Shown: positions 1-64,000 of the stretch, piece by piece
Numbering within the stretch: position 1 is the first letter of the stretch
How the letters are laid out: every line of letters begins with the position of its first letter
NCBI RefSeq assembly: GCF_025486315.1
Contig: NZ_JAOOPY010000008.1
Location: 62,001 to 126,000, forward strand
DNA from: Variovorax sp. N23
GTDB lineage: Bacteria; Pseudomonadota; Gammaproteobacteria; Burkholderiales; Burkholderiaceae_C
Direction of reading: 5' to 3'
Length of the DNA: 64,000 nucleotides
Notes under the pieces: model-generated
What the model was told of the DNA's origin: nothing
The model's database searches: none
Seen by the model: the letters and a program-made list of their open reading frames with translations, nothing else
Position numbers and translations under genes: made by a program

Positions 1-1072
1 CGAAGCCGATCAGCCCGACCAGCGCCGCCTGGAAGCCCGGGCTGCGCACCACGGTGCCGGGCGCAGGTGCCTCGGACGTGTCGGCCGGCAGCACGATCTC
101 CGGCGCGTCGGCCTCAAGCAGGCCCGGCGCGACGGTGCCGGCAGCAACCTCCGCGTCGCGGTGCGCACCGAGCGCGCGGAAGGCCGCCACCAGCGGCGCC
201 TCCCAGGCCGCGTCGAAACCGGGGCCGAGCGCGTCGAGTTCGCGCAGCGCGGTGCGCAGGCGGCGGATGCCGACGCGCAGCTGGTGGATGTGTTCGGCGT
301 CTTCGCTGCCGGCCGCCACCTCGCTGGCGTTCGGCAGGATCTGCGCCAGGCAGGCGGCGACCACCGCACGCTGCACCGCCGGGCCCGACGGGAAGCCGTC
401 GCCCGTGGCGTGGCGCGGGGCGGTCGCCTTCACCGCCGGTCCGCGCTCGATCCCGGCGAGCAGCCGCTCGCCCCGCTCGGCCTTCGACACCGTGTCGAAC
501 CACAGCCGGTGCTGCTGCGACCAGCGATAGGCCAGCGCGACCAGCCCCTCCACGCTGCCTCGCACCAGTTCCAGTTCCAGCTCGCACACCGCGGCCATGC
601 GTGCGGTCCCGCCGTCGACCGGGTGGGCGGTGATGGTGCCGGTGTCCAGCGCCAGCTCGACCACGGCGCCGGGCGTGCGCAGTGCGCGCGTGAGGCGCCA
701 GATGTCGGTGCCGTAGGTCTCGGCGAGCGGCTGACCCGCATCGGCCAGCAGCCGCGTCAGCGTGTCGCCCACGGGCGTGCCGGCGTGGCGCTGCACGTCG
801 GGCATCGGCGCCGCGCCGGCGCGGGCCAGGCCGAGGTCGACGTTGTGCTCCAGCCGGTGCAGCGGGCCGTCGCCCAGCGCCTTGGCCGTCTGCACCCAGC
901 GCCGGCCTTCCTGGCGCAGCCGCAGCACGGCGCCGTGCGCGGCCAGCGTGCCGGCGGCGGTGTCGAAATAGCGCGCCCGCAGGCGGGTGCGCTGCACCGG
1001 CGCGCGGCGCACGGCGGCTTCGAGCGTCTTCAGGCGCTCGGCGGGAATGTGGAACTTGAATTCGATTTCCAT
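1..1072 (-). CDS. CYTH-CHAD domain protein (3' end outside window)
   Basis: The frame runs leftward from ATG at 1072 and is still open at base 1, so the C-terminus is missing. The protein starts MEIEFKF; E2, E4 and K6 form the ExExK signature of CYTH triphosphate-tunnel enzymes, followed by basic and acidic strands (RLRARYFDT, LRLRQEG, ELELELV) up to about residue 175. Residues 261-279 (HIHQLRVGIRRLR...) are the His/Arg helix of a CHAD domain. CYTH-CHAD fusions in proteobacteria hydrolyse inorganic triphosphate and CHAD binds polyphosphate; that role is taken from the family. It is divergent from the small gene at 1150 with a 77-bp gap. Confidence 0.88.
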   Translation of the reverse strand, partial: MEIEFKFHIPAERLKTLEAAVRRAPVQRTRLRARYFDTAAGTLAAHGAVLRLRQEGRRWVQTAKALGDGPLHRLEHNVDLGLARAGAAPMPDVQRHAGTPVGDTLTRLLADAGQPLAETYGTDIWRLTRALRTPGAVVELALDTGTITAHPVDGGTARMAAVCELELELVRGSVEGLVALAYRWSQQHRLWFDTVSKAERGERLLAGIERGPAVKATAPRHATGDGFPSGPAVQRAVVAACLAQILPNASEVAAGSEDAEHIHQLRVGIRRLRTALRELDALGPGFDAAWEAPLVAAFRALGAHRDAEVAAGTVAPGLLEADAPEIVLPADTSEAPAPGTVVRSPGFQAALVGLIGF

Positions 1073-1149
1073 GGCGTGTCTCGCATCGGTGGCACCGAAG
1101 TGTCGTCGCTGCACGGTGGCCCCACCTTAATGCCGGGCATGATCGCGCC

Positions 1150-1485
1150 ATGTCCGACGATTACCAGATCGATATCCCGCCCTCCTTCTTCGCCGTCTTC
1201 ACCGACCCGGTGCGCCAGCGCCTGCGCGAACCCATCGGCACGGTGCGCGAACGCTACGAGGTGTGCGAAGACCTCGCGACCGCGCTGGTCGAGCAGGCGC
1301 GCATCCTGGCGCACGTCGAGGTGCCGTCGGAAGACGAGGTGCTCCAGCGCATCCACGCCGGCCTGCGCTCCGCCGGCTCGGGCGTGTCGCCGGACGAGGC
1401 GCGCTGGGTGGTGCTGCGGCTGGCCGAGCTGCTGGGGTGGCAGACGCCTCAGCTGGACGACGAAGGCTCAGATCCAATGCCCTGA
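1150..1485 (+). CDS. Small conserved-looking hypothetical protein
   Basis: A 111-residue acidic soluble protein (MSDDYQIDIP...) with no signal peptide, membrane segment or motif I recognise. Codon use matches its neighbours (GC-rich third positions), which supports it as a real gene. It looks mostly helical (VCEDLATALVEQARILAHVEVPSEDEV...) and has no cysteines except one near residue 39. It is divergent from the CYTH-CHAD gene and is followed by a REP-like repeat. No function is assigned. Confidence 0.6.
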   Translation: MSDDYQIDIPPSFFAVFTDPVRQRLREPIGTVRERYEVCEDLATALVEQARILAHVEVPSEDEVLQRIHAGLRSAGSGVSPDEARWVVLRLAELLGWQTPQLDDEGSDPMP

Positions 1486-1509
1486 ATTCTGCGGAATTCC
1501 AGGGATACC

Positions 1510-1590
1510 GCGGAACCGGCTTTGCCGGGCCGCTGGTATCGCCCCCTTGAGGGGGAGGCGGCGACACGCAGTGCGCCGCTTCGGGGGTGG
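1510..1590. repeat. Comamonadaceae-type intergenic GC repeat with hairpin
   Basis: The stretch from the end of the small gene to the next stop codon carries GGCTTTGCCGGGCC followed by CCCCCTTGAGGGGG (1542-1555), a 5-bp stem with a TTGA loop, and then a GCGCCGCTTCGGGGGTGGGC-like tail. This arrangement (TTTGCCGGGCC, CCCCCTTGAGGGGG, CGCTTCGGGGGTGG) is the kind of dispersed intergenic repeat I know from Variovorax and Acidovorax relatives. It lies between convergent genes and could end transcription from both sides. Confidence 0.6.
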
Positions 1591-1598
1591 GCCAACCT

Positions 1599-2840
1599 TC
1601 AGGCCGCGGCGAGGAGCATCGCGTCGAGCAGCACGTTGCAGCCGGCCGTCAGGTGTTCGGGCTTGGCGTCTTCCACCTCGTTGTGCGAGATGCCGTCCTT
1701 GCAGGGCACGAAGATCATGCCCACCGGCAGCTGGCTCGCGACGTACACCGCGTCGTGGCCGGCGCCGCTCACCACGTCCATGCAGCTGTAGCCGCGCGTC
1801 TTCGCGCCCTGGCGCACGCCTTCGACCAGTGCCGGTGCAAAGGCGGTCGGCGGGAAGTACACGACCTGTTCGATGTCGACCTTCGTCTTGGTCGCGGCAG
1901 CGACTTCGGCGCAGGCCGCGCGGATCTCGGCGTCCATCATCGACAGCGTTTCGTCGTCGATGTTGCGCAGGTCGGCGGTGAACTTCACGCGGCCCGGGAT
2001 CACGTTGCGCGAGCTGGGGAACACGTCGACCGTGCCCACGGTGCCCCGGCCGTGCGGTGCGTGGCGCAGCGCGATGGCGACCGTCTCCTGCATCAGCTTC
2101 GTGGCGGCCTGCAGCGCGTCGCGGCGCAGCGCCATCGGCGTCGGGCCGGCGTGGGCCTCCTGGCCGGTCACGGTGATGTCGTACCAGCGCTGGCCGAGCG
2201 CGCCGGTGACGGCGCCGATCACGACGTCGGCGTCTTCCAGCACCGGGCCCTGTTCGATGTGCGCCTCGAAGTAGGCCGCGAACAGCGGGGCGCCGGCCGA
2301 GACGGCGGCGGGCGTGTCGCCGGCGTAGCCGATGGCCTTCAACGCACTCTCGACGCTGATGCCCTCGCGGTCGACCGCGGCCAGTGCGGTCTCGAGCGTG
2401 AAGGCGCCGGCGTACACGCCCGAGCCCATCATCACGGGCACGAAGCGCGAACCCTCCTCGTTGGTCCAGATCGCCATCTCCAGCGGCAGGCGCGTCTGGA
2501 TGTCGTGGTCGTTCAGCGTGCGGAAGACTTCGAGCACCGCCAGCACGCCGTAGTTGCCGTCGAACTTGCCGCCGGTCGGCTGCGTGTCGATGTGGCTGCC
2601 CGAGGCGACCGCGGGCGCGTCGTTCTCGCGGCCGGGGCGGCGCGCGAAGATGTTGCCGATCTGGTCGACGCGGATGGTGCAGCCGGCTTCCTTCGCCCAG
2701 CCGATGACGCGCTCGCGCCCCTGGCGGTCGAGCTCGGTCAGCGCCAGCCGGGCCACGCCGCCGGCGGGCGTGCCGCCGATTTCGGCGAGGGACATCAGGC
2801 TGGCCCAGAGGCGGTCGCCGTTGATCGAGAGTGCGGTCAT
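1599..2840 (-). CDS. M20-family Zn-dependent amidohydrolase (N-carbamoyl-L-amino acid hydrolase / allantoate amidohydrolase type)
   Basis: A 413-residue cytosolic metallopeptidase-fold enzyme starting MTALSINGDRLW. Family metal-site motifs are intact: GSHIDTQ, GGKFDGNYG, TNEEGSRF, EAHIEQGP and the C-terminal SGAGHDAVY and GISHNEVED segments. The family hydrolyses N-carbamoyl amino acids, allantoate or ureidopropionate-type amides with two Zn or Mn ions; the exact substrate cannot be read here. The ATG at 2840 overlaps the stop of the desaturase gene by four bases (ATGA), so it is the last gene of a three-gene operon that also encodes an alpha/beta hydrolase and a desaturase. Confidence 0.88.
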   Translation of the reverse strand: MTALSINGDRLWASLMSLAEIGGTPAGGVARLALTELDRQGRERVIGWAKEAGCTIRVDQIGNIFARRPGRENDAPAVASGSHIDTQPTGGKFDGNYGVLAVLEVFRTLNDHDIQTRLPLEMAIWTNEEGSRFVPVMMGSGVYAGAFTLETALAAVDREGISVESALKAIGYAGDTPAAVSAGAPLFAAYFEAHIEQGPVLEDADVVIGAVTGALGQRWYDITVTGQEAHAGPTPMALRRDALQAATKLMQETVAIALRHAPHGRGTVGTVDVFPSSRNVIPGRVKFTADLRNIDDETLSMMDAEIRAACAEVAAATKTKVDIEQVVYFPPTAFAPALVEGVRQGAKTRGYSCMDVVSGAGHDAVYVASQLPVGMIFVPCKDGISHNEVEDAKPEHLTAGCNVLLDAMLLAAA

Positions 2841-3817
2841 GTCAGGTGTTCTCCGTGTGAAGGGGCGGGGGTGTCGGTGGACAGCAGGTGGCGCAGCACC
2901 GCCGCCGTCGCCGCGGGGTAGCCGGGCGACGTGTTGACGATGTGCGGCGCCAGCATGGCGTTGAGCTTGGGCAGTGCATGGAAGGGCACGGCCGGGTAGG
3001 CGTGGTGCTCCACGTGGAAGGGCATGTTCCACGCGAAGAAATGGACGAAGCGGTTGGTGTAGGTGGTGCGCGTGTTGGCCAGCATGTCGTTGCTGTGGGC
3101 GCAGCCGGTGTGCTCGGCCAGCAGGTAGGGCCGCAGGAAGAGCTGGCCGGTCATCAGCGGCACGACCCACAGCCACAGCGCGGCGAGCGAGCCGGTGGCG
3201 ACCGAGGCGGCCACGATCAGCGCGTAGCCCGCCAGGTAGGCACGCGCCTCGCGCACGATCAGGCCGCGCTTGTCGTCCGGCACCCAGGGCACGGTCACGC
3301 GGCCGAGCACGCCATGGCGCCACAGCAGCTTCGCGCGGCCGACCCAGATCGGCATGCCGGTCCAGGTCCAGGCGATGGCGGCGCGGGTGCGCGGCAGCGG
3401 GTTGGCGAGCTCGGGGTCTTTGTCCGGGTCCTGCGTGTGGCGGTGGTGCACCCAGTGGTAGGCGCGGTAGTACTCGTAGGGCAGAAAGACCGCGAAGCCG
3501 GCGAAGTGGCCGAGCGCATGGTTGAAGGCGCGGGTGCGGAAGGCCGTCTGGTGCGCGGTCTCGTGCACCACGTTGAAGAGGAAGGCGATGAACCAGCCCT
3601 GCAGCAGCGTGAGCGGCACCGCCCACACCGTGCCGAGCGCGTGCCACAGCGCGACGCCACCGAGCACGATGGCGCCCAGATGGCCGAAGGCGCGGCGCGC
3701 GCCGGCCGCGTCGGAGCGCACGGCCAGCGCCTTCAGGTCCTGCGCGCTCACGCGGAAGGTGGCGGGCTTGCGCACGGTGCGCGGTGCTGCTTCGGCCGTG
3801 TCTGTGATGGGGGTCAT
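2837..3817 (-). CDS. Membrane fatty acid desaturase / hydroxylase family protein
   Basis: A 326-residue integral membrane di-iron enzyme. The three histidine boxes are present: HETAH after the first hydrophobic pair, HWVHHRH in the cytosolic loop, and HVEHH near the C-terminus. Hydrophobic stretches (HLGAIVLGGVALWHAL, LIVAASVATGSLAALWLWVV) flank them. The family uses O2 and electrons from a ferredoxin or cytochrome to desaturate or hydroxylate acyl chains and related lipids. Start and stop overlap the neighbours by four bases each (ATGA), so expression is tightly coupled. The substrate is unknown; context with an M20 amidohydrolase suggests an amide-linked or acylated compound, which is inference. 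Confidence 0.85.
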   Translation of the reverse strand: MTPITDTAEAAPRTVRKPATFRVSAQDLKALAVRSDAAGARRAFGHLGAIVLGGVALWHALGTVWAVPLTLLQGWFIAFLFNVVHETAHQTAFRTRAFNHALGHFAGFAVFLPYEYYRAYHWVHHRHTQDPDKDPELANPLPRTRAAIAWTWTGMPIWVGRAKLLWRHGVLGRVTVPWVPDDKRGLIVREARAYLAGYALIVAASVATGSLAALWLWVVPLMTGQLFLRPYLLAEHTGCAHSNDMLANTRTTYTNRFVHFFAWNMPFHVEHHAYPAVPFHALPKLNAMLAPHIVNTSPGYPAATAAVLRHLLSTDTPAPSHGEHLT

Positions 3818-4869
3818 TCGGCCAGCAGCGCTTTCACGCGCGTCTCGATGAAGGCCCGGTCTTCGGGCTGGTGGACGGCACTGGGGTTGCCCGCGCGGTG
3901 GCCCCACACCGACGGAATGGGCTGCAGGTCGCCGTGGCGCAGGTGCGACAGCTCGGCCCGGTTGTCGTCGACCTGGAAGTACAGGTCGTGGTCGCCGGGC
4001 ATCAGCAGCACGCGGGCGCGGATGGCGCCGAGCGCCTTCTTCAGGTCGCCGCCGTACAGGGCGTTGGCGCTGATGTCGCCCGTCTGCCAGGTGCGGAACT
4101 GCGCCAGCAGGTCGGCCGGGTCGCGGCGGGCGAAGGTGGTCTCCCAGTGGCTGACGAGGTAGTCCTCCAGCGACGAGGCGCCGAGCTTTCGCCACATCTC
4201 CTCGCGGTAGAAGGTCTGCGACAGCGCCCAGCCCGCATAGACGCGGCCCATGGCGCGCAGGCCGCGCACCGGCCGCTCGGTGAACAGCCCGTCGCGGTAG
4301 GCCGTATCGGCCATCAGCGCGTGCGCTGCACCTTCGATGAACACGCGGTTGTGCGGCGCACAGCGCGCGGCGCCGCACACCACGGCGATGCGGTCGACCG
4401 CGTCGGGGAACAGCGCCGCCCAGTGGTAGGCCTGCATGGCGCCCATCGACCAGCCGTAGACCAGCGCCACCCGCTCGATGCCCCACAGCTCGGCCAGCAT
4501 GCGGCGCTGGACATGCACCGCGTCGTAATAGGTGACGTCGGGGTAGCGCGTGCCCACGTCGGGCCAGGGCGTGTTCGACGGCGAACTCGACAGCCCGTTG
4601 CCGAACAGGTTGGCGATGACGATGAAGTACTTCGACGGGTCGAGCGCGCCGCCCTCGGCCACCATGTGCTCGATGTCGGTGTGCTGCGCGGCGTACGAGG
4701 TCGGGTAGAGGATGACGTTGGAGCGCTCGGCATTCAGCGTGCCGAAGGTCTTGTAGACCAGGGACATGTGGCGGAAGGTGCGGCCGGACTGGAGCACCAC
4801 GTCCCCGGCCTGGAACACGCCCGTGTCGGGGCGTGCCGCATGGGCATCGGGTGCGGGCGGGGCGGTCAT
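3814..4869 (-). CDS. MetX-like alpha/beta-fold hydrolase or acyltransferase
   Basis: A 351-residue cytosolic alpha/beta hydrolase related to homoserine O-acetyltransferases. Nucleophile elbow GWSMG places Ser141; the acid is in PGDHDLYF (about D293 or D295) and the histidine in VWGHRAGNP (H324). It is the first gene of the operon, starting at ATG 4869. It lacks the usual MetX neighbours (metW), and sits with a desaturase and an amidohydrolase, so a biosynthetic methionine role is unlikely. It more probably acts as a hydrolase or acyl transferase on a catabolic substrate; this is inference. Confidence 0.82.
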   Translation of the reverse strand: MTAPPAPDAHAARPDTGVFQAGDVVLQSGRTFRHMSLVYKTFGTLNAERSNVILYPTSYAAQHTDIEHMVAEGGALDPSKYFIVIANLFGNGLSSSPSNTPWPDVGTRYPDVTYYDAVHVQRRMLAELWGIERVALVYGWSMGAMQAYHWAALFPDAVDRIAVVCGAARCAPHNRVFIEGAAHALMADTAYRDGLFTERPVRGLRAMGRVYAGWALSQTFYREEMWRKLGASSLEDYLVSHWETTFARRDPADLLAQFRTWQTGDISANALYGGDLKKALGAIRARVLLMPGDHDLYFQVDDNRAELSHLRHGDLQPIPSVWGHRAGNPSAVHQPEDRAFIETRVKALLAE

Positions 4870-4912
4870 GGTCGGTGTCCTTTTTTGGTGCTTCGATCGT
4901 GCGGCTGAATAA

Positions 4913-4929
4913 CTATACTCTGCGTACAG
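4913..4929. promoter_or_regulatory. Candidate TetR operator
   Basis: CTATACTCTGCGTACAG is an imperfect 17-bp palindrome (6 of 8 positions match between arms CTATACTC and GCGTACAG) in the 74-bp gap between the TetR gene and the divergent three-gene operon. It is the only AT-rich symmetric site there and overlaps where both promoters must lie. Assignment to this TetR protein is inferred from position. Confidence 0.5.
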
Positions 4930-4943
4930 CAAAGTGACGCAAC

Positions 4944-5540
4944 ATGCATGCCACCCCGCCACCCGATGACGACACCCCCAGGCGCCGCGGCCGCCCGCGC
5001 TCCGAAGTGGCGGCCAGTGCCGTGCTCGACGCCGCCTACCGCCTGAGCGCCACCCAGGGCCTGCGCGGCGCCACCATCCAGGCCATCGCGGCCGAATCGG
5101 GCGTGTCGAAGATGACGATCTACAAGTGGTGGGAAGGCCGGCTGCAGCTGCTGATCGACGCCTACATGCGCCAGGCGACGGTGATGCTCCCGCTCTCGGA
5201 AACGCTGCCGCCGCCCGAGGCGATCCGCGCCCACGCGCAGCGGTACCTGGTAGCGCTGCGCGGCGACCTGGGCCGGGTGCAGCTGGCGGTGCTGGCCGAA
5301 TGCATGGCCGAGACGGGCACGTCGGAGCTCTTCGTGGCGCGCTACCTCAGCGTGCGCCGCGCCCTGGGTGCGCGCGTGATTCGCCGCGGCCAGCGCGACG
5401 GCAGCATCGCGTCGCAGCGCCCGGCCGAGGCGCTGTACGACCAGATCTACGGCACCATCTTCTACCGCTTCCAGTTCGGCCTGAAGGGGCTCGACAAGGG
5501 CTTCGTGCAGGCGCTGGTCGACAACGCCTTCGCGGCCTGA
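4944..5540 (+). CDS. TetR/AcrR-family transcriptional regulator
   Basis: A 198-residue regulator. An N-terminal basic tail (RRRGRPRSEVAAS) is followed by a TetR helix-turn-helix (AIAAESGVSKMTIYKWWEGRLQLL, about residues 50-72) and a helical ligand domain. Its start is 74 bp from the divergent hydrolase gene, the classic layout for a local repressor. It probably senses the substrate or product of the hydrolase-desaturase-amidohydrolase operon and also controls itself; both points are inferred from the divergent layout and the palindrome at 4913-4929. Confidence 0.88.
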   Translation: MHATPPPDDDTPRRRGRPRSEVAASAVLDAAYRLSATQGLRGATIQAIAAESGVSKMTIYKWWEGRLQLLIDAYMRQATVMLPLSETLPPPEAIRAHAQRYLVALRGDLGRVQLAVLAECMAETGTSELFVARYLSVRRALGARVIRRGQRDGSIASQRPAEALYDQIYGTIFYRFQFGLKGLDKGFVQALVDNAFAA

Positions 5541-5552
5541 CGCGAAGGCGGC

Positions 5553-6851
5553 TCAGACGCCCCCGTCGGTCATCCTGTACCAGCCGATCACGGCCGAGAC
5601 GTAGAGCCGGCGCAGGCCGTACAGCGGAAACGGCTTGATGGTCGACGGCGCGACAGGCAGCGCCTGCCGGTTGCCGGTCGCGATGTACTCGGCCAGCGCC
5701 TGGCCCATGCGGGTCTGCAGGCCGACGCCACGGCCCTGGCAGCCGATGTCGATCAGCAGGCCCGGCGCCGGCTCGTGCAGGTGCGGCATGTAGTCGCGCG
5801 TGATCGCGACATGCCCGCACCAGCGGTAGGCGATCGGCACCCCGGCCGCCTGGGGGAACAGCTTGGCGACCACGTTCTCGAGATGCGACCAGTCGCCCGG
5901 CTGCGCGGGGTCGGGCTCGCGGAAGGTGCCGCGCCCGCCCATCAGCAGGCGCCCTGTGTGGTCGATGCGGTAGTACAGCAGCAGGTTGCGCGCGTCCGAC
6001 GACACATGACCCTCGGGCAGGATGCTGCGGCGCACCGACTCGGGCAGCGGCTCGGTCGCGACCTGGAACGAGTTGGCGTTGATGATGGATTTGCGCAGCT
6101 GCGGCCAGAGGTCGTCGGTGTAGCCGTTGGTGGCCAGCACCACCCGTTCGGCGACCACCTTGGCGCCCTGCTTCGTGGTGACGTGCCACTTTCCGCCGGC
6201 TTGGGCCAACTGCGTGACCGGCGACGCGGTGTGGATCACCACGCCGGCGGCGATGGCGGCGCGCGCCAGCCCGCGCGCATAGCTCAATGGCTGCACGCCG
6301 CCACCGCGCGGATCGACCCAGCCACCGAAATACTTGTCCGTACCGAGCAGTCGCGCGGTCTCTGCGCGATCGAGCAGCTGCGTGGCGACGCCCTGCGCGC
6401 CCCAGTCGCGCGCACGGCGCTCGGCCAGCTTGAGGGCGTCCGATGTGTGCGAACCCTGGATCCAGCCGCGCCGCACATGCGGCACGTCCATCCGGTGCTT
6501 GTCGATCAGGTCGAACACCGCGTCCGCGGTGCTCCCTGCAAAGTCGACGAGACGCTGCCCCTTCTCGGCGCCGAACATCGCGATCATTTCGCTCGGGTCG
6601 TACTTGAAGCCGGGGATGACCTGCCCGCCGTTGCGGCCAGAGCCGCCGAAGCCGATGTCACGGGCCTCCAGCACCACCACGCGCACGCCACGTTCGGCCA
6701 GATGCAAGGCCGTGCTCAAGCCGCAGTAGCCGGCGCCGACGATGACCACGTCGGCCTGCGCGTCGCCGTCGAGCGGTGCCGTGTCCGGCGCGGGCGCGGC
6801 GGTGGCGGCCCAGAGCGACGGCGTCAACGGAAAGAAATCTTCTTGTGGCAT
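5553..6851 (-). CDS. FAD-dependent amine oxidase of the DAO family (gamma-glutamylputrescine oxidase-like)
   Basis: A 432-residue flavoenzyme. DVVIVGAGYCGLSTALHLAERG near residue 35 is the Rossmann FAD-binding GxGxxG segment, followed by GGSGRNGGQVIPG, which is typical of PuuB-like DAO oxidases. C-terminal elements (GRLLMGGRGTF, DIGCQGRGVGLQTRMG) complete the DAO fold. Such enzymes oxidise gamma-glutamyl-polyamines or other amines with release of H2O2 and ammonia. I chose ATG 6851, which has an AAAGG close upstream; a GTG at 6863 would overlap the ATPase stop by four bases and is equally possible. It is the last gene of the amino acid or amine uptake operon. Confidence 0.87.
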   Translation of the reverse strand: MPQEDFFPLTPSLWAATAAPAPDTAPLDGDAQADVVIVGAGYCGLSTALHLAERGVRVVVLEARDIGFGGSGRNGGQVIPGFKYDPSEMIAMFGAEKGQRLVDFAGSTADAVFDLIDKHRMDVPHVRRGWIQGSHTSDALKLAERRARDWGAQGVATQLLDRAETARLLGTDKYFGGWVDPRGGGVQPLSYARGLARAAIAAGVVIHTASPVTQLAQAGGKWHVTTKQGAKVVAERVVLATNGYTDDLWPQLRKSIINANSFQVATEPLPESVRRSILPEGHVSSDARNLLLYYRIDHTGRLLMGGRGTFREPDPAQPGDWSHLENVVAKLFPQAAGVPIAYRWCGHVAITRDYMPHLHEPAPGLLIDIGCQGRGVGLQTRMGQALAEYIATGNRQALPVAPSTIKPFPLYGLRRLYVSAVIGWYRMTDGGV

Positions 6852-6859
6852 GGGGCCTT

Positions 6860-7591
6860 TCACATCGGATGGAGAACACGCCGCAGGAAGTCCTGCGTGC
6901 GCGGGTGTTGCGGATTGCCGAGCACGTCGGCCGAGGGGCCCTGCTCGGCCACGATGCCGCCGTCGATGAACAACACGCGGTCGGCCACCTCCCGCGCGAA
7001 CTGCATTTCGTGCGTGACCACGACCATGGTCATGCCGGCCTCGGCCAGCTTTCGCATCGCTTCCAGCACGTCGCCGACGAGCTCCGGGTCGAGCGCGGAG
7101 GTCGGCTCGTCGAACAGGATGGCCTTGGGCTGCATCGCCAGGGCGCGGGCGATGGCCACGCGCTGTTGCTGCCCACCCGACAGCTGAGAGGGATGCGCGT
7201 CGATTTTGTCGGCCAGGCCGACGCTGGCCAGCAGCTCCTTGCCGCGGGCAGTGGCGCTCGCGCGGGCCTCGCCCTTGACGAAGATCGGGCCTTCGACGAC
7301 GTTCTCGATCACGGTGCGATGCGGGAACAGGTTGAAGCGCTGGAACACCATCGCCACTTCGGTGCGGATCAGCTTGATGCTGGGCGCCTGGTGGTCGACG
7401 TGCACGCCGTCGATGTCGATGGTGCCGCCGCTGTAGCTCTCCAGCCCGTTGATGCAGCGCAGGATGGTCGACTTACCCGAGCCCGACGGGCCGATGATGC
7501 AGACCACCTCGCCCTTGGCGACCGATGCATCGACGCCCTTGAGCACATGGTGCGTGCCGAAGAACTTTTGCAGTCCACGGATCTCGATCAT
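6860..7591 (-). CDS. Polar amino acid ABC transporter, ATP-binding protein
   Basis: A 243-residue nucleotide-binding subunit with Walker [10 protein letters not shown]-loop at FQRFNLFPH, signature LSGGQQQR, Walker [15 protein letters not shown] and the H-loop VVVTHEM. This matches the GlnQ/HisP group that energises import of polar amino acids and related amines. It overlaps the permease gene upstream by four bases (ATGA), and the oxidase gene follows directly. Its partners are the permease at 7588 and the binding protein at 8268. Confidence 0.93.
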
Positions 7592-8238
7592 GTCTTGTTC
7601 CGCTTCTCGAGGTGCCGCACCAGAAGGATCAGCGGCACGCACATGACGAGGTACATCACCGCCACCATCGAGAACACCGTCGCGTTCTGGAAGGTCGAGG
7701 TGGCGATCAGTTTGCCCTGCAGCGCCAGCTCGGCGACCGTGATGGTGGAGGCCTGCGACGAGTCCTTGAGCATCATGATCATGATGTTGCCGTAGGGCGG
7801 CAGCACGATCTTCACGGCCTGCGGCAGCACCACGCGCCGCATCATCAGCGGCCAGCCCATGCCCATGGCGCGCGCGGCTTCGACCTGCCCACGGTCCACC
7901 GCCTCGATACCCGCGCGGAAGTTCTCCGACTGGTAGGCCGAGTAGGCGATGCCCAGACCCAGGATCGAGGCCTGCAATGCCGACAGCGAGATGCCGAAAT
8001 CCGGCATCACGAAGTAGAGGAAGAACAGCAGCACGATGATCGGGATGCCGCGCAGCAGGTTGACGATGGTCGTGGCGATGTTCGCCAGCCAGCGGATGCC
8101 CGACACGCGCATGACGGCCCACACCATGCCCAGCACGGTCGACAGCGCCAGCGAGCCCAGCGTCACCAGAATGGTGAGCCAGGCCCCCTGCAGCAGGATC
8201 GGGAAGTACTCCCGGATGCGCTCAAGCAGTATCAGCAT
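7588..8238 (-). CDS. Polar amino acid ABC transporter, permease
   Basis: A 216-residue HisM/GlnP-type membrane subunit with about five hydrophobic segments ([59 protein letters not shown]) and the EAARAMGM segment of the ABC coupling helix (EAA motif). I chose ATG 8238; an in-frame TTG at 8253 would add five residues. Only one permease gene is present, so a homodimer is expected. It sits between the binding-protein and ATPase genes. Confidence 0.9.
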
Positions 8239-8267
8239 GGCTGTTTCGTTCAAGGTTCAGGCGCCGA

Positions 8268-9026
8268 TCAGGACGCCAGGCCCCACTTCTTCAGGATGCC
8301 GTCGATGGTGCCGTCGGCCTTGAGCTTGGTGAGCGCGGCGTTGACCTTGCCCATCGTCTCGGTGTCGCCCTTGCGCGTCGCGATGCCGATGCTGTTGACC
8401 ATCGTCGGTTTGAAGGTGGTCGCCATGCGCAGGTTCGGGAAGAGGCCGCGCGAGATCGCGAAGGCGGCGATCGGCGAATCGAGAAAGCCCGCGTCGATGC
8501 GGCCGGCGTTGGCGTCGCGCATCAGGTCAGCCGTGGTGTCGTAGAGCTTGACTTCGGTGAAGAGGCCGCTCTTCTGCAGCGGATCGACAAAGGCGGTACC
8601 GACCTGCACACCGACGCGCTTGCCCTTCAGGTCGGCCATCGTGACGTAGCCGGTCTTGTCGGTCACCGGAACGACCACGCCCTCGCCGTAGCTGTAGATC
8701 GGCTGCGAGAAGTCGACCACCTCGAGCCGCACCGGCGTGATGAACATGGCCGCCGAGATCAGGTCGATGCGCTTGGTGGTGAGCGAGCTGATGAGCGTGG
8801 AGAACTGCATCGCCTCGATCTGCACACCGAAGCCGGCTTCCTTGCCGACGGCCTTCACGATGTCCGCCATCACGCCATCGATGGTGTTGGTCTTGGTGTC
8901 GAGAAAAGTGAAGGGACTGCCGGTCGGCGTGGAGCCGACCTTCAGCACGGTCTGGGCCGAGGCCGGCGCCGTGATCGTCAACGCGAGCGCCGTGAACAGC
9001 GAAGCGACAAGTGCGGGGAGCTTCAT
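8268..9026 (-). CDS. Periplasmic amino acid/amine-binding protein (SBP_bac_3)
   Basis: A 252-residue protein with a Sec signal peptide (MKLPALVASLFTALALTITA, cleavage after ASA at about residue 24) followed by a family 3 solute-binding fold: GSTPTGSPFTFLDT, GVMADIVKAVGKEAG, RIDLISAAMFITPVR and DLKGKRVGVQVGT. It delivers substrate to the permease encoded next. Its start overlaps the regulator stop by four bases. With the PuuR-like regulator and PuuB-like oxidase the ligand is likely a polyamine derivative or similar amine, but the ligand is not readable from sequence. Confidence 0.9.
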   Translation of the reverse strand: MKLPALVASLFTALALTITAPASAQTVLKVGSTPTGSPFTFLDTKTNTIDGVMADIVKAVGKEAGFGVQIEAMQFSTLISSLTTKRIDLISAAMFITPVRLEVVDFSQPIYSYGEGVVVPVTDKTGYVTMADLKGKRVGVQVGTAFVDPLQKSGLFTEVKLYDTTADLMRDANAGRIDAGFLDSPIAAFAISRGLFPNLRMATTFKPTMVNSIGIATRKGDTETMGKVNAALTKLKADGTIDGILKKWGLAS

Positions 9027-9733
9027 GGTGTCTTTCCTTGGAGGGTGGACGGTTGCGGGAGGGGAGGTGCCGGGGAAACTGCGGACAAGGGTGCGCGGGT
9101 GATGGCCCACAGCACGGTGGTGAGCGTGGGGCCGGGGTTGCGCCAGCGGCGCGGCGTGCTGCCGTCGTAGCAGAAGCTGTCACCGGCATGCAGCTCGAGC
9201 AGCCGGTCGTTGACGAAGAGTTCGAGCTGGCCTTCGATCACGTAGCCGACCTGCTCGCCACGGTGGGTGAAGAAGAGTTCGTCGCCGGTCGAGCCGCCCG
9301 ACTCGATGACGGCGCGGTAAAGCTCGACGTGGCCGGTCGCGGCCGGCGGCGTCAGGTTTTCCTTGTGAATGCCCTTGTCGCCCAGGTCGATGCGGCGGTG
9401 CGCGCCCACGCGCACCACGGCGCCGTCGACCTCGTCCTGCGCGTCGCCGTGCGTGATGTTGCGCACCAACGTCTCCATCGGCAGCTGCAATTCGTGCGCG
9501 AGCGCCTCGAGCGTGCGCATCGAGATGGAGCGCAGCCCGCGTTCGAGCTGGCTCAGCAGGCTCACGGAAATGCCTGCCGCCTGCGCCACTTGCAGCAACG
9601 GGCGACCCATGGCCTTGCGTCGGCGCCGCAGTTGCTCGCCCAGCCAGAGGTCGATCACCGAGTGGATGCGGTGCGCCGACCTCGCGTCCGGCACATCGCC
9701 GGATTCGGGGGTGAGAAGCTGTCGACGGTTCAT
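9023..9733 (-). CDS. XRE-cupin transcriptional regulator (PuuR-like)
   Basis: A 236-residue regulator. Residues about 32-85 form an XRE helix-turn-helix (LRRRRKAMGRPLLQVAQAAG, then SVSLLSQLERGLRSISMRTL), and residues about 160-220 a cupin_2 barrel (FFTHRGEQVGYVIEGQLELF). This pairing is that of PuuR, which represses putrescine catabolism. It is the first gene of the operon (start ATG 9733) and therefore probably autoregulated through the palindromes at 9746-9778. It overlaps the binding-protein gene by four bases. Confidence 0.88.
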   Translation of the reverse strand: MNRRQLLTPESGDVPDARSAHRIHSVIDLWLGEQLRRRRKAMGRPLLQVAQAAGISVSLLSQLERGLRSISMRTLEALAHELQLPMETLVRNITHGDAQDEVDGAVVRVGAHRRIDLGDKGIHKENLTPPAATGHVELYRAVIESGGSTGDELFFTHRGEQVGYVIEGQLELFVNDRLLELHAGDSFCYDGSTPRRWRNPGPTLTTVLWAITRAPLSAVSPAPPLPQPSTLQGKTP

Positions 9734-9745
9734 GGCAGGTGGTTG

Positions 9746-9778
9746 AGTAAAACTTTTACTTTTGTGAATATTTCACAA
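9746..9778. promoter_or_regulatory. Two abutting perfect palindromes, candidate XRE-cupin operator
   Basis: AGTAAAACTTTTACT (9746-9760, perfect 7-bp arms about C9753) lies one base away from TTGTGAATATTTCACAA (9762-9778, perfect 7-bp arms about A9770). The two sequences differ, their centres are 17 bp apart, and they begin 12 bp upstream of the regulator start. The block is strikingly AT-rich for this genome and should contain the operon promoter. Confidence 0.65.
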
Positions 9779-9969
9779 GCAAAACCCGCGCCAGCTTAGT
9801 CCTGGGGCCGAACGCGCCTATCCGGACAAACGAGGGGGCAAGCGTCGGGGGCGTTTCCGGCCTGGGCTTGGGCTGTTGCGAGGGTGTTGGCCTACGACAA
9901 GTCCGGCCGGCCGGCCGCAGCAGTCACGACCGCCCGGGCGCACATTGCTGCTCTTTGTTCGGAGCGTTG

Positions 9970-12096
<2,127 letters not shown>

Positions 12097-12119
12097 CCCG
12101 CCCCACCGACCGAGCGTCC

Positions 12120-12833
12120 ATGACCGTTCTCTGCGCCAACTGCCACACCGCCAACCGCGACCGCGCGATGTTCTGCATCGGCTGCGCGGGCAAGCTGCCG
12201 GCCTTTGCGGCGACGGGGCCGTCGGCGCTGGAGACGGCCGAGGCGAAGCGCCGGGCAGGGCAGGCCGCTGCGGCACACCCGTCCGACCAGGCCAAGGACG
12301 CCACCCCGGCCGCACACGCACCGCGCGGATTGATCGCGGCCGTGCTGCTGCTCGGCGCCACGGTGCTGCTGCTCGCGGCGTGGATCAGCTTCGGCCCCGA
12401 GCGCGCGGCGGCCCCTGGCCTGGCCTCGGCCGCGGCGCCGCTCCAGACGCTGCCCGCCACACCGGTGGCCGCGCCGGCTGCCGTCGCGGTCGCGCCGCCG
12501 CCCGTGCAGGTCCCGGTGGAATCGGCGCTGTCGCCCGGTGAGTCGACGGTGTCGACCATGCCGCGGCCTGCGTCGGCCCCCGTTACCGCGTCCGCACCGC
12601 CGGCTGCGAGAGCGCCCGTCGCGCCCGCATCGCCGCGCGCGCCGACGACCCGAATGGCCAGCGCGAACGCCGGCGACCCGCGTGTGGGCTGCGAGCACCT
12701 GTTCTTCGTGCTCGCCGCGCGCTGCGAAGCCGAGCATTGCGGGCAGGCAGCGTACTCACGACACCCACGTTGCGAAGCGGTGCGCGACCAACGCCGGCGC
12801 GACGAAGCGCGTCGCAACCCCACGGGCGGCTGA
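12120..12833 (+). CDS. Zinc-ribbon, single-TM, proline/alanine-rich hypothetical protein
   Basis: A 237-residue protein. CANCHTANRDRAMFCIGC at residues 5-22 is a zinc-ribbon (CxxC...CxxC); a transmembrane helix follows (LIAAVLLLGATVLLLAAWI, about residues 75-93), then a roughly 80-residue Pro/Ala/Val-rich linker and a short Cys-containing C-terminal segment (GCEHLFFVLAARCEAEHCGQ). The topology suggests a cytosolic ribbon with a periplasmic tail; the role is unknown. It starts 23 bp after glgX, so it may be cotranscribed. A 7-bp GC hairpin (12844-12867) lies after its stop. Confidence 0.7.
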   Translation: MTVLCANCHTANRDRAMFCIGCAGKLPAFAATGPSALETAEAKRRAGQAAAAHPSDQAKDATPAAHAPRGLIAAVLLLGATVLLLAAWISFGPERAAAPGLASAAAPLQTLPATPVAAPAAVAVAPPPVQVPVESALSPGESTVSTMPRPASAPVTASAPPAARAPVAPASPRAPTTRMASANAGDPRVGCEHLFFVLAARCEAEHCGQAAYSRHPRCEAVRDQRRRDEARRNPTGG

Positions 12834-12856
12834 GCGCTCGCCCGCGGCGCTTCGCC

Positions 12857-13087
12857 TCAGGCGCCGCCCACTTCTTTCACACGCTCCCTGTTGGTCGTGC
12901 TGCGGCTGCCCTTGAGGTGCATTTCCACATCCGTGGCGCGGTCGCCGACCTTCGTCACGGCGTCCTTCAACTGATCCTCGGTCACGGCGAGCTTCCTGGC
13001 CCATTCCGCGAGCGACGCGTCGGACACGAGGTCGATGCGGTCGGGCTCGGCGCCGCCGGGGGCATTGCGTTTGTCGTTGTCGGTCAT
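12857..13087 (-). CDS. DUF3606 domain protein
   Basis: A 76-residue soluble protein. The segment DRIDLVSDASLAEWARKLAVTEDQLKDAVTKVG matches the DUF3606 pattern (D-x-I-x-[LV]... W-[ST]x[KR][LF]GV[ST]x-[ED]-x-L-x-x-A-V). These short proteins are frequent in Burkholderiales and are often stress-linked, but no molecular function is established. It is convergent with the zinc-ribbon gene. GGAAGGAACACACC lies just upstream of the ATG at 13087. Confidence 0.82.
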   Translation of the reverse strand: MTDNDKRNAPGGAEPDRIDLVSDASLAEWARKLAVTEDQLKDAVTKVGDRATDVEMHLKGSRSTTNRERVKEVGGA

Positions 13088-13208
13088 GGTGTGTTCCTTC
13101 CTTGCGGAGCGTTGGTTCGATGGCGTGAACTTAGCGACGCCTCGCGCTCCCCCCTGTAGGCGCAAGGGGCCGACACGGGTCTGTCTGGACCGACGTGTCG
13201 GCGGCGGA

Positions 13209-13379
13209 TCAGTTGGTGCGTTGCTCGATCGGGTCCTTGCCGCTGGCCGGCGCAGGTGAGGCGCTCTGGACGGCCGAGTCGGTCGCCGCCGGGGCGTCGC
13301 CGTCGCTGCCGCCACCACCGCAGCCGCCGATCAGGGCGGCGATGGACAGGAGGACGAGCGCGTTGAGTTTTGCGGACAT
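13209..13379 (-). CDS. Small lipoprotein (56 residues)
   Basis: A short gene translating to 56 residues: MSAKLNALVLLSIAALIGGC, then a Gly/Ser/Asp- and Ala/Pro-rich tail ending EQRTN. The lipobox L16-I17-G18-G19-C20 after a hydrophobic stretch marks a lipoprotein anchored through Cys20; Gly and Ser at +2 to +5 (GGGGS) contain no Asp at +2, so outer-membrane sorting is expected. The start codon is preceded by AAGAAAG. It is downstream of the Pro-Ala-rich secreted protein on the same strand, separated by about 150 bp. Confidence 0.7.
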   Translation of the reverse strand: MSAKLNALVLLSIAALIGGCGGGGSDGDAPAATDSAVQSASPAPASGKDPIEQRTN

Positions 13380-13530
13380 GTTGATTTCTTTCTTGAATGA
13401 GGAATGAGGGGGTTGCGGCCGCCGTCGCGGCCTGGCCGCACGCCCGCCCGCGAGGCGGCCGAATGGCGCCTGACAGGCCTGAAGGCGTGCAGCGTCAGGG
13501 ATGGGTGGTGGTCTGCACCACCCGTCGACA

Positions 13531-16161
13531 TCAGTTGATGTTCGCGCCCATCGCGTGGAAGGGCTTGCCCGGGACCTTGAACGTGCCGCCGTATTCGAAG
13601 GCCGCGTTGTCGAGCAGCTTGCAGCCGCCCTTGGCCGGCGAGCAGGCCGTCGATGCCGGGTTGGTGTGCCAGACCATCGGGCCGTACAGGAAGTTGTGGA
13701 TGCCCTTGCCGCCGTAGTCGGCCACGCTGAGCACGTAGCTTTCGGTGCCGTGGTTGTCGGTGTCTTCCGTCGAGATCGGGTCGATCATCCGGCTTTCCTG
13801 CAGCGTCCGTGCCACGGAGCCCGCGGCGATGTTCGCGTCGAAGCGAACCCACTGGATCTTCCGGTCGCCGCGCGAGGTCACGATCATCTCGCGCTCGACG
13901 CCGTTGGGGTAGATCTGCTGAGGAACCGCCGCCTTCTCCTTGGCGTAGGCCAGGCCGGTCGGGTTGCGCCCGACGGCCACGGAGAAGCGCTCCACGATGT
14001 CCGACGGCGCGCCGCCGGCCTGCTGGTTCAGATAACCCGACCCCAGGTCGAACACACGCAACTTGCCTTCCTGCGTGGCGATGAATGCGCGGAACGGTGC
14101 GGCGAGCGCCACCTTCACGGCGGTCGGCCGGTTGTCCAGGTCCATCACCTTGATCACCGACGGCTTCTGGCTCGGCGCGACGTCGAAGGTGTACGGCCAC
14201 TGCGAGGGCTGCGTGCCGCGGTTGGCGATCATGCTGTTGAAGCCCGACTGCGATTGACCGAAGTACTGCTGCTTGTAGTACGCCAGGAGCGGGCGCAGAT
14301 CGACGAACGCGGCACGCTTTTCCGACTTCGAGATCACCACCGCCATGCCGGTGCGGGCGTAGGCGTTGGCCAGGTCGCCGCTGAAGTAGCGGGCGCGAAC
14401 GCTCGCGTTGTCGAGGTCGGTGTCGAAGTAGCGGCGAACGAGCTGGTAGTCGTTGTTGGCCAGGCCGGTGGACACGGAGATCTCCGTCGGTGCGCGCATG
14501 CTCTCGGGCAGGTCCACGAAGCCGATGAGCTTGATGAAGTTGTAGTTGCCCAGCCCCGGCAGGCCCGGGTAGGAACGCTTCCAGTTGCCCCAGTTGCCGC
14601 TCCATTGGGATTCGTTGGCCATGGTGCAGTTCTGGCAGCCGTCACCCAGCGCCAGCACGGCCACCTGGCCGCGCATGGCGGCCGTGTCCCACACGGTCAC
14701 CAGGGCGAACTCACCGCTGTTGGTGATGGTGATGGCCGTGGGCACCTTGCCCGAAGGCAGCTGCGTGCTCATGATCGTGCTGGCGGTGTTGCTGCCGACG
14801 CTCACGATGCGGCCGTCGGCGTAGACCGCCAGGGTGTTGGTGCACCAGCCGCCGCGGCCATAGCACTTGCCCAAAGCCACCGGCTTCTCGAGCGGGAAGC
14901 TGCGCAGGTAGGTGACGATGCTCGCGTCGAGCGCGCCGCCGTCGTTGGCCACGCCGTCGTTGCGCGTCCAGCTCGGCTCGGGCTCGATCGACATCGTGTT
15001 GTGCGCCATGCTGATGGCCTGCACGGAGCCCAGGCCCGGGGCATACGACTTCTTGTAGAAGCTGCTGTCGGGCGTGGCATCGGCGATGTAGCCGAAGTTC
15101 AGGATGCTCGAGCTGTAGTCGCCCGGTTCGTAGTCGAGCGGCCCGCCGACTTGCCAGTTGCCGCACCAGCTCGTCCAGCCGCAGCCGCGGTTGCCTCGGC
15201 CGTTGGGGTTCTGGATCGACACCATGTTCATCGGCTGGCTCTGGCGCTTGCCGTAGGCCGGCAGGCCGCCCTGCGTGGCGGTGCCGTATTCCGCCGAGGA
15301 CGGGCCGTAGCGGTAGGCGATGGCAGCGTCCGTGCCCATCTTCTGAGCCATGGCCTGGTACTCCGCGTTGGACACCGCGCCGTTGACCATCACGTCACCG
15401 GAAATGCCCATCACGTTCGGGCTGGCCGGGGCGGGTGCGGGTGCAGGTGCAGGTGCAGGTGCAGGTGCAGGTGCAGGTGCAGGTGCCGGTGCAGGTGCGG
15501 GTGCCGGTGCAGGTGCCGGTGCCGGTGCCGGTGCAGGTGCCGGTGCCGGTGCAGGTGCAGGTGCAGGTGCCGGTGCAGGTGCAGGCGCCGGAGCGGGCGC
15601 AGGCGTGCTGGGAGTGGACGCGGTGGCCGTGTAGCAGGACTTGCTGACGCCCGGTGCCGGGTCACCGAACAGCTGGTCGCCGCAGGTGTAGGTCCCTGCG
15701 GCCAGCACCTTGGTCACCGTCTGCGTGCCACGCCCATACACGACGCTTGTCGTCGTCGTCAGCGTGAAGCGGCCACCCTGACCGATGAGCTCCTTCATCT
15801 GCGTGGTGGAGGCGCCGGATGCAGGAGCAGGAGCAGGTGCAGGTGCAGGTGCAGGTGCAGGTGCAGGTGCAGCCGGCGCTGGCGACGCGACCGGTGTCGA
15901 CGGTGCGCCATCCGAGTAGCACGACTTGGGCAGACCGGGGGCGGGATCTCCGAAGAGCTGATCGCTGCAGGTGTAGGCGCCGGCCGCCAGCGTCTTGGCG
16001 TTGAATGCGTTGTTGGCGCCGTAGCGAACCACCGTGCTGCTGCTCAGCGAGAACCCGCCGCCTTGACCGGTGAGGTAGCGGCTTTGTGCCAGAACAGAAC
16101 TGGGATGGAGTGTGGCGATGGCGGCGAAGGCGCCCAGGCAGGAGACGAATAGTTTTGACAC
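13531..16161 (-). CDS. Secreted protein with duplicated Cys modules, Pro-Ala linkers and a large C-terminal beta-rich domain
   Basis: An 876-residue product if GTG 16161 is the start; that choice is supported by the signal peptide VSKLFVSCLGAFAAIATLHP ending SSVLAQ|S, although no clear ribosome site is visible. Mature layout: module 1 (about residues 32-82, GQGGGFSLSS to GLPKSCY), a 20-residue Pro-Ala linker, module 2 (about 127-177, GQGGRFTLTT to GVSKSCY), a 60-residue Pro-Ala linker, then about 620 residues. Both modules share YTC[SG]DQLFGDPAPG with two cysteines. The large domain has repeated blades of the kind seen in beta-propellers (VYADGRIVSVGS, KLRVFDLGSGY, EREMIVTSRGDRKIQWV) plus paired cysteines. 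It resembles no enzyme I can name; a cell-surface or substrate-binding role is a guess. Confidence 0.75.
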   Translation of the reverse strand: MSKLFVSCLGAFAAIATLHPSSVLAQSRYLTGQGGGFSLSSSTVVRYGANNAFNAKTLAAGAYTCSDQLFGDPAPGLPKSCYSDGAPSTPVASPAPAAPAPAPAPAPAPAPAPASGASTTQMKELIGQGGRFTLTTTTSVVYGRGTQTVTKVLAAGTYTCGDQLFGDPAPGVSKSCYTATASTPSTPAPAPAPAPAPAPAPAPAPAPAPAPAPAPAPAPAPAPAPAPAPAPAPAPAPAPAPAPAPASPNVMGISGDVMVNGAVSNAEYQAMAQKMGTDAAIAYRYGPSSAEYGTATQGGLPAYGKRQSQPMNMVSIQNPNGRGNRGCGWTSWCGNWQVGGPLDYEPGDYSSSILNFGYIADATPDSSFYKKSYAPGLGSVQAISMAHNTMSIEPEPSWTRNDGVANDGGALDASIVTYLRSFPLEKPVALGKCYGRGGWCTNTLAVYADGRIVSVGSNTASTIMSTQLPSGKVPTAITITNSGEFALVTVWDTAAMRGQVAVLALGDGCQNCTMANESQWSGNWGNWKRSYPGLPGLGNYNFIKLIGFVDLPESMRAPTEISVSTGLANNDYQLVRRYFDTDLDNASVRARYFSGDLANAYARTGMAVVISKSEKRAAFVDLRPLLAYYKQQYFGQSQSGFNSMIANRGTQPSQWPYTFDVAPSQKPSVIKVMDLDNRPTAVKVALAAPFRAFIATQEGKLRVFDLGSGYLNQQAGGAPSDIVERFSVAVGRNPTGLAYAKEKAAVPQQIYPNGVEREMIVTSRGDRKIQWVRFDANIAAGSVARTLQESRMIDPISTEDTDNHGTESYVLSVADYGGKGIHNFLYGPMVWHTNPASTACSPAKGGCKLLDNAAFEYGGTFKVPGKPFHAMGANIN
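15427..15606 (-). repeat. Hexanucleotide repeat encoding the long Pro-Ala linker
   Basis: About 30 units of a GCNGGT-type hexamer (mainly GCAGGT and GCCGGT, occasionally GCGGGT or GGAGCG). On the coding strand each unit gives CCN-GCN, so the whole block is one alternating Pro-Ala run of about 60 residues. Every unit is two codons, so gain or loss of units changes linker length without shifting frame. Confidence 0.9.
15821..15876 (-). repeat. Second, shorter hexamer repeat (Pro-Ala linker 1)
   Basis: Nine or so copies of GCAGGA/GCAGGT encoding the first Pro-Ala linker of the same protein. The unit sequence is the same as in the longer array 215 bp away, so slippage or recombination between the two arrays, deleting module 2, is possible. 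Confidence 0.85.
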
Positions 16162-16553
16162 GATGGAAACGTTGGGATGGCTCGACCGTCGAACGAGGCG
16201 CAGGGCAAAGCAAAGGCCTCTTCGAGACCACTGAGCCTGTTCGACTACCGGCGAGGAAATGACAGAAGATTTGCAAACCTCTTGCGGAGGGTGCAAACGG
16301 AGAACTGAGCTGCAAGGCACGTCGGAATGCTCCGACGCCTGCTGGAGACAAGCCCCTACTCATCCTTGCGGATGCCGCGATTTGACGGTGTTGTGGAAAG
16401 TTCCGCAATCTTTTGCACAGACAGTTGCAGCTCTCACGTTTGACCGGCCGCGCCTGGCTCAGCGCCACCACACCATGTTTCAGGCGCGTAACGAGGGAAT
16501 GCCGAATGCGGCCGAAACCGAAACTTTCGACCTCTATCCAATAACCAAGGACG
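16162..16553. other. 392-bp non-coding gap upstream of the Pro-Ala protein
   Basis: No convincing gene. A 109-codon open frame on the plus strand at 16259 has atypical composition and no family resemblance. The gap contains a 7-bp-arm hairpin CGTCGGA-ATGC-TCCGACG (16320-16337) and several TTGCAAA/GTGCAAA words, and must carry the promoter of the gene at 16161. I cannot place a -35/-10 pair with confidence. Confidence 0.4.
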
Positions 16554-17033
16554 CTAGCGGCGCGGCGCAGGCGGCACCGCCAGCGTGACCAGCCGAGGCG
16601 TCACCCGGCCCTCGTCGATCACCAACTCCGCCACCGAGATCGGCAGGCTGAAGCGCCGCGGCCCCGCGCTGCCGGGGTTGATGAACAGCACACCATCACG
16701 CTCGACCATCGACGGCTTGTGCGAGTGGCCCGAGACGACCACTCGCACATCGGCGTCGGCCGACCCCAGTTGCAGGTCGGCGATGTCGTGCACCACATGC
16801 ACCGCCACGCCGCCGAGCCGGACCGTGAGCGACAGCTGAATATCCGCCGCCCACGGCGCGGTGTCGTTGTTGCCACGCACCACGCTCACCGGCGCGATCG
16901 CCGCCAACTGCGCCAGGATCTCAGGCCCGCCGATGTCGCCGCCGTGCACGATGTGATCGCTGCCGGCGAGGAAGGCCAGCGCTTCGGGGCGCAGGAGATT
17001 GTGGGTGTCGGAGATGAGGGCGATGCGGGGCAT
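16554..17033 (-). CDS. YfcE/MJ0936-type metallophosphoesterase, copy A
   Basis: A 159-residue calcineurin-like phosphoesterase. Metal ligands are all visible: SDTHN (residues 8-12), HGGDIGG, RGNND, and SGHSHKP near residue 105, ending with NPGSAGPRR. The family hydrolyses phosphodiesters or phosphomonoesters with two metals. The start is ATG 17033, preceded by AGGA six bases upstream. About 90 percent of residues match copy C at 20856, and fragments of the same gene occur at 20427 and about 24100, so this locus has been duplicated repeatedly. The Fic gene lies 45 bp upstream on the same strand. Confidence 0.9.
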   Translation of the reverse strand: MPRIALISDTHNLLRPEALAFLAGSDHIVHGGDIGGPEILAQLAAIAPVSVVRGNNDTAPWAADIQLSLTVRLGGVAVHVVHDIADLQLGSADADVRVVVSGHSHKPSMVERDGVLFINPGSAGPRRFSLPISVAELVIDEGRVTPRLVTLAVPPAPRR

Positions 17034-17078
17034 GGGCAATCCTGGTGACGCGATGGCGAACGACGCGACAAGGACGCG

Positions 17079-18095
17079 CTAATAGAGCGCGCCGTGTCTG
17101 GCGAGTTCGTAGTGCGTGCTGCGCCCGCTGGCAGACGACTTCATGAGCACGCCCTTGACCAGCAGGTCGTTGATGTCGCGCAGCGCCGTATCGGCGGAGC
17201 ACTTGGCGATGGCGGCCCACTTGCCCGAACTGAGCTTGCCGTCGAAGCCGTCGAGCAGCCGGTTCAGCAGCTTGATCTGCCGCTCGTTGAACGACACACC
17301 CGACCAGCGCTGCCAGAACTGCGCCTTGCCCAGCACCGCGCCGACCGTCGCGTCCGCGCCTTCGATGGCGCGCAGCAGGCAGCCCAGGAACCAGGCCAGC
17401 CAGCGCGTCACATCCATCGGGCCCTTCTGCGTCGCTTCGAGCTGGTCGTAGTAGTCCTTGCGCTCGCGCTGGATCTGGCCCGACAGGCTGTAGAAGCGCT
17501 GCGGCGACCGCTCGGCCCGCGCCAGCATCAGGTCGCCCACCGCGCGCGAGATGCGGCCGTTGCCATCGTCGAACGGATGCAGCGTGACGAGCCACAGGTG
17601 CGCGAGGCCTGCATGCAGCACCGGGTCGCCCGACGACTGCGCGCCGCCTGCGTCTTCGACCCAGTGCAGAAACGTGTGCATCCCGGCTTCCAGTTGCGCT
17701 GCCGGCGGCGCCTCGTAGTGCAGCTTGCGCCGCCCTACCGGCCCCGACACCACCTGCATCGGCCCACTGGCATCGTCACGCCACGCCCCGGTGCGGATGC
17801 GGCTCAACCCGCTGTAGCCGGTCGGGAACAGCGCCGCATGCCACCCGAACAGACGCTCGGCCGTCAGCGGCTCGGCGTGCCGGCCGGTCGCATCGAGCAC
17901 CATGTCGACCACGCCCTCCACATGCCGGTCGACCGGCGCCAGCGCACCGATGTCCACGCCCAGGCGCCGCGCGATCGACGAGCGCACCGCCGCCTGGTCG
18001 AGTTGTTCGCCTTCGATCGCGCTGGTCTTGACGACGTCTTCGGTCAGCACCTGCAGCGTGGCCTGCTCGCGCTGCACCAGGCCCAGTTCGCTCAT
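17079..18095 (-). CDS. Fic-domain protein (AMPylase family), N-terminally shortened
   Basis: A 338-residue Fic protein. The catalytic loop is HPFDDGNGR (residues 173-181), matching HPFx[DE]GNGR for adenylyl transfer. TSAIEG at residues 24-29 fits the [ST]xxxE[GN] inhibitory helix, placing it in class II (self-inhibited by an N-terminal helix). A C-terminal winged-helix-like region (AAIAKCSADTALRDINDLLVKG) follows. Upstream of ATG 18095 the frame stays family-like (HQAQGHLRGR) but meets TGA at 18159-18161, so the usual first 30-40 residues (DUF4172 region) look lost. The inhibitory motif and active site remain, so activity is possible. Confidence 0.85.
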   Translation of the reverse strand: MSELGLVQREQATLQVLTEDVVKTSAIEGEQLDQAAVRSSIARRLGVDIGALAPVDRHVEGVVDMVLDATGRHAEPLTAERLFGWHAALFPTGYSGLSRIRTGAWRDDASGPMQVVSGPVGRRKLHYEAPPAAQLEAGMHTFLHWVEDAGGAQSSGDPVLHAGLAHLWLVTLHPFDDGNGRISRAVGDLMLARAERSPQRFYSLSGQIQRERKDYYDQLEATQKGPMDVTRWLAWFLGCLLRAIEGADATVGAVLGKAQFWQRWSGVSFNERQIKLLNRLLDGFDGKLSSGKWAAIAKCSADTALRDINDLLVKGVLMKSSASGRSTHYELARHGALY

Positions 18096-18240
18096 CCGGC
18101 CGCGCAGATGACCTTGGGCTTGGTGTGCCGCAGTTACCTCGCTGGCACCACGTGACCATCAAGCCACAGGTCGAGTCCGCACGCGAGCGGTACGAACTGG
18201 CAAACCAGCGACGCAGAGGGAACGCGAAGCTGCCTGGCTT

Positions 18241-19149
18241 CTACCAAGTCCTGGCTTCCTCGTCAAAAATCTGGATGCACCAGTCCACGAAGGCTCGCAG
18301 AGGGGGCGAACGGTAGCGACTCTGCGGGTAGAGGATCGACAGAGGCTCGGCAGGTGCGACGTGATTCGGGAGGACCCGCTTCAAACTTCCCTCTGCAATC
18401 AGCGCGTCTACCATGTAGCTGGCACTTCGAATCATTCCAAGGCCGGCAACGCCGGCCGAAACGTATGCCTCGGTTTCATCGACTGCGATCTGCTCCGGCA
18501 TTTCGATGGCGTGCGTCTGCTCACCCACCTGAAAGAGCCATTCCGTTGATCTTCCCGTCTTTCCGGAGATGTACCCCACTGCACGATGCCGCTGCAGTTC
18601 GTCCAGCGACGTAGGTTCGCCGTGCCGAGCCAGATAGTCGGGCGATGCACAGACGAGCCACTGGAAGGTCGCAAGCCGGCGCGCAACGAGGGTGGCGGAC
18701 GGTCGCGGCTCACCAGCCCTGATGACACAGTCGAGTCCTTCCTGAACAAGGTCGGACACCGTGTCACTCAGCAGCAGCCCGATGTCGATGTTGGGATACA
18801 GGGTGGCGAATTGCGGAAGCGCCGGGATGATGAAGCGGCGCGCCAACGAGGACGTTGTGCTGACGCGGATGGCTCCCCTGATCTGCCCCGCCTGCCCCAC
18901 GATCGCTGCTTCGGCGCTCTCGACGTCGCGCAGGATCGCGGTGCAGCTGTTGTAGTAGCGCAGCCCCGCATCGGTGAGGCTGAGCGCCCGGGTCGTTCGG
19001 TTCAGGAGCCGCACGCCGAGATGCGCCTCCAGATCCTTGATTGTTTTGGTGACCGTCGGTGGTGGGATAGACAGGATGCCCGCAGCCTTTTTGAAGCCAT
19101 GCGTTTCGACCACGCGCGTGAAGATCTCCATAGCCTGCAGTCTGTCCAT
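18241..19149 (-). CDS. LysR-family transcriptional regulator
   Basis: A 302-residue LTTR beginning MDRLQAMEIFTRVVETHGF. The helix-turn-helix reads KKAAGILSIPPPTVTKTIKD, then a linker and a periplasmic-binding-type effector domain (GAIRVSTTSSLARRFIIPAL). This N-terminus is that of the CrgA/DmlR-like subgroup. It is divergent from the NmrA-type reductase gene across 179 bp, so it most likely controls that gene. GGAGG lies nine bases upstream of the ATG. Visibly lower GC than the genes outside the island supports acquisition with its partner. Confidence 0.9.
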   Translation of the reverse strand: MDRLQAMEIFTRVVETHGFKKAAGILSIPPPTVTKTIKDLEAHLGVRLLNRTTRALSLTDAGLRYYNSCTAILRDVESAEAAIVGQAGQIRGAIRVSTTSSLARRFIIPALPQFATLYPNIDIGLLLSDTVSDLVQEGLDCVIRAGEPRPSATLVARRLATFQWLVCASPDYLARHGEPTSLDELQRHRAVGYISGKTGRSTEWLFQVGEQTHAIEMPEQIAVDETEAYVSAGVAGLGMIRSASYMVDALIAEGSLKRVLPNHVAPAEPLSILYPQSRYRSPPLRAFVDWCIQIFDEEARTW

Positions 19150-19194
19150 GATGCTTGTCCTCCATTCTTTCTTGACCGTACTGGGCGGCCCATT

Positions 19195-19204
19195 ATTCGC
19201 GAAT
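19195..19204. promoter_or_regulatory. Candidate LysR operator
   Basis: ATTCGCGAAT is a perfect 10-bp palindrome 46 bp upstream of the LysR start in the divergent intergenic region, followed by a half-like ATCGTGAATTTTG. LTTR sites usually contain T-N11-A symmetry; this is the best symmetric candidate in the gap. Confidence 0.4.
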
Positions 19205-19328
19205 CGTGAATTTTGAAAGCGACGCCCCCGGGCTTATCGGATTGGCCCGCTGCCTCCACCATTGAACTTCACCCGGCCACGCCGGAATCATGGACGGAAG
19301 CGCATTGAGCAGCAGACAAGGAATACGC

Positions 19329-20309
19329 ATGAATGACAAGAAAGTCGATATCGAGGACATGATCGTCCTGGGGGCAGGACAGCTCGGCATGGCCGTCTTG
19401 CGGGCCCTCGCACCCCGCGTTCGCAATGCCAGAACCCCACTCACCGTTGCGGTCGCGCCCGCGACGATCGCCAATCCATCCGAAGAGGACTTGGAACACT
19501 TGTCGGAACTTCGCGGGCTCGGTGCTGAGGTCATCGGCTTCGATCTCGCGAGCGACGGAGAAGCACTGACGGCACTGTTCAAACGATTCAGAACGGTCAT
19601 CAACTGCACGGGATTCGTCGCTGGCCCCGGAACGCAGTTGAAGATCACGCAGGCCGTGCTCGACGCGGGTGTCAGGCGTTATTTCCCTTGGCAGTTCGGC
19701 GTCGACTACGACGTGGTCGGGCAGGGAAGCGGCCAGCCCGTGTTCGATGAGCAGTACGCGGTTCGCAAGGTGCTCCGTGCGCAAACAGCCACCGAATGGG
19801 TGATCGTGTCGACGGGCATGTTCACGAGCTTCCTGTTCGAGCCTGCGTTCGATGTCGTCAATCTCGAGCGTGGCACGGTGCACGGTCTCGGCAGTTGGGA
19901 CACGAAGGTGACGGTGACGACCCCGGAAGACGTTGGCAAGCTGACCACGGAGATTCTGTTGGCGGAGCCACGGATCGTCGATGAGGTCGTGTATGTCGCG
20001 GGGGACACGATCTCGTACGGCCGACTGGCCGACGTGGTCGAACGGGTCACCGGTCGGGCGTTCGAAAAGATCGAGTGGGATATCGACAAGCTGCGCGCAG
20101 ATCTGGCTGCGGCTCCCGACGACGTGATGACCCGCTACCGAGCAGCCTTCGCACTCGGAGCCGGCATGTGGTGGGATCAATCCCTGACCTTCAACACGCG
20201 CCAGGGTCTCGACACAGTGGACGTCGAGTCGTACCTTCTCACGCGTCAGGGCTTGCTCAGTCACCGGCGCGTTGAAAGAGCGGTTCGTCGCGGGGATGAG
20301 CTGGAGTGA
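19329..20309 (+). CDS. NmrA-like / isoflavone reductase-like NAD(P)-binding protein
   Basis: A 326-residue Rossmann-fold protein. IVLGAGQLGMAVLRAL (about residues 12-27) is the GxGxxG dinucleotide site; FRTVINCTGFVAGPG, VRRYFPWQFGVDYDVVG and EWVIVSTGMFTSFLFEP match the NmrA/isoflavone reductase group. These act as atypical short-chain reductases or redox sensors. The start at 19329 has AAGGA eight bases upstream. It is paired with a divergent LysR gene. It sits inside the metallophosphoesterase-bounded island and has lower GC than the flanks. No physiological substrate can be named. Confidence 0.83.
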   Translation: MNDKKVDIEDMIVLGAGQLGMAVLRALAPRVRNARTPLTVAVAPATIANPSEEDLEHLSELRGLGAEVIGFDLASDGEALTALFKRFRTVINCTGFVAGPGTQLKITQAVLDAGVRRYFPWQFGVDYDVVGQGSGQPVFDEQYAVRKVLRAQTATEWVIVSTGMFTSFLFEPAFDVVNLERGTVHGLGSWDTKVTVTTPEDVGKLTTEILLAEPRIVDEVVYVAGDTISYGRLADVVERVTGRAFEKIEWDIDKLRADLAAAPDDVMTRYRAAFALGAGMWWDQSLTFNTRQGLDTVDVESYLLTRQGLLSHRRVERAVRRGDELE

Positions 20310-20426
20310 GATGCTGCACGCGCGCATCCTTGGCGCGGCGTTGATGATTCCGGTGGCCCGTCATCATGGCGGGTCTCGTCATCGGTCGACGGACGAGACA
20401 TTTGGCATCAGCGGTTGCGGCTATCG

Positions 20427-20737
20427 AGGTTGTGGGTGTCGGAGATGAGGGCGATGCGGGGCATGGGCAATCCTGGTGACGCGACGGCGAGCGACACGAC
20501 GGCACCGCGCTAATTGAGCGCACCGTGTTTGGCGAGTCCGTAATGCGTGCTGCGCCCGTTGGCAGACGACTTCACGATCACGCCATTGGCCAGCAGGTCG
20601 TTGATGTCGCGCAGCGCCGTATCGGCAGAGCACTTGGCGATGGCGGCCCACTTGCCCGAACTGAGCTTGTCGTCGAAGCCGTCGAGCAGCTTGATCTGCC
20701 GCTCGTTGAACGACACGCCCGACCCGCGCTGCCAGAT
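20427..20737 (-). pseudogene. Duplicated fragment: 5' end of metallophosphoesterase plus 3' end of Fic gene (copy B)
   Basis: About 310 bp is nearly identical to 16994-17317. From right to left it holds the last roughly 75 codons of the Fic gene (FNERQIKLLDGFDDKLSSGK..., with a six-codon internal deletion relative to copy A), its stop at 20510-20512, the intergenic spacer, and the first 15 or so codons of the phosphoesterase (MPRIALISDTHN), which then stops matching near 20427. Neither gene is complete. A 107-codon open frame reaches 20833 by joining the Fic tail to unrelated sequence. Confidence 0.85.
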
Positions 20738-20782
20738 GTAGAGCGGCTCGAGAGACGAAGGCATGCGGGGATTGCGCTTCGA

Positions 20783-20805
20783 ATCGCCGCATGACGTGCG
20801 GCGAT
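20783..20805. repeat. Perfect inverted repeat / hairpin
   Basis: ATCGCCGCA-TGACG-TGCGGCGAT has perfect 9-bp arms and a 5-base loop. It sits between the broken copy B and the intact copy C of the phosphoesterase, exactly where two duplicated segments meet. It could be a terminator or a recombination scar; no T-run follows. Confidence 0.55.
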
Positions 20806-20855
20806 TAGCCGCAAAGCGCGTGTGCGTTGACAAGGTAAAGGTCGCCGCATCAGGT

Positions 20856-21326
20856 TTATTGCGGCGGCAAAGCCAGCGTGACCAGCCGCGGCGTCACGCG
20901 GCCATCGTCGATCACCAGTTCACCCACCGATATCGGCAAGCTGAACCGACGCGGCCCCGCGCTGCCGGGGTTGATGAACAGCACCCCGTCGCGCTCGACC
21001 ATCGACGGCTTGTGCGAATGGCCTGAGACGACCACCCGCACTTCGGCATCGGCCGGCCCCAGTTGCAGATCAGCGATGTCGTGCACCGCATGCACCGCGA
21101 CGCCGCCCAGCATCACCGTCAGCGACACCGGAATGTCCGCCGCCCAAGGCGCGCTGTCGTTGTTGCCGCGCACCACGCTCACCGGCGCAATCGCCTCCAG
21201 CCGCGCCAGGATGTCCGGCCCGCCGATGTCGCCGCCGTGGACGATCTGGTCGCAACCGGCAAGGAAGGCCAGCGCTTCGGGGCGCAGGAGGTTGTGGGTG
21301 TCGGAGATGAGGGCGATGCGGAGCAT
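20856..21326 (-). CDS. Metallophosphoesterase, copy C
   Basis: A 156-residue intact paralogue of the gene at 16554. Ligand motifs are the same (SDTHN, HGGDIGG, RGNND, SGHSHKP, NPGSAGPRR). By eye 16 of about 155 aligned residues differ, mostly conservative, so both copies have stayed under selection or duplicated recently. It ends with TAA at 20856 in place of the PAPRR tail of copy A. No Fic gene follows upstream; instead two small membrane-protein genes and a helicase do. Function as for copy A. Confidence 0.9.
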   Translation of the reverse strand: MLRIALISDTHNLLRPEALAFLAGCDQIVHGGDIGGPDILARLEAIAPVSVVRGNNDSAPWAADIPVSLTVMLGGVAVHAVHDIADLQLGPADAEVRVVVSGHSHKPSMVERDGVLFINPGSAGPRRFSLPISVGELVIDDGRVTPRLVTLALPPQ

Positions 21327-21404
21327 GGGGGAATTGTGTCGGCGCCGACGCCATCGATCGCAGGTGGCGTGTCGCCTGGACCCCTACTGAAGCTAGCGGC
21401 GCAG

Positions 21405-21842
21405 TTAGAGACGCGGCTTTCCTTCGGACGCACGTCGCAACGCCCAATCGGCCATCAGGAGGCCACAACCGGGACATTTGTCCCAAGTTTCCATCCGCTC
21501 GTTCACCGGGACAGCGCGCCCTTCTTTAATTTCCCAGCTGTGTTTGCACGCGGGACAGGCTGCTTTCTGCTGACTCAGCTTAGACGCCAACAGCGAGCCG
21601 GCCACAGCACCAACTACCGAGCAAAGAAGAAACCACTTGTCGCCATGCCAAGGACTGGCGCCTAGCAACAAAGCAACCGCAGCGCAGGATACGAACCCAC
21701 CTGCAAAACCGACAAAGAGGCGAATGTTTCTCTGGGATCTGTTCGAGCGCGCGCGCGACTTCTGCGTTATGGCCGCATCGGCCAACTCAGGTGTTTCGGC
21801 GGGGAAGGCAGTGGGCTTGGATGACAAGGTGTGTGGCAGCAA
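21405..21842 (-). CDS. Small two-TM protein with C-terminal zinc ribbon
   Basis: Up to 145 residues. Two hydrophobic helices (LFVGFAGGFVSCAAVALLLG and WFLLCSVVGAVAGSLLAS) form a hairpin, followed by a ribbon-like CPACKHSW ... KCPGCGLLMADW pair. The start is uncertain: the longest frame begins with TTG at 21842 (MLPHTLSSKP) and no ATG occurs before the membrane segments. GC is clearly lower than in the chromosomal neighbours. It lies in the mosaic island between a phosphoesterase copy and the nuclease-helicase. Function unknown. Confidence 0.55.
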   Translation of the reverse strand: MLPHTLSSKPTAFPAETPELADAAITQKSRARSNRSQRNIRLFVGFAGGFVSCAAVALLLGASPWHGDKWFLLCSVVGAVAGSLLASKLSQQKAACPACKHSWEIKEGRAVPVNERMETWDKCPGCGLLMADWALRRASEGKPRL

Positions 21843-21852
21843 AAGCTGTCAT

Positions 21853-22098
21853 TCATAGAAGCGACACGGCCAGGAGAAAACCAGCGATCAGCAAACCGTA
21901 GAACGCCATTCCAGCCACTTGTTGTCCGGTTACGGTAACGACTCTCCGACCATCCCGGACGAAACTCAATGCGCCTGCGGCTGCATGAACATTGGATTCG
22001 TTGCCCATCATCGATTCCGACCGCCACGCACCGAAGGACAGTAGGAACACCAGCATCTTGCCGGTCAGTACCAAGAAAATTTCGACAAGCGCTTCCAT
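21853..22098 (-). CDS. Small two-TM protein
   Basis: An 81-residue protein with an N-terminal hydrophobic helix (ALVEIFLVLTGKMLVFLLSF) and a C-terminal one (VAGMAFYGLLIAGFLLAVSLL) around a polar centre (NESNVHAAAGALSFVRDGRRVVTVTGQQ). ATG 22098 is the start. It is 10 bp upstream of the zinc-ribbon membrane gene on the same strand, so the two are probably cotranscribed, and divergent from the nuclease-helicase at 22292. I do not recognise it. Confidence 0.5.
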   Translation of the reverse strand: MEALVEIFLVLTGKMLVFLLSFGAWRSESMMGNESNVHAAAGALSFVRDGRRVVTVTGQQVAGMAFYGLLIAGFLLAVSLL

Positions 22099-22291
22099 CC
22101 AAGTGCTTCCATAGCGAGGGAGTGCGTCACCGCGAGGCTGACTTCAGTCGGAATTTATCAGCCACGTTGCCGCCCGCGTGCGGACGGCACAAAGTCACAT
22201 CCCAGTACGGACAGCGCGCGTTTGCAGGTCTAGTCAGACGGCGCTCAGGCAGGCATGATCGTTTGTAAACAAATGCTGCCTCAGGCAAACC

Positions 22292-24109
22292 ATGGCCGTC
22301 CTCATCCCCTCGTTGAGTGCCAGCGCGTCCCGCATGACCACGGGCGAGCGTCGCTTGGCCGAACGGCTGGAACAGAAGCTCGATAGCGACTACCTGCTCT
22401 GGTACGACGTGCCGGTCGGGCCGAAACGCTCGCACCCCGACTTCATCGTGCTGCACCCGCTGCGCGGGCTGCTCATCCTGGAGGTGAAGGACTGGCGGCT
22501 CGAAACCATCCAGAAGGCCACCCGCGGCATGTGGGAGATCGTGCCCGGCGGCGAACTGAAGTCGGTCAACAACCCCTTCGAGCAGGCGCGGCACTACGCC
22601 GAGGAAGTGGTCGACGCGCTCAAGCGCGACCCGCAACTGGTGCAACCCAGCGGCAAGTGGCAGGGCATGCTGACCTTTCCGTGGAGCTACGGCGTCGTCT
22701 TCAGCCACATCACGCGACGGCAGTTCGAATCCAGCGGACTGCAACACGCCATCGACGGCCACCGCGTGCTGTGCGCCGACGAGATGCAGGAGAGCGCAGA
22801 CCCCGAAGCGCTTCAAAGCCGTCTTTGGGGCATGTTCCCCATGCTCATGCGCGGCGCGCTGACCCTGCCGCAGATCGACCGCGTGCGATGGCTGCTGTTC
22901 CCCGAGGTGCGCGTGAACTCGCAGCGGAGCCTCTTCGACAGCAGCAACGCTGACCAGGACGAAGCGGTCGAACGCGCACTGCCCAGCATCCTGAGCGTGA
23001 TGGACCTGCAGCAGGAGCAACTGGCACGCAGCCTGGGCGACGGCCACCGCGTGATCCACGGCGTGGCCGGCTCGGGCAAGACCATGATCCTCGGCTACCG
23101 CGCCGAATTCCTGGCCCAGGCCGCGAACGCAGCCAAGCCCGTGCTCGTGCTTTGCTACAACGAGCCGCTGGCCGTGAAGCTCGCCTCGGTCATGGAAGCC
23201 AAGGGCCTGACCGAGCGCGTGCACGTGCGCAACTTCCACAAGTGGTGCCGGCAGCAACTCGTCGCCTTTGGCCAGGAACTGCCGCCGCAGAAGATGGCGA
23301 CCGGCGCCAAGATGGATGACATGGTCGACCGCGTGATCCGCGCCGTCGACCGCAAACACATCCCCTCGGGCCAGTACCTCGCCGTGCTCATCGACGAAGG
23401 CCACGACTTCCGCCCCGAATGGCTGAAGCTGGTGACGCAGATGGTCGACCCAAGCACCAACAGCCTGCTGCTGCTGTACGACGACGCGCAGAGCATCTAC
23501 GAGCGCCAGCGCAGCAAGCAGTTCAGCTTCAAGAGCGTCGGCATCCAGGCGCAAGGGCGCACCACGGTGCTGAAGATCAACTACCGCAACACGCGGCAGA
23601 TCCTGCAGACCGCCAGCCAGATCGCGGGCGGCCTGCTCACCGCCGAGAACTCCGAGCAAGGCGAAGACGGCATCCCGCTGCTGTTACCCGTGAGCTGCGG
23701 CCGCGAAGGGCCGGAGCCGATGGTGATCAACCTGCCGACGCTGCACGAGGAAGCCGCGAAGGTGGCCGAGTTGCTGAGTGCGGCGCATCAGGAAGGGCAT
23801 GCGTGGGGCGACATGGCCGTGCTATGTCGGCACCACGACGGGATGGAGGAATGCGCGCGTGCGCTGACGCGTCGCAGATTGCCGCATCAGGTGCGCCACA
23901 GGTCGGGGGATTTCAGGCCACTGGAGGACAGCATCAAGGTGATGACGATGCATGTCAGCAAGGGCTTGGAGTTTCCGATCGTGGCGGTAATGGGGCTCAA
24001 CGAATCGTCTACCAAGCAGGACGACGTGGAAGCGGAAGCGCGGCTGCTTTATGTGGCGGCGACGCGAGCTACACAGAGACTTCTTATTGCGACGACGACG
24101 CCAGCGTGA
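22292..24109 (+). CDS. NERD-domain nuclease fused to UvrD-type helicase
   Basis: A 605-residue protein. Residues about 18-130 are a NERD nuclease-related domain with the PD-(D/E)xK-like core HPDFIVL ... LLILEVKDW. From about 255 comes a superfamily 1 helicase: Walker A GVAGSGKT, Walker B VLIDEGHDF, INYRNTRQI, TMHVSKGLEFPIVAV and LYVAATRATQRL. Such NERD-UvrD proteins are common in defence islands. The last codons and the TGA stop (24107-24109) coincide with the start of a metallophosphoesterase 3'-end fragment, so the C-terminus appears cut by a few residues but all helicase motifs are present. Confidence 0.87.
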   Translation: MAVLIPSLSASASRMTTGERRLAERLEQKLDSDYLLWYDVPVGPKRSHPDFIVLHPLRGLLILEVKDWRLETIQKATRGMWEIVPGGELKSVNNPFEQARHYAEEVVDALKRDPQLVQPSGKWQGMLTFPWSYGVVFSHITRRQFESSGLQHAIDGHRVLCADEMQESADPEALQSRLWGMFPMLMRGALTLPQIDRVRWLLFPEVRVNSQRSLFDSSNADQDEAVERALPSILSVMDLQQEQLARSLGDGHRVIHGVAGSGKTMILGYRAEFLAQAANAAKPVLVLCYNEPLAVKLASVMEAKGLTERVHVRNFHKWCRQQLVAFGQELPPQKMATGAKMDDMVDRVIRAVDRKHIPSGQYLAVLIDEGHDFRPEWLKLVTQMVDPSTNSLLLLYDDAQSIYERQRSKQFSFKSVGIQAQGRTTVLKINYRNTRQILQTASQIAGGLLTAENSEQGEDGIPLLLPVSCGREGPEPMVINLPTLHEEAAKVAELLSAAHQEGHAWGDMAVLCRHHDGMEECARALTRRRLPHQVRHRSGDFRPLEDSIKVMTMHVSKGLEFPIVAVMGLNESSTKQDDVEAEARLLYVAATRATQRLLIATTTPA

Positions 24110-24200
24110 CTGGCCGAGGCGTCACGCGCTCACCGTGAATCAGCAGTTCGCCACCGAGATCGACAAGCTGAGGCAACGCGGCCGCGCGCTCCGGGATTGC
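24100..24200 (-). pseudogene. Metallophosphoesterase 3'-end remnant (copy D)
   Basis: The stretch from GCCAGCGTGAC onward aligns with 16579-16680 of copy A: matching words include GGCCGAGGCGTCAC, CAGTTCGCCACCGAGATCG and GCAAGCTGA-like, ending around GCTCCGGGATTGC. It is the 3' end of the gene only (the PRLVTLA to PGSAG region), in the same orientation as copies A-C, and has decayed. It lies directly between the helicase and the gajA remnant. Confidence 0.75.
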
Positions 24201-24283
24201 TATGGCGAACGAACCGGCGGGCGAATCACGCCGGCATTGCAGACAATCCGATTCGGATCAGAACTAAATGCGAGGAGAAGAAT

Positions 24284-25103
24284 GTGGGGACGATACGGCG
24301 GTTGGTGCTAAAGAATTTCAAGCGCTTTAAGGCGCTCGAACTGGAATTTGATCCAGAGCTGAACATCCTGGTTGGCGGCAACGAAGCCGGCAAGAGTTCG
24401 GTGCTGCAGGCCATAGACATCGTGCTGAGCGCCAGTCGCAGCAAGGTAGAGGGCATCGGACTCGAAGCGCTGTTCAACACCTACTGCATCGCCGAGTTCC
24501 TCGCCGGCGCGAGGAAGATCGCTGAACCCGACGCAGCCGGCCAGCCTGAAAAATCTCAACCCGGGCACCGCCGAGTTTTTCATGAAGGCGCCCGACAACA
24601 ACGTCCTGGAGCTGGCATTGTGCAAGAAGGCGATCCTGGTCGAGGGAGACGCGGAGTTCATCTTGATGGAGGCCCTCTACGAGATCAGCACACCCGGGCG
24701 CAGCCTGGATGCCGACGGCATCCATGTGATCTCGGTCGATGGCACCAGCTTCAAGCGCTACCTCGAACTTGCCAAGCTGCTGGGCATCAAGGTCGCGGTA
24801 ATCCGCGACAACGACAAGGACCATGCAGCCAACTGCGTCGCGAACTACGTAGACCACGTGTCTGCATCCATCCAAGTCTTCGCGGATCCCGACAACGCCC
24901 GCAATACCTTTGAAGTCTGCATGTACCAGGACAACCGGGCCGCCTGCGAAGAGCTGTTCGCGGCGGGCCGCAAAACCCTGAGCGTCGAGGACTACATGCT
25001 GAAGAACAAGACCGATGCCGCGTTCCAGTTGCTGGAGAAGAAGGGCGCCGTGCTGGCAGCCCCGGGCTACATCCAGCAGGCGGTGGCATGGATAAGAGCG
25101 TAG
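24284..25103 (+). pseudogene. GajA/OLD-family ATPase-nuclease with large internal deletion
   Basis: Two pieces in different frames. Piece 1 starts at GTG 24284 (GGAG seven bases before) and reads MGTIRRLVLKNFKRFKALEL then ILVGGNEAGKSSVLQAID, the OLD-family Walker A, up to about 24518. Piece 2, one frame over, resumes near 24519 with LNPTQPASLKNLNPGTAEFF and contains the TOPRIM nuclease core ILVEGDAEFILMEAL and VAVIRDNDKD to the stop at 25103. A full GajA is near 550-600 residues; here the roughly 300 residues between, with the ABC signature and Walker B, are missing. Overlap with the next gene is 16 bp. A shorter protein of the TOPRIM part could start at ATG 24582. Confidence 0.8.
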
Positions 25104-26119
25104 TCTTTGCGGTTGCCGGGTCGGGCAAAACCACCCGCCTTGTCAATGCGCTGGACGAGGCGCGGCGCTTCTTGCTGGTCACGTACACCGAGGCCAACTA
25201 CGACAACCTGCGCGTCAAGGTCATCGAACGCTTCGGCTACCTGCCGCCGAACATCGCTATCTACACCTACTTCCGGTTCCTGCACAGCTTCTGCTATCGG
25301 CCGTTCCTGCGCTCCAAAAAGAACACGCGCGGCATCACCTTCAACACGCCTGAGCGGTTTCCGGTATACCCCCTGACCAATGACCGGCGCTATATGTCGG
25401 CCGGCCGGTGGCTCTACGCGAACCGCCTTGCCAAGTTCATCGAGCAGTCCGGCTTAGTCCCTGCGGTGGTAGCCCGGATCGAAAAGTATTTCGATGTCTT
25501 CTTCGTCGACGAGGTCCAGGATTTCGGTGGGCATGACTTCAACTTCTTGCTGGACATCAGCGCGGCCCAGGTGAACATGAGCTTCGTCGGCGACTTCCAC
25601 CAGCACACCTTCGACACGAGCCGTGACGGCAACGTGAATGCCAACCTGCATGCGAGCTACGACGTCTACAAGAAGAAGTTCGAGCGGGCTCGACTGAAGG
25701 TCGATACCGACAGCCTCAAGCGCAGCCGCCGCTGCAGCAAGAGCGTCTGCGACTTCATCTCCCAGAAGATCGGCATCGACATCCAGGCGCATGACGACCG
25801 CACCAGCATCGTGCGCTTCGAGGACGACCCTGCAGCAGTTGCGGCCGTCTACCGGGATTCTGGGACCGTCAAGCTGTTCTACAAGGAACACCAGAAGTAC
25901 GGCTGCTTCTCCCAGAACTGGGGCGCGTCAAAAGGCATGGACCGCTACGAACACGTGTGCGTGGTGCTGAATCCTGGCAATGTGAAAGCATGGGACGCCG
26001 GTAGCTTTCGTGACATCAATCCAGAGACGCGCAACAAACTATACGTCGCCTGTTCCCGCGCGAGAGGCAACCTTACGTTCGTCCCTGAATCCCTGCTAAA
26101 GGTCTACAAGCGCTCCTGA
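25088..26119 (+). CDS. GajB-like UvrD/Rep-family helicase
   Basis: A 343-residue superfamily 1 helicase beginning MDKSVVFAVAGSGKT (Walker A at residues 8-15), with Walker B FFVDEVQDF, a motif III-like FVGDFHQHTF, KLFYKEHQ and the C-terminal NKLYVACSRARGNLTF. Size and position, overlapping the OLD-nuclease gene by 16 bp, match the helicase partner of Gabija-type systems, though classical GajB is longer (near 490). It seems intact while its gajA partner is broken, so the system as a whole is probably inactive here. GC is lower than average for the window. Confidence 0.82.
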   Translation: MDKSVVFAVAGSGKTTRLVNALDEARRFLLVTYTEANYDNLRVKVIERFGYLPPNIAIYTYFRFLHSFCYRPFLRSKKNTRGITFNTPERFPVYPLTNDRRYMSAGRWLYANRLAKFIEQSGLVPAVVARIEKYFDVFFVDEVQDFGGHDFNFLLDISAAQVNMSFVGDFHQHTFDTSRDGNVNANLHASYDVYKKKFERARLKVDTDSLKRSRRCSKSVCDFISQKIGIDIQAHDDRTSIVRFEDDPAAVAAVYRDSGTVKLFYKEHQKYGCFSQNWGASKGMDRYEHVCVVLNPGNVKAWDAGSFRDINPETRNKLYVACSRARGNLTFVPESLLKVYKRS

Positions 26120-26350
26120 GTACTACGCGCCTCACGAGAGGCGGCGGCTTGGGCGCAGTCGCCGCATCCATCGCGTTGGCGCTCACCACAGGTTGTTAGT
26201 TGCCACGAGCAGACTTTGGCAGCTGGCTGAGCAATGGGAAAGGGGGCACAGCTGTCGTTCGACTCCCTGAGGCCGAACGGCAGCAACCAGTCTGAAGCCG
26301 TCTATCAGAAGCCAGCGAGTACCCACCCGTCCACGCTTTCGCAGGGCGGA
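26120..26350. other. 231-bp right edge of the island
   Basis: No gene. Short GCGGCGGC/GTCGCCGC words and a return toward high GC mark the change from the island to the GntR-controlled operon. No attachment-site repeat or tRNA end is visible. Confidence 0.4.
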
Positions 26351-27043
26351 CTAAACCCGTGCCGCCGTTCGCCTCAACGCCGCCCGAATCGTCGACAACC
26401 CGCGCAGCAAATGCGCATCCAGTTCCTCCAGCATCGCGTTCAGGTCATCCCCAATCGCCAGCTTCAGGAACAGCTGGTGGTTCTCCGCATAGTCCGGCTT
26501 GGGCGTGTGCGTAAGCCGGCACACGGCGAATCCGAGCTGGATCTTTTGCGTCATCTGCTGCCACACGTCGAGCAGCAGGTGGTTGCCGCAGCGTTCGTAG
26601 ACCAGGCCGTGGAAGTGCGCCTCGGCGGCGCTTTCTCGGTTGAGGTCGCGGTTGGCGACGGCCTCGGCCAGGGCTTCGTAGCGGGCGGTCATCTCGGTGC
26701 GAAACGCGGCGTCGCGTTGTGGCCAGAGGCGGATGAAGGCCTGCTTCTCCATGATGCGGCGCACCTCGTACACGTCGCTCATCGTGTTTTCGTCGATGTC
26801 GGCGACGTAGGTGCCGGCGTAGGGGCGGTTCACGACCAGGCCGGTTTCGATGAGCTCGCGGATGGCTTCGCGCAGCAGGCCGCGGCTCACGCCGAACTGG
26901 GTGGCGAAGTGGCTTTCGACCAGCTGGGTGCCGGGCGCGATCTGGCCTGTGAGGATGGCGGTACGCAGGGTCTGGGCGACGTAGTCGCGGCGGGTGGCAG
27001 AAGGCGCGGGTGCGAAGTCGGGGAGAGGGGTATGGGTCGCCAT
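26351..27043 (-). CDS. GntR-family regulator, FCD (FadR) subgroup
   Basis: A 230-residue regulator. The winged helix-turn-helix spans about residues 20-80 (TLRTAILTGQIAPGTQLVES, FGVSRGLLREAIRELIETGL), followed by an all-helical FCD ligand domain (VYEVRRIMEKQAFIRL, EAHFHGLVYERCGN). Its gene is the last of the six-gene operon, 28 bp after the second permease. An NTNGTNNNACNAN-type operator stands upstream of the first gene (31130-31142), so it likely represses the whole operon, itself included. The ligand may be the transported amino acid or its keto acid. Confidence 0.9.
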   Translation of the reverse strand: MATHTPLPDFAPAPSATRRDYVAQTLRTAILTGQIAPGTQLVESHFATQFGVSRGLLREAIRELIETGLVVNRPYAGTYVADIDENTMSDVYEVRRIMEKQAFIRLWPQRDAAFRTEMTARYEALAEAVANRDLNRESAAEAHFHGLVYERCGNHLLLDVWQQMTQKIQLGFAVCRLTHTPKPDYAENHQLFLKLAIGDDLNAMLEELDAHLLRGLSTIRAALRRTAARV

Positions 27044-27071
27044 CAGGGTGAGGTGTTCGTTCGTGTGGCGC

Positions 27072-27740
27072 TCAGGCGCTGCGCAACGCTAAACGTTTTT
27101 CAAGTCGGCCCGCGGCCCAGGCGCCGGGGTAGATGAGCACGAAGTAAATCACGGCCACGGCGGTGAGCATTTCCAGCGGCCGGTACGACACGGCGCTGAG
27201 CGCGCGGCCCTGGTACATCAGCTCGTGCACGGCGATGACGGACGCGACCGAGGTGTTCTTCGCCAGCTCGATACCGCGGTTGGTAAAGGCCGGCAACATG
27301 CGCTTGAGCACCTGCGGCAGCACCACGCGGCGCAGCACCTGCGTGCGCTGCATACCGATGGCGAGCGCGCCTTCCCACTGGCCCTTGGGCAGCGACGCGA
27401 TGCCGCCGCGGAAGATCTCCGAGCAGTACGCCGACGCGTTGAGCGTGAGTCCCAGCAGGGCCGCGACGTAGGGGCTCAGCTGCACGCCGGTGACGATCGG
27501 GAACGCATAGAAGAACCACACCAGCTGGATGAGGATGGGGATGTTGCGGAACAGTTCCATGTAGCCGCGCGCCGCCGCGCCGACCCAGCGGTTGCCCGAC
27601 CGCGCGCCCAGCGCGATGAGCACGCCGACGAGCATCGCCGCCGGAAAGGCCACCGCCCACAGGCCGGCCGTGACGCCCACGCCGCGCAGCAGCACGGGCC
27701 AGTTCTGCAAGACGGCCGAGAAATCCCAGGTGAAGTCCAT
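27072..27740 (-). CDS. Polar amino acid ABC transporter, permease 2
   Basis: A 222-residue HisMQ-type permease. It starts MDFTWDFSAVLQNWPVLLRG, carries several membrane helices and the coupling helix GALAIGMQRTQVLRRVVLPQ. It pairs with the permease at 27747 as a heterodimer, as in glutamate/aspartate GltJK systems. It lies 6 bp after the sister permease gene. Confidence 0.9.
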   Translation of the reverse strand: MDFTWDFSAVLQNWPVLLRGVGVTAGLWAVAFPAAMLVGVLIALGARSGNRWVGAAARGYMELFRNIPILIQLVWFFYAFPIVTGVQLSPYVAALLGLTLNASAYCSEIFRGGIASLPKGQWEGALAIGMQRTQVLRRVVLPQVLKRMLPAFTNRGIELAKNTSVASVIAVHELMYQGRALSAVSYRPLEMLTAVAVIYFVLIYPGAWAAGRLEKRLALRSA

Positions 27741-27746
27741 GGCGGG

Positions 27747-28427
27747 TCAGGCTCCCTGCGGCCGGGTCGACACGCCCAACCGGTGTTCGAGCGCGCGGGC
27801 GCCGATGCTCAGCACCAGCAGCGTGCAGAAGAAGATGGCCGCGACCACGGTGTAGACCTCGAGCGGGCGAAAGGTGATGGAGTTGACCTGCATCGCCTGG
27901 TACAGCAGGTCGGAATACGCCAGCGTCGACGCCAGCGCGGTGGTCTTGATGAGCTCGAAAGACCGTTCGATGAAGGGCGGCACCATGCGCGCCATGGCCT
28001 GCGGCAGCACCACGCGGCGCAGCGCCTGGTGCGGCTGCATGCCGATGGCACGGGCGCCTTCCCACTGGCCGCGCTCGACCGACGCCACGCCGCCGCGGAA
28101 CACCTCGGCGAAGAAAGCGCCCGATTGCGTCGACAGCGCGATGACGGCCGCCACGTAAGGGTCGAGGCTCACGCCGATGAGCACCGGCAGGGCATAGAAG
28201 GCCCAGAAGAAGTGCACCAGCGGCGGCGTGTTGCGATAGAACTCGATGAACCACAGGGCGGGCAGTGCGAGCCAGCGCTTGCCCGACAGGCGCAGCGTGG
28301 CCAGCACGATGCCGAACACCACGCCCACCGCGATGGCGACGGCCGCGATCTTCATCGTGCCGACGAAGCCGGCCATCAGCATGTCGCGGTGCGCCCAGAC
28401 GCCGCTGAAGTCCCATTCGTAGTTCAT
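27747..28427 (-). CDS. Polar amino acid ABC transporter, permease 1
   Basis: A 226-residue HisMQ-type permease starting MNYEWDFSGVWAHRDMLMAG, with coupling helix EGARAIGMQPHQALRRVVLP. It shares the MxxxWDFS opening and fold with the second permease, indicating an old duplication. Together with the binding protein upstream (28449) and ATPase (30328) it forms a complete importer. Confidence 0.9.
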   Translation of the reverse strand: MNYEWDFSGVWAHRDMLMAGFVGTMKIAAVAIAVGVVFGIVLATLRLSGKRWLALPALWFIEFYRNTPPLVHFFWAFYALPVLIGVSLDPYVAAVIALSTQSGAFFAEVFRGGVASVERGQWEGARAIGMQPHQALRRVVLPQAMARMVPPFIERSFELIKTTALASTLAYSDLLYQAMQVNSITFRPLEVYTVVAAIFFCTLLVLSIGARALEHRLGVSTRPQGA

Positions 28428-28448
28428 CGTTCTGCCGCTTGACTCGCT

Positions 28449-29288
28449 TTACTGACCCAGCGTTTCCTTCATCACGCCCGGCACGGTGGCCGCGTCGATG
28501 TTCTTGGTCTTCAGGTACTGCGCGTACAGCGCCTGCGTCTGGCCCGAGGTGTAGAGCTTGCCGACGATGGTGTTGAGCTGGTCGCGGAAGGCGGTGTCGG
28601 TTTCGCGGCGGATGCCCACGCTGGTCGGCAGCGCGACGACCGGTTGCGGCACCACCACCTTGCCCTTGCGGATCTTCGAGTACGCGATGACCAGCGCCGG
28701 GTGATAGAAGCCGATGGCGTCGACGCGGCCCGACATGAAGGCGGCCACGGTCTCGTCGGTGTTGGTGAAGCGCTCGATCTTGGCCTTGGGCAGGCGCACG
28801 GTCAGGTCGCGGTCGGTGGCGGTGCCCAGGGCCACGCCGATGCGCACGTCGGGCTTGTCGAGGTCGGCCCAGTTCTTGGCGGCGAGGCCGTCTTTCGTGA
28901 GCACGCCTTGCGCGTACCAGAGCAGCGGGTTGGCCGGGAAGTCGAGCGCCTTCTTGCGCTCCTCGGTGGCGTCGAGCACGAACATCGCGTCGATCTGGCC
29001 CGACTGCAGCGCGGCCACGCTGTTGCCCCAGGTGGTCTCGACCGGCGTCATCTTCACGCCCATCTCCTTGGCGACCTGCTCGCCCAGCAGCACGCCCAGG
29101 CCGGTCCACTTGTCGGCGGCCGGATCGCGGAAGTACCACGGGTCGCCGGGCGCGACGCCGATGCGCAGCTCGCCGGCCGACTTGACCTTCTGCAGGGTCT
29201 GCGCGGACGCGGCAAGGCTGCCGAGCGACAGGGCGGTGGCGAGCGTGACGGTGAGGGCACGGCGCAGGAACGAGGTGTGGGCGTTCAT
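28449..29288 (-). CDS. Periplasmic polar amino acid-binding protein
   Basis: A 279-residue SBP_bac_3 protein with a signal peptide (MNAHTSFLRRALTVTLATAL, cleavage after ASA near residue 29). The mature part has GELRIGVAPGDPWYFRDPAA, GVLLGEQVAKEMGVKMTPVE and the hinge region RIGVALGTATDRD. It feeds the two-permease importer. By neighbours (class IV aminotransferase) a transaminated amino acid is the likely ligand, but the ligand residues cannot be assigned here. Confidence 0.9.
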   Translation of the reverse strand: MNAHTSFLRRALTVTLATALSLGSLAASAQTLQKVKSAGELRIGVAPGDPWYFRDPAADKWTGLGVLLGEQVAKEMGVKMTPVETTWGNSVAALQSGQIDAMFVLDATEERKKALDFPANPLLWYAQGVLTKDGLAAKNWADLDKPDVRIGVALGTATDRDLTVRLPKAKIERFTNTDETVAAFMSGRVDAIGFYHPALVIAYSKIRKGKVVVPQPVVALPTSVGIRRETDTAFRDQLNTIVGKLYTSGQTQALYAQYLKTKNIDAATVPGVMKETLGQ

Positions 29289-29343
29289 GGTGTTTCCGGT
29301 GGCAGGTTGAGGGAGGTGGGGTGAACGTGGGGTGAAAGGGAAA

Positions 29344-30306
29344 TCACTCGGCGCCCGGCAGCGTGCCGTGCGCGTCGCTGTCGCTCGCGATGTAGGCGCG
29401 GTAGAGCGCGTCGAGCCGCTGCGTGACCGGGCCGCCCGGCACCAGCGCGCGCCCGTCGACCGATTGCACCGGCGTGATGCCGGCCAGCGTGCCGGTGACG
29501 AAGGCCTCGTCGGCGGCGTACACCTCGGCCAGCGTGAAGTCGCCTTCGAAGACCTCGATGCCCGCTTCGCGCGCCAGCCGCGCGATGGTGGCGCGGGTGA
29601 TGCCGTTGAAGCAGTAGCGGCCCGACGACGTCCACAGCGCGCCGTTGCGCACGACGAAGAAGTTGGTCGAGTTGCAGCTGGCGACGAAGCCGTGCGGGTC
29701 GAGCATCAGCGCCTCGTCGGCGCCGGCCTGGATCGCCTGGATCAGCGCCTGGATGAAGTTGAGCCGGCTGTGCGAATTGAGCCGCAGGTCGAACACGTCG
29801 GGCCCGCTGCAGCGGAAGGTCGAGGTGAAGAGCTTCAGCCCCTTCTGCTTGGCCTCGGGCGTGACGACCTTGTGCTCGGCCACGCACACGATGGTGGCGC
29901 TGCCGATGATGAAGCGCGGGTCCTGGTTGGGCGTCTTCTTCACGCCGCGGGTGACCATCAGCCGCGCGTGCGCGCCGTCGCGCATGTTGTTGCGAAGGAA
30001 CGTGTCGGTCACGACCTTCTTGATCTGCTCCTTGTTCATGCCGATGTCGAGCGAGATCGACTTGGCGCCTTCCCACAGGCGGTCGATGTGCGCGTCGAAA
30101 GACACGATGCGGCCATCGACCAGCCGCACGCCTTCCCACACGCCGTCGCCGCAGACATAGCCGGCGTCGAACACCGACACGGTCGCCTGCTGGCGCGGCA
30201 CGAAGTGGCCGTTGACGTAGACGAGCACCGCGTCGTTGCGGTCGTCGGGGGTGTAGGCCTGGGAACTGGTCTTGGAAAGCTGGGAGGAGGCGCTGTCGAC
30301 GGACAT
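29344..30306 (-). CDS. Class IV aminotransferase-fold protein (BCAT/D-amino acid transaminase-like), possibly lacking the PLP lysine
   Basis: A 320-residue fold-type IV protein: VYVNGHFVPRQQATVSVFDA, GYVCGDGVWEGVRLVDGRI, ADEALMLDPHGFVASCNSTN and GITRATIARLAREAGIEVFE are family landmarks. In this family the PLP lysine sits about 21 residues before the GxxEA segment; here that stretch reads DLRLNSHSRLNFIQAL and contains no lysine. Either the alignment is offset by an insertion or this is a non-classical member. It lies between the ATPase and binding-protein genes, so a role in processing the imported amino acid is expected. Confidence 0.82.
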   Translation of the reverse strand: MSVDSASSQLSKTSSQAYTPDDRNDAVLVYVNGHFVPRQQATVSVFDAGYVCGDGVWEGVRLVDGRIVSFDAHIDRLWEGAKSISLDIGMNKEQIKKVVTDTFLRNNMRDGAHARLMVTRGVKKTPNQDPRFIIGSATIVCVAEHKVVTPEAKQKGLKLFTSTFRCSGPDVFDLRLNSHSRLNFIQALIQAIQAGADEALMLDPHGFVASCNSTNFFVVRNGALWTSSGRYCFNGITRATIARLAREAGIEVFEGDFTLAEVYAADEAFVTGTLAGITPVQSVDGRALVPGGPVTQRLDALYRAYIASDSDAHGTLPGAE

Positions 30307-30327
30307 GGTTTTTCGGGATCGGTTCGT

Positions 30328-31110
<783 letters not shown>

Positions 31111-31127
31111 GGGGCTTTGGAGCGTAG

Positions 31128-31144
31128 CGATTGTCGAACAATCG
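31128..31144. promoter_or_regulatory. FCD/GntR operator upstream of the ABC-aminotransferase operon
   Basis: CGATTGTCGAACAATCG is a perfect palindrome with 7-bp arms around CGA. Its core ATTGTCGAACAAT (31130-31142) fits the NTNGTNNNACNAN consensus of FCD-type GntR proteins at every fixed position. A further GACAATC follows at 31144-31150. The GntR gene is the last gene of this operon, so this is most likely its own site. Confidence 0.7.
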
Positions 31145-31266
31145 ACAATCGGTAGTTCTACGACCCAAGCAAGCGGCGTGCCTGCGCCAGCGCGCCAACC
31201 CGGTGCGCCGGCGCTTTCCGACCCTTGTGTCAGCGACGCGCGCCCGGCGCGCCCGGCCCGCTCACA

Positions 31267-32454
31267 TCACTTCATCGCGCACTCGCCCACGAACGGGTCC
31301 GCGTGGTCGGTCATGATCGTGCCGACCAGCTTGTTCGCGAACTTGCCTTGCGCGTCCTTCTCAACCACGCGCATGTACAGGTTGTGGATCGGGAACTGGT
31401 TGGTGTTGAACCTGAACGGGCCGCGCACCGAGGCGAAGTCGGCCTTGCGAAGCGCCTTGCGCAACGCGTCCTTGTCCTCGACCTTGCCGCCGACGGCACG
31501 CACGGCGCTGTCGATGAGCATGGCGGTGTCGTAGGCCTGCGATGCATACAGCGTGGGCGCGCGGCCGTAGGCCTTGCGGAAGTCGGCGACGAACTTCTGG
31601 TTGGCGGCGTTGGGCAGGTCCGACGCCCACTGCGACGCGTTGTAGAGCCCGACGATCGGCTCGCCGATGGCGCCGATGGTGTCTTCGTCGCCCGAGAAGC
31701 CCGGCGCCAGCAGCGCCACCTGCTTCGACAGGCCGGAGGCGCCGAACTGCTTGATGAAGTTCACGCCCATGCCGCCGGGCAGGAAGAAGAACACCGCGTC
31801 GGGCTTGGCCGCGCGCATCGTCGCGAGTTCGGGCGCGTAGTCGAGCTGGCCCATCTTGGTGTAGAGCTCTTCGACGATCTCGCCCTTGTACTGGCGCTTG
31901 AAGCCGGCCAGCGATTCGCGGCCGCCGGGGTAGTTGGGGGCGATGAGCGCGACGCGCGCGAACTTGCGATCGGTCGCGTACTTGCCCACGGCCTGCGGGA
32001 TGTCTTCGTTGTGCCAGGCCACGGCGAAAAAGTTGCGGTTGCACTTGGCGCCGGCGTAGTCGCTCGGGCCGGTGTTGGGGCTCAGGTAGATGGTGTCGCT
32101 CGCCAGGATGCCGGGCAGCAGCGGCAGCAGCACGTTGCTGAAGACGACGCCGGTCACCAGGTCGACCTTGTCGCGCTTGATGAAGCGGTCGACCGCCTGC
32201 AGCCCGCTCTCGGGCTTCTGCTGGTCGTCGATGATCTCCATCTGCACCGGCAGGCCGCCGAGCTTGTCGCCGCTGTTCCTGATGCCGAGGTTGAAGCCGT
32301 CGCGCACCTCGTTGCCGATCACCGCGCCGGGGCCCGACAGCGTCGTGAGGAAGCCGATCTTGATCGCATCGGCCGCCTGCGCAGCGGAGGCGGCGAGCAG
32401 TGCGCCGCCGAGGGTGGCCGCCAGGGCGAGACGGTGCAGGGTGGGACGTGGCAT
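31267..32454 (-). CDS. Orphan branched-chain-type ABC substrate-binding protein (LivK-like)
   Basis: A 395-residue periplasmic protein with signal peptide (MPRPTLHRLALAATLGGALL, cleavage after AQA near residue 28) and a type I periplasmic-binding fold: IKIGFLTTLSGPGAVIGNEV, DGFNLGIRNSGDKLGG, VTGVVFSNVLLPL and LYASQAYDTAMLID. No permease or ATPase gene accompanies it. It is divergent from the ring-hydroxylating dioxygenase operon across 233 bp, so it probably captures the aromatic or related substrate of that operon; that link is inference. Confidence 0.88.
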   Translation of the reverse strand: MPRPTLHRLALAATLGGALLAASAAQAADAIKIGFLTTLSGPGAVIGNEVRDGFNLGIRNSGDKLGGLPVQMEIIDDQQKPESGLQAVDRFIKRDKVDLVTGVVFSNVLLPLLPGILASDTIYLSPNTGPSDYAGAKCNRNFFAVAWHNEDIPQAVGKYATDRKFARVALIAPNYPGGRESLAGFKRQYKGEIVEELYTKMGQLDYAPELATMRAAKPDAVFFFLPGGMGVNFIKQFGASGLSKQVALLAPGFSGDEDTIGAIGEPIVGLYNASQWASDLPNAANQKFVADFRKAYGRAPTLYASQAYDTAMLIDSAVRAVGGKVEDKDALRKALRKADFASVRGPFRFNTNQFPIHNLYMRVVEKDAQGKFANKLVGTIMTDHADPFVGECAMK

Positions 32455-32519
32455 GCGGGTGGCTCCAGTTCGGGCAAGGGTGCGGCGAAGTCTAGGAGTC
32501 GACCGGCGCCGCCAGCTAT

Positions 32520-32600
32520 CCGCAAACGGCAAGCGCGTGGCGGCGGGCTGTCCGATTTACGCAGCGCACGGCGCGCCCCTCCGCGCCTTGCCGTTTCCGG
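32520..32600. promoter_or_regulatory. Inverted pair of CCGNAAACGGCAAG motifs between divergent promoters
   Basis: CCGCAAACGGCAAG (32520-32533) recurs in inverted orientation as CTTGCCGTTTCCGG (32587-32600): 13 of 14 bases agree. A partial CTTGCCG copy lies near 32608-32614. The pair sits in the 233-bp gap between the binding-protein gene and the dioxygenase operon and is a good candidate binding site for a shared regulator, which is not encoded next to it. Confidence 0.5.
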
Positions 32601-32687
32601 ACAAGCCCTTGCCGATCGCGGCTAGTTCGCATCGCACGATCTCCCCACACTGGTGCTTTTCGTCGTGGACGGACAAGGACCCATTCG

Positions 32688-34004
32688 ATGATTGCCGATG
32701 AAGAGCTGGCCGCCCTGGTGCGGCCCGACAGCGTGAACAAACGCGTCTACACCGACCCCGCCATCTTCACGCTGGAGATGGATCGCATCTACGGCCGCGC
32801 GTGGATCTACGTCGGCCACGACAGCCAGGTGCCCAACACCGGCGACTACCACACGACCCGCCTCGGCGACCAGGACGTGGTGCTGGTGCGCGCCGCCGAC
32901 GGCGCGGTGAAGGTGCTCTACAACCGCTGCCCGCACAAGGGCGCCAAGCTGGTGAGCGAAGGCGACGGCTGCGCCGGCAAGTTCTTCCGCTGCCCGTACC
33001 ACGCGTGGACCTTCAAGCTCGACGGCACGCACCTCGGTGCGCCGATGCGCGACGGCTTCGAGGGCACGGCCTACGACCCGACCAGCCCGCAGTTCTCGAT
33101 GGCGCCGGTGGCGCGCGTCGACAGCTACCGCGGCTTCGTCTTCGCGAGCCAGAGTGCCGAGGGCCCGAGCCTGCGCGACTTCCTCGGCGGCGTGGCGAGC
33201 TCCATCGACAACCTGTGCGACCGCTCGCCCGTCGGCGAGGTCGAGGTGGTGGGCGGCGTGTTCCGCGTGATGCAGGAGTCGAACTGGAAGGTGTTCTACG
33301 AGAACCTGCACGACACCATGCATGCGCGCGTGACGCACGAGTCGTCGTTCCGCGCGGCGCGCGACGAGGCCGCGGCCATCGGCGAGATGCCCTTCGAGCT
33401 GTTGATCCAGGACGGCAACGGCGAGCCCTACACCTTCTGGGAAAAGCTGGAGCTGCGCGCCTACCGTGGTGGCCACGGCTACATGGAAGGCATCTTCGAC
33501 CCCGGCGCCGCCACGCGCGACCCGGTGGCGCGCGCGCACTTCGAATGCCTGAGCGACGCGGTGGGCGAGGAGCGCGCCCGCGAGGTGCTCGGCATGAACC
33601 GGCACAACACCATCCTCTACGGCAGCGGCTCGCCGCACAACGTGTTCCAGCAGTTCCGCGTGATCCGCCCGCTGGCGGTCGACCGCACGCTGATCGAGAT
33701 CCAGCTGTTCCGCTGCAAGGGCGCGCCCGACGCGGTGTTCGACCGTGCGCTGACCTACGCCAACCTGATCAACTCGCCCTCGTCGAACGTGATGCCCGAC
33801 GACGTGGAGCTGTACCGCCGCTGCCAGCAGGGCAACAACACGCGCGGCGGCGAATGGGTGAGCCTGCACCGCTACGTGGGCACCGACCGCGTGCTGCCCG
33901 ACGGCGCGGTGTCGACCAACGGCACCAGCGAGCTGCCGATGCGCAACCAGTTCGCGGCGTGGCGCCAGTACATGCTCGGGGAGGGCGCGCATGCTGCTGC
34001 TTGA
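32688..34004 (+). CDS. Rieske aromatic-ring-hydroxylating dioxygenase, alpha subunit
   Basis: A 438-residue terminal oxygenase subunit. The Rieske [2Fe-2S] site is CPH (C81, H83) and CPYH (C102, H105). The mononuclear iron site is N206-L-H-D209-T-M-H212-x4-H217, with D209 bridging the two centres and H212/H217 as iron ligands. It begins a four-gene operon and overlaps the beta subunit by 14 bp. The closest family flavour is benzoate/anthranilate/salicylate-like oxygenases, but the substrate cannot be fixed. No ferredoxin or reductase gene is present in the window. Confidence 0.92.
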   Translation: MIADEELAALVRPDSVNKRVYTDPAIFTLEMDRIYGRAWIYVGHDSQVPNTGDYHTTRLGDQDVVLVRAADGAVKVLYNRCPHKGAKLVSEGDGCAGKFFRCPYHAWTFKLDGTHLGAPMRDGFEGTAYDPTSPQFSMAPVARVDSYRGFVFASQSAEGPSLRDFLGGVASSIDNLCDRSPVGEVEVVGGVFRVMQESNWKVFYENLHDTMHARVTHESSFRAARDEAAAIGEMPFELLIQDGNGEPYTFWEKLELRAYRGGHGYMEGIFDPGAATRDPVARAHFECLSDAVGEERAREVLGMNRHNTILYGSGSPHNVFQQFRVIRPLAVDRTLIEIQLFRCKGAPDAVFDRALTYANLINSPSSNVMPDDVELYRRCQQGNNTRGGEWVSLHRYVGTDRVLPDGAVSTNGTSELPMRNQFAAWRQYMLGEGAHAAA

Positions 34005-34527
34005 CCGCACCTTCGATGTCTCGACCACGCCGCTGACGCCCGCACCGGCCGACCCGGCCCTGGCGCAGGAGGCCACGCAGTTCATCGGCCGCGAATCGCG
34101 CCTGCTCGACGAGCGCCGCTTCGATGACTGGCTGGCGCTGTGGACCGACGAGGGCCGCTACTGGATCCCGCGCCACCACGCGCAGGCCGACCCTTTCACG
34201 CAGATCTCGCTGTTCTGGGAAGACCGCATGCTGCGCGAGACCCGCGTGCGACGCCTGCTGCACCCGCGCAACTGGTCGCAGCAGCCGCCCACGCGCAGCA
34301 GCCGGCTGGTCGGCAACATCCAGCTCGACGGGCTCGATGCGGCGGGCCACCTCATCGTGTGCGCGACGCTGCACTACGTCGAATACCGGCTGGAGCAGCG
34401 CGTGCTGGCGGGCCAGGTCTTCTACAAGCTGGCGCGCGCCGAAGATGGCGGCTTGCGCCTGCAGCTCAAGCGCGTGAACCTGGTCAACTGCGACAGCGTG
34501 TTCGGCAATCTGGAGGTCTTCGTGTGA
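33991..34527 (+). CDS. Aromatic-ring-hydroxylating dioxygenase, beta subunit
   Basis: A 178-residue NTF2/SnoaL-fold subunit: ATQFIGRESRLLDERRFDDW, LALWTDEGRYWIPRH, ISLFWEDRMLRETRVRRLL and CDSVFGNLEVFV match the ring-hydroxylating beta family. It has a structural role in alpha3beta3 oxygenases and can influence substrate choice. Start ATG 33991 overlaps the alpha-subunit gene by 14 bp; its stop overlaps the next gene by four (GTGA). Confidence 0.92.
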   Translation: MLLLDRTFDVSTTPLTPAPADPALAQEATQFIGRESRLLDERRFDDWLALWTDEGRYWIPRHHAQADPFTQISLFWEDRMLRETRVRRLLHPRNWSQQPPTRSSRLVGNIQLDGLDAAGHLIVCATLHYVEYRLEQRVLAGQVFYKLARAEDGGLRLQLKRVNLVNCDSVFGNLEVFV

Positions 34528-35135
34528 CACCCACGTCCACAACTGCGGTGCTGGCGCTGCACTACCAGAACGAGACGCTGCACCCCGACGGGCGCATCCG
34601 CGTCGGCCTGGCCGCAGGCGACCCGGTGCGCGACCAGGTGATCGCCGCGGGCGCCGCGCTGCTGGCCGGCGCGCGGGCGCGCAGCTGGCCGATCGTGCAT
34701 GTGCGCATCGCCTTCCGCCCCGACTACGCCGACTGCCCGCGCAACACGCCGATCTTCCGGCGCACCGTCGAACTCGGTGCGGTGCGCGACGGCGAATGGG
34801 GCGCGGAATTTCTGGAAGCGCTCTCGCCGCAGCCGGGCACGCGCGAGTTCGTCGTGACGCACACACGCATCAGCGCCTTCGCCGGCACGCCCGTCGAGCA
34901 GCTGCTGCGCCTGGTCGATGCGAAGCGGCTGCTGGTCGCGGGCGTGGCCACGCATTCGGTGGTCGAGGGCACGGTGCGCGACGCGGCCGACCGCGGCTTC
35001 GACGTGGTCGTGGCGGCCGACGCCTGTGCCGCCGCCGACCGCGCGGTGCACGACGCCTCGCTGGCCAGCATGGCGCTGGTGGCCCGCGTCACGACCGTGG
35101 CCGAAGCCTTCGCCACGCTGGAGGCCCACGTATGA
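34524..35135 (+). CDS. Isochorismatase-fold protein lacking the catalytic triad
   Basis: A 203-residue protein of the isochorismatase/cysteine hydrolase fold, starting at GTG 34524. Landmarks align well: AVLALHYQN where the family has a Dxx-Q-N motif, FVVTHTRISAFAGTPVEQLL where it has a K-p-r-x-s-A-F motif, and LLVAGVATHSVVEGTVRDA where it has GVxTDxCVxxT. By this alignment the catalytic Asp is His, the Lys is His and the Cys is Val, so normal hydrolase chemistry is unlikely. It lies between the dioxygenase beta subunit and an SDR with four-base overlaps on both sides, so it is an integral operon member. Confidence 0.82.
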   Translation: MTPTSTTAVLALHYQNETLHPDGRIRVGLAAGDPVRDQVIAAGAALLAGARARSWPIVHVRIAFRPDYADCPRNTPIFRRTVELGAVRDGEWGAEFLEALSPQPGTREFVVTHTRISAFAGTPVEQLLRLVDAKRLLVAGVATHSVVEGTVRDAADRGFDVVVAADACAAADRAVHDASLASMALVARVTTVAEAFATLEAHV

Positions 35136-35938
35136 AGCTCGCAGGCAAGGTCGCGATCGTCACCGGTGCGACGCAGGGGCTGGGGCGCGACGTGGCGCTC
35201 GGGCTGGTGGCACACGGCGCGCGCGTGGTGATCGCCGGCATCGACCATGAAGCGGGGTACGCGATCGCCGCGTCACTGGGTGATGCCGCGCTCTACGTCG
35301 GCACCGACATCGAGGACGACGCGCAGATCGCGCAGTGCATCGCGGCCACGCTGGCGCACTTCGGCCAGCTCGACCTGCTGGTGAACAACGCCTGCGTGTA
35401 CGACGACGCGGGCATCGCGTCGACGCGTGCGCAATGGCTGCGCACGCTCAACGTCAACCTGGTGTCGGCCGCGATCTTCGCGCAGCAGGCCGCCGCGGTG
35501 ATGCCGCGCGGCGGCGTGATCGTCAACCTCGGCAGCGTGGGCGGCAAGTTCGGCGCGGCCGCGCGCGCCACCTACCCGGCGTCGAAGGCCGGCATGCTGC
35601 AGCTCACGCGCAACCTCGCCGTCGCACTGGCGCCGCAGGGCATCCGCTGCGTGAGCGTGTCACCGGCCTGGACCTGGTCGCCCGCGCTGGAGCGCATGAG
35701 CGGCGGTTCGCTCGAACGCGCCGATGCGGTGGGCGCACGGGTGCATCCGCTGGGCCGCGTCGGGCGCGGCGAGGAAGTGGCGGCGGCCGTGGCCTTCGCA
35801 TGTTCTGCGGAAGCCTCGTGGATCACCGGCGCCGACCTGCCGGTGGACGGCGGCTTCTCGTGCCTGGGGCCGGACCAGGGCAGGTCGCCGCGCGAGTGGT
35901 TCGAGGCGATGGGCGAGCCCGCGCCACCGGCACGCTGA
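35132..35938 (+). CDS. Short-chain dehydrogenase/reductase (candidate cis-diol dehydrogenase)
   Basis: A 268-residue classical SDR: cofactor site VTGATQGLGRD (GxxxGxG), VNNACVYDDAG, structural Ser in LGSVGG, catalytic Y-x3-K in TYPASKAGM, and the C-terminal WITGADLPVDGGFSC. It overlaps the preceding stop by four bases (ATGA). In ring-hydroxylation operons an SDR usually oxidises the cis-dihydrodiol to a catechol; that role is likely but not proven. It is the last gene of the operon. Confidence 0.9.
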   Translation: MKLAGKVAIVTGATQGLGRDVALGLVAHGARVVIAGIDHEAGYAIAASLGDAALYVGTDIEDDAQIAQCIAATLAHFGQLDLLVNNACVYDDAGIASTRAQWLRTLNVNLVSAAIFAQQAAAVMPRGGVIVNLGSVGGKFGAAARATYPASKAGMLQLTRNLAVALAPQGIRCVSVSPAWTWSPALERMSGGSLERADAVGARVHPLGRVGRGEEVAAAVAFACSAEASWITGADLPVDGGFSCLGPDQGRSPREWFEAMGEPAPPAR

Positions 35939-35965
35939 GCGCGCCCTTGCAGCCCTTGCGGCGGC

Positions 35966-36835
35966 TCAGCTTCCTCGCGCTGCCGGCCCCGACGACGCCT
36001 GCGTCAGCGCCCGCTCGGTCGCCGTGTCGATGCGCAACCCGCCGGCGCGCATCGCCTGGACGATGGCACCGAGCGTCGTGGCCTGGGCGGCATGGCGATG
36101 GTCCAGGCGGCCCTCGCAGCCGCTCGAGCAATCCACGCGGTCGTCCACGGCACGGGCCAGGCTCTCGAAGCGGACGGCCAGCTCCGTGGCCTCCGGCGAG
36201 ACGGACTGGCCGCGCGCGAAGCCGGCGAATTCGCTCACCAGCATCCGGGCCTGGCGCTGCGCCACGGCGGCCGCCGGGCGGCAGTCGTCGAACAGCGGCG
36301 TGCGGGCGACGAGGCCGCGCCCGGTGCAGACGAAAGCCAGCTCCTGGTCCTTCGTGACGGTCGCCGCCACGGCCACGCTGTCGGGCGCGAGCCGCGCCTT
36401 CGTGCCGAGCAGCACGCCGTCGCGGAACACGACGTAGGGAATCTTGTCGTCGTCCTTGCTCACGCCCAGGACACTGCCGCTGAGCAGCACCTGCCGGCCG
36501 AGAAAACGCTGGTCGCCTGCGGCCGCGTCCTTGGCGTAGGCGCTTCGCACCTGTTCGGCGGTGACGGCCACCAGCTTGAACAGTTCGCCGATCGCCGTGT
36601 CCTCGCCGCGCCCGAAGGCCGCCACTTCGTCGTCGAGGTAGAAGTTGACGAGCGGGGTGAACTGGCGGTCCAGCGTGTAGCGCACGGGTGACGCGATGAC
36701 GTCCACCGGCGGCGCCTGGAACTCCAGCACCGGCACGCGCGGCGTCGCATCGATGGGCGCATGGGGCGGCGCCTCTCGCTGCGCGCAGGCGCCGAGCGCC
36801 AGCAGAAAACACAGGGAGAGGAGGCGTCGGGTCAT
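35966..36835 (-). CDS. Lipoprotein with OB-fold (tRNA_anti-like) domain
   Basis: A 289-residue lipoprotein: signal MTRRLLSLCFLLALGAC with lipobox L14-G-A-C17. Residues about 60-160 look like the OB-fold tRNA_anti-like domain (AYAKDAAAGDQRFLGRQVLL, SGSVLGVSKDDDKIPYVVF, GTKARLAPDSVAVAATVTK). The C-terminal part is helical with paired cysteines (DRVDCSSGC). It is convergent with the SDR gene. Function unknown; many such lipoproteins are membrane-associated nucleic acid or ligand-binding-fold proteins without assigned role. Confidence 0.72.
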   Translation of the reverse strand: MTRRLLSLCFLLALGACAQREAPPHAPIDATPRVPVLEFQAPPVDVIASPVRYTLDRQFTPLVNFYLDDEVAAFGRGEDTAIGELFKLVAVTAEQVRSAYAKDAAAGDQRFLGRQVLLSGSVLGVSKDDDKIPYVVFRDGVLLGTKARLAPDSVAVAATVTKDQELAFVCTGRGLVARTPLFDDCRPAAAVAQRQARMLVSEFAGFARGQSVSPEATELAVRFESLARAVDDRVDCSSGCEGRLDHRHAAQATTLGAIVQAMRAGGLRIDTATERALTQASSGPAARGS

Positions 36836-37024
36836 GCCCAGATTGTCGAGGCGCGGGGTGACGAATGCCTGTGCAATGTCAACGGCCGTGCGCCCATGGT
36901 CATCTGAAGCCACCGTACTGCCGAAAACTTCACGTTTGCGGCGTGGCAAAACGGCCCACACCCTAAAGTCCAAGGTCTTCGCATCCGAGGGCGCCGGCAA
37001 CGAAGGCCGCCCCGATGCGCGATC

Positions 37025-37969
37025 ATGCGGACCATGAGAACCGCGGTCTGCACACTGTTCGAGGGTCACTACCACCATGGCGTGGCGGCACTCGTGAACT
37101 CGCTGATCGCCGCGGGCTACGAAGGCACGGTGTGGGTCGGCCACCGCGGACCGCTGCCCGGCTGGCTGACGCGGCACGCGGGCTTCGATCCCGGTGCGGC
37201 GCGGCTGCAGGTCACGCCCCAGGTGGCGCTGCACGCCGTGGCGCTCGACCCGCCGCGCAGCCTCAACTACCAGAAGCCGGCCTTCATGCGCGCATTGCTG
37301 CAGGTGCACGACCCGGCGGCCGAAGCGGTGGTCTACCTCGACCCCGACTTGGTGGTGAAGTGCGCGTGGTCGGAGATCGAAGCCTGGTTCGCCGACGGCG
37401 CGGTCGCGCTGGTCGAAGACGTCGACGGCGCCCTGCCGTCGGACCATCCGCGGCGCGAACGCTGGCGCGACTTCTTCGCCGCGCAGGGCGAGTTCCCGCG
37501 CCGCGGGCTGGAGCGCTACTACAACAGCGGCTTCATCGGGGTGCCACGGGTGCGGGAGGAACTGCTCGCGGCATGGCAGCGCATCTGCGAGCAAATCGCC
37601 GCGCAGGCCGGCGGCGCGTTGCGCGAACGCAAGCTGGGCGCACCGGGCCATCCCTTCCACTCGACGGACGAGGACGCGCTCAACTTCGCGCTGATGCTGA
37701 CCGATGTGCCACTGCACACGCAGGGCCCCGAGGCGATGGACTTCGCGCCGGGCGGACGGCACCTGTCGCATGCGGTGGGGGCGGCCAAGCCCTGGCAGGG
37801 CCATCACTTCCGCGGTGCGCTGCGCGGGCGGCCGCCGTCCATCGCGAGCCAGGCCTTCTACCGCTTCGCGCGCGGCCCGCTCGCCTCGCTGTCGCCCCTG
37901 ACGCTGGCGCGGCGGCGGGTGTCGATGGCGCTGGCCACGGCGCTCGGACGGCTGTACCGGCGGCGCTGA
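37025..37969 (+). CDS. GT-A-fold glycosyltransferase-like protein
   Basis: A 314-residue soluble protein. AVCTLFEGHYHHGVAALVNS at the N-terminus and VVYLDPDLVVK, a DxD motif for divalent metal and nucleotide-sugar, at about residue 103-113 suggest a GT8-like nucleotide-diphospho-sugar transferase fold; YYNSGFIGVPR and HSTDEDALNFAL are also typical of that group. No polysaccharide genes adjoin it, so the acceptor is unknown. An alternative start at ATG 37034 would remove three residues. Confidence 0.62.
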   Translation: MRTMRTAVCTLFEGHYHHGVAALVNSLIAAGYEGTVWVGHRGPLPGWLTRHAGFDPGAARLQVTPQVALHAVALDPPRSLNYQKPAFMRALLQVHDPAAEAVVYLDPDLVVKCAWSEIEAWFADGAVALVEDVDGALPSDHPRRERWRDFFAAQGEFPRRGLERYYNSGFIGVPRVREELLAAWQRICEQIAAQAGGALRERKLGAPGHPFHSTDEDALNFALMLTDVPLHTQGPEAMDFAPGGRHLSHAVGAAKPWQGHHFRGALRGRPPSIASQAFYRFARGPLASLSPLTLARRRVSMALATALGRLYRRR

Positions 37970-37990
37970 CGCCGAGGGCCGCGCAGCGGG

Positions 37991-38341
37991 TCAGGGCTGC
38001 GGCGGCTGGGCGAGCACCCAGCGCGCCAGCGTCTCGGATTCCGCCACCGTCATCCTGGGCTGGCGCGGCATGATGACGCGGCCCCATTCGCCCACGCCGC
38101 CGCCGCGGATCTTCCCGGCCAACCGTGCCGGCGCCGCAGCGTCGCCCTGGTAGCGCGCCGCGATCTGCGCGAAGCCCGGGCCGACCTGCTTGCGGACCAT
38201 GCCGTGGCAGGCCATGCAGCCGTAGCTTCCGCTCAGGCGCAGGGCATCGGACGGCCCGTCTGCGGCCTGCGCGGTGGCGATCGGCAGACTGGCGAGCAAA
38301 AGGATGCGCACGCCGAGTGCCACGACTGCGCAATCCATCAC
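37991..38341 (-). CDS. Periplasmic class I cytochrome c
   Basis: A 116-residue c-type cytochrome with a signal peptide (VRILLLASLPIATAQA, cleavage near residue 27) and one haem motif GCMACH (C42, C45, H46); the distal ligand is probably the Met in VIMPRQPRMT. The C-terminus ends in an alpha helix (ETLARWVLAQPPQP) typical of c551/c5 types. It starts GTG-ATG (38341/38338). It is convergent with the transferase gene. Electron-transfer partner not identified. Confidence 0.85.
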   Translation of the reverse strand: MMDCAVVALGVRILLLASLPIATAQAADGPSDALRLSGSYGCMACHGMVRKQVGPGFAQIAARYQGDAAAPARLAGKIRGGGVGEWGRVIMPRQPRMTVAESETLARWVLAQPPQP

Positions 38342-38352
38342 CGCTCGCCCTC

Positions 38353-38399
38353 GAAATGATTTTTTGGTTTCACTTTTATCATTTCATTGATATCATTTC
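38353..38399. promoter_or_regulatory. TATCATTTC repeats in a promoter
   Basis: TATCATTTC occurs at 38377-38385 and 38391-38399 (14 bp apart) and as the inverted core GAAATGAT at 38353-38360, directly before the start of the small gene at 38403. The same nonamer appears twice in front of the chemoreceptor gene (44299, 44322). Strong AT richness in this high-GC genome supports a control region. Confidence 0.5.
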
Positions 38400-38402
38400 C
38401 AC

Positions 38403-38819
38403 ATGCCGACCGACGCTATCTTGCACGAGGTCGCCACGAAGACGACCGTGACCAAGACCTCACTCACCGATGCGCCCCGCGGTTTTTCCACCTCCGCATG
38501 GCAGGCACTCGAGCGCGCAGCGGTCACGCGCCGTTCTGCGGCGACCGTGCTCCGGCTGCTGGCCCGGCTGGCTCGGCCGCTCGTCCCCGCCGCATCGGAC
38601 CTGAGGCTCGATGCGTCGCGCGCCCGGTTGCCGGTGCTGGAATCGACGGGCCGCTCGCTGGCGATCGGCGCCCCCTTCGAGCAATGGGCCGCCCTCACCG
38701 ATGCCTATGCGGAGCAGTTCCTGCGCATGCAGCGGGGCGACCCGCGCGCCCGCGACGAGGCCATGCGCCTGTCGTGCGAAATGCTGCGCATGAACGAGGG
38801 CATGCGCAGCATGGGGTGA
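38403..38819 (+). CDS. Hypothetical helical protein in the signalling cluster
   Basis: A 138-residue soluble protein (MPTDAILHEVATKTTVTKTS...). It looks all-helical, with an Ala/Leu/Arg-rich centre and a Met-rich tail (QFLRMQRGDPRARDEAMRLS). It matches no family I know. It shares TATCATTTC promoter repeats with the chemoreceptor gene, and its stop is 14 bp before the convergent receiver-HPt gene; both point to a place in the same signalling network. Confidence 0.55.
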   Translation: MPTDAILHEVATKTTVTKTSLTDAPRGFSTSAWQALERAAVTRRSAATVLRLLARLARPLVPAASDLRLDASRARLPVLESTGRSLAIGAPFEQWAALTDAYAEQFLRMQRGDPRARDEAMRLSCEMLRMNEGMRSMG

Positions 38820-38832
38820 TGCGGCGCTGGTT

Positions 38833-39579
38833 TCAGGCGGCGGGCCGACAGAGTGACTTCACGAGCGCGCGGATCTGGCCCCAATCGGACGTCATGGCCG
38901 CAAAGGCCTGCCCTTCGGCAGCCGCATGTTCCAGCCGGCGCGCCATCGCATGGCCTTCGGTGCTGCCAATGAGTTGCAGCACCGACTTGAGGTTGTGCGC
39001 CACGCGGCGCAACGCGCCCGCATCCTGGGTGGCGCAGGCCTGGTCGCCCGCATCGACGTCGGCCGGGAGCTGCGCCAGGCAGCTCGCGAGGAACTCGTCG
39101 AACAGCGCGGCCTGTCCGCCGAAATGGTCGTCGATGGCGCGCTGTCGCTGCGTCGCGGGCAGGCTGTCGGTCAGCACCACCGCCTGTGCAAGCGACAGAG
39201 GGCTGGCGCCGCCGATGGCCTGCTCGACGCAGGCCACCAGATCGAGGTAGGGCACCGGTTTGTCCAGCACCCGGAAGACGCCCAGTTCGGCGGCGAGTTC
39301 GCGGGTGGCGGCCGAAACACCGGCGCTGAAGATCACCACCTGCATCGCGCTGGAGCCCGGCTGCTCGCGCAGGGCGTGGAACATGTGCATCGCGTTGCCG
39401 TCAGGCAGCATCAGGTCGGAGATGAACAGGTCGACGTCCTGCCGGCCAAGCTGCTCCCACGCCTCGGCGATGGACCTCGCTTCGACGAGTTCGATGGGCA
39501 GTTCGGCGAGCGCCATGCCGACGAAGCGGCGGATCGAGGCGTCGTCCTCGAGCAGCAGGACGCGGCTCGGCGGCGTCAT
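38833..39579 (-). CDS. Receiver-HPt two-component protein
   Basis: A 248-residue protein with an N-terminal receiver (residues 1-125: acidic pair E11/D12, phospho-acceptor D55 in FISDLMLPDG, K107 in LDKPVP) and a C-terminal histidine phosphotransfer domain with H195 in AHNLKSV. It can thus accept phosphate on D55 and exchange through H195 in a multistep relay. ATG overlaps the preceding HTH-receiver stop by four bases. The kinase at 41696 lacks its own receiver or HPt and is the natural partner; that pairing is inference. Confidence 0.86.
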   Translation of the reverse strand: MTPPSRVLLLEDDASIRRFVGMALAELPIELVEARSIAEAWEQLGRQDVDLFISDLMLPDGNAMHMFHALREQPGSSAMQVVIFSAGVSAATRELAAELGVFRVLDKPVPYLDLVACVEQAIGGASPLSLAQAVVLTDSLPATQRQRAIDDHFGGQAALFDEFLASCLAQLPADVDAGDQACATQDAGALRRVAHNLKSVLQLIGSTEGHAMARRLEHAAAEGQAFAAMTSDWGQIRALVKSLCRPAA

Positions 39580-40229
39580 GCAACCACGGCGTCGCGCTGC
39601 CCCAGCAGCTCGCGAATGCGCCGGGGCAGGTCCGTGACCATGCGCGACTTGTGCACGATGGGCACGTCGTCCAGGGCGAACATGTAGGGCGCCAGGTCCG
39701 TCTCGTCGAGCGAGGTCAGCACGATCAACCGGCTGTCTGCGAACTGCGCGTGGGAACGCAGGCTCGCGATCAGCGTCGCGCCGTCCATGCCCGGAAGCAG
39801 GATGTCCACGATCAAAAGGGCCGGCCGCAGCTGACCGGCCATGGCCAGGCCGGCGAAACCGTCGTCTGCCACGAAGATCTCGAGTTCGGGAAAGTCGTTA
39901 CGCAGCAGCATCGACGCGAGCTTCTGGTAGTGCTTCGAGTCCTCGATGATCAGGACCTTGGCCTTCCCGCCGCTTTGCGCCGAACCCGCTGCCACCGCGG
40001 CGTCTGCCGCCGTCCTGCCGGCGCTTCGCTTCTTGCCATGGCTTTCGCGGCCTTGCAGAAACGCGTCGACCGACGCCCGATCGATGCGCCGATGGCCGCC
40101 GGGGGTCTTCCAGGCCTGCAACTCGCCACGGTCGACCATGAGCTGGACAGACCGCACGGCCAGGCCGAGAAGTGCCGCCACGTCGCGCGTGCTGTAGTCC
40201 GTGTCTGGAGCGTCCGATGCTTTGTTCAT
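39576..40229 (-). CDS. Excisionase-type HTH fused to a C-terminal receiver domain
   Basis: A 217-residue protein with reversed order relative to most response regulators. Residues about 12-58 are a MerR/excisionase-like helix-turn-helix (YSTRDVAALLGLAVRSVQL, then WKTPGGHRRIDRASVDAFLQ); a basic linker (SHGKKRSAGR) follows; residues about 91-205 are a receiver with D97, phospho-acceptor D142 (LLIVDILLPGMDG) and K194 (IVHKSR). It overlaps the receiver-HPt gene and is divergent from the single-receiver gene at 40346. Confidence 0.83.
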   Translation of the reverse strand: MNKASDAPDTDYSTRDVAALLGLAVRSVQLMVDRGELQAWKTPGGHRRIDRASVDAFLQGRESHGKKRSAGRTAADAAVAAGSAQSGGKAKVLIIEDSKHYQKLASMLLRNDFPELEIFVADDGFAGLAMAGQLRPALLIVDILLPGMDGATLIASLRSHAQFADSRLIVLTSLDETDLAPYMFALDDVPIVHKSRMVTDLPRRIRELLGQRDAVVA

Positions 40230-40345
40230 GGCTGCGTGAATTTTGGCCTGGATCCAGGCAAATCGGCAAATGTGATGCCTTCAGTTTATTTCAGTTCTGC
40301 CGATACTTCCATGTCATCCGCCACAAAACCCCGCTCGATATCGTC

Positions 40346-40723
40346 ATGAACAGCATCCTCATCGTCGAAGACCACTCCGACATACGCCGGTTGATCCGCA
40401 TGACGCTGGAGTTCGCGGGCCATGGCGACAACGTGGCGGAAGCGAGCGACGGCGACACGGGCCTGGCCATGGCGCGCGCGCTGCGGCCGGACGTGGTGAT
40501 CACCGACGTGATGATGCCCGGGGCCACCAGCGGTCTGAGCCTGTGCCAGACCTTGACGTCGGACCCCGCGATGTCGGGGACCGCCATCGTGATGATTTCT
40601 GCGAATTGCCGGGCCGAAGACCGCCTTGCGGGTCTCGAGGCCGGCGCACGGGCCTACCTGGTCAAGCCGTTCAGCCCGTTGGAACTGGTGAAGACGCTGG
40701 AAGCGCTGGGCGTGTCGGCATGA
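40346..40723 (+). CDS. Single-domain response regulator
   Basis: A 125-residue receiver with no output domain: E8/D9, phospho-acceptor D54 (VITDVMMPG), S/T switch in VMISAN and K107 in LVKPFS. CheY-like in size, it probably passes phosphate onward or binds a target. Its stop overlaps the start of the HD-GYP gene by four bases (ATGA), so the two are made together. Confidence 0.9.
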   Translation: MNSILIVEDHSDIRRLIRMTLEFAGHGDNVAEASDGDTGLAMARALRPDVVITDVMMPGATSGLSLCQTLTSDPAMSGTAIVMISANCRAEDRLAGLEAGARAYLVKPFSPLELVKTLEALGVSA

Positions 40724-41481
40724 CATCCCTCGCGCCCGATGGCAGCAAGCGCTTCGACGACGCCGCATCGGCGCAGATGGAGACGTTGCTCGCCGACTTC
40801 GGGAAGATGTACCAGGAGCGCAACGAGGCCCTGCGCGAGGTCGTCGCCGCGCACCAGGACGCGCTCTACAAGCTGGCGCTCGCCGCCGAGTACAAGGACG
40901 ACGACACCGGCGTGCACATCGTGCGCATCGGGGTGCTGGCCGAAGCCCTGGCGCTGGCGCTGGGCCAGAGCCGGACCTGGTCGACCCTGCTGCGCAAGGC
41001 GGCGCCGATGCACGACATCGGCAAGATCGGCATCCCGGATGCCGTGCTGAAGAAGCCGGGCGGCCTGACGCCCGAAGAACGCGGCGTGATGAACCGGCAC
41101 CCGGAGATCGGCGCGGAGATTCTCGGACGGTCGCGCGTGCCACTGTTCCAGCTGGCCGCGGAGATTTCTCTCTCCCACCACGAGCGCTTCGATGGCGGCG
41201 GCTATCCCAAGGGCCTGGCCGGCGTCGCCATCCCGTTGGCCGGGCGCATCGTCGCGGTGGTGGACTTCTTCGACGCACTCTCGATGGCACGGTGCTACCG
41301 GCCGGCGTTCGCCACCGAGGAGGTCCGGCGCATGCTGCTCGCGGAGCGCGGCAAGTCCTTCGATCCCCGGGTGGTCGACACGTTGCTCGACCACTGGGCG
41401 CCCTTCGTGTCGCTGCGCGACCGCGTGACCGAGAGCCGCGTCAGCTTCGGCGACCTTGTCCACGCGATCGACCACGAATGA
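40720..41481 (+). CDS. HD-GYP domain phosphodiesterase
   Basis: A 253-residue cytosolic HD-GYP protein. A short coiled segment (residues about 20-50) precedes the HD motif at H98-D99 (MHDIGKIGIP) and HHERFDGGGYPKG (about residues 153-165), where the full GYP triad is present. Family enzymes hydrolyse cyclic di-GMP. It has no attached receiver; the single-receiver protein made from the overlapping gene upstream is probably its input. The stop overlaps a 70-codon remnant by four bases. Confidence 0.9.
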   Translation: MTSLAPDGSKRFDDAASAQMETLLADFGKMYQERNEALREVVAAHQDALYKLALAAEYKDDDTGVHIVRIGVLAEALALALGQSRTWSTLLRKAAPMHDIGKIGIPDAVLKKPGGLTPEERGVMNRHPEIGAEILGRSRVPLFQLAAEISLSHHERFDGGGYPKGLAGVAIPLAGRIVAVVDFFDALSMARCYRPAFATEEVRRMLLAERGKSFDPRVVDTLLDHWAPFVSLRDRVTESRVSFGDLVHAIDHE

Positions 41482-41690
41482 AGCGATCGGGCACCGTGCG
41501 CGCGTACATCTGGCCCCACTACGACGGCATGACCTACCGCAACCCGCACGATCGTTCGCTCAGCGGCATCGACATCGACCTGTCGGCGCAGCTCGCGCAG
41601 GCTCTGCAGGCCCGGCTGGAGTACGCCTTCCATGTGCTGCCCGACGCCGCCGCACGCCGCAACGGCTTGTCGACCATCGTCGTCCACTGA
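41478..41690 (+). pseudogene. Truncated SBP_bac_3-type sensor fragment
   Basis: A 70-codon open frame starting at ATG 41478, overlapping the HD-GYP stop (ATGA). VRAYIWPHYDGMTYRNPHDRSL, GIDIDLSAQLAQALQARLEY is the beginning of a family 3 solute-binding/sensor domain, which then ends abruptly at TGA 41688-41690. The rest of that domain (normally near 220 residues) is missing; the kinase gene begins six bases later. I read it as the leftover of an input domain once encoded upstream of the kinase. Confidence 0.6.
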
Positions 41691-41695
41691 GCACC

Positions 41696-44203
41696 ATGCA
41701 AGGCCCGCAAGACACACAACCCTGGCCAGCGAGTCGCATCGTCCGGCTCGTCGGCCTGTCGCTGGTGGTCGTGATGTTCGCGATCTCGGTGGCACTGCTG
41801 TTCAAGGACCGCGCCTCGGCCATCGATGCGCAACAGAAGCGCAATGCGCTGTATGCGCGCGTCCTCGAAGATCACGTGACGCGCAGCGTCGACACCGCGG
41901 CCATCTCGCTGGCCAGCGTCGCGAACGACCTGGGCGTGCCGCTGACCGCCACGAGCACGGCCGTCTCCGCCAACCTCCGGCAGTTGGTCCTGAGCCTTCC
42001 CTTGTTGCGTGACATGGCTGTCGTCGACATGAAGGGGCTGGTCACGGCCGCCAGCGGTGCCGACGATGTGGGACGTCGGATCGACCTGACTCGGCTTGGG
42101 CCGCTGCCAAGCGAAGGAAGCGACGCACTTGGCAATTACATTCCCGGGCGCGGCCTGGCTGCGCTGGCAAAAGGCGCCGACACCCCGCCGTCGCCGGCAT
42201 CCGTCGGCGTGATCCCTCTGATGCGCCGCGCCCGGCTGCCGTCGGGCGACGTCATCGTCCTCGCACTGATCCATCCGGAAGGCCTGGTGCGTTACATGCG
42301 ACTCACGATCGACGACCCCGGCAGCCGGGCCGCCCTCTTCGGATACGACGGTCGCCTGTATGGCGACACAGGCGCCGGGGTCCCGGGGACGCTGCTGCGC
42401 GAGCATCCGGTGTTCCGGAGGTTCCTGCCCCGCATCGGGCATGCCAACTACCTGGAGGCAGGTCTCGATCCGGACCCACAGACCGGCGCGTTCCGCGCCT
42501 CGAGTTCAAGACCGGTGGTCGTTCTGGTGGAACGCCCCCTGCAAGCAGTGATGGACGACTGGTTCAAGAGCGTGCGCGTCCGGATGGTCTTCATCCTGGT
42601 CGCATCGCTCATTCTCACGAGCCTGACGCTCATCGCATCACGCAGCCTGTACGCCCGCGAGGAGGCGCAGCAGCGGGTCGAGTCCATGCAACGGAAGATC
42701 GCCCGCAGCGAGCAGGAACTCAACGTCATCGTCCGCAGTGTCCAGGAACTCCTCTTCAGAACCGATGCACAAGGCAGGCTGACCTTCGTCAACGCGCACT
42801 GGATGGCGGCGACGGGCGAATCCCAGGCCGCCATCATCGGGACGCGCCTTGTCGACCTCGTGGCGCCCGAGGAGCAGTCGATCGTCCAGGCGATGCTCGA
42901 CCGCGAGGCCGCTCGGGGAGCCCGCGCCGCGACGCTGACCTTCTGGGCAGGAACCGACCACCCCCGGCGCGTCGACATCGCACTGGTTCCGCTGCACGAC
43001 GGCAAGCAGGCCACGGGCTTTGCGGGCAGCGCCGTGGACATCACGGCGCGCGAGGAGGCGGAGGCACGGCTCGCCGAGCAGCTGGCGTTCGTGGCGCTGC
43101 TGCTGCACATGAGCCCCTTGCCGATGTCGATGCGTGACATGTCCGGCCGTTACCTCGACGTGAACCGGGCCTGGCTGGAATTCGCCGGGCGCACCAAGAG
43201 CGACGTGCTCGGGAAGCCAGGCGACCGATTCATCCCCGACGCCGAAGCACGCCTGCACGAAGCCTACGACCAGCGGCTGCAGGGTTCCGGCGTACAGCTT
43301 CAGTACGAAGCCGTCCACACGCACTCCGACGGGACGAAGTGCGATCTGCTCATCAACAAGGTGCTGGTGATCGGCCGCGACGGCAAGGCGCAGGGCATCC
43401 TGACCACCTTCATGGACGTCACCGAACTGCGCAACGCCGCCCGTGCCACGCAGGAGGCGCGCGAGGTCGCCGAAGAGGCCTCGCGTGCCAAGAGCGAGTT
43501 CATCGCCAACATCAGCCACGAGTTGCGCACACCGCTGCAGTCGATCATCGGCTTCTCGGAACTGGGCGCGGGCCGTGTGCGCAACGACGCGGTGGTCGCA
43601 GGGATGTTCACCGACGTCCTGGCCTCGGGCCAGCGCATGCTGGCCCTGGTGAACGACCTGCTCGACGTGTCCAAGATCGACAGCGCCGTCGGCACGATCC
43701 ACCTGGAACGAACCGACCTGCGACCGTTGCTGCGCACCGTGGTGCAGGAGCTCGGCCCGCTGTTCGGCGCGAAGCAGCTGACGGTCGACATGCAGTTGCC
43801 GACGACGGCGCTGTCCGCGAAGGTCGATCCGTTCCGCTTCCAGCAGGTGGTGCGCAACGTCCTGGCGAATGCGATCCGCTTCTCGCCCACGGGCGAGTCG
43901 ATCGACGTGGGCGCCCGGACCGCCTCGGACGGGAGCCTGCACCTCTGGTTCCGCGACCACGGACCCGGCATCCCGCCCGACGAGTTCGAGGACATCTTCG
44001 ATGCCTTCGTCCAGTCGAGCAAGACCAAGGACGGTTCCGGCGGCACGGGCCTGGGCCTGGCCATCTGCCGGAAGATCCTGGACGCACACCGCGGCACGAT
44101 CAGCGCCAGCAATGCCAGGGACGGCGGCGCCCGCTTCGACGTCCTGCTGCCGTCGAACGAGTTCAGCGAGACCACACCGGGCGTGCTGACCGAACTCGTC
44201 TGA
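41696..44203 (+). CDS. Membrane PAS histidine kinase
   Basis: An 835-residue sensor kinase. TM1 about residues 14-36 (RLVGLSLVVVMFAISVALLF), a roughly 245-residue periplasmic Cache-like domain, TM2 about 283-306 (MVFILVASLILTSLTLIA), two PAS domains (about 335-450 and 455-575), HisKA with H608 in NISHELRTPLQ, and HATPase_c with N-box VVRNVLANAIRFSP, G1 DHGPGIPP and G2 GGTGLGLAI. It has no receiver, so relay through the receiver-HPt protein at 38833 or the single receiver at 40346 is likely. Confidence 0.9.
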   Translation: MQGPQDTQPWPASRIVRLVGLSLVVVMFAISVALLFKDRASAIDAQQKRNALYARVLEDHVTRSVDTAAISLASVANDLGVPLTATSTAVSANLRQLVLSLPLLRDMAVVDMKGLVTAASGADDVGRRIDLTRLGPLPSEGSDALGNYIPGRGLAALAKGADTPPSPASVGVIPLMRRARLPSGDVIVLALIHPEGLVRYMRLTIDDPGSRAALFGYDGRLYGDTGAGVPGTLLREHPVFRRFLPRIGHANYLEAGLDPDPQTGAFRASSSRPVVVLVERPLQAVMDDWFKSVRVRMVFILVASLILTSLTLIASRSLYAREEAQQRVESMQRKIARSEQELNVIVRSVQELLFRTDAQGRLTFVNAHWMAATGESQAAIIGTRLVDLVAPEEQSIVQAMLDREAARGARAATLTFWAGTDHPRRVDIALVPLHDGKQATGFAGSAVDITAREEAEARLAEQLAFVALLLHMSPLPMSMRDMSGRYLDVNRAWLEFAGRTKSDVLGKPGDRFIPDAEARLHEAYDQRLQGSGVQLQYEAVHTHSDGTKCDLLINKVLVIGRDGKAQGILTTFMDVTELRNAARATQEAREVAEEASRAKSEFIANISHELRTPLQSIIGFSELGAGRVRNDAVVAGMFTDVLASGQRMLALVNDLLDVSKIDSAVGTIHLERTDLRPLLRTVVQELGPLFGAKQLTVDMQLPTTALSAKVDPFRFQQVVRNVLANAIRFSPTGESIDVGARTASDGSLHLWFRDHGPGIPPDEFEDIFDAFVQSSKTKDGSGGTGLGLAICRKILDAHRGTISASNARDGGARFDVLLPSNEFSETTPGVLTELV

Positions 44204-44291
44204 GCGCCGCAGCGCCGTCACGCGTCGCACCCGAGGGCCGGGCGACACGCATGAAACGGCAATATCAGCACAAGTTCACATCGGCAGGGTG

Positions 44292-44330
44292 ATTGATTTA
44301 TCATTTCAATCAATTTGAGTTTATCATTTC
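44292..44330. promoter_or_regulatory. TATCATTTC repeats and palindrome upstream of the chemoreceptor
   Basis: ATTGATT (44292-44298) and AATCAAT (44308-44314) form perfect inverted arms around TATCATTTC (44299-44307); a second TATCATTTC follows at 44322-44330, 23 bp from the first. The same nonamer precedes the gene at 38403. The region is about 100 bp before the chemoreceptor start. Confidence 0.55.
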
Positions 44331-44425
44331 TGACACGCCGGCAACGCGATCCTGCACAGTGCCGTCGATGGAGTGGAACGCGGCGGATTGACCCGACGTC
44401 CTCGACTCTTTTCTGGGTGTCTCAA

Positions 44426-46135
44426 ATGAAGCTATTCGATGGTTTTGGCATTGCCAAACGTCTGTACGTCGCTCTTTTCGTTGTCGTCGCGGCCCTGGGC
44501 TGCCTGGCGCTGGTCTCGTGGCAGCAACTCGGCCATGTCCACAGGCTGGCGGGCGAGACCGGTTCGACCCGCGTCCCACAACTCCAGCGCATCGCGTCGA
44601 CGGAGCTCAGCGTGACGCGCATCTCGCTGCAGATCCGCCATGCCATCCTCGTGAGAACGCCGGAGGATCTGCGCATCACGCTCGCGGACATCGCGGCCAA
44701 GCGCAAGATCATCGAAGACAACGACGCACAGTTTCTCAAGGACCTCAAGGTCCCTTCGGCGCGCAAGGCGTTCGAGGAATTCGCCAAGCTCGAGAGCGAG
44801 TTCTGGCCGATCGCCGCCGCGAACATCCAGCTGATCGAAGCCGGGCGCAAGGACGAAGCCTTCGACATGCTGGTGGGCAAGACGATCCCGGCGCGCAACA
44901 AGCTGCTCGAATGGCTGAACACCGAGAAGATTCGCCAGGGCGAATTGTTGACGTCGGAGCTCGGTCAGATCGAACAGGCGGCCGCGAGCACGCGCTTCGC
45001 GCTGCTGGCGATCACCTTGGCGATCACGCTGGGGCTGACGGGGCTGTTCCTTCACATCGGCGGCCTGGTGCGCCGTCGCGTCGGGGCCGCCTCCGCCGTG
45101 GCCGAGCGGGTGAGCGCCGGTGACCTGACGGTGCCCGTCGTGAACCGGGTCCACGATGAATTCGAACCACTGATCGCGGCCCTGGCGGCGATGCAGGGCA
45201 ACCTGGTTCGCATCGTCGGCGAGGTCCGCACGGGCACGGACACGATGCTGACGGCCTCCCGCGAGATCGCCAGCGGCAACCAGGACCTGTCGTCGCGCAC
45301 CGAGGAACAGGCGAGTGCGCTGGAGCAGACCGCCGCCTCGATGGAGGAACTGGCCTCCACGGTCAAGCAGAACGCGGACAACGCGCGGCAGGCCAACCAA
45401 CTCGCCGTCGCGGCATCGGGCGTCGCCGTGCAGGGCGGTGAGGTCGTCGGCCAGGTGGTCGCAACGATGAACTCGATCGACGCGTCTTCCAAGAAGGTCG
45501 TCGACATCATCGGCGTCATCGACGGCATCGCCTTCCAGACCAACATCCTCGCCCTCAATGCCGCGGTGGAGGCGGCGCGCGCTGGCGAACAGGGTCGCGG
45601 CTTTGCGGTGGTGGCGTCGGAAGTGCGTAGTCTGGCGCAACGCTCGGCCGCAGCGGCCAAGGAGATCAAGGGCCTGATCGACGATTCGGTGGGGAAAGTG
45701 CGCGCGGGGACCGAACTGGTGGGCGACGCGGGCCGGATCATGGACGAGGTGGTCGGCAGCGTGCGCCGCGTCACGGACATCATGGGCGAGATCACGGCCG
45801 CCAGCCAGGAGCAGTCCACCGGCATCGAGCAGGTGAACCAGGCGATCATGCAGATGGACCAGGTGACGCAGCAGAACGCGGCGCTGGTCGAAGAGGCCGC
45901 CGCCGCCGCCGGCTCGCTGGAGGACCAGGCGTCGAGCCTGGTCGGCGTGGTCGCCGCCTTCAAGCTCAACGATGGCGACTCGGGCCGGCTGAACGGCAAC
46001 GCCACGGTTCGCCCGGTCGCCAGCCGTGCATCGGCTACCAGGAGGAAACCCGCGCTGCCGGGGCGCCCTGGCGGCAAGACCGCCGCCGCCCCCAAGCCGG
46101 TGCCCGCCGAATCGGCGGAGTGGGCGGAGTTCTGA
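44426..46135 (+). CDS. Methyl-accepting chemotaxis protein with C-terminal CheR/CheB tether
   Basis: A 569-residue chemoreceptor. TM1 about residues 11-32 ([20 protein letters not shown]), a four-helix-bundle periplasmic sensor (about 35-190), TM2 about 190-212, HAMP (about 213-265), and the cytoplasmic hairpin with the tip [20 protein letters not shown]. It ends SAEWAEF; xWxxF at the extreme C-terminus is the docking pentapeptide for CheR and CheB. The ligand is not evident. It shares promoter repeats with the small gene at 38403. Confidence 0.93.
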
Positions 46136-46137
46136 CC

Positions 46138-46794
46138 TCAGACCGCGGGCGCTTCGCCGTCGAAGACGACGCCCAGCGCGCGCGCCACATGCACGTCCTC
46201 GATCGGCAGCTCCCAGCTCAGGAACACCAGGGTGCCGTCCATGCCCGCCGCGAAATCCGCCGCGTCGAAGCCGCTGCGGCCGCGCCGGATGACGGCGTGC
46301 GGCTGACCCGTGTCGAAGACCACCGCCGTGCCCCGGGCGAGGGGCATGCGAAGGCCCGCCGCCGGGAAATGCAGGTCCAGCCCCTGGTCGTCGCTGAGGA
46401 AGAGATTGCAGAAGGCCGCGCCGCCGTACTGCGCAGCGTCGTGGTGGACCTTCGCGCCGCGGCAGGCCATCAGCGCCACCTCGCTGGACGCCAGCACGTC
46501 CGCCAGCCCTAGCGCGCGGGTCCAGTCGGCCATCGCCTGCACGCACTGCCGGTAGTCCGGCCAGCGCGCGCGTGCGCGCGGCAAGGGCAGCGGCTCGACA
46601 TCGCCGGGCTCGAGGCCCAGGACCGACGACACCTCGCGTTCCCAGTCGGCCGTCAGGCGAGCGGGAGGCATCGGCACATCGAGCGTGCCGGCCAGCACCA
46701 CGCCGCTCACGCGCCGGCTGCGCAGCGCGTCGCCGCTGCGGAAGCGGACGATAGACGGGCCGCATTCGGCGGGCGGCGACGAGGCAGGGTGCAT
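46138..46794 (-). CDS. 2OG-Fe(II) oxygenase-like protein
   Basis: A 218-residue soluble protein. KVHHDAAQYGG supplies an H-x-D and GQPHAVIRRG the distal His with an Arg eight to ten residues on, the H-x-D...H facial triad pattern of 2-oxoglutarate/Fe(II) dioxygenases; FCNLFLSDDQGLDLHFP between them is a plausible jelly-roll strand. Substrate unknown. It is convergent with the chemoreceptor gene (2-bp gap) and divergent from the HD-GYP gene at 46990. Confidence 0.62.
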   Translation of the reverse strand: MHPASSPPAECGPSIVRFRSGDALRSRRVSGVVLAGTLDVPMPPARLTADWEREVSSVLGLEPGDVEPLPLPRARARWPDYRQCVQAMADWTRALGLADVLASSEVALMACRGAKVHHDAAQYGGAAFCNLFLSDDQGLDLHFPAAGLRMPLARGTAVVFDTGQPHAVIRRGRSGFDAADFAAGMDGTLVFLSWELPIEDVHVARALGVVFDGEAPAV

Positions 46795-46989
46795 CCGGGC
46801 AGTGTAGGCAGTGCAGTAAGGCGAAAGGCAACAGGCGGGCCGCAGGCATCGTCGAGGCATCGACCGAACGTGCCAAGATTGACAGTCGGCGGCGCTCGAC
46901 AACAAGGTTTGGACACTTTTTAGTCCTATAGTCAAATTTTGATACGTGCCACCCCGCAGAGCTTGATTCGAGTACGAGCGCAGACAGTC

Positions 46990-48129
46990 ATGCTGAAGAA
47001 GATCAAGGCCGCCGACCTGCAAGAAGGCATGGTCCTTAAGGGACTGGATGGCGTCTGGACGGGGGTTCCGACCTCCCGCTGGACGTCCAGGGTGCTGGAC
47101 AAGCGGCTGCTGCGTTCGCTGCGGGCCCGTGGCGACGTCTCGGTCTGGATCGAGGTCCCCGAAGCGCCCCCGGTCGTGCGCACGCCGACGCCCGGACCGG
47201 TCGAGGCGCACGAGGCCGCCCTGAACGCCCGCAACCTGGGCGCCTCCACCATGAAGGGGGCCTTCGCCGACGTGCAGGCGAACCGCCCCCTCAACGTGTC
47301 GCTGGCGATCCAGGTGGTCGACGGCATCTACGCATCGATCGAACACGACCCCGGCGCCATGCTGAGCGTGGCTCGGCTCAAGACCGCCGACGAGTACACC
47401 TACATGCACTGCGTCGCCGTCTGCGCGCTCATGGCGGCGTTCGCACGCGAGCTGGGCATGACCGAGGGGCAGTGCCGCAACGCGGCCATCGGCGGCCTGT
47501 TCCACGACCTGGGCAAGGCGCGGGTGCCGATCGAGATCCTGAACAAGCCGGGCGCCCTGACCGACGCGGAGTTCACGACGATGAAAGACCACCCGCGGCT
47601 GGGCACGGAGATGCTGGTGCACAACGGCTTCGACGAGCCCATCGCCCTGGACATCTGCCTGCATCACCACGAGAAGATCAGCGGCGGCGGCTACCCCGAC
47701 GGGCTGGACGACGACGGGATCTCGATCTACGCGCGCATGGCGGCCATCTGCGACGTCTTCGATGCCGTGACCTCCGCACGCGTCTACAAGAGCGCCTGGG
47801 ACCCGGCCGATGCGCTGGTGCGCATGGCCGCCTGGAAGGGGCACTTCGACCGCGACCTGCTGGCCACCTTCATCAAGCTGGTCGGTGTCTACCCGGTGGG
47901 CTCGCTGGTGCGGCTGAGTTCGGGCCTGCTGGCGGTGGTGGTGCAGCAGCGCAAGGACCGGCTGTACACACCGGTGGTCCGGACGTTCTACTCGACGATC
48001 CAGGAGACGCCGACGGTGCCGACGCTGCTCGACCTGAGCGAGCCCGACTGCGACGTGCAGATCGTCGGGCGCGAGCCGCGCGACCTCTGGGACGACGCGC
48101 ACATCCAGCGGCTGTCGCTGCCGGGCTGA
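46990..48129 (+). CDS. HD-GYP phosphodiesterase with N-terminal DUF3391
   Basis: A 379-residue protein starting MLKKIKAADLQEGMVL, the usual opening of DUF3391-HD-GYP proteins. The catalytic domain has FHDLGKARVP and LHHHEKISGGGYPDGL (GYP intact), followed by ICDVFDAVTS. It likely hydrolyses cyclic di-GMP. A TATAGT word about 60 bp before the ATG in CCTATAGTCAAATTTTG may be the -10. It is the second HD-GYP in 8 kb. A 17-bp-arm inverted repeat begins at its stop codon. Confidence 0.9.
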   Translation: MLKKIKAADLQEGMVLKGLDGVWTGVPTSRWTSRVLDKRLLRSLRARGDVSVWIEVPEAPPVVRTPTPGPVEAHEAALNARNLGASTMKGAFADVQANRPLNVSLAIQVVDGIYASIEHDPGAMLSVARLKTADEYTYMHCVAVCALMAAFARELGMTEGQCRNAAIGGLFHDLGKARVPIEILNKPGALTDAEFTTMKDHPRLGTEMLVHNGFDEPIALDICLHHHEKISGGGYPDGLDDDGISIYARMAAICDVFDAVTSARVYKSAWDPADALVRMAAWKGHFDRDLLATFIKLVGVYPVGSLVRLSSGLLAVVVQQRKDRLYTPVVRTFYSTIQETPTVPTLLDLSEPDCDVQIVGREPRDLWDDAHIQRLSLPG

Positions 48130-48250
48130 GAACATGTGAAGGAACCTGCTGCGCGCCCCGATCTCGCATCTGCGGTCCTCACCGCACGCGAGTGCGGCTC
48201 CGGTCCGGGGCGCAAGCTCGAGGCGCTCGCGACGGTTCCTTCACACGTTC
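48130..48250. repeat. 121-bp element bounded by 17-bp inverted repeats
   Basis: GAACATGTGAAGGAACC (48130-48146) is mirrored by GGTTCCTTCACACGTTC (48234-48250), 16 of 17 bases complementary. Inside are further complementary pieces (GCGCCCCG near 48151-48160 against CGGGGCGC near 48206-48213). It fills the gap between two convergent genes, so it can act as a two-way terminator; the long outer arms also resemble a small non-autonomous insertion. Confidence 0.6.
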
Positions 48251-48265
48251 TGATCGGCGGCGGCT

Positions 48266-49279
48266 TCAACGCCGCGCCGTCTGCCGCGGCAGTTCGCCGA
48301 AGCGCTCGCGGTAGTAGGCCGAGAAGCGGCCGAGGTGGCCGAAGCCGAAGGCCATCGCCGCGTCGGTGACCAGGCAGTCGGCATCGCGCTCGAGCATCTG
48401 CCGCGCGGCCTCGAGCCGCACCTGGCGCAGCCACACCATCGGACCCACGCCGAAGCGGCGCTTGCAGTGCATGTGCAGGGTGCGCGGGCTCACGCCCGCG
48501 GCGCGTGCCAGGTCTTCGAGCGACAGCGGCGCGCACAGGCGGCTGCGCATGTAGCGCTCGGCGGCGGCCAGCGGCGGCTCGAGCGCCCCGCCGCCGGACG
48601 ACGGGGCGCCGAGGGTCAGCGCCGCGTCGTCGAGCACCGGTGCGCCGCCCGCCGGCTGCTGCGTCAGCAGGAAGTAGGCGAGGCTCTGCTCGACATGCTC
48701 GAGCCAGGCCGGGTGGCACGCCGCGGGCCGGTCGGCGGCATCGGGCAGGGCGAGCTCCATGAGCGACTGCACCAGGCCGAACCACTGGGCCGACGCGCCG
48801 TCGTGCAGCCGGTGGGCCGACTGCAGCGCGGTGGCGGCCGGCGCCTGCGCGCTGCGCACCGCGGCGTCGTGCACCAGCGTCAGCGGGATGCGCAGCAGCA
48901 GCTGCTCGCAGTCGCGGCTCCAGCGCAGGCGCACGCTGCGGCGCGGCGCGATCACCGCCACCTGGCCGCGGCCGATCGAAAGGCAGTGGCCGTCGCTCTC
49001 GATCTCGGCGCTGCCGGACAGCGGCATCTGCACCAGCGCGAAGCCGTCGAAGGGCTGCGGGCGCACCTCGACCTCGGGGCCGTAGCGCAGGATGAACATC
49101 TGCAGCCGCGGCGAGCCCGCGCTGTAGAGCGCCGAGTCGATCGCGCCGGCGCCGCAGCGCACGTCGTGCTCGACCAGCGCGTCGCGCAGGTAGGCGCGGG
49201 AGGAGTCGATGCGGTTCGACGCGAAGACCCGGTTGCGGTAGAGCCGCGACAGGTCCATCGCCGGCACGGCCGGACTCAT
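48266..49279 (-). CDS. AraC-family transcriptional regulator
   Basis: A 337-residue regulator with an N-terminal cupin-like AraC_binding domain (FALVQMPLSGSAEIESDG, GRGQVAVIAPRRSVRLRW) and a C-terminal double helix-turn-helix (LSLEDLARAAGVSPRTLHMH, then TDAAMAFGFGHLGRFSAYYR). It is divergent from the dienelactone hydrolase fusion gene over 339 bp and probably activates it. An alternative start at Met8 (MDLSR) is possible. Confidence 0.88.
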   Translation of the reverse strand: MSPAVPAMDLSRLYRNRVFASNRIDSSRAYLRDALVEHDVRCGAGAIDSALYSAGSPRLQMFILRYGPEVEVRPQPFDGFALVQMPLSGSAEIESDGHCLSIGRGQVAVIAPRRSVRLRWSRDCEQLLLRIPLTLVHDAAVRSAQAPAATALQSAHRLHDGASAQWFGLVQSLMELALPDAADRPAACHPAWLEHVEQSLAYFLLTQQPAGGAPVLDDAALTLGAPSSGGGALEPPLAAAERYMRSRLCAPLSLEDLARAAGVSPRTLHMHCKRRFGVGPMVWLRQVRLEAARQMLERDADCLVTDAAMAFGFGHLGRFSAYYRERFGELPRQTARR

Positions 49280-49618
49280 GGCCGGCACGCCGCGGACGCG
49301 GCACGGTCGAAGCGGAACGGAAGGGACGGGATGGTCCGGGTCATGTGCTTCAAGCTCCTTGGGGCGCCGTGGGGTGCGCAGGGGTCGGGCGTGGTTCCGT
49401 ACGGGTCGGACGTGCGGCATGGCAGTCTGCATCCACCGCTGCCGGCGAGCAAGAGCCATGCCGATGACCATCCCGCGCGGGCACCTTTGTCCGCAATCGG
49501 CGAGGCGCCGCAGCGCGGCCTGCACCGGGTTGCGGATTCCGGATAGCCACGCGCCCGGTTTTGCGGTGAGATCGGGCGGTCGCCAACTCACTCCGCCTGC
49601 CCCACGCAGGCCGCACCC
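49280..49618. promoter_or_regulatory. 339-bp divergent control region
   Basis: No gene is convincing here. TCCGCAA (49490-49496) and TTGCGGA (49530-49536) form a perfect 7-bp inverted repeat 33 bp apart, followed by CCGGATAGCC about 80 bp before the hydrolase start. The repeat halves are suitable AraC half-sites for the adjacent regulator, which is inference. Confidence 0.4.
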
Positions 49619-50857
49619 ATGAGCAGAACCCTCACCCTTCCGGCGCTGGACGGCAGCGGCAGCTTCTCCGCCTACGTGGCCGTGCCCGCCAGCGGCCATG
49701 GCCCCGGCATCGTCATCGCGCAGGAGATCTTCGGCGTGAACGCCAACATGCGCGCCACGGCCGACCTGTACGCCGAGGAAGGCTACGTGGCCATCGTGCC
49801 CGACCTGTTCTGGCGCCAGAAGCCGGGCATCGAACTGGGCTACACGCCGGCCGACTTCGAGCAGGCCATCGGCTACTTCCAGGGCTTCGACCTGGACAAG
49901 GGCATCGAGGACATCCAGGCCACGCTGAACCTGCTGCGCACGCTGCCCGAGGTGGAGAAGTCGGTCGGCCAGGGCCTCGTCGGCTTCTGCCTCGGCGGGC
50001 GGCTCGCCTACTTCGCGGCCTGCCGCACCGACGTGGCGGTGGCCGTGGGCTACTACGGCATGGGCATCGAGCATGCGCTGGCCGAGGCACCGAAGATCAA
50101 GGGCCGGCTGGTGCTGCACTTCGCCGAGCTCGACGGCTACTGCGACGCTGCGGCGCGCGCCACGATCACCGAAGCGCTGGCGCCCAACAAGCGCATCGAG
50201 ATCTACACCTACCCGGGCGTCGAACACGCCTTCGCGCGCATCAACGGCATGCACTTCGACAAGCTCGCGTCGATGATGGCGCAGCAGCGCACCATCGCCA
50301 CGCTCAAGCGCGAGCTGGGCCCCGACTACGACCTCTCGGCGTTGTGGGACAAGCACTGCGAATACGAGTTCGGCACGCGCAACGTCGAGGACACGATGGC
50401 GACAATGGTGGCCGAGCCCTACGTCAACCACATCCCCACCATGACCGGTGGCGTGGGCTACAAGCAGCTCTACCGCTTCTACAAGCACCACTTCGTGCAC
50501 GGCAACCCGCCGGACATGGCGCTGCGGCCGCTGTCGCGCACCGTCGGCTCCAACCAGCTCGTCGACGAGTTCATCATGAGCTTCACGCACACAACCGAGG
50601 TCGACTGGATGCTGCCCGGCATCGCACCGACCGGCCGCAAGGTCGAGCTGCCGATGCTCGGCGTGGTGCGCTTCCGCGGCGACAAGCTGTGCCACGAGCA
50701 CATCTACTGGGACCAGGCCAGCGCGCTGGTGCAGATCGGCGTGCTCGACCCGGCCGGCCTGCCGGTGGCCGGTGCCGAGACGGCGCACAAGCTGCTCGAC
50801 GAGACGCTGCCGTCGAACACGCTGATGGCGCGGTGGAAGACGAGCGAGGGCGGCTGA
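49619..50857 (+). CDS. Dienelactone hydrolase fused to a SnoaL-like domain
   Basis: A 412-residue two-domain protein. Residues 1-235 are a dienelactone hydrolase: E36 in QEIFG, nucleophile C124 in GFCLGG, D172 in ELDGYCD and H203 in GVEHAF. Residues about 240-412 resemble a SnoaL/NTF2-fold domain (LWDKHCEYEFGTRNVEDTMA, DEFIMSFTHTTEVDWMLPGI, HEHIYWDQASALVQIG). The usual enzyme is only the first half (about 230 residues). Dienelactone hydrolases open maleylacetate-pathway lactones; the second domain may bind the same or a linked substrate. Confidence 0.85.
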   Translation: MSRTLTLPALDGSGSFSAYVAVPASGHGPGIVIAQEIFGVNANMRATADLYAEEGYVAIVPDLFWRQKPGIELGYTPADFEQAIGYFQGFDLDKGIEDIQATLNLLRTLPEVEKSVGQGLVGFCLGGRLAYFAACRTDVAVAVGYYGMGIEHALAEAPKIKGRLVLHFAELDGYCDAAARATITEALAPNKRIEIYTYPGVEHAFARINGMHFDKLASMMAQQRTIATLKRELGPDYDLSALWDKHCEYEFGTRNVEDTMATMVAEPYVNHIPTMTGGVGYKQLYRFYKHHFVHGNPPDMALRPLSRTVGSNQLVDEFIMSFTHTTEVDWMLPGIAPTGRKVELPMLGVVRFRGDKLCHEHIYWDQASALVQIGVLDPAGLPVAGAETAHKLLDETLPSNTLMARWKTSEGG

Positions 50858-51400
50858 TCAGGCGCCGCGGTCGGCCAGCACCCAGGGTGTGGCGAGCAGC
50901 GCCAGCAGCTGCACCAGCGCGAGCTCCTGCGGCTGCCAGGTTGGCCGTACGCCGAGCAGGTTGAAGGTCGCGGCGCAGCGGCCGGACGCATCGAGCAGCG
51001 GCACGTTGACCACCGCGTGCAGGCCGAGCGATGCGATGCGCTCATGGTCGTCGAAGACCTCGCGCAAGGCGGCGTCGCCCTCGCCCACGAACATCTGCGC
51101 ACCGCGCAGCAACTGGCGCGTCCACGGCGTCAGCGTCTTGCGCTTGCGCCCGCCCACTGGATAGGCGGCGACATCGGAAGTCCACACGCGCTGCAAATCG
51201 ACGATGTCGCCCTCGGTCGGCGCGGGCGGCGACGCGTCGACATTGACCGTCAGCAACCCGTCGCCGAGCATGCGCCGGCGCACGCCGTCGATGCAGTGCA
51301 GCGCCGCGTCCATCGTGCGTGAACGCGGCAGCGTCTGCGTGAGTACGTGGCACACGTCTAGCGGAAGGCACAACGGCGCTGCCGTGCTTGCCTCACTCAT
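50858..51400 (-). CDS. GAF-domain protein
   Basis: A 180-residue single GAF domain: FVGEGDAALREVFDDHERIA, SLGLHAVVNVPLLDASGRCA and TFNLLGVRPTWQ are typical ligand-pocket strands. There is no output domain. Its start overlaps the Bug binding-protein stop by eight bases, so it is the last gene of the gamma-glutamyltransferase operon. A small-molecule sensor or binder for that pathway is the likely role, by context only. Confidence 0.75.
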   Translation of the reverse strand: MSEASTAAPLCLPLDVCHVLTQTLPRSRTMDAALHCIDGVRRRMLGDGLLTVNVDASPPAPTEGDIVDLQRVWTSDVAAYPVGGRKRKTLTPWTRQLLRGAQMFVGEGDAALREVFDDHERIASLGLHAVVNVPLLDASGRCAATFNLLGVRPTWQPQELALVQLLALLATPWVLADRGA

Positions 51401-52358
51401 TCTTGATACCCAGCTCGCGGATGAGCTTGCCGTAGCGGTCGGCGTCGCTGCGCAGCACGGCGGCGAACTGCTGCGGCGTGCCCTTGACGATCTCGACGCC
51501 CATCGAATCCATGCGCGCGCGCACCTCGGGCTGCGCCAGCGCCTTGTTGATCTCGACGTTGAGCCGGGTCACCAGTTCCTTGGGCAGGTTGGCCGGGCCG
51601 AAGGCGCCGTACCAGACGCCGAGTTCGTAGCCCGGCAGCGTCTCGGCCACGGTGGGGGCGTCGGGCAGCAGCGGCGAGCGCTTGGCCTCGGTCACGCCCA
51701 AGAGGCGCAGCTTGCCGGCCTTCACATGCGGCAGCGTCTGCGTGCCGGCCGAGAACAGCACCTGCGTCTGGTTCGACACGGTGTCGACCACGGCCGGCGC
51801 GCCGCCCTTGTACGGCACGTGCAGCATCTCGATGCCCGCTGCCTTCTCGAACAGCACCGCGCTCAGGTGGTTGGTGGAGCCGGGGCCGGCCGACGCGTAG
51901 GCCAGCTTGCCGGGGTTGGCCTTGGCGTAGGCGATGAACTCCTTCACGTTGGTCACGGGCACGGCCGGGTTGACGACCATGGTGTTGATCACGTTGGCCA
52001 TCTGCGCGATGGGCGTGAAGTCCTCGACGCCGCGAAAGGGCATGGCCGGCATCAGCGCCGGGTTCATCGCGTGGGTGCTCATCGAGCCGATCAGCAGCGT
52101 GTAGCCGTCGGGCTTGGCCTTGGCGACGAAGTTCGAGCCGATGTTGCCGGACGCGCCGGCCCGGTTGTCGACGATGACCGTCTGGCCCAGCGACTTGGTC
52201 AGCTGCTCGGCCAGAGAGCGCGCGAGGATGTCGGTCGAGCCGCCGGGTGCCCAGGGCACGACCAGCGTGATGGGCTTGTCGGGCCACTCGGCCGCGGCGA
52301 GGGTGGCGAAGCCGCAGAGGACCAGCAGCGTGATGCCGCGTCGGATGCGTGAAAACAT
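51393..52358 (-). CDS. Bug/TctC-family periplasmic binding protein
   Basis: A 321-residue extracytoplasmic receptor with signal peptide (ITLLVLCGFATLAAAEW, cleavage near residue 23). WPDKPITLVVPWAPGGSTDI, the signature opening of Bordetella uptake gene proteins, and the cap motifs DNRAGASGNIGSNFVAKA and PDGYTLLIGSMSTHAMNP are present. Such proteins serve tripartite tricarboxylate transporters and are vastly expanded in Comamonadaceae; no TctAB genes are near. Its partner is the gamma-glutamyltransferase gene upstream. Confidence 0.93.
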   Translation of the reverse strand: MFSRIRRGITLLVLCGFATLAAAEWPDKPITLVVPWAPGGSTDILARSLAEQLTKSLGQTVIVDNRAGASGNIGSNFVAKAKPDGYTLLIGSMSTHAMNPALMPAMPFRGVEDFTPIAQMANVINTMVVNPAVPVTNVKEFIAYAKANPGKLAYASAGPGSTNHLSAVLFEKAAGIEMLHVPYKGGAPAVVDTVSNQTQVLFSAGTQTLPHVKAGKLRLLGVTEAKRSPLLPDAPTVAETLPGYELGVWYGAFGPANLPKELVTRLNVEINKALAQPEVRARMDSMGVEIVKGTPQQFAAVLRSDADRYGKLIRELGIKNE

Positions 52359-52397
52359 GGGAAGACTCCTCGATGAAAAAAGAAGGGGGTGTCGTCG

Positions 52398-54239
52398 TCA
52401 GCGCCCGACCGCGTAGCCCTGCATGCCGCGCGGATTGGCCGCGGCGCGCAGCAGCAAGCGGCCCTTGGCGTCGTGCTCGCGCGTGCAGGCGGACAGGCGG
52501 CTTTCCGACCACGGTTCGCCGACCTTCACGTCGTGCCCCTGCGCGCGCAGCGCATCGAGCACCTCGGGCGAGAAGCGCGACTCGACCGTGAGCCGGTTGA
52601 GCGTGGTGGCGCGCGGCCAGAACGACGCGGGGAAATGGTCGACGTGCCAGGCCGGCGCGTCGATCGCTTCCTGCAGGTTCATGCCGTGCACGGCATGGCG
52701 CAGGAAGAAGGCGGGCGACCACTGGTCCTGCTGGTCGCCGCCGGGTGTGCCGAACACCATGTACGGCTCGCCGTCGCGCAGCGCGAGCGAGGGCGACAGC
52801 GTGGTGCAGGGCGGCACGCCGGGCGTCACGGTGTTGGGCAGGCCGTCGTCGAGCCAGGTCATCTGCAGGCGCGTGTTGATCGCGAAGCCGAGCGCCGGGA
52901 TCACCGGACTCGACGACAGCCAGCCGCCCGAGGGCGTGGCCGCAACCATGTTGCCGTGGCGGTCGATCACGTCGATGTGGCAGGTGTCGCCGACGAAGAC
53001 TTCGCGCTCGGCCCATTCGGCGACGGGCGGCAGCGCGGCGAAGGTGGGCTCGCCGATGCCGAAGCGGGTGTCGGCGGTGCGCAGCGTGCGAGCCGCCACG
53101 TAGAGGTCGGGCAGGCGCGGTGCGTGGCCGAGCGGCGCGCCCGGTTGCAGCTGTTGCGATGCGCGGTCGCCCACCGCCATCCAGCGCTGGCGCAGGTAGT
53201 CGTCGGACAGCAGCGCCATCTGCGCCTCGCGCGATGCACCGGGTGCGCTGCCGTACCAGGCGAGGCGGTCGGCCAGCGCCAGCTTGGCGGCTTCGGCGAT
53301 GCGGTGCACGAAGCCCGCAGTGTGCGGCGCGTGTTGTTCGAGGCCCGCGTGGCGCAGCATGCCGATCTGTTCGAGGAAGGCCGGGCCCTGGCTCCAGAAG
53401 CCGCACTTGGCCAGCGTGTAGCGGCCGAAGTCGACCGTCAGCGGCGACTCGACGGTCGGCTGCCACTGCGCCATGTCGTCGAAGCGCAGCAGGCCGGCGT
53501 GGCGCTCGCCGGTGGTGTCGCGCACCTGGGCCGTGCGGTAGTAGCTGTCGATCTCGCGTGCGACGAAGCCCTGGTACCAGCAGCGCAGCGCGGCATCGAT
53601 GGTGCCGGTGCGCGTGCCGTCGCCGTCGCTCTCGGCGGTGCGCACGATGCGTTCGTAGGTCGCGGCCAGCCGCGGCTGGCAGAACAACGCGCCGGGCTTC
53701 GGCACCTGGCCGTCGGGCAGCCAGACCTCGGCCGAGGACGGCCAATGCTCGCGGAACAGCGCCTGCACCGCGACGATGGCCTGCACCGCGCGCGGGATGA
53801 GCGGGTAGCCGTCGCGCGCATAGCCGATGGCCGGCGCCAGCACGTCGGCCAGCGACCAGGTGCCGTGGTCGCGCAGCATCGTCAGCCACGCCCCGAAGGC
53901 GCCCGGCACGGTGGCCGGCAGCAGGCCGATGCCCGGCACCTGTTCGAGCCCCAGGTGGCGAAAGGTGGCGGCCGAGGCCTCGGCCGGTGCGGCGCCCTGG
54001 CCGCAGACCGACTGCATGCGCCGGTCCTTCTCGCTCCAGAAGAGGATGGGCACTTCGCCGCCCGCGCCATTGAGGTGCGGCTCCACCACCTGCAGCACGA
54101 AGCCGCCGGCCACGGCCGCATCGAAGGCGTTGCCGCCGCGCTCGAGCACGCCCATGGCGGTCTGCGCGGCGAGCCAGTGCGTGGCCGCGGCGACGCCGTG
54201 CGTGCCGGTGATTTCAGGGCGGGTGGTGAAGGTGCTCAT
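52398..54239 (-). CDS. Gamma-glutamyltransferase family protein
   Basis: A 613-residue Ntn-hydrolase precursor. The autocleavage site and nucleophile is T419 in VGDTCHIDVIDRHGNMV, and the oxyanion region is SGGWLSSSPVIPALGF. N-terminal large-subunit motifs GVLERGGNAFDAAVAGGFVL and GAGGEVPILFW are present. No signal peptide is seen, so a cytosolic enzyme is likely. It may cleave gamma-glutamyl compounds or amides delivered through the Bug protein encoded next. It is divergent from a LysR regulator across a strong palindrome. Confidence 0.88.
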   Translation of the reverse strand: MSTFTTRPEITGTHGVAAATHWLAAQTAMGVLERGGNAFDAAVAGGFVLQVVEPHLNGAGGEVPILFWSEKDRRMQSVCGQGAAPAEASAATFRHLGLEQVPGIGLLPATVPGAFGAWLTMLRDHGTWSLADVLAPAIGYARDGYPLIPRAVQAIVAVQALFREHWPSSAEVWLPDGQVPKPGALFCQPRLAATYERIVRTAESDGDGTRTGTIDAALRCWYQGFVAREIDSYYRTAQVRDTTGERHAGLLRFDDMAQWQPTVESPLTVDFGRYTLAKCGFWSQGPAFLEQIGMLRHAGLEQHAPHTAGFVHRIAEAAKLALADRLAWYGSAPGASREAQMALLSDDYLRQRWMAVGDRASQQLQPGAPLGHAPRLPDLYVAARTLRTADTRFGIGEPTFAALPPVAEWAEREVFVGDTCHIDVIDRHGNMVAATPSGGWLSSSPVIPALGFAINTRLQMTWLDDGLPNTVTPGVPPCTTLSPSLALRDGEPYMVFGTPGGDQQDQWSPAFFLRHAVHGMNLQEAIDAPAWHVDHFPASFWPRATTLNRLTVESRFSPEVLDALRAQGHDVKVGEPWSESRLSACTREHDAKGRLLLRAAANPRGMQGYAVGR

Positions 54240-54301
54240 GGTTCTGGTGCATCGAAGGGATGCGCCGATTCTGGTCGCATGAAATAGGCCAATGCACATG
54301 G

Positions 54302-54331
54302 ATTGCTATTGATGCATGCATCAATTGCTAT
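54302..54331. promoter_or_regulatory. 18-bp perfect palindrome flanked by direct repeats, LysR operator candidate
   Basis: ATTGATGCATGCATCAAT (54308-54325) is a perfect palindrome. Overlapping its ends are two direct copies of ATTGCTAT (54302-54309 and 54324-54331), 22 bp apart, about two helical turns. It is in the 105-bp gap between the divergent gamma-glutamyltransferase operon and the LysR gene, ending 14 bp before the LysR ATG at 54345. Confidence 0.65.
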
Positions 54332-54344
54332 GCTCAAGAACACC

Positions 54345-55292
54345 ATGTCTCCCGCGCCCCTTGCCCCCGACGCCCTCGCCCTGCGCCTCGAAACCCGCCT
54401 GAAGATGCGGCACTACGTGCTGCTGATGGCGGTCGACCGGCACCGCTCCATCACCCGCGTGGCCGAGCAGCTGTCGCTCGCGCAGCCGACCGTGACGCGT
54501 GCGCTGGCCGACATCGAGGACATCTTCATGACGCCGCTCTTCATCCGCAGCCGACGCGGCCTGGAGCCGACGGTGGCCGGCGAGGTGGTGCTGGCGCGCG
54601 CCAAGCTCGCCGTGGCGGACAACCACGCGCTGCAGCAGGAACTGCGCGCCGTCAGCGGCGCCGGGCTGCAAGGACGGCTGCGCGTGGGCGTGATTCCCTA
54701 TGCCGCCACGCAGACGCTCGACGCCGCGTGGCAGCACCTCTTCGGCCTGCGCCCGCGCATCGCACTGCTGGCGCATGAGGACACCACGCACAACCTGGTG
54801 CTGGCGGTGCGCCAGCGCACGCTCGACTGCGCCATCTGCCGCTTCTCGCACGACAGCACCGACGACGACCTGGTGCAGGAACTGCTGTACCGGCAGGAGG
54901 CCTGCGTGGTGGTGTCGAAGGCCAGCGCGCCGCGGCTCACGCGCCAGGACTCGGTCGACATCTCGCTGCTGTCGGAGATGGACTGGATCTTCCCGCCCTC
55001 GGACACGCCGATCCGCCAGATGATCGACACCGTCTTCGCCGCCGCCGGCCGCACGGTGCCCGTGCCGCTGCTCGAGGCCTACGCGGTGCGCACCGTCGCT
55101 TCGGCCATGCAGCAGTTGCCGCGGGCCGTGACGATCCTGCCGCGCGACGTGGCGCAGGCCGTGGCCGCCACCGGCGCCGCCGAGGTCATGCCGCGCCCGC
55201 TGCCGTGGAACCTGCCGCCGGTGGGGCTGGCGTGGCTGCGGGATTCGCCGAAGGCGTCGGTGATTCAGGGGCTGGCGGCGGCGTTGCGTTGA
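54345..55292 (+). CDS. LysR-family transcriptional regulator
   Basis: A 315-residue LTTR: ITRVAEQLSLAQPTVTRALA is the helix-turn-helix, followed by the linker helix and an effector-binding domain (GRLRVGVIPYAATQTLDAAW). The N-terminus (LALRLETRLKMRHYVLLMAV) is that of the AbgR/CbbR-like subgroup with a first helix extension. I chose ATG 54345; ATG 54330 is in frame too. Divergent placement suggests it controls the gamma-glutamyltransferase-Bug-GAF operon through the palindrome at 54308-54325. Confidence 0.88.
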   Translation: MSPAPLAPDALALRLETRLKMRHYVLLMAVDRHRSITRVAEQLSLAQPTVTRALADIEDIFMTPLFIRSRRGLEPTVAGEVVLARAKLAVADNHALQQELRAVSGAGLQGRLRVGVIPYAATQTLDAAWQHLFGLRPRIALLAHEDTTHNLVLAVRQRTLDCAICRFSHDSTDDDLVQELLYRQEACVVVSKASAPRLTRQDSVDISLLSEMDWIFPPSDTPIRQMIDTVFAAAGRTVPVPLLEAYAVRTVASAMQQLPRAVTILPRDVAQAVAATGAAEVMPRPLPWNLPPVGLAWLRDSPKASVIQGLAAALR

Positions 55293-55333
55293 GGGCGAGG
55301 CAGCGCCCACCCGCCTGGCCCGAGAATCCCCGC

Positions 55334-56092
55334 ATGCCCCACGCCGTCGCCCGGCTGCGCGCCGCCCGCCTGGCGCGCAGCAGCAAACCCTTTCTTGCCC
55401 GCGGGGGCTTCAAGCGCGAGCGCTGCGAAGGTTGTCGATTGCTGCCGAGCCACTGCCTGTGCGCCCTGCGTCCGACCCTGTCCACCCGCGCCGGCTTCTG
55501 CCTGCTCATGGCCGACATCGAAGCGCTCAAGCCGAGCAACACCGGCTGGCTGGTCGCCGACGTGGTGGCCGACACCTTCGCCTTCGGCTGGGCGCGCACC
55601 GAGACCGACCCGGCACTGCGGGCCCTGCTGGCCGACCCGCAATGGCAACCCTTCGTGGTGTTCCCCGGGCAGTACGCGGCGCCCGAGCGCGTGGTGCATA
55701 CCGTGCCGCAGGCCGACGCGTCCGCTGATGGAATGGGCCAACGCCCGCTGTTCATCCTGCTCGACGGCACCTGGGCCGAGGCCCGCAAGATGTTCGGGCG
55801 CAGCCCCTGCCTCGACGCGCTGCCGGTGCTGAGCCTGGCGCCGGAGCAGGCCTCCCGCTACCAACTGCGCAACTCCGGCCGCGACGACCACCTCTGCACC
55901 AGCGAAGTCGCCGCGCTGTGCCTGGACCTGGCGGGAGAGCGCCACGTTGCGCAGACCTTGGACGCCTACCTGGATGTCTTCACCCACCACTACCTGTGCG
56001 CGAAGAACCAGCAGCCTGTGGCGTGGGAGGGTCTCGCGCATCAGAGGCTGCGCGAGGTGTCGGCACTGTCGCTTGCTACAGCGTCTTGCTGA
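55334..56092 (+). CDS. tapT: DTW-domain tRNA-uridine aminocarboxypropyltransferase
   Basis: A 252-residue DTW protein. Zn-type Cys cluster CEGCRLLPSHCLC near residue 35, the DTW motif as LLDGTWAEARKMF (about residues 138-150) and the downstream LRNSGRDDHLCTSEV segment are diagnostic. In E. coli the family member TapT (YfiP) transfers the aminocarboxypropyl group of SAM to make acp3U47 in tRNA. Sequence supports the same activity. It overlaps the convergent porin gene by 17 bp at the 3' end. Confidence 0.85.
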   Translation: MPHAVARLRAARLARSSKPFLARGGFKRERCEGCRLLPSHCLCALRPTLSTRAGFCLLMADIEALKPSNTGWLVADVVADTFAFGWARTETDPALRALLADPQWQPFVVFPGQYAAPERVVHTVPQADASADGMGQRPLFILLDGTWAEARKMFGRSPCLDALPVLSLAPEQASRYQLRNSGRDDHLCTSEVAALCLDLAGERHVAQTLDAYLDVFTHHYLCAKNQQPVAWEGLAHQRLREVSALSLATASC

Positions 56093-56825
56093 GCGTGACG
56101 ATGGCGCGCGCCTTGTTCACGAAGCCGAAGTAGTCCTTCTTGTTGGCGCCCTGCACGCCACCGTACAGCGCCACGCCGCTGCCGAAGTCGTACGACACGC
56201 CCAGCGCGTAGTCCACATAGTTCGGGATCTTGGTGCTGGTCAGGGCCGTGTAGTCCTTGATGCCCCCGTTGAAGCGCGTGTAGCCCACCGCCGCCTTGAG
56301 CGTCAGCGAGGGCGCCACTTCCTGCGCGAAGGCCAGGTTCAGGTAGCCAGTGTTGCGGCCCTTGTAGCCCGAGCCCGCGTTCTCGCCAGCCCAGCCGAAG
56401 TAGTCCTTGGAGATCGTGTGCGAGTACTTCAGCGTCAGCGGACCGACGCTGCCGGCACCGTAGAGCTCGGTGGTGTTGGCGCCCTTGGCACCCGGGTAGA
56501 TGTAGGTCAGCGCGCCCACGTCCCAGTTCACGCCACCCGCTGCGAACTTGTAGCCGCCGTACAGATCGCTCTCGATGCTGTTGCCCGACAGCCAGTTGAC
56601 GCTGGAGTTCCAGTTGCCCACGTACCAGCCGCTCTCGCCGAAGGCGTAGTCGAAGCCGCCCTGGATCGCCGGCTTGAAGGCGCGGGTGCGGCCCGTGTCC
56701 TGGTCCTGCCCGCGGAACTTGTAGTTGCTCGTGAGTGCCACGTTCGCCGTGAGTTGCGCGCTCGCGAACATCGGCAGGGTGGCGAGGGCGAGACAGAGGG
56801 TGGTGCGAAGGGTGCGTTTTTGCAT
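56076..56825 (-). CDS. TorF-family putative outer-membrane porin
   Basis: A 249-residue beta-barrel protein with signal peptide (MQKRTLRTTLCLALATLPMF, cleavage after ASA near residue 23). The mature start QLTANVALTSNYKFRGQDQD matches the TorF/Gcw_chp family, followed by alternating strands and a C-terminal KARAIVTLSKTL. Such porins are widespread in Comamonadaceae with unknown substrate. It overlaps the convergent DTW gene. Confidence 0.85.
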   Translation of the reverse strand: MQKRTLRTTLCLALATLPMFASAQLTANVALTSNYKFRGQDQDTGRTRAFKPAIQGGFDYAFGESGWYVGNWNSSVNWLSGNSIESDLYGGYKFAAGGVNWDVGALTYIYPGAKGANTTELYGAGSVGPLTLKYSHTISKDYFGWAGENAGSGYKGRNTGYLNLAFAQEVAPSLTLKAAVGYTRFNGGIKDYTALTSTKIPNYVDYALGVSYDFGSGVALYGGVQGANKKDYFGFVNKARAIVTLSKTL

Positions 56826-56966
56826 GGGGATTCCGTTGAGGCCATCGGCCGTTGTCGTTCATGTCTGCCGGGTCGGCAGCCGGACGACACTGTCGAGCAA
56901 CGGGCATCAAGAAGGTGCAAAGCTTTGGCCGCCTCGCGCAAAGACGGCATAAAAAAGGGAAGGTCA

Positions 56967-57241
56967 GCGACGAGCTCAAGGTCAAGGACTTCGATGGCGT
57001 GACGGCCAACCTCGTGGCGCCCGGAGCCATCGCGGTCGATTGCATGCGCCAGCGACGGGCCGACCAGGCCGAGACCGAAGGCATGAGCGAAGCCGTGGTG
57101 CTGCAGCGCTGCGTGCAATCGCTCGGCGTCGCGCTGCAGCGGACCAACGACACCGCCGACGTGGTCGCCGCGGCGCGCTTGCTGGCGGGCAAAGGCGGGC
57201 GCAACATCACCGGGCAGGAGATCGTGGTGGGTGGGGCGTGA
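56967..57241 (+). pseudogene. C-terminal remnant of a short-chain dehydrogenase
   Basis: Translation from about 56967 gives DELKVKDFDGVTANLVAPGAI, then VVAAARLLAGKGGRNITGQE and IVVGGA before TGA 57239-57241. The NLVAPGAI and NITGQEIVVGG blocks are the last third of a classical SDR; the Rossmann nucleotide site, Ser and Tyr-x3-Lys are absent. It fills most of the 516-bp gap between the porin and the DUF2846 gene. The remainder of that gap (56826-56966) has no feature I can support. Confidence 0.6.
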
Positions 57242-57341
57242 TCGTGCGCGTCGTCGATCATCGACGGCACGGCAGCGCCGTTGCGCTTTTCCCGTGACCG
57301 TCAGCGGCAGGCGCCCGTTCGTGAGCGCCCAGCAAGACAAC

Positions 57342-57806
57342 TTACTTGCCGCACGTGCCCGGCTGCGCCAACCCGAGTTTGGCCACGTCGGCCTTGCCTT
57401 GCTCCTCGGGGATCTGTTCCAGGTCGGCGCCGCCCACGAAAGCACCGAGCTTGATGAACTGCCGGACGAAGTAGTTCTTGCCGGCCTCCATGAACACCTC
57501 CAGCGCGTTGGGCGAGAACTCCGATTCCGTTTCGATCTTGTGCTTCTTGCCGCCTTCGACCTGCGTGTAGAAGAACACGTCGGATGCACTCTCGCCCAGG
57601 CATTTGCCGTCGACCCAGATGTCCTTCTTCAGCGCCTTCCCGACGAAGCTGTTGCGATACACATAGACGCCGGAGTTTCCTGCAGTGGGAGCGCTGAATT
57701 GCTTGGCCTTGTCCGACTCCTCCTTGCTGGCCATGTTGACGGAGGCACATCCGGCCAACACGAAGGCGGAAAGGGCGAGGATGGTGATGTTGTGATTGAT
57801 CTTCAT
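57342..57806 (-). CDS. DUF2846 lipoprotein
   Basis: A 154-residue lipoprotein with lipobox A18-G19-C20 (FVLAGC). GVYVYRNSFVGKALKKDIWV and GKCLGESASDVFFYTQVEGG are typical of DUF2846. Its function is unknown; a Ser/Val following Cys suggests the outer membrane. It stands alone between the SDR remnant and a divergent SlyD gene. Confidence 0.82.
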   Translation of the reverse strand: MKINHNITILALSAFVLAGCASVNMASKEESDKAKQFSAPTAGNSGVYVYRNSFVGKALKKDIWVDGKCLGESASDVFFYTQVEGGKKHKIETESEFSPNALEVFMEAGKNYFVRQFIKLGAFVGGADLEQIPEEQGKADVAKLGLAQPGTCGK

Positions 57807-58040
57807 CTTTTGAACTTGGAAAACAGTTGAGGGGACAAAACGCCGAGCCCGATCTCGAGCCCGCCTCCATGGCTGCGGCGTGGTGCCGCGAGCGGCGGGA
57901 TTATGCCTTCTTGTTTCAATACGTAACCACATCTCGCTGATGTTGGATTCACGGGGTGACAGCCTGGGGGAACTGGCGCCCGGCAAGTCGGCGTTGCGCG
58001 TCGCCTGGCCCCACCAGGCGCTCTGCGGGAGAATCCCCCC

Positions 58041-58517
58041 ATGAAAATCGAAAAAGACACCGTCGTCACCCTCCGCTACAAGGTCACCGACCTGCAGGGC
58101 AAGCTCATCGAGGAGGCCACGGAGCCCATGGGCTACCTGCATGGCGGCTACGACAACACGCTGCCCAAGATCGAGGAGGCGCTGGACGGCCAGGAAGCCG
58201 GCTACGGCGTTACGCTGCAGCTCAAGCCCGAAGACGCCTTCGGCGTGCGCGACCCGGCGCTGGAGCGCACCATCGACAAGAGCGACTTCCCGCCGGGCGT
58301 GAAGGTCGGCGGCCAGCTCGAAGGCCGCAACGACAACGGCGAGCCGCAGATCTACTACGTCAAGAAGATCAAGGGCAGCCAGGTGCTGCTCGACGGCAAC
58401 CACCCGCTGGCCGGCATGGAGCTGCGCTTCGTGCTGAAGGTGCTCGAGGTGCGCGCTGCCGCGCCGGAAGAGCTGGAACACCGCCATGTGCACGGCGCAG
58501 GCGGCCACCATCATTGA
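58041..58517 (+). CDS. slyD: SlyD-type FKBP peptidyl-prolyl isomerase
   Basis: A 158-residue FKBP: MKIEKDTVVTLRYKVTDLQG, then YLHGGYDNTLPKIEEALDGQ (FKBP core) with the IF chaperone domain about residues 70-120 (GVRDPALERTIDKSDFPPGV, GNHPLAGMELRF). The C-terminus is His-rich (HRHVHGAGGHHH), suggesting nickel binding as in SlyD. Role: prolyl isomerase and chaperone in the cytosol. Confidence 0.9.
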   Translation: MKIEKDTVVTLRYKVTDLQGKLIEEATEPMGYLHGGYDNTLPKIEEALDGQEAGYGVTLQLKPEDAFGVRDPALERTIDKSDFPPGVKVGGQLEGRNDNGEPQIYYVKKIKGSQVLLDGNHPLAGMELRFVLKVLEVRAAAPEELEHRHVHGAGGHHH

Positions 58518-58539
58518 TCCACGAACCGACGGCCCACCC

Positions 58540-58797
58540 ATGAACTCCCCCTTGAGCGCCCGCGAACAAGACCAGAAGAAGATGGCGCTGTGCGAGCCGT
58601 GCACCGGCATCCAGCGCAACTGGCGCCGAGCCCCCGGCCACGCCGAACTGGTGCAGGGCAACAACCGCAAGGAAGAGCGCGAGGACGGCCGCATGGTCAC
58701 CGTCACCAGCTACCGCTGCGACCGCTGCGGCACCCGCTGGGAATACGAGAATGACAAGGCCAACCTGCATGCGGGGTGGTCGGTGACAGGGCGGTAG
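58540..58797 (+). CDS. Small zinc-ribbon-like protein
   Basis: An 85-residue protein with CEPC near residue 18 and CDRCGTRWEY near residue 60, forming a split CxxC pair. Otherwise polar (GNNRKEEREDGRMV). It starts 22 bp after slyD and is likely cotranscribed. No function assigned. Confidence 0.65.
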   Translation: MNSPLSAREQDQKKMALCEPCTGIQRNWRRAPGHAELVQGNNRKEEREDGRMVTVTSYRCDRCGTRWEYENDKANLHAGWSVTGR

Positions 58798-58801
58798 GCC
58801 C

Positions 58802-59287
58802 TTGGAAGACGCGCTTCGCATCCGCGGCTACCAGCAGGGCGACGCCCCTGCGCTGCGCCGCGTCTTCGCGTCCTCCGTCCACACCCTCGCGGCCCGCGAC
58901 TATCGGCCCGAGCAGCTCGCCGCCTGGGCGCCGCACGACCACGACGCCGCATGGTGGGCCGAGCGCATGCAGCGCATCCGGCCCTTCATCGCCGAACGGG
59001 GCGGCACGATGGCCGGCTTTGCCGACGTGCAGCCGTCCGGCCACATCGACATGTTCTTCGTCTCGGGCGATCACGCGGGTCGCGGCGTCGCGACGGCCCT
59101 GATGGCGCATCTGCATGCGGTGGCGCAGGCGCAGGGCATCGCCGCGCTGCATGCCAACGTGAGCCTGCGTGCGGAGCGCTTCTTCCTCGCCTCGGGTTTC
59201 GCGATCGAAGCGCGGCAGGAGGTCGAGCGCGCGGGCGTCATCCTGCGCAATGCACGCATGCGCAAGGTGCTGACGGCCGCGGCCTGA
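58802..59287 (+). CDS. GNAT-family N-acetyltransferase
   Basis: A 161-residue GNAT: HIDMFFVSGDHAGRGVATAL contains the acetyl-CoA loop (RGVAT-A as in the R/Q-x-x-G-x-A/G pattern), followed by LHANVSLRAERFFLASGF with the catalytic-site helix. Starts with TTG 58802, four bases after the preceding gene, so translation is probably coupled. The acceptor is unknown. Confidence 0.8.
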   Translation: MEDALRIRGYQQGDAPALRRVFASSVHTLAARDYRPEQLAAWAPHDHDAAWWAERMQRIRPFIAERGGTMAGFADVQPSGHIDMFFVSGDHAGRGVATALMAHLHAVAQAQGIAALHANVSLRAERFFLASGFAIEARQEVERAGVILRNARMRKVLTAAA

Positions 59288-59426
59288 GCCCACCGCAGGC
59301 CGCGAACTGAGGGACAAAGCCCCCTCTGTTCCCCCCATGGGGAACGGCACCCGCGGCCTAGGATGCGATCTCCTTCATCCCGCCACGCGGTATGCCGACC
59401 CCTGGGCGCATCCGTCTGCACATGCC

Positions 59427-61961
59427 ATGTCCGGAACTGTCGTTTTCAAGGGCGTGACGTTCTCTCCCGACGTTGCGCCGCTCGTCCCGCGCATGGCGCT
59501 GGTGAATGACCATCGCGAGTCGCTGCAGCGGCTGGAAGACACCTGGGGCCAGCTCGGTCTGCTCGCGCAGATGACCGGCAGTGGCACGTCCATCGCCGCC
59601 ACGGGCGCGAAGTTCCACGCCCTGACCGGCGTGCTGCTCGACGCCCTGGCCCAGCGCCTGCGCCAGGACGCCCTGCGCTCGGCGCGCGCCAAGGCGCAGA
59701 CCCTGGTCGACCTCCTGGTGCGCAACCTGTTCGAGCGCACCGCCGACGTCGGCTTCCTCGCGCTGGACGACGCCCTGGTGAGCGCCGCCGCATCGACCGA
59801 GATCGACGCGACGCAGGCCACCGCCCTGCACAACCATCTGAATTCGTACCAGGCGAAGTACAGCGTGTACGACGACATCCTGCTGCTCGCGGCCGACGGC
59901 AGCGCCCGCGTGCGCCTGCGGCAGGACGCCCCCGTGCAGGCAGACGCCGGCCTCGCCCAGGCGGCGCTGCGCAACGAGGCGCCCTACCTCGAGCGCTTCG
60001 GCCCATCGCCGCTGCTTGGCGGACAGGACGGCCTGCTCTTCTGCGCCCCGGTGCGCACCCCCGGCGGCCACGCCGCGGCGGTGCTGTGCCTGAGCTTCGC
60101 GCTGCAGAACGAGATGGCGTCGATCTTCGCGGCGCTCAGCGCGGGCGACGAGACCTCGGTGCTGCTGCTGCTCGACGCACAGCGCACCGTGGTCGCCAGT
60201 TCCGACGTGCACCAGGTCGGGCTCGGCGTGGTGCTTCCGACGCCACGCCCGGGCGGCACCACCCTGCGCTTCGCGGGGCGCGAGTACCTCACGGTGCAGG
60301 CGAACTCCGACGGCTACCAGGGCTACGTCGGCCTGGGCTGGGCCGGCTGCGTGCTGGTGCCGCTCGATGTCGCGTTCGACGGCAGCACAGCACCGATGTC
60401 GATGCCCAAGAAAGACATCGGCGCCCGGCTCTCCGCCGGCAACAGCCTGTTCGGCGAAGCGCTGCGCACGATCCCGATCCAGGCCAAGGGCATCCAGCGC
60501 GGCCTGGAGCGGCTGGTGTGGAACGGCCAGTTGCGCCTGCGCAAGGAGGACGGGGGCGACGCGTCCGGCACCGGCTTCGCGAACGTGCTGCTGGAGCGCG
60601 TCACCGCCACGGGGCGCCGCATCAGCCAGGTCTTCGAAGCCGCGATCGAGCAGCTGCAGCAGTCTGCCGAAGCCTCGGTGATCGACGAGGTGCGCGCCTG
60701 CGCGGCACTCGGCAGCGACATCCTGGACCGCAGCTTCTACGAGCGCGCGAACGACTGCCGCTGGTGGGCCCTCGACGAGACCCTGCGCGCCGCCGCGCGC
60801 GACCGCACGCCCGCCGCGTGCGCCCAGGCCTCGAAGGTGCTCGCGCACATCAACGGCCTGTACACGGTGTACGCGCAGATCCTGCTGCTCGACGAGCACG
60901 GCAAGGTGCTCGCCTGCTCACGCACGCCGCAGGAGGGCACCGTGGCGACGCCCTGGATGTCGGCGGCCGCCCTGCTGCGCGACGAGAGCGCCTACGTGCG
61001 CGCGGCCTTCGGCCCCTCGCCCTTCTACGACGGCCGCGGCACCAGCATCTTCGCGGCACACGCCCACACCGGCACGGGCCGGGGCGGCACCGTGGCGACC
61101 GTCTTCGACAGTGCGGTGCAGATGGAAGCCATGCTGCGCGACGTGCTGCCGCGCGACGCGGCGGGCGCGCCGTTGCCCGGCGCCCTGGCGCTCTTTCTCA
61201 CCCGCAACGGCACCGTGGTGGCCAGCACCGACGCGCGCTGGCAGGCCGGCGACGAAGCGCCGCTGCGCCAGCGCTGCGAATCGCTGGCACGGGGTGCCTC
61301 CAGCGGCGCACTCGTCGAGCTCGGCGGCGTGCTCCATGCGGCCGGCATCGCCATGACGGGCGGTTACCGTGAATACGACAGCGCCGGCAGTTGCGGCCCC
61401 GACGACATGGCCTGCCTGGTGCTGTCGGCCCTGGGCGAGGTGGCCGCCGACGAGGCCGGCGCCCTGCCCGTGCGCTTCGCGCCGGCACCGGATACGCACG
61501 CGCCGCGGGACGACGAACGCATCGGCTTCGCGAGCGTGCGGCTCGGCCCCCAGTGGCTGGGGCTCGCGACGGCCCAGGTGGTCGAGGCGATCGAGGCGCC
61601 ACCCTCGGCCGCCGGCGAGGGACGCGGCGGCATCGTCATCCACGACGACCGGGCGCTGGCCGTGATCGACCTCCATCGCCCTGGCCGCGACATGGGCCGC
61701 GAAACGGGCGGCGTAACGGCCCGCCGCGACGCCCTGCTCGTCGTCTGCGAAGACGCGAACCAGCGCCGGGTCGTGCTGCGCGTGGACGAACTCGGCCCGG
61801 TCTTCGACGTGCCGCGCTCGGCCCTGCGCCCGCTGCCGCCGGGGCTCGAGGCACGCGACCCGCTGGCCACCGCGCTGGTGGACGGCGGCGAAGGGCCGAT
61901 GCTGACGGTCATCGACATCGATGCGCTGCACGCCATCGGACGAGCCGCGGCGCGGTCGTAG
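59427..61961 (+). CDS. Soluble double-sensor protein with C-terminal CheW domain
   Basis: An 844-residue protein with no transmembrane helix. Two similar sensor units (about residues 70-320 and 420-640) each contain a helical part (SARAKAQTLVDLLVRNLFER; ARDRTPAACAQASKVLAHIN), a YDDILLLAADG or YAQILLLDEHG strand and a PSPLLGGQDGLLF or PSPFYDGRGTSIF pocket, suggesting a duplication of a Cache-like module. Residues about 695-840 are a CheW fold (RIGFASVRLGPQWLGLATAQ, VVEAIEAP, RRVVLRVDELGPVFDVPR). It should couple a cytosolic ligand to a chemosensory kinase. A short GC hairpin (61965-61979) follows its stop. Confidence 0.8.
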   Translation: MSGTVVFKGVTFSPDVAPLVPRMALVNDHRESLQRLEDTWGQLGLLAQMTGSGTSIAATGAKFHALTGVLLDALAQRLRQDALRSARAKAQTLVDLLVRNLFERTADVGFLALDDALVSAAASTEIDATQATALHNHLNSYQAKYSVYDDILLLAADGSARVRLRQDAPVQADAGLAQAALRNEAPYLERFGPSPLLGGQDGLLFCAPVRTPGGHAAAVLCLSFALQNEMASIFAALSAGDETSVLLLLDAQRTVVASSDVHQVGLGVVLPTPRPGGTTLRFAGREYLTVQANSDGYQGYVGLGWAGCVLVPLDVAFDGSTAPMSMPKKDIGARLSAGNSLFGEALRTIPIQAKGIQRGLERLVWNGQLRLRKEDGGDASGTGFANVLLERVTATGRRISQVFEAAIEQLQQSAEASVIDEVRACAALGSDILDRSFYERANDCRWWALDETLRAAARDRTPAACAQASKVLAHINGLYTVYAQILLLDEHGKVLACSRTPQEGTVATPWMSAAALLRDESAYVRAAFGPSPFYDGRGTSIFAAHAHTGTGRGGTVATVFDSAVQMEAMLRDVLPRDAAGAPLPGALALFLTRNGTVVASTDARWQAGDEAPLRQRCESLARGASSGALVELGGVLHAAGIAMTGGYREYDSAGSCGPDDMACLVLSALGEVAADEAGALPVRFAPAPDTHAPRDDERIGFASVRLGPQWLGLATAQVVEAIEAPPSAAGEGRGGIVIHDDRALAVIDLHRPGRDMGRETGGVTARRDALLVVCEDANQRRVVLRVDELGPVFDVPRSALRPLPPGLEARDPLATALVDGGEGPMLTVIDIDALHAIGRAAARS

Positions 61962-62001
61962 CGACGCCGCCGTGCGGCGATGCGGGCACGCGCCTTGCAC
62001 A

Positions 62002-62295
62002 ATGACGCGCATGAACCGCCCCACCGCCATCCCCACCGTCCAGATCGACAACGACCGCGTCACCGTCACCGAATGGCGCTTTCCGCCCGGCGCCGAAACC
62101 GGCTACCACCGCCACGGCATGGACTACGTCGTGGTGCCGATGACCAGCGGCACGCTGCTGCTGGAAACGCCGAACGGCGAGGTGCGCAGCCCCCTGACCG
62201 CCGGCGTCTCGTACACGCGGCTCACGGGCGTCGAGCACAACGTGATCAACGCCAACGAATACGAGTTCGTCTTCGTGGAGATCGAGCTGAAGTGA
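62002..62295 (+). CDS. Small cupin protein
   Basis: A 97-residue single cupin_2 barrel: RFPPGAETGYHRHGMDYVVV holds a His-x-His metal pair near residue 35, and TPNGEVRSPLTAGVSYTRLT then VEHNVINANEYEFVFVEIEL complete the barrel. ATG 62002 or 62011 (MTRMNRP). It lies directly before a MerR-type promoter whose -35 starts one base after the stop. No substrate is known. Confidence 0.8.
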   Translation: MTRMNRPTAIPTVQIDNDRVTVTEWRFPPGAETGYHRHGMDYVVVPMTSGTLLLETPNGEVRSPLTAGVSYTRLTGVEHNVINANEYEFVFVEIELK

Positions 62296-62326
62296 TTGAC
62301 CCGTCCCCTGGGGACGCCCCTATAAA
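62296..62326 (+). promoter_or_regulatory. MerR-type promoter with 19-bp spacer and spacer palindrome
   Basis: TTGACC (62296-62301) and TATAAA (62321-62326) are separated by 19 bp, two more than a normal sigma-70 spacer. The spacer contains CGTCCCCTGGGGACG (62302-62316), a perfect 15-bp palindrome. Long spacer plus palindrome between -35 and -10 is the hallmark of MerR-controlled promoters, and the gene downstream is a MerR protein. Confidence 0.7.
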
Positions 62327-62355
62327 GGGCGCATCCAAAGCTGACGAGGTGACCC

Positions 62356-63372
62356 ATGGGCTCCACGAGTCGATATCTACATCCGTCCGAAGCCGCCCGG
62401 CAACTCGGCGTATCGGTCAAGGCGCTCCGCGTGTACGAGCAACAGGGCCTGATCGTGCCGACCCGTTCGTCCGTCGGATGGCGGATCTATGGGCCCGAGG
62501 ACATGCAGCGGGCCACGCAAGTCGTGGCACTGCGCGCCCTCGGGCTCACCCTCGCACAGGCAGCGCGCGTGCTCGATGGCCATGCGCCGTGCATCGAACC
62601 TGCACTGGTCGAGCACCAGGCAGCGCTTGAAGCACGCATGCGCGAGATCTCGGGCATGGTGGGCCAGGTACAGGCCTTCCGGCATTCCCACTCGCACGGC
62701 GAAGCCCCGGTTCAGCGCCGAGAACGCCCAGCGCTTCGCGTCGTGTTCGAACTCCCATGGCCCTGGAACGGCGAAGTCTTCGAGCTGCAGGACATCCGGG
62801 CGATCAACTACATCGTCGGCCCGCTGTTCAGCGGCAAGACGCGCCTGGCGCAGCGCCTGGCCGCGACCTTGCCGAATACGGTCTTCGTCGGATTGGACCG
62901 CGCGGCCGAGGGTGCAGCCGCCGCCAAAGCACGGCTGCGCGCCGACGCCGCGTTGAGCGCCCGGGTCGCGACACACATGGCCTTGCTCGCCGAGCAAGGT
63001 GCGACCGCCTCGGACGCCTTGCTGGCCCTGGTCGTCGAACTGGACACCGAAGGCCCCGCTGCGCTCGTCATCGACATGATCGAGCAGGGGCTCGATCAGG
63101 CGACGCAGGAAGCCCTCGCCGCCAACCTGCGTCGACAGGGCGCCCATGCGCGGCCGCTTTTCTGCCTTACCCGCTCCTCGTCCCTGCTGAACCTGCGGGT
63201 CGTCGGGCCCGACGAGACGGTGATCTTCTGCCCACCGAACCACAGCCCTCCCTTCCGCGTCGCGCCGCACGCTGGCGCGACGGGCTACGAAGCGGTGGCG
63301 ATGTGCCTGGGCACACCGCGGGCGCGCGCACGCACAGAAGGTGTGGTGGCCTGCTGGTCGCAGGCGGCTTGA
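62356..63372 (+). CDS. MerR regulator fused to a P-loop ATPase domain
   Basis: A 338-residue protein. Residues 1-75 are a MerR helix-turn-helix (AARQLGVSVKALRVYEQQGL, then RIYGPEDMQRATQVVALRAL). Residues about 120-330 are unlike normal MerR sensor tails: IVGPLFSGKTRLAQRLAATL is a Walker A, and PAALVIDMIEQGLDQ a plausible Walker B with Glu, plus FCLTRSSSLLNL. The remaining residues (CPPNHSPPFRVAPHAGATGY) are unassigned. It should be a nucleotide-dependent autoregulator of its own 19-bp-spacer promoter. I do not recognise a named subfamily. Confidence 0.8.
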   Translation: MGSTSRYLHPSEAARQLGVSVKALRVYEQQGLIVPTRSSVGWRIYGPEDMQRATQVVALRALGLTLAQAARVLDGHAPCIEPALVEHQAALEARMREISGMVGQVQAFRHSHSHGEAPVQRRERPALRVVFELPWPWNGEVFELQDIRAINYIVGPLFSGKTRLAQRLAATLPNTVFVGLDRAAEGAAAAKARLRADAALSARVATHMALLAEQGATASDALLALVVELDTEGPAALVIDMIEQGLDQATQEALAANLRRQGAHARPLFCLTRSSSLLNLRVVGPDETVIFCPPNHSPPFRVAPHAGATGYEAVAMCLGTPRARARTEGVVACWSQAA

Positions 63373-63373
63373 G

Positions 63374-64000
63374 TCAGGGAGCGCCGAAGTCGACCGGCAT
63401 CGACGGCACACCACGCGCCTCGATCGCCTCGCCAGCCGCCAGCAGCAGGTCTTCGCGGAAGCGCCCCGCCACCAGCTGCACACCGACCGGGCGGGTGCCC
63501 ACCATGCCGGTGGAGACAACCAGCGAAGGCAGGCCGGTGAGCGGCAGGCCGATCATCGGCGCCTGCGCGGCCCATACCCTCGCGTAGGCATCCGGCCCCT
63601 GCAGGTCGAGGTCGGACGCGAAGGGCAGCTCGGCGCTCGCCGGCATCAGCAGCACCGGGTAGCGCGCGGTGAATTCCTGCCAGGCGCGGGCCAGGGTGGC
63701 GCGGCGGATCAGCGCCTTCGACAGGTCCGGCGCACCCGCCGCGCCGACGAGGCCGGCCTGGCCCGCGAGCGCCGCGATGGCGCCGGCATCGCCTTCCTGC
63801 TGCGCGGCGGCGACCATCGCGTCGTAGCCGTCGCCCATCCACAGCACGATCTGCGTGGTGCAGGCGTCCTGCAGCGGCGGTACGTCGTCGAGTTCCTCCA
63901 CCTGCCAGCCGGCGTCGCGCAGGCGCTCGGCGGCGTCGTTGAGGGCGGCTGCGATGTCGGGCTTCGTGTCGAGCCCGTCGGGCCGCACGCACAGCCCGAC
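63374..64000 (-). CDS. Amidase family protein (C-terminal part only)
   Basis: The frame enters from the right edge without a start and ends with TGA at 63374. VGLCVRPDGLDTKPDIAAAL and ADAGWQVEELDD are the middle of amidase-signature enzymes; FTARYPVLLMPASAELPF and IGLPLTGLPSLVVSTGMVGT (PSxxxP segment) are typical C-terminal motifs, with RPVGVQLVAGRFREDLLLAA at the end. The Ser-Ser-Lys catalytic region would lie outside the window. It is convergent with the MerR-ATPase gene with a 1-bp gap. Confidence 0.85.
   Translation of the reverse strand, partial: VGLCVRPDGLDTKPDIAAALNDAAERLRDAGWQVEELDDVPPLQDACTTQIVLWMGDGYDAMVAAAQQEGDAGAIAALAGQAGLVGAAGAPDLSKALIRRATLARAWQEFTARYPVLLMPASAELPFASDLDLQGPDAYARVWAAQAPMIGLPLTGLPSLVVSTGMVGTRPVGVQLVAGRFREDLLLAAGEAIEARGVPSMPVDFGAP

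Follow-up and report, generated by a model that had tools for sequence, protein, structure and literature searches.

A MerR-type regulator carrying a predicted ABC-like P-loop head and a conserved 19-bp-spacer promoter in Variovorax and other Proteobacteria

What might a MerR-type regulator respond to when a nucleotide-binding domain stands where its sensor should be? MerR proteins are described as sensing metals, redox signals, and drugs in the available part of PMC9909328. We analyzed a 64,000-nucleotide stretch of the genome of Variovorax sp. N23 (contig NZ_JAOOPY010000008.1, positions 62,001 to 126,000; here called the window), near the end of which a preliminary description had placed a MerR protein with a P-loop domain, transcribed from its own MerR-type promoter and perhaps under ATP-dependent control. 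We asked what the added domain is, whether the promoter belongs with the gene across its relatives, how the family is distributed, and which mechanism would best account for these features.

A MerR DNA-binding domain joined to a P-loop head

The fusion gene and the parts of its product are as follows.

62356 to 63372, plus strand: gene for the fusion of a MerR domain with an ABC-like head, 338 aa (open reading frame list, homolog comparison)
62377 to 62580, plus strand: MerR winged helix-turn-helix (HTH) DNA-binding domain, about residues 8 to 75 (Pfam MerR_1, phmmer)
62584 to 62694, plus strand: long dimerization-type helix, residues 77 to 113 (AlphaFold2 monomer model)
62737 to 63345, plus strand: predicted ABC/SMC-type nucleotide-binding head, about residues 128 to 330 (predicted model, Foldseek, VIA)
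62818 to 62841, plus strand: Walker A motif GPLFSGKT, residues 155 to 162 (invariant positions in homologs)
63061 to 63096, plus strand: Walker B and D-loop equivalent ALVIDMIEQGLD, residues 236 to 247 (homolog alignment, ABC exporter alignment)
63169 to 63177, plus strand: H-loop equivalent T272-R273-S274, with no His (TRS in all 49 homologs; exporter alignment)
63229 to 63243, plus strand: CPPNH, residues 292 to 296, a possible ligand, metal, or thiol site together with Cys317 (homolog conservation)
63304 to 63306, plus strand: Cys317 (invariant in 49 of 49 homologs)

The N terminus is a MerR-type winged HTH. Pfam MerR_1 matched residues 11 to 74 with 60.1 bits against a cutoff of 21.6, and phmmer aligned the HTH half with PDB sequences of TipA, CueR, and other MerR-family chains, the best of which was TipA (2vz4, E = 6.9e-8). 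The long helix at residues 77 to 113 is present in the AlphaFold2 model of the 338-aa protein, which is a model of the monomer only. No Pfam family scored above its cutoff outside the HTH. Likewise, the NCBIfam equivalog cutoff for MerR metal sensors (CueR, ZntR, CadR, and MerR) was not reached, with a best score of 38.4 bits against 143. Judged from its sequence, the window protein is a MerR-family regulator in which a P-loop domain replaces the usual metal or drug sensor. The preliminary description had proposed just this replacement, with a Walker A and a probable Walker B motif, and it is borne out by the MerR_1 match and by motif residues that do not vary among 49 homologs.

The nature of the P-loop domain emerged mainly from its predicted fold. 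AlphaFold2 gave a pLDDT of 83.7 and a pTM of 0.60 for the whole protein, and 86.8 and 0.85 for the head domain alone. Foldseek ranked ABC proteins first; with the whole protein as query, MerR-family chains were among the best 50. The best VIA match was to 9a5y_B (Z = 12.8; 178 of 212 residues at 3.5 Å), an entry that is itself an integrative model, and the SMC3 head followed closely (Z = 12.5; 174 residues at 2.9 Å); among the 50 matches listed, VIA returned ABC-type or SMC heads with Z of 11 to 13. On the predicted model, the domain is a compact ABC/SMC-type head with the core fold of that class.

Assignment to the ABC rather than the AAA proteins follows from this predicted structure, as sequence support is weak. 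SMC_N touched 11 of 17 family members (best E = 1.9e-4), fewer than AAA_22 and AAA_33, which touched all 17, again weakly. We rejected AAA_33, AAA_16, and AAA_22 as the true family because their matches to the window protein fell below the gathering score and the fold comparison favored ABC/SMC heads. A profile search of PDB sequences was headed by methyltransferases (E = 3.7e-5), but these covered 56 residues beginning within the P-loop, and we took them for chance matches; SMC heads stood below them in the same search, at E = 0.066 to 0.46 and beyond. Alignment to single sequences with hhalign yielded nothing useful.

Conservation within the family separates residues that ABC proteins use for binding from those that they use for hydrolysis. 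Walker A residues G155, L157, S159, G160, K161, and T162 do not vary in any of the 49 homologs compared, nor do D240 of the probable Walker B motif ALVID (residues 236 to 240), E243, and L246, and so the Walker A motif and Walker B Asp of an ABC/SMC ATPase domain are present throughout. At residue 241, the position of the ABC catalytic Glu, 41 of the 49 homologs have Met and 8 have Leu. This register comes from a six-frame hmmsearch that placed DMIEQGLD against DEATSALD of an ABC exporter from the same genome, at a low overall score of 12.0 bits. The same low-scoring alignment set TRSSS opposite the AHRLS region of the exporter; the His of the H-loop is absent there, TRS occurring in all 49 homologs, and a one-residue shift of register does not bring in a His. 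At the sequence level, the homolog alignment contained no recognizable LSGGQ signature or Q-loop, which makes a canonical ATP sandwich dimer doubtful.

The head is probably a poor ATPase, weakly hydrolyzing or nonhydrolyzing. Because the hydrolysis residues of ABC proteins are absent, the "ATP-dependent" control of the preliminary description is more likely to involve binding of nucleotide than its turnover. A further set of residues, C292, P293, N295, and H296 of the CPPNH motif, is also invariant in 49 of 49 homologs. Over 48 aligned rows, mean pairwise identity was 0.62 in the ABC-like part, 0.69 in the HTH, and 0.43 in the long helix.

The promoter of the fusion gene and its putative operator

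Upstream of the coding sequence lie the following elements.

62296 to 62301, plus strand: -35 box TTGACC (all 36 homologs have TTG; letters 4 to 6 occur in 34, 35, and 35 of them)
62302 to 62320, plus strand: 19-bp spacer of a MerR-type promoter (spacing kept in homologs)
62302 to 62316, no strand assigned: operator dyad CGTCCCCTGGGGACG, with arms CGTCCCC and GGGGACG around a T, centered on spacer base 8
62321 to 62326, plus strand: -10 box TATAAA (mostly GATAGG- or GATAAA-like in relatives, some of them poor)
62346 to 62352, plus strand: probable ribosome-binding site GAGGTGA (sequence; a GAGGTGA-like motif precedes many homologs)

A spacer of 19 or 20 bp containing a palindrome is the hallmark of MerR-type promoters in the available text of PMC1526738, where the length is 19 bp for MerR and CueR/HmrR of proteobacteria and 20 bp for ZntR. 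The window's promoter has this geometry. Its palindrome, CGTCCCCTGGGGACG, consists of two seven-base arms that match completely around a central T (7-1-7). For the 36 homologs whose 5' end was present, we searched the 260 bases upstream with a consensus of 18 letters and found sites with at least 15 of the 18 letters before 33 homologs; the remaining three scored 13, 13, and 11 and are weaker matches. Across the 36 homologs, a dyad centered on spacer base 8 was complementary in 198 of 252 cells, compared with 128 of 252 for the next best center. The second letter of the -10 box, an A, stood at the 19-bp spacing in all 36. Some -10 boxes in the family are poor, such as CATGCT and CATGAC. Conservation rose steeply at TTGACC and dropped past the -10 box. 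The site lay 58 to 73 bases before the matched start, except in L008 (116 bases), whose own start codon is 18 codons earlier than the matched one. These 36 rows are not independent, since 12 are Rhizobiaceae-type records and two, L005 and L011, come from one genome.

Because the consensus had been derived from the 36 sequences themselves, we used 15 homologs outside that set as a test. A site with 14 to 18 of the 18 letters preceded every one of them, 58 to 71 bases before the matched start, with the -10 A in place in 14. Among 3,000 random windows drawn from homolog loci, 9 scored 14, none scored 15, and 43 scored 16 to 18; the last group presumably represents windows over true sites. In the 5.29-Mb genome of strain N23, the operator pattern occurred once without mismatch. 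This single occurrence, together with the 19-bp site before all 36 homologs of the first set and all 15 of the second, indicates that the putative operator is more than a chance arrangement. The preliminary description of a perfect 15-bp palindrome within a 19-bp-spacer promoter thus stands at 62296 to 62326, and its conservation extends well beyond the window.

Two variants were noted in passing. In the locus L024, the true -35 box is preceded at a distance of about 20 bases by another, incomplete TTGAC / GGCCCTGGG stretch, possibly a duplicated half of the operator. The genome G243 encodes two very similar copies of the gene, L005 and L011, which lie on separate contigs and are each preceded by a promoter variant richer in AT.

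Sites away from the fusion gene were few. The genome of strain N23 contained five further sites at three mismatches, compared with two for a reversed control. One (L047) has GATACG at 19 bp and sits between two transporter-permease-like open reading frames, pointing backwards along them. Another, L049 (G000:C34:41827, outside the window), combines TTGACG, a 20-bp spacer, CATAAT, and a GC-rich dyad; the five open reading frames around it matched no Pfam family, and the site is a possible second target or some other MerR-type promoter. The other three lack a good -10 box. We also scanned 20 genomes of relatives, corresponding to 17 loci of the contig scan and three of the window's own taxonomic family. 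The site preceded the family gene in 18 of the 20. The two exceptions at scan stringency, G243 and G798, are in line with the weaker sites that they carry. The same 20 genomes yielded three extra sites, all without a good -10 box, and seven for the reversed control. By these sequence scans, the operator appears largely private and autoregulatory. Given how few other operator sites occur in the genomes of strain N23 and its relatives, the regulator most likely controls mainly itself.

Distribution of the family and its gene neighborhoods

The preliminary description had held that ATP-dependent control of a MerR protein would be uncommon and had called for a search for other MerR proteins with the same domain. 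That search succeeded: the MerR-P-loop fusion has a patchy distribution across Alpha-, Beta-, and Gammaproteobacteria, with 48 to 61% identity in the aligned set. A scan of genome contigs found 32 relatives among 56 candidate stretches. Of these, 18 were Rhizobiales/Hyphomicrobiales as assigned from record titles, and the remainder included Caulobacteraceae, other Alphaproteobacteria, Burkholderia, Achromobacter, and the gammaproteobacterium Pinirhizobacter. Within the window's own taxonomic family, 7 of 399 genomes (its own among them) carried the gene, two of the seven in degraded form. The corresponding figures were 5 of 398 genomes for its phylum, two of these being weak matches (E of about 5e-5), and 10 of 385 for the class of an alphaproteobacterial carrier, one of them weak. 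Strong matches in the phylum and class scans all began within the first five query residues, and therefore all carry the MerR part. A weak phylum match, L054, was discarded, as it seems to be an AAA protein of no relation that has GPLGSGKT in common with the query. In a plasmid collection, 7 of 152 records covered at least 80% of the query, from Variovorax, Burkholderia, and Caballeronia. The earlier view that the protein is unusual stands. No description of a MerR-ABC fusion appeared among the literature matches listed, a set represented by titles and abstract starts in which subscription journals are thinly covered.

Several copies are broken. Two come from the scan of the taxonomic family: L009 matches residues 113 to 327 within a 243-aa open frame that has no start codon before the match, a loss of the N terminus, and L010 has an in-frame stop; from their sequences, both look like remnants. 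The reading frame changes at the P-loop in L039 (5001 to 5971) and later in the gene in L029 (5001 to 6020). All four of these broken copies may reflect sequencing error. Taken with the patchy distribution, they suggest gain and loss.

Among viral contigs, there was one relative in 152 candidate stretches. This homolog, on the 23-kb contig L087, has the same promoter over the 301 upstream bases compared, and the contig may derive from a real phage or be bacterial sequence that was binned wrongly. Models of defense systems gave weak matches to the family through the HTH (mad1, 23 of 23) and the ATPase parts, and no defense context was seen among the neighbors sampled.

The window's own neighbors do not travel with the gene. 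Immediately upstream is the small cupin gene that the preliminary description had pointed out, with a stop codon (62293 to 62295) that directly abuts the -35 box; an amidase gene lies downstream on the opposite strand. We searched 50 homolog loci (3.6 to 13 kb) with tblastn at E = 0.01 and found no match to the window's cupin, acetyltransferase, amidase part, or CheW/Cache protein. The position of the cupin gene is as described, but a link with the fusion gene is not supported; with no relative in the 50 loci, we regard it as an incidental bystander. The CheW/Cache protein, 874 aa long and encoded at 59337 to 61961, is an unusual combination in its own right, having a C-terminal CheW-like domain (36 bits), subthreshold similarity to dCache, and, by eye, two similar sensor-like halves.

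Among the loci of the contig scan, recurrent neighbors were mostly confined to a rhizobial synteny group, in which Clp protease, HupE/UreJ, DUF2076, QueF, and cation-efflux genes reappear. In this group, the region 1 to 5 kb downstream of the fusion gene contains HupE/UreJ genes in 6 loci and cation-efflux genes in 8. An upstream cluster of GGDEF-EAL proteins (11 loci) also includes the Microvirga locus L012, outside the rhizobial group, and was the sole recurring cluster noticed to reach beyond it; GGDEF-EAL is a very common domain pair. In L016, a gene for a heavy-metal P-type ATPase is divergent to the homolog, and a separate promoter of the CueR type precedes it (TTGACC, 19 bp, CATTTA, with TTC..GGAAGG arms; 4800 to 4880, minus strand). 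Neighbors sampled elsewhere were diverse, comprising 10 proteins, one of which was the window's amidase, and then 10 more, two of them without a family. Apart from L016, no metal genes were seen among the neighbors sampled in nonrhizobial loci. GNAT acetyltransferase genes lie near the homolog in L012, L057, and the window, at differing places, and those of L012 and L057 have no detectable similarity to the window's acetyltransferase.

Candidate mechanisms and their bearing on MerR regulation

Comparison with known systems narrows what the fusion might do. Like the metal sensors CueR/HmrR, MerR, and ZntR, the window protein has an HTH, a long helix, and a palindrome in a long promoter spacer. 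Unlike these sensors, which have a short metal-binding C terminus, it has an ABC-like head of about 200 residues, a GC-rich 7-1-7 dyad, and no conserved efflux target. The likeness to regulators of the TipA type (and AlbA and SkgA) is that the gene is probably its own target. Their ligand domain is also large, but it has a different fold and no P-loop, whereas the window head is ABC-like. TipA is reported to activate its own gene and others in the available part of PMC9909328. With ABC nucleotide-binding domains and SMC heads, the window head shares its predicted fold, Walker A, the Walker B Asp, and a D-loop-like GLD; unlike them, it has Met or Leu for the catalytic Glu, lacks the H-loop His and a recognizable signature, and is fused to a MerR domain. 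DNA-binding regulators with a P-loop NTPase part exist among AAA+ enhancer-binding proteins and STAND regulators of the MalT type, but their NTPase folds, DNA-binding domains, and activation mechanisms differ from those of the window protein. Enhancer-binding proteins are treated as P-loop NTPase regulators in the available text of PMC7175178.

We favor, with modest confidence, a mechanism in which an ABC-like head that binds nucleotide, and hydrolyzes it weakly or not at all, would operate the DNA distortion typical of MerR proteins at the promoter of its own gene. A MerR-type dimer would sit on the dyad inside the 19-bp spacer, and the long helix would hold two ABC-like heads side by side. 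The intact Walker A would bind nucleotide, and the heads would change their mutual arrangement with nucleotide state, with a second ligand at C292/H296/C317, or with both. Their movement would pass through the helix to the HTH domains, and the HTH pair would then kink and untwist the over-long spacer, switching on its own gene. Since none of the homologs compared has the catalytic Glu or the switch His, the head is more likely to be a binding switch than a turnover ATPase. We advance more tentatively the narrower proposal of a new MerR subfamily whose degenerate ABC head senses nucleotide itself (the ATP/ADP ratio or a nucleotide-derived signal), with closing of the heads driving the DNA distortion in a one-gene, self-activating circuit.

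Other readings place the signal or the output elsewhere. The strongest rival, which we think somewhat unlikely, is a protein comparable to TipA/AlbA that acts by itself in sequestration or tolerance, whose head would bind a toxic or signaling small molecule while the MerR part raised its own synthesis, nucleotide being structural or part of the ligand. A largely private operator and the lack of a widely conserved neighbor are as expected for such a protein, patchy presence and degraded copies would suit it, and the available text of PMC7762955 presents the TipA class as resistance systems that are minimal and autoregulated; the invariance of Walker A in 49 of 49 homologs argues instead that nucleotide has a working role. 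Next in strength is a metal signal. The P-loop might be a relic, with metal or thiol chemistry at C292/H296/C317 doing the regulating and nucleotide irrelevant, given that these three residues are the same in all 49 homologs and that metal and redox sensing is common in MerR proteins (PMC9909328, available part). Downstream of rhizobial homologs, the HupE/UreJ genes of 6 loci and the cation-efflux genes of 8 would likewise fit a metal signal instead of nucleotide, and so might the divergent P-type ATPase of L016. Yet Walker A is just as invariant as the Cys/His set, that P-type ATPase has its own CueR-like promoter, and the neighbors sampled in the other nonrhizobial loci included no metal genes, and we consider a relic unlikely.

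The remaining alternatives concern the chemistry of the head and the reach of the operator. True hydrolysis, in which E243 (three residues past the Walker B Asp) or another residue replaces the catalytic Glu and turnover times or resets the switch, would give a reason for the invariance of both D240 and E243 in 49 of 49 homologs, but it appears quite improbable in the face of Met or Leu at position 241 in all 49, no His in the H-loop region, and no recognized signature motif. It also seems unlikely that autoregulation is only feedback within a wider regulon reached through more degenerate sites or half sites. The excess of three-mismatch sites in the genome of strain N23 over the control (five versus two) and the -10-like boxes of L049 and L047 point in that direction; against it, L047 points backwards between permease-like genes and L049 has no Pfam family around it, so that no target gene is apparent, and the extra sites in the 20 relatives' genomes (three) fall below the control count (seven).

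If the narrower proposal of a degenerate ABC head sensing nucleotide is true, it would represent a so far undescribed coupling of an ABC dimer cycle to the untwisting of a sigma-70 promoter. The single conserved operator makes the idea of a nucleotide-gated MerR protein directly testable, and designers of synthetic circuits could use the fusion as a component that responds to nucleotide. For the family itself, an ABC-type sensor head would join two well-studied switches, ATP-driven dimerization and promoter distortion, in one polypeptide.
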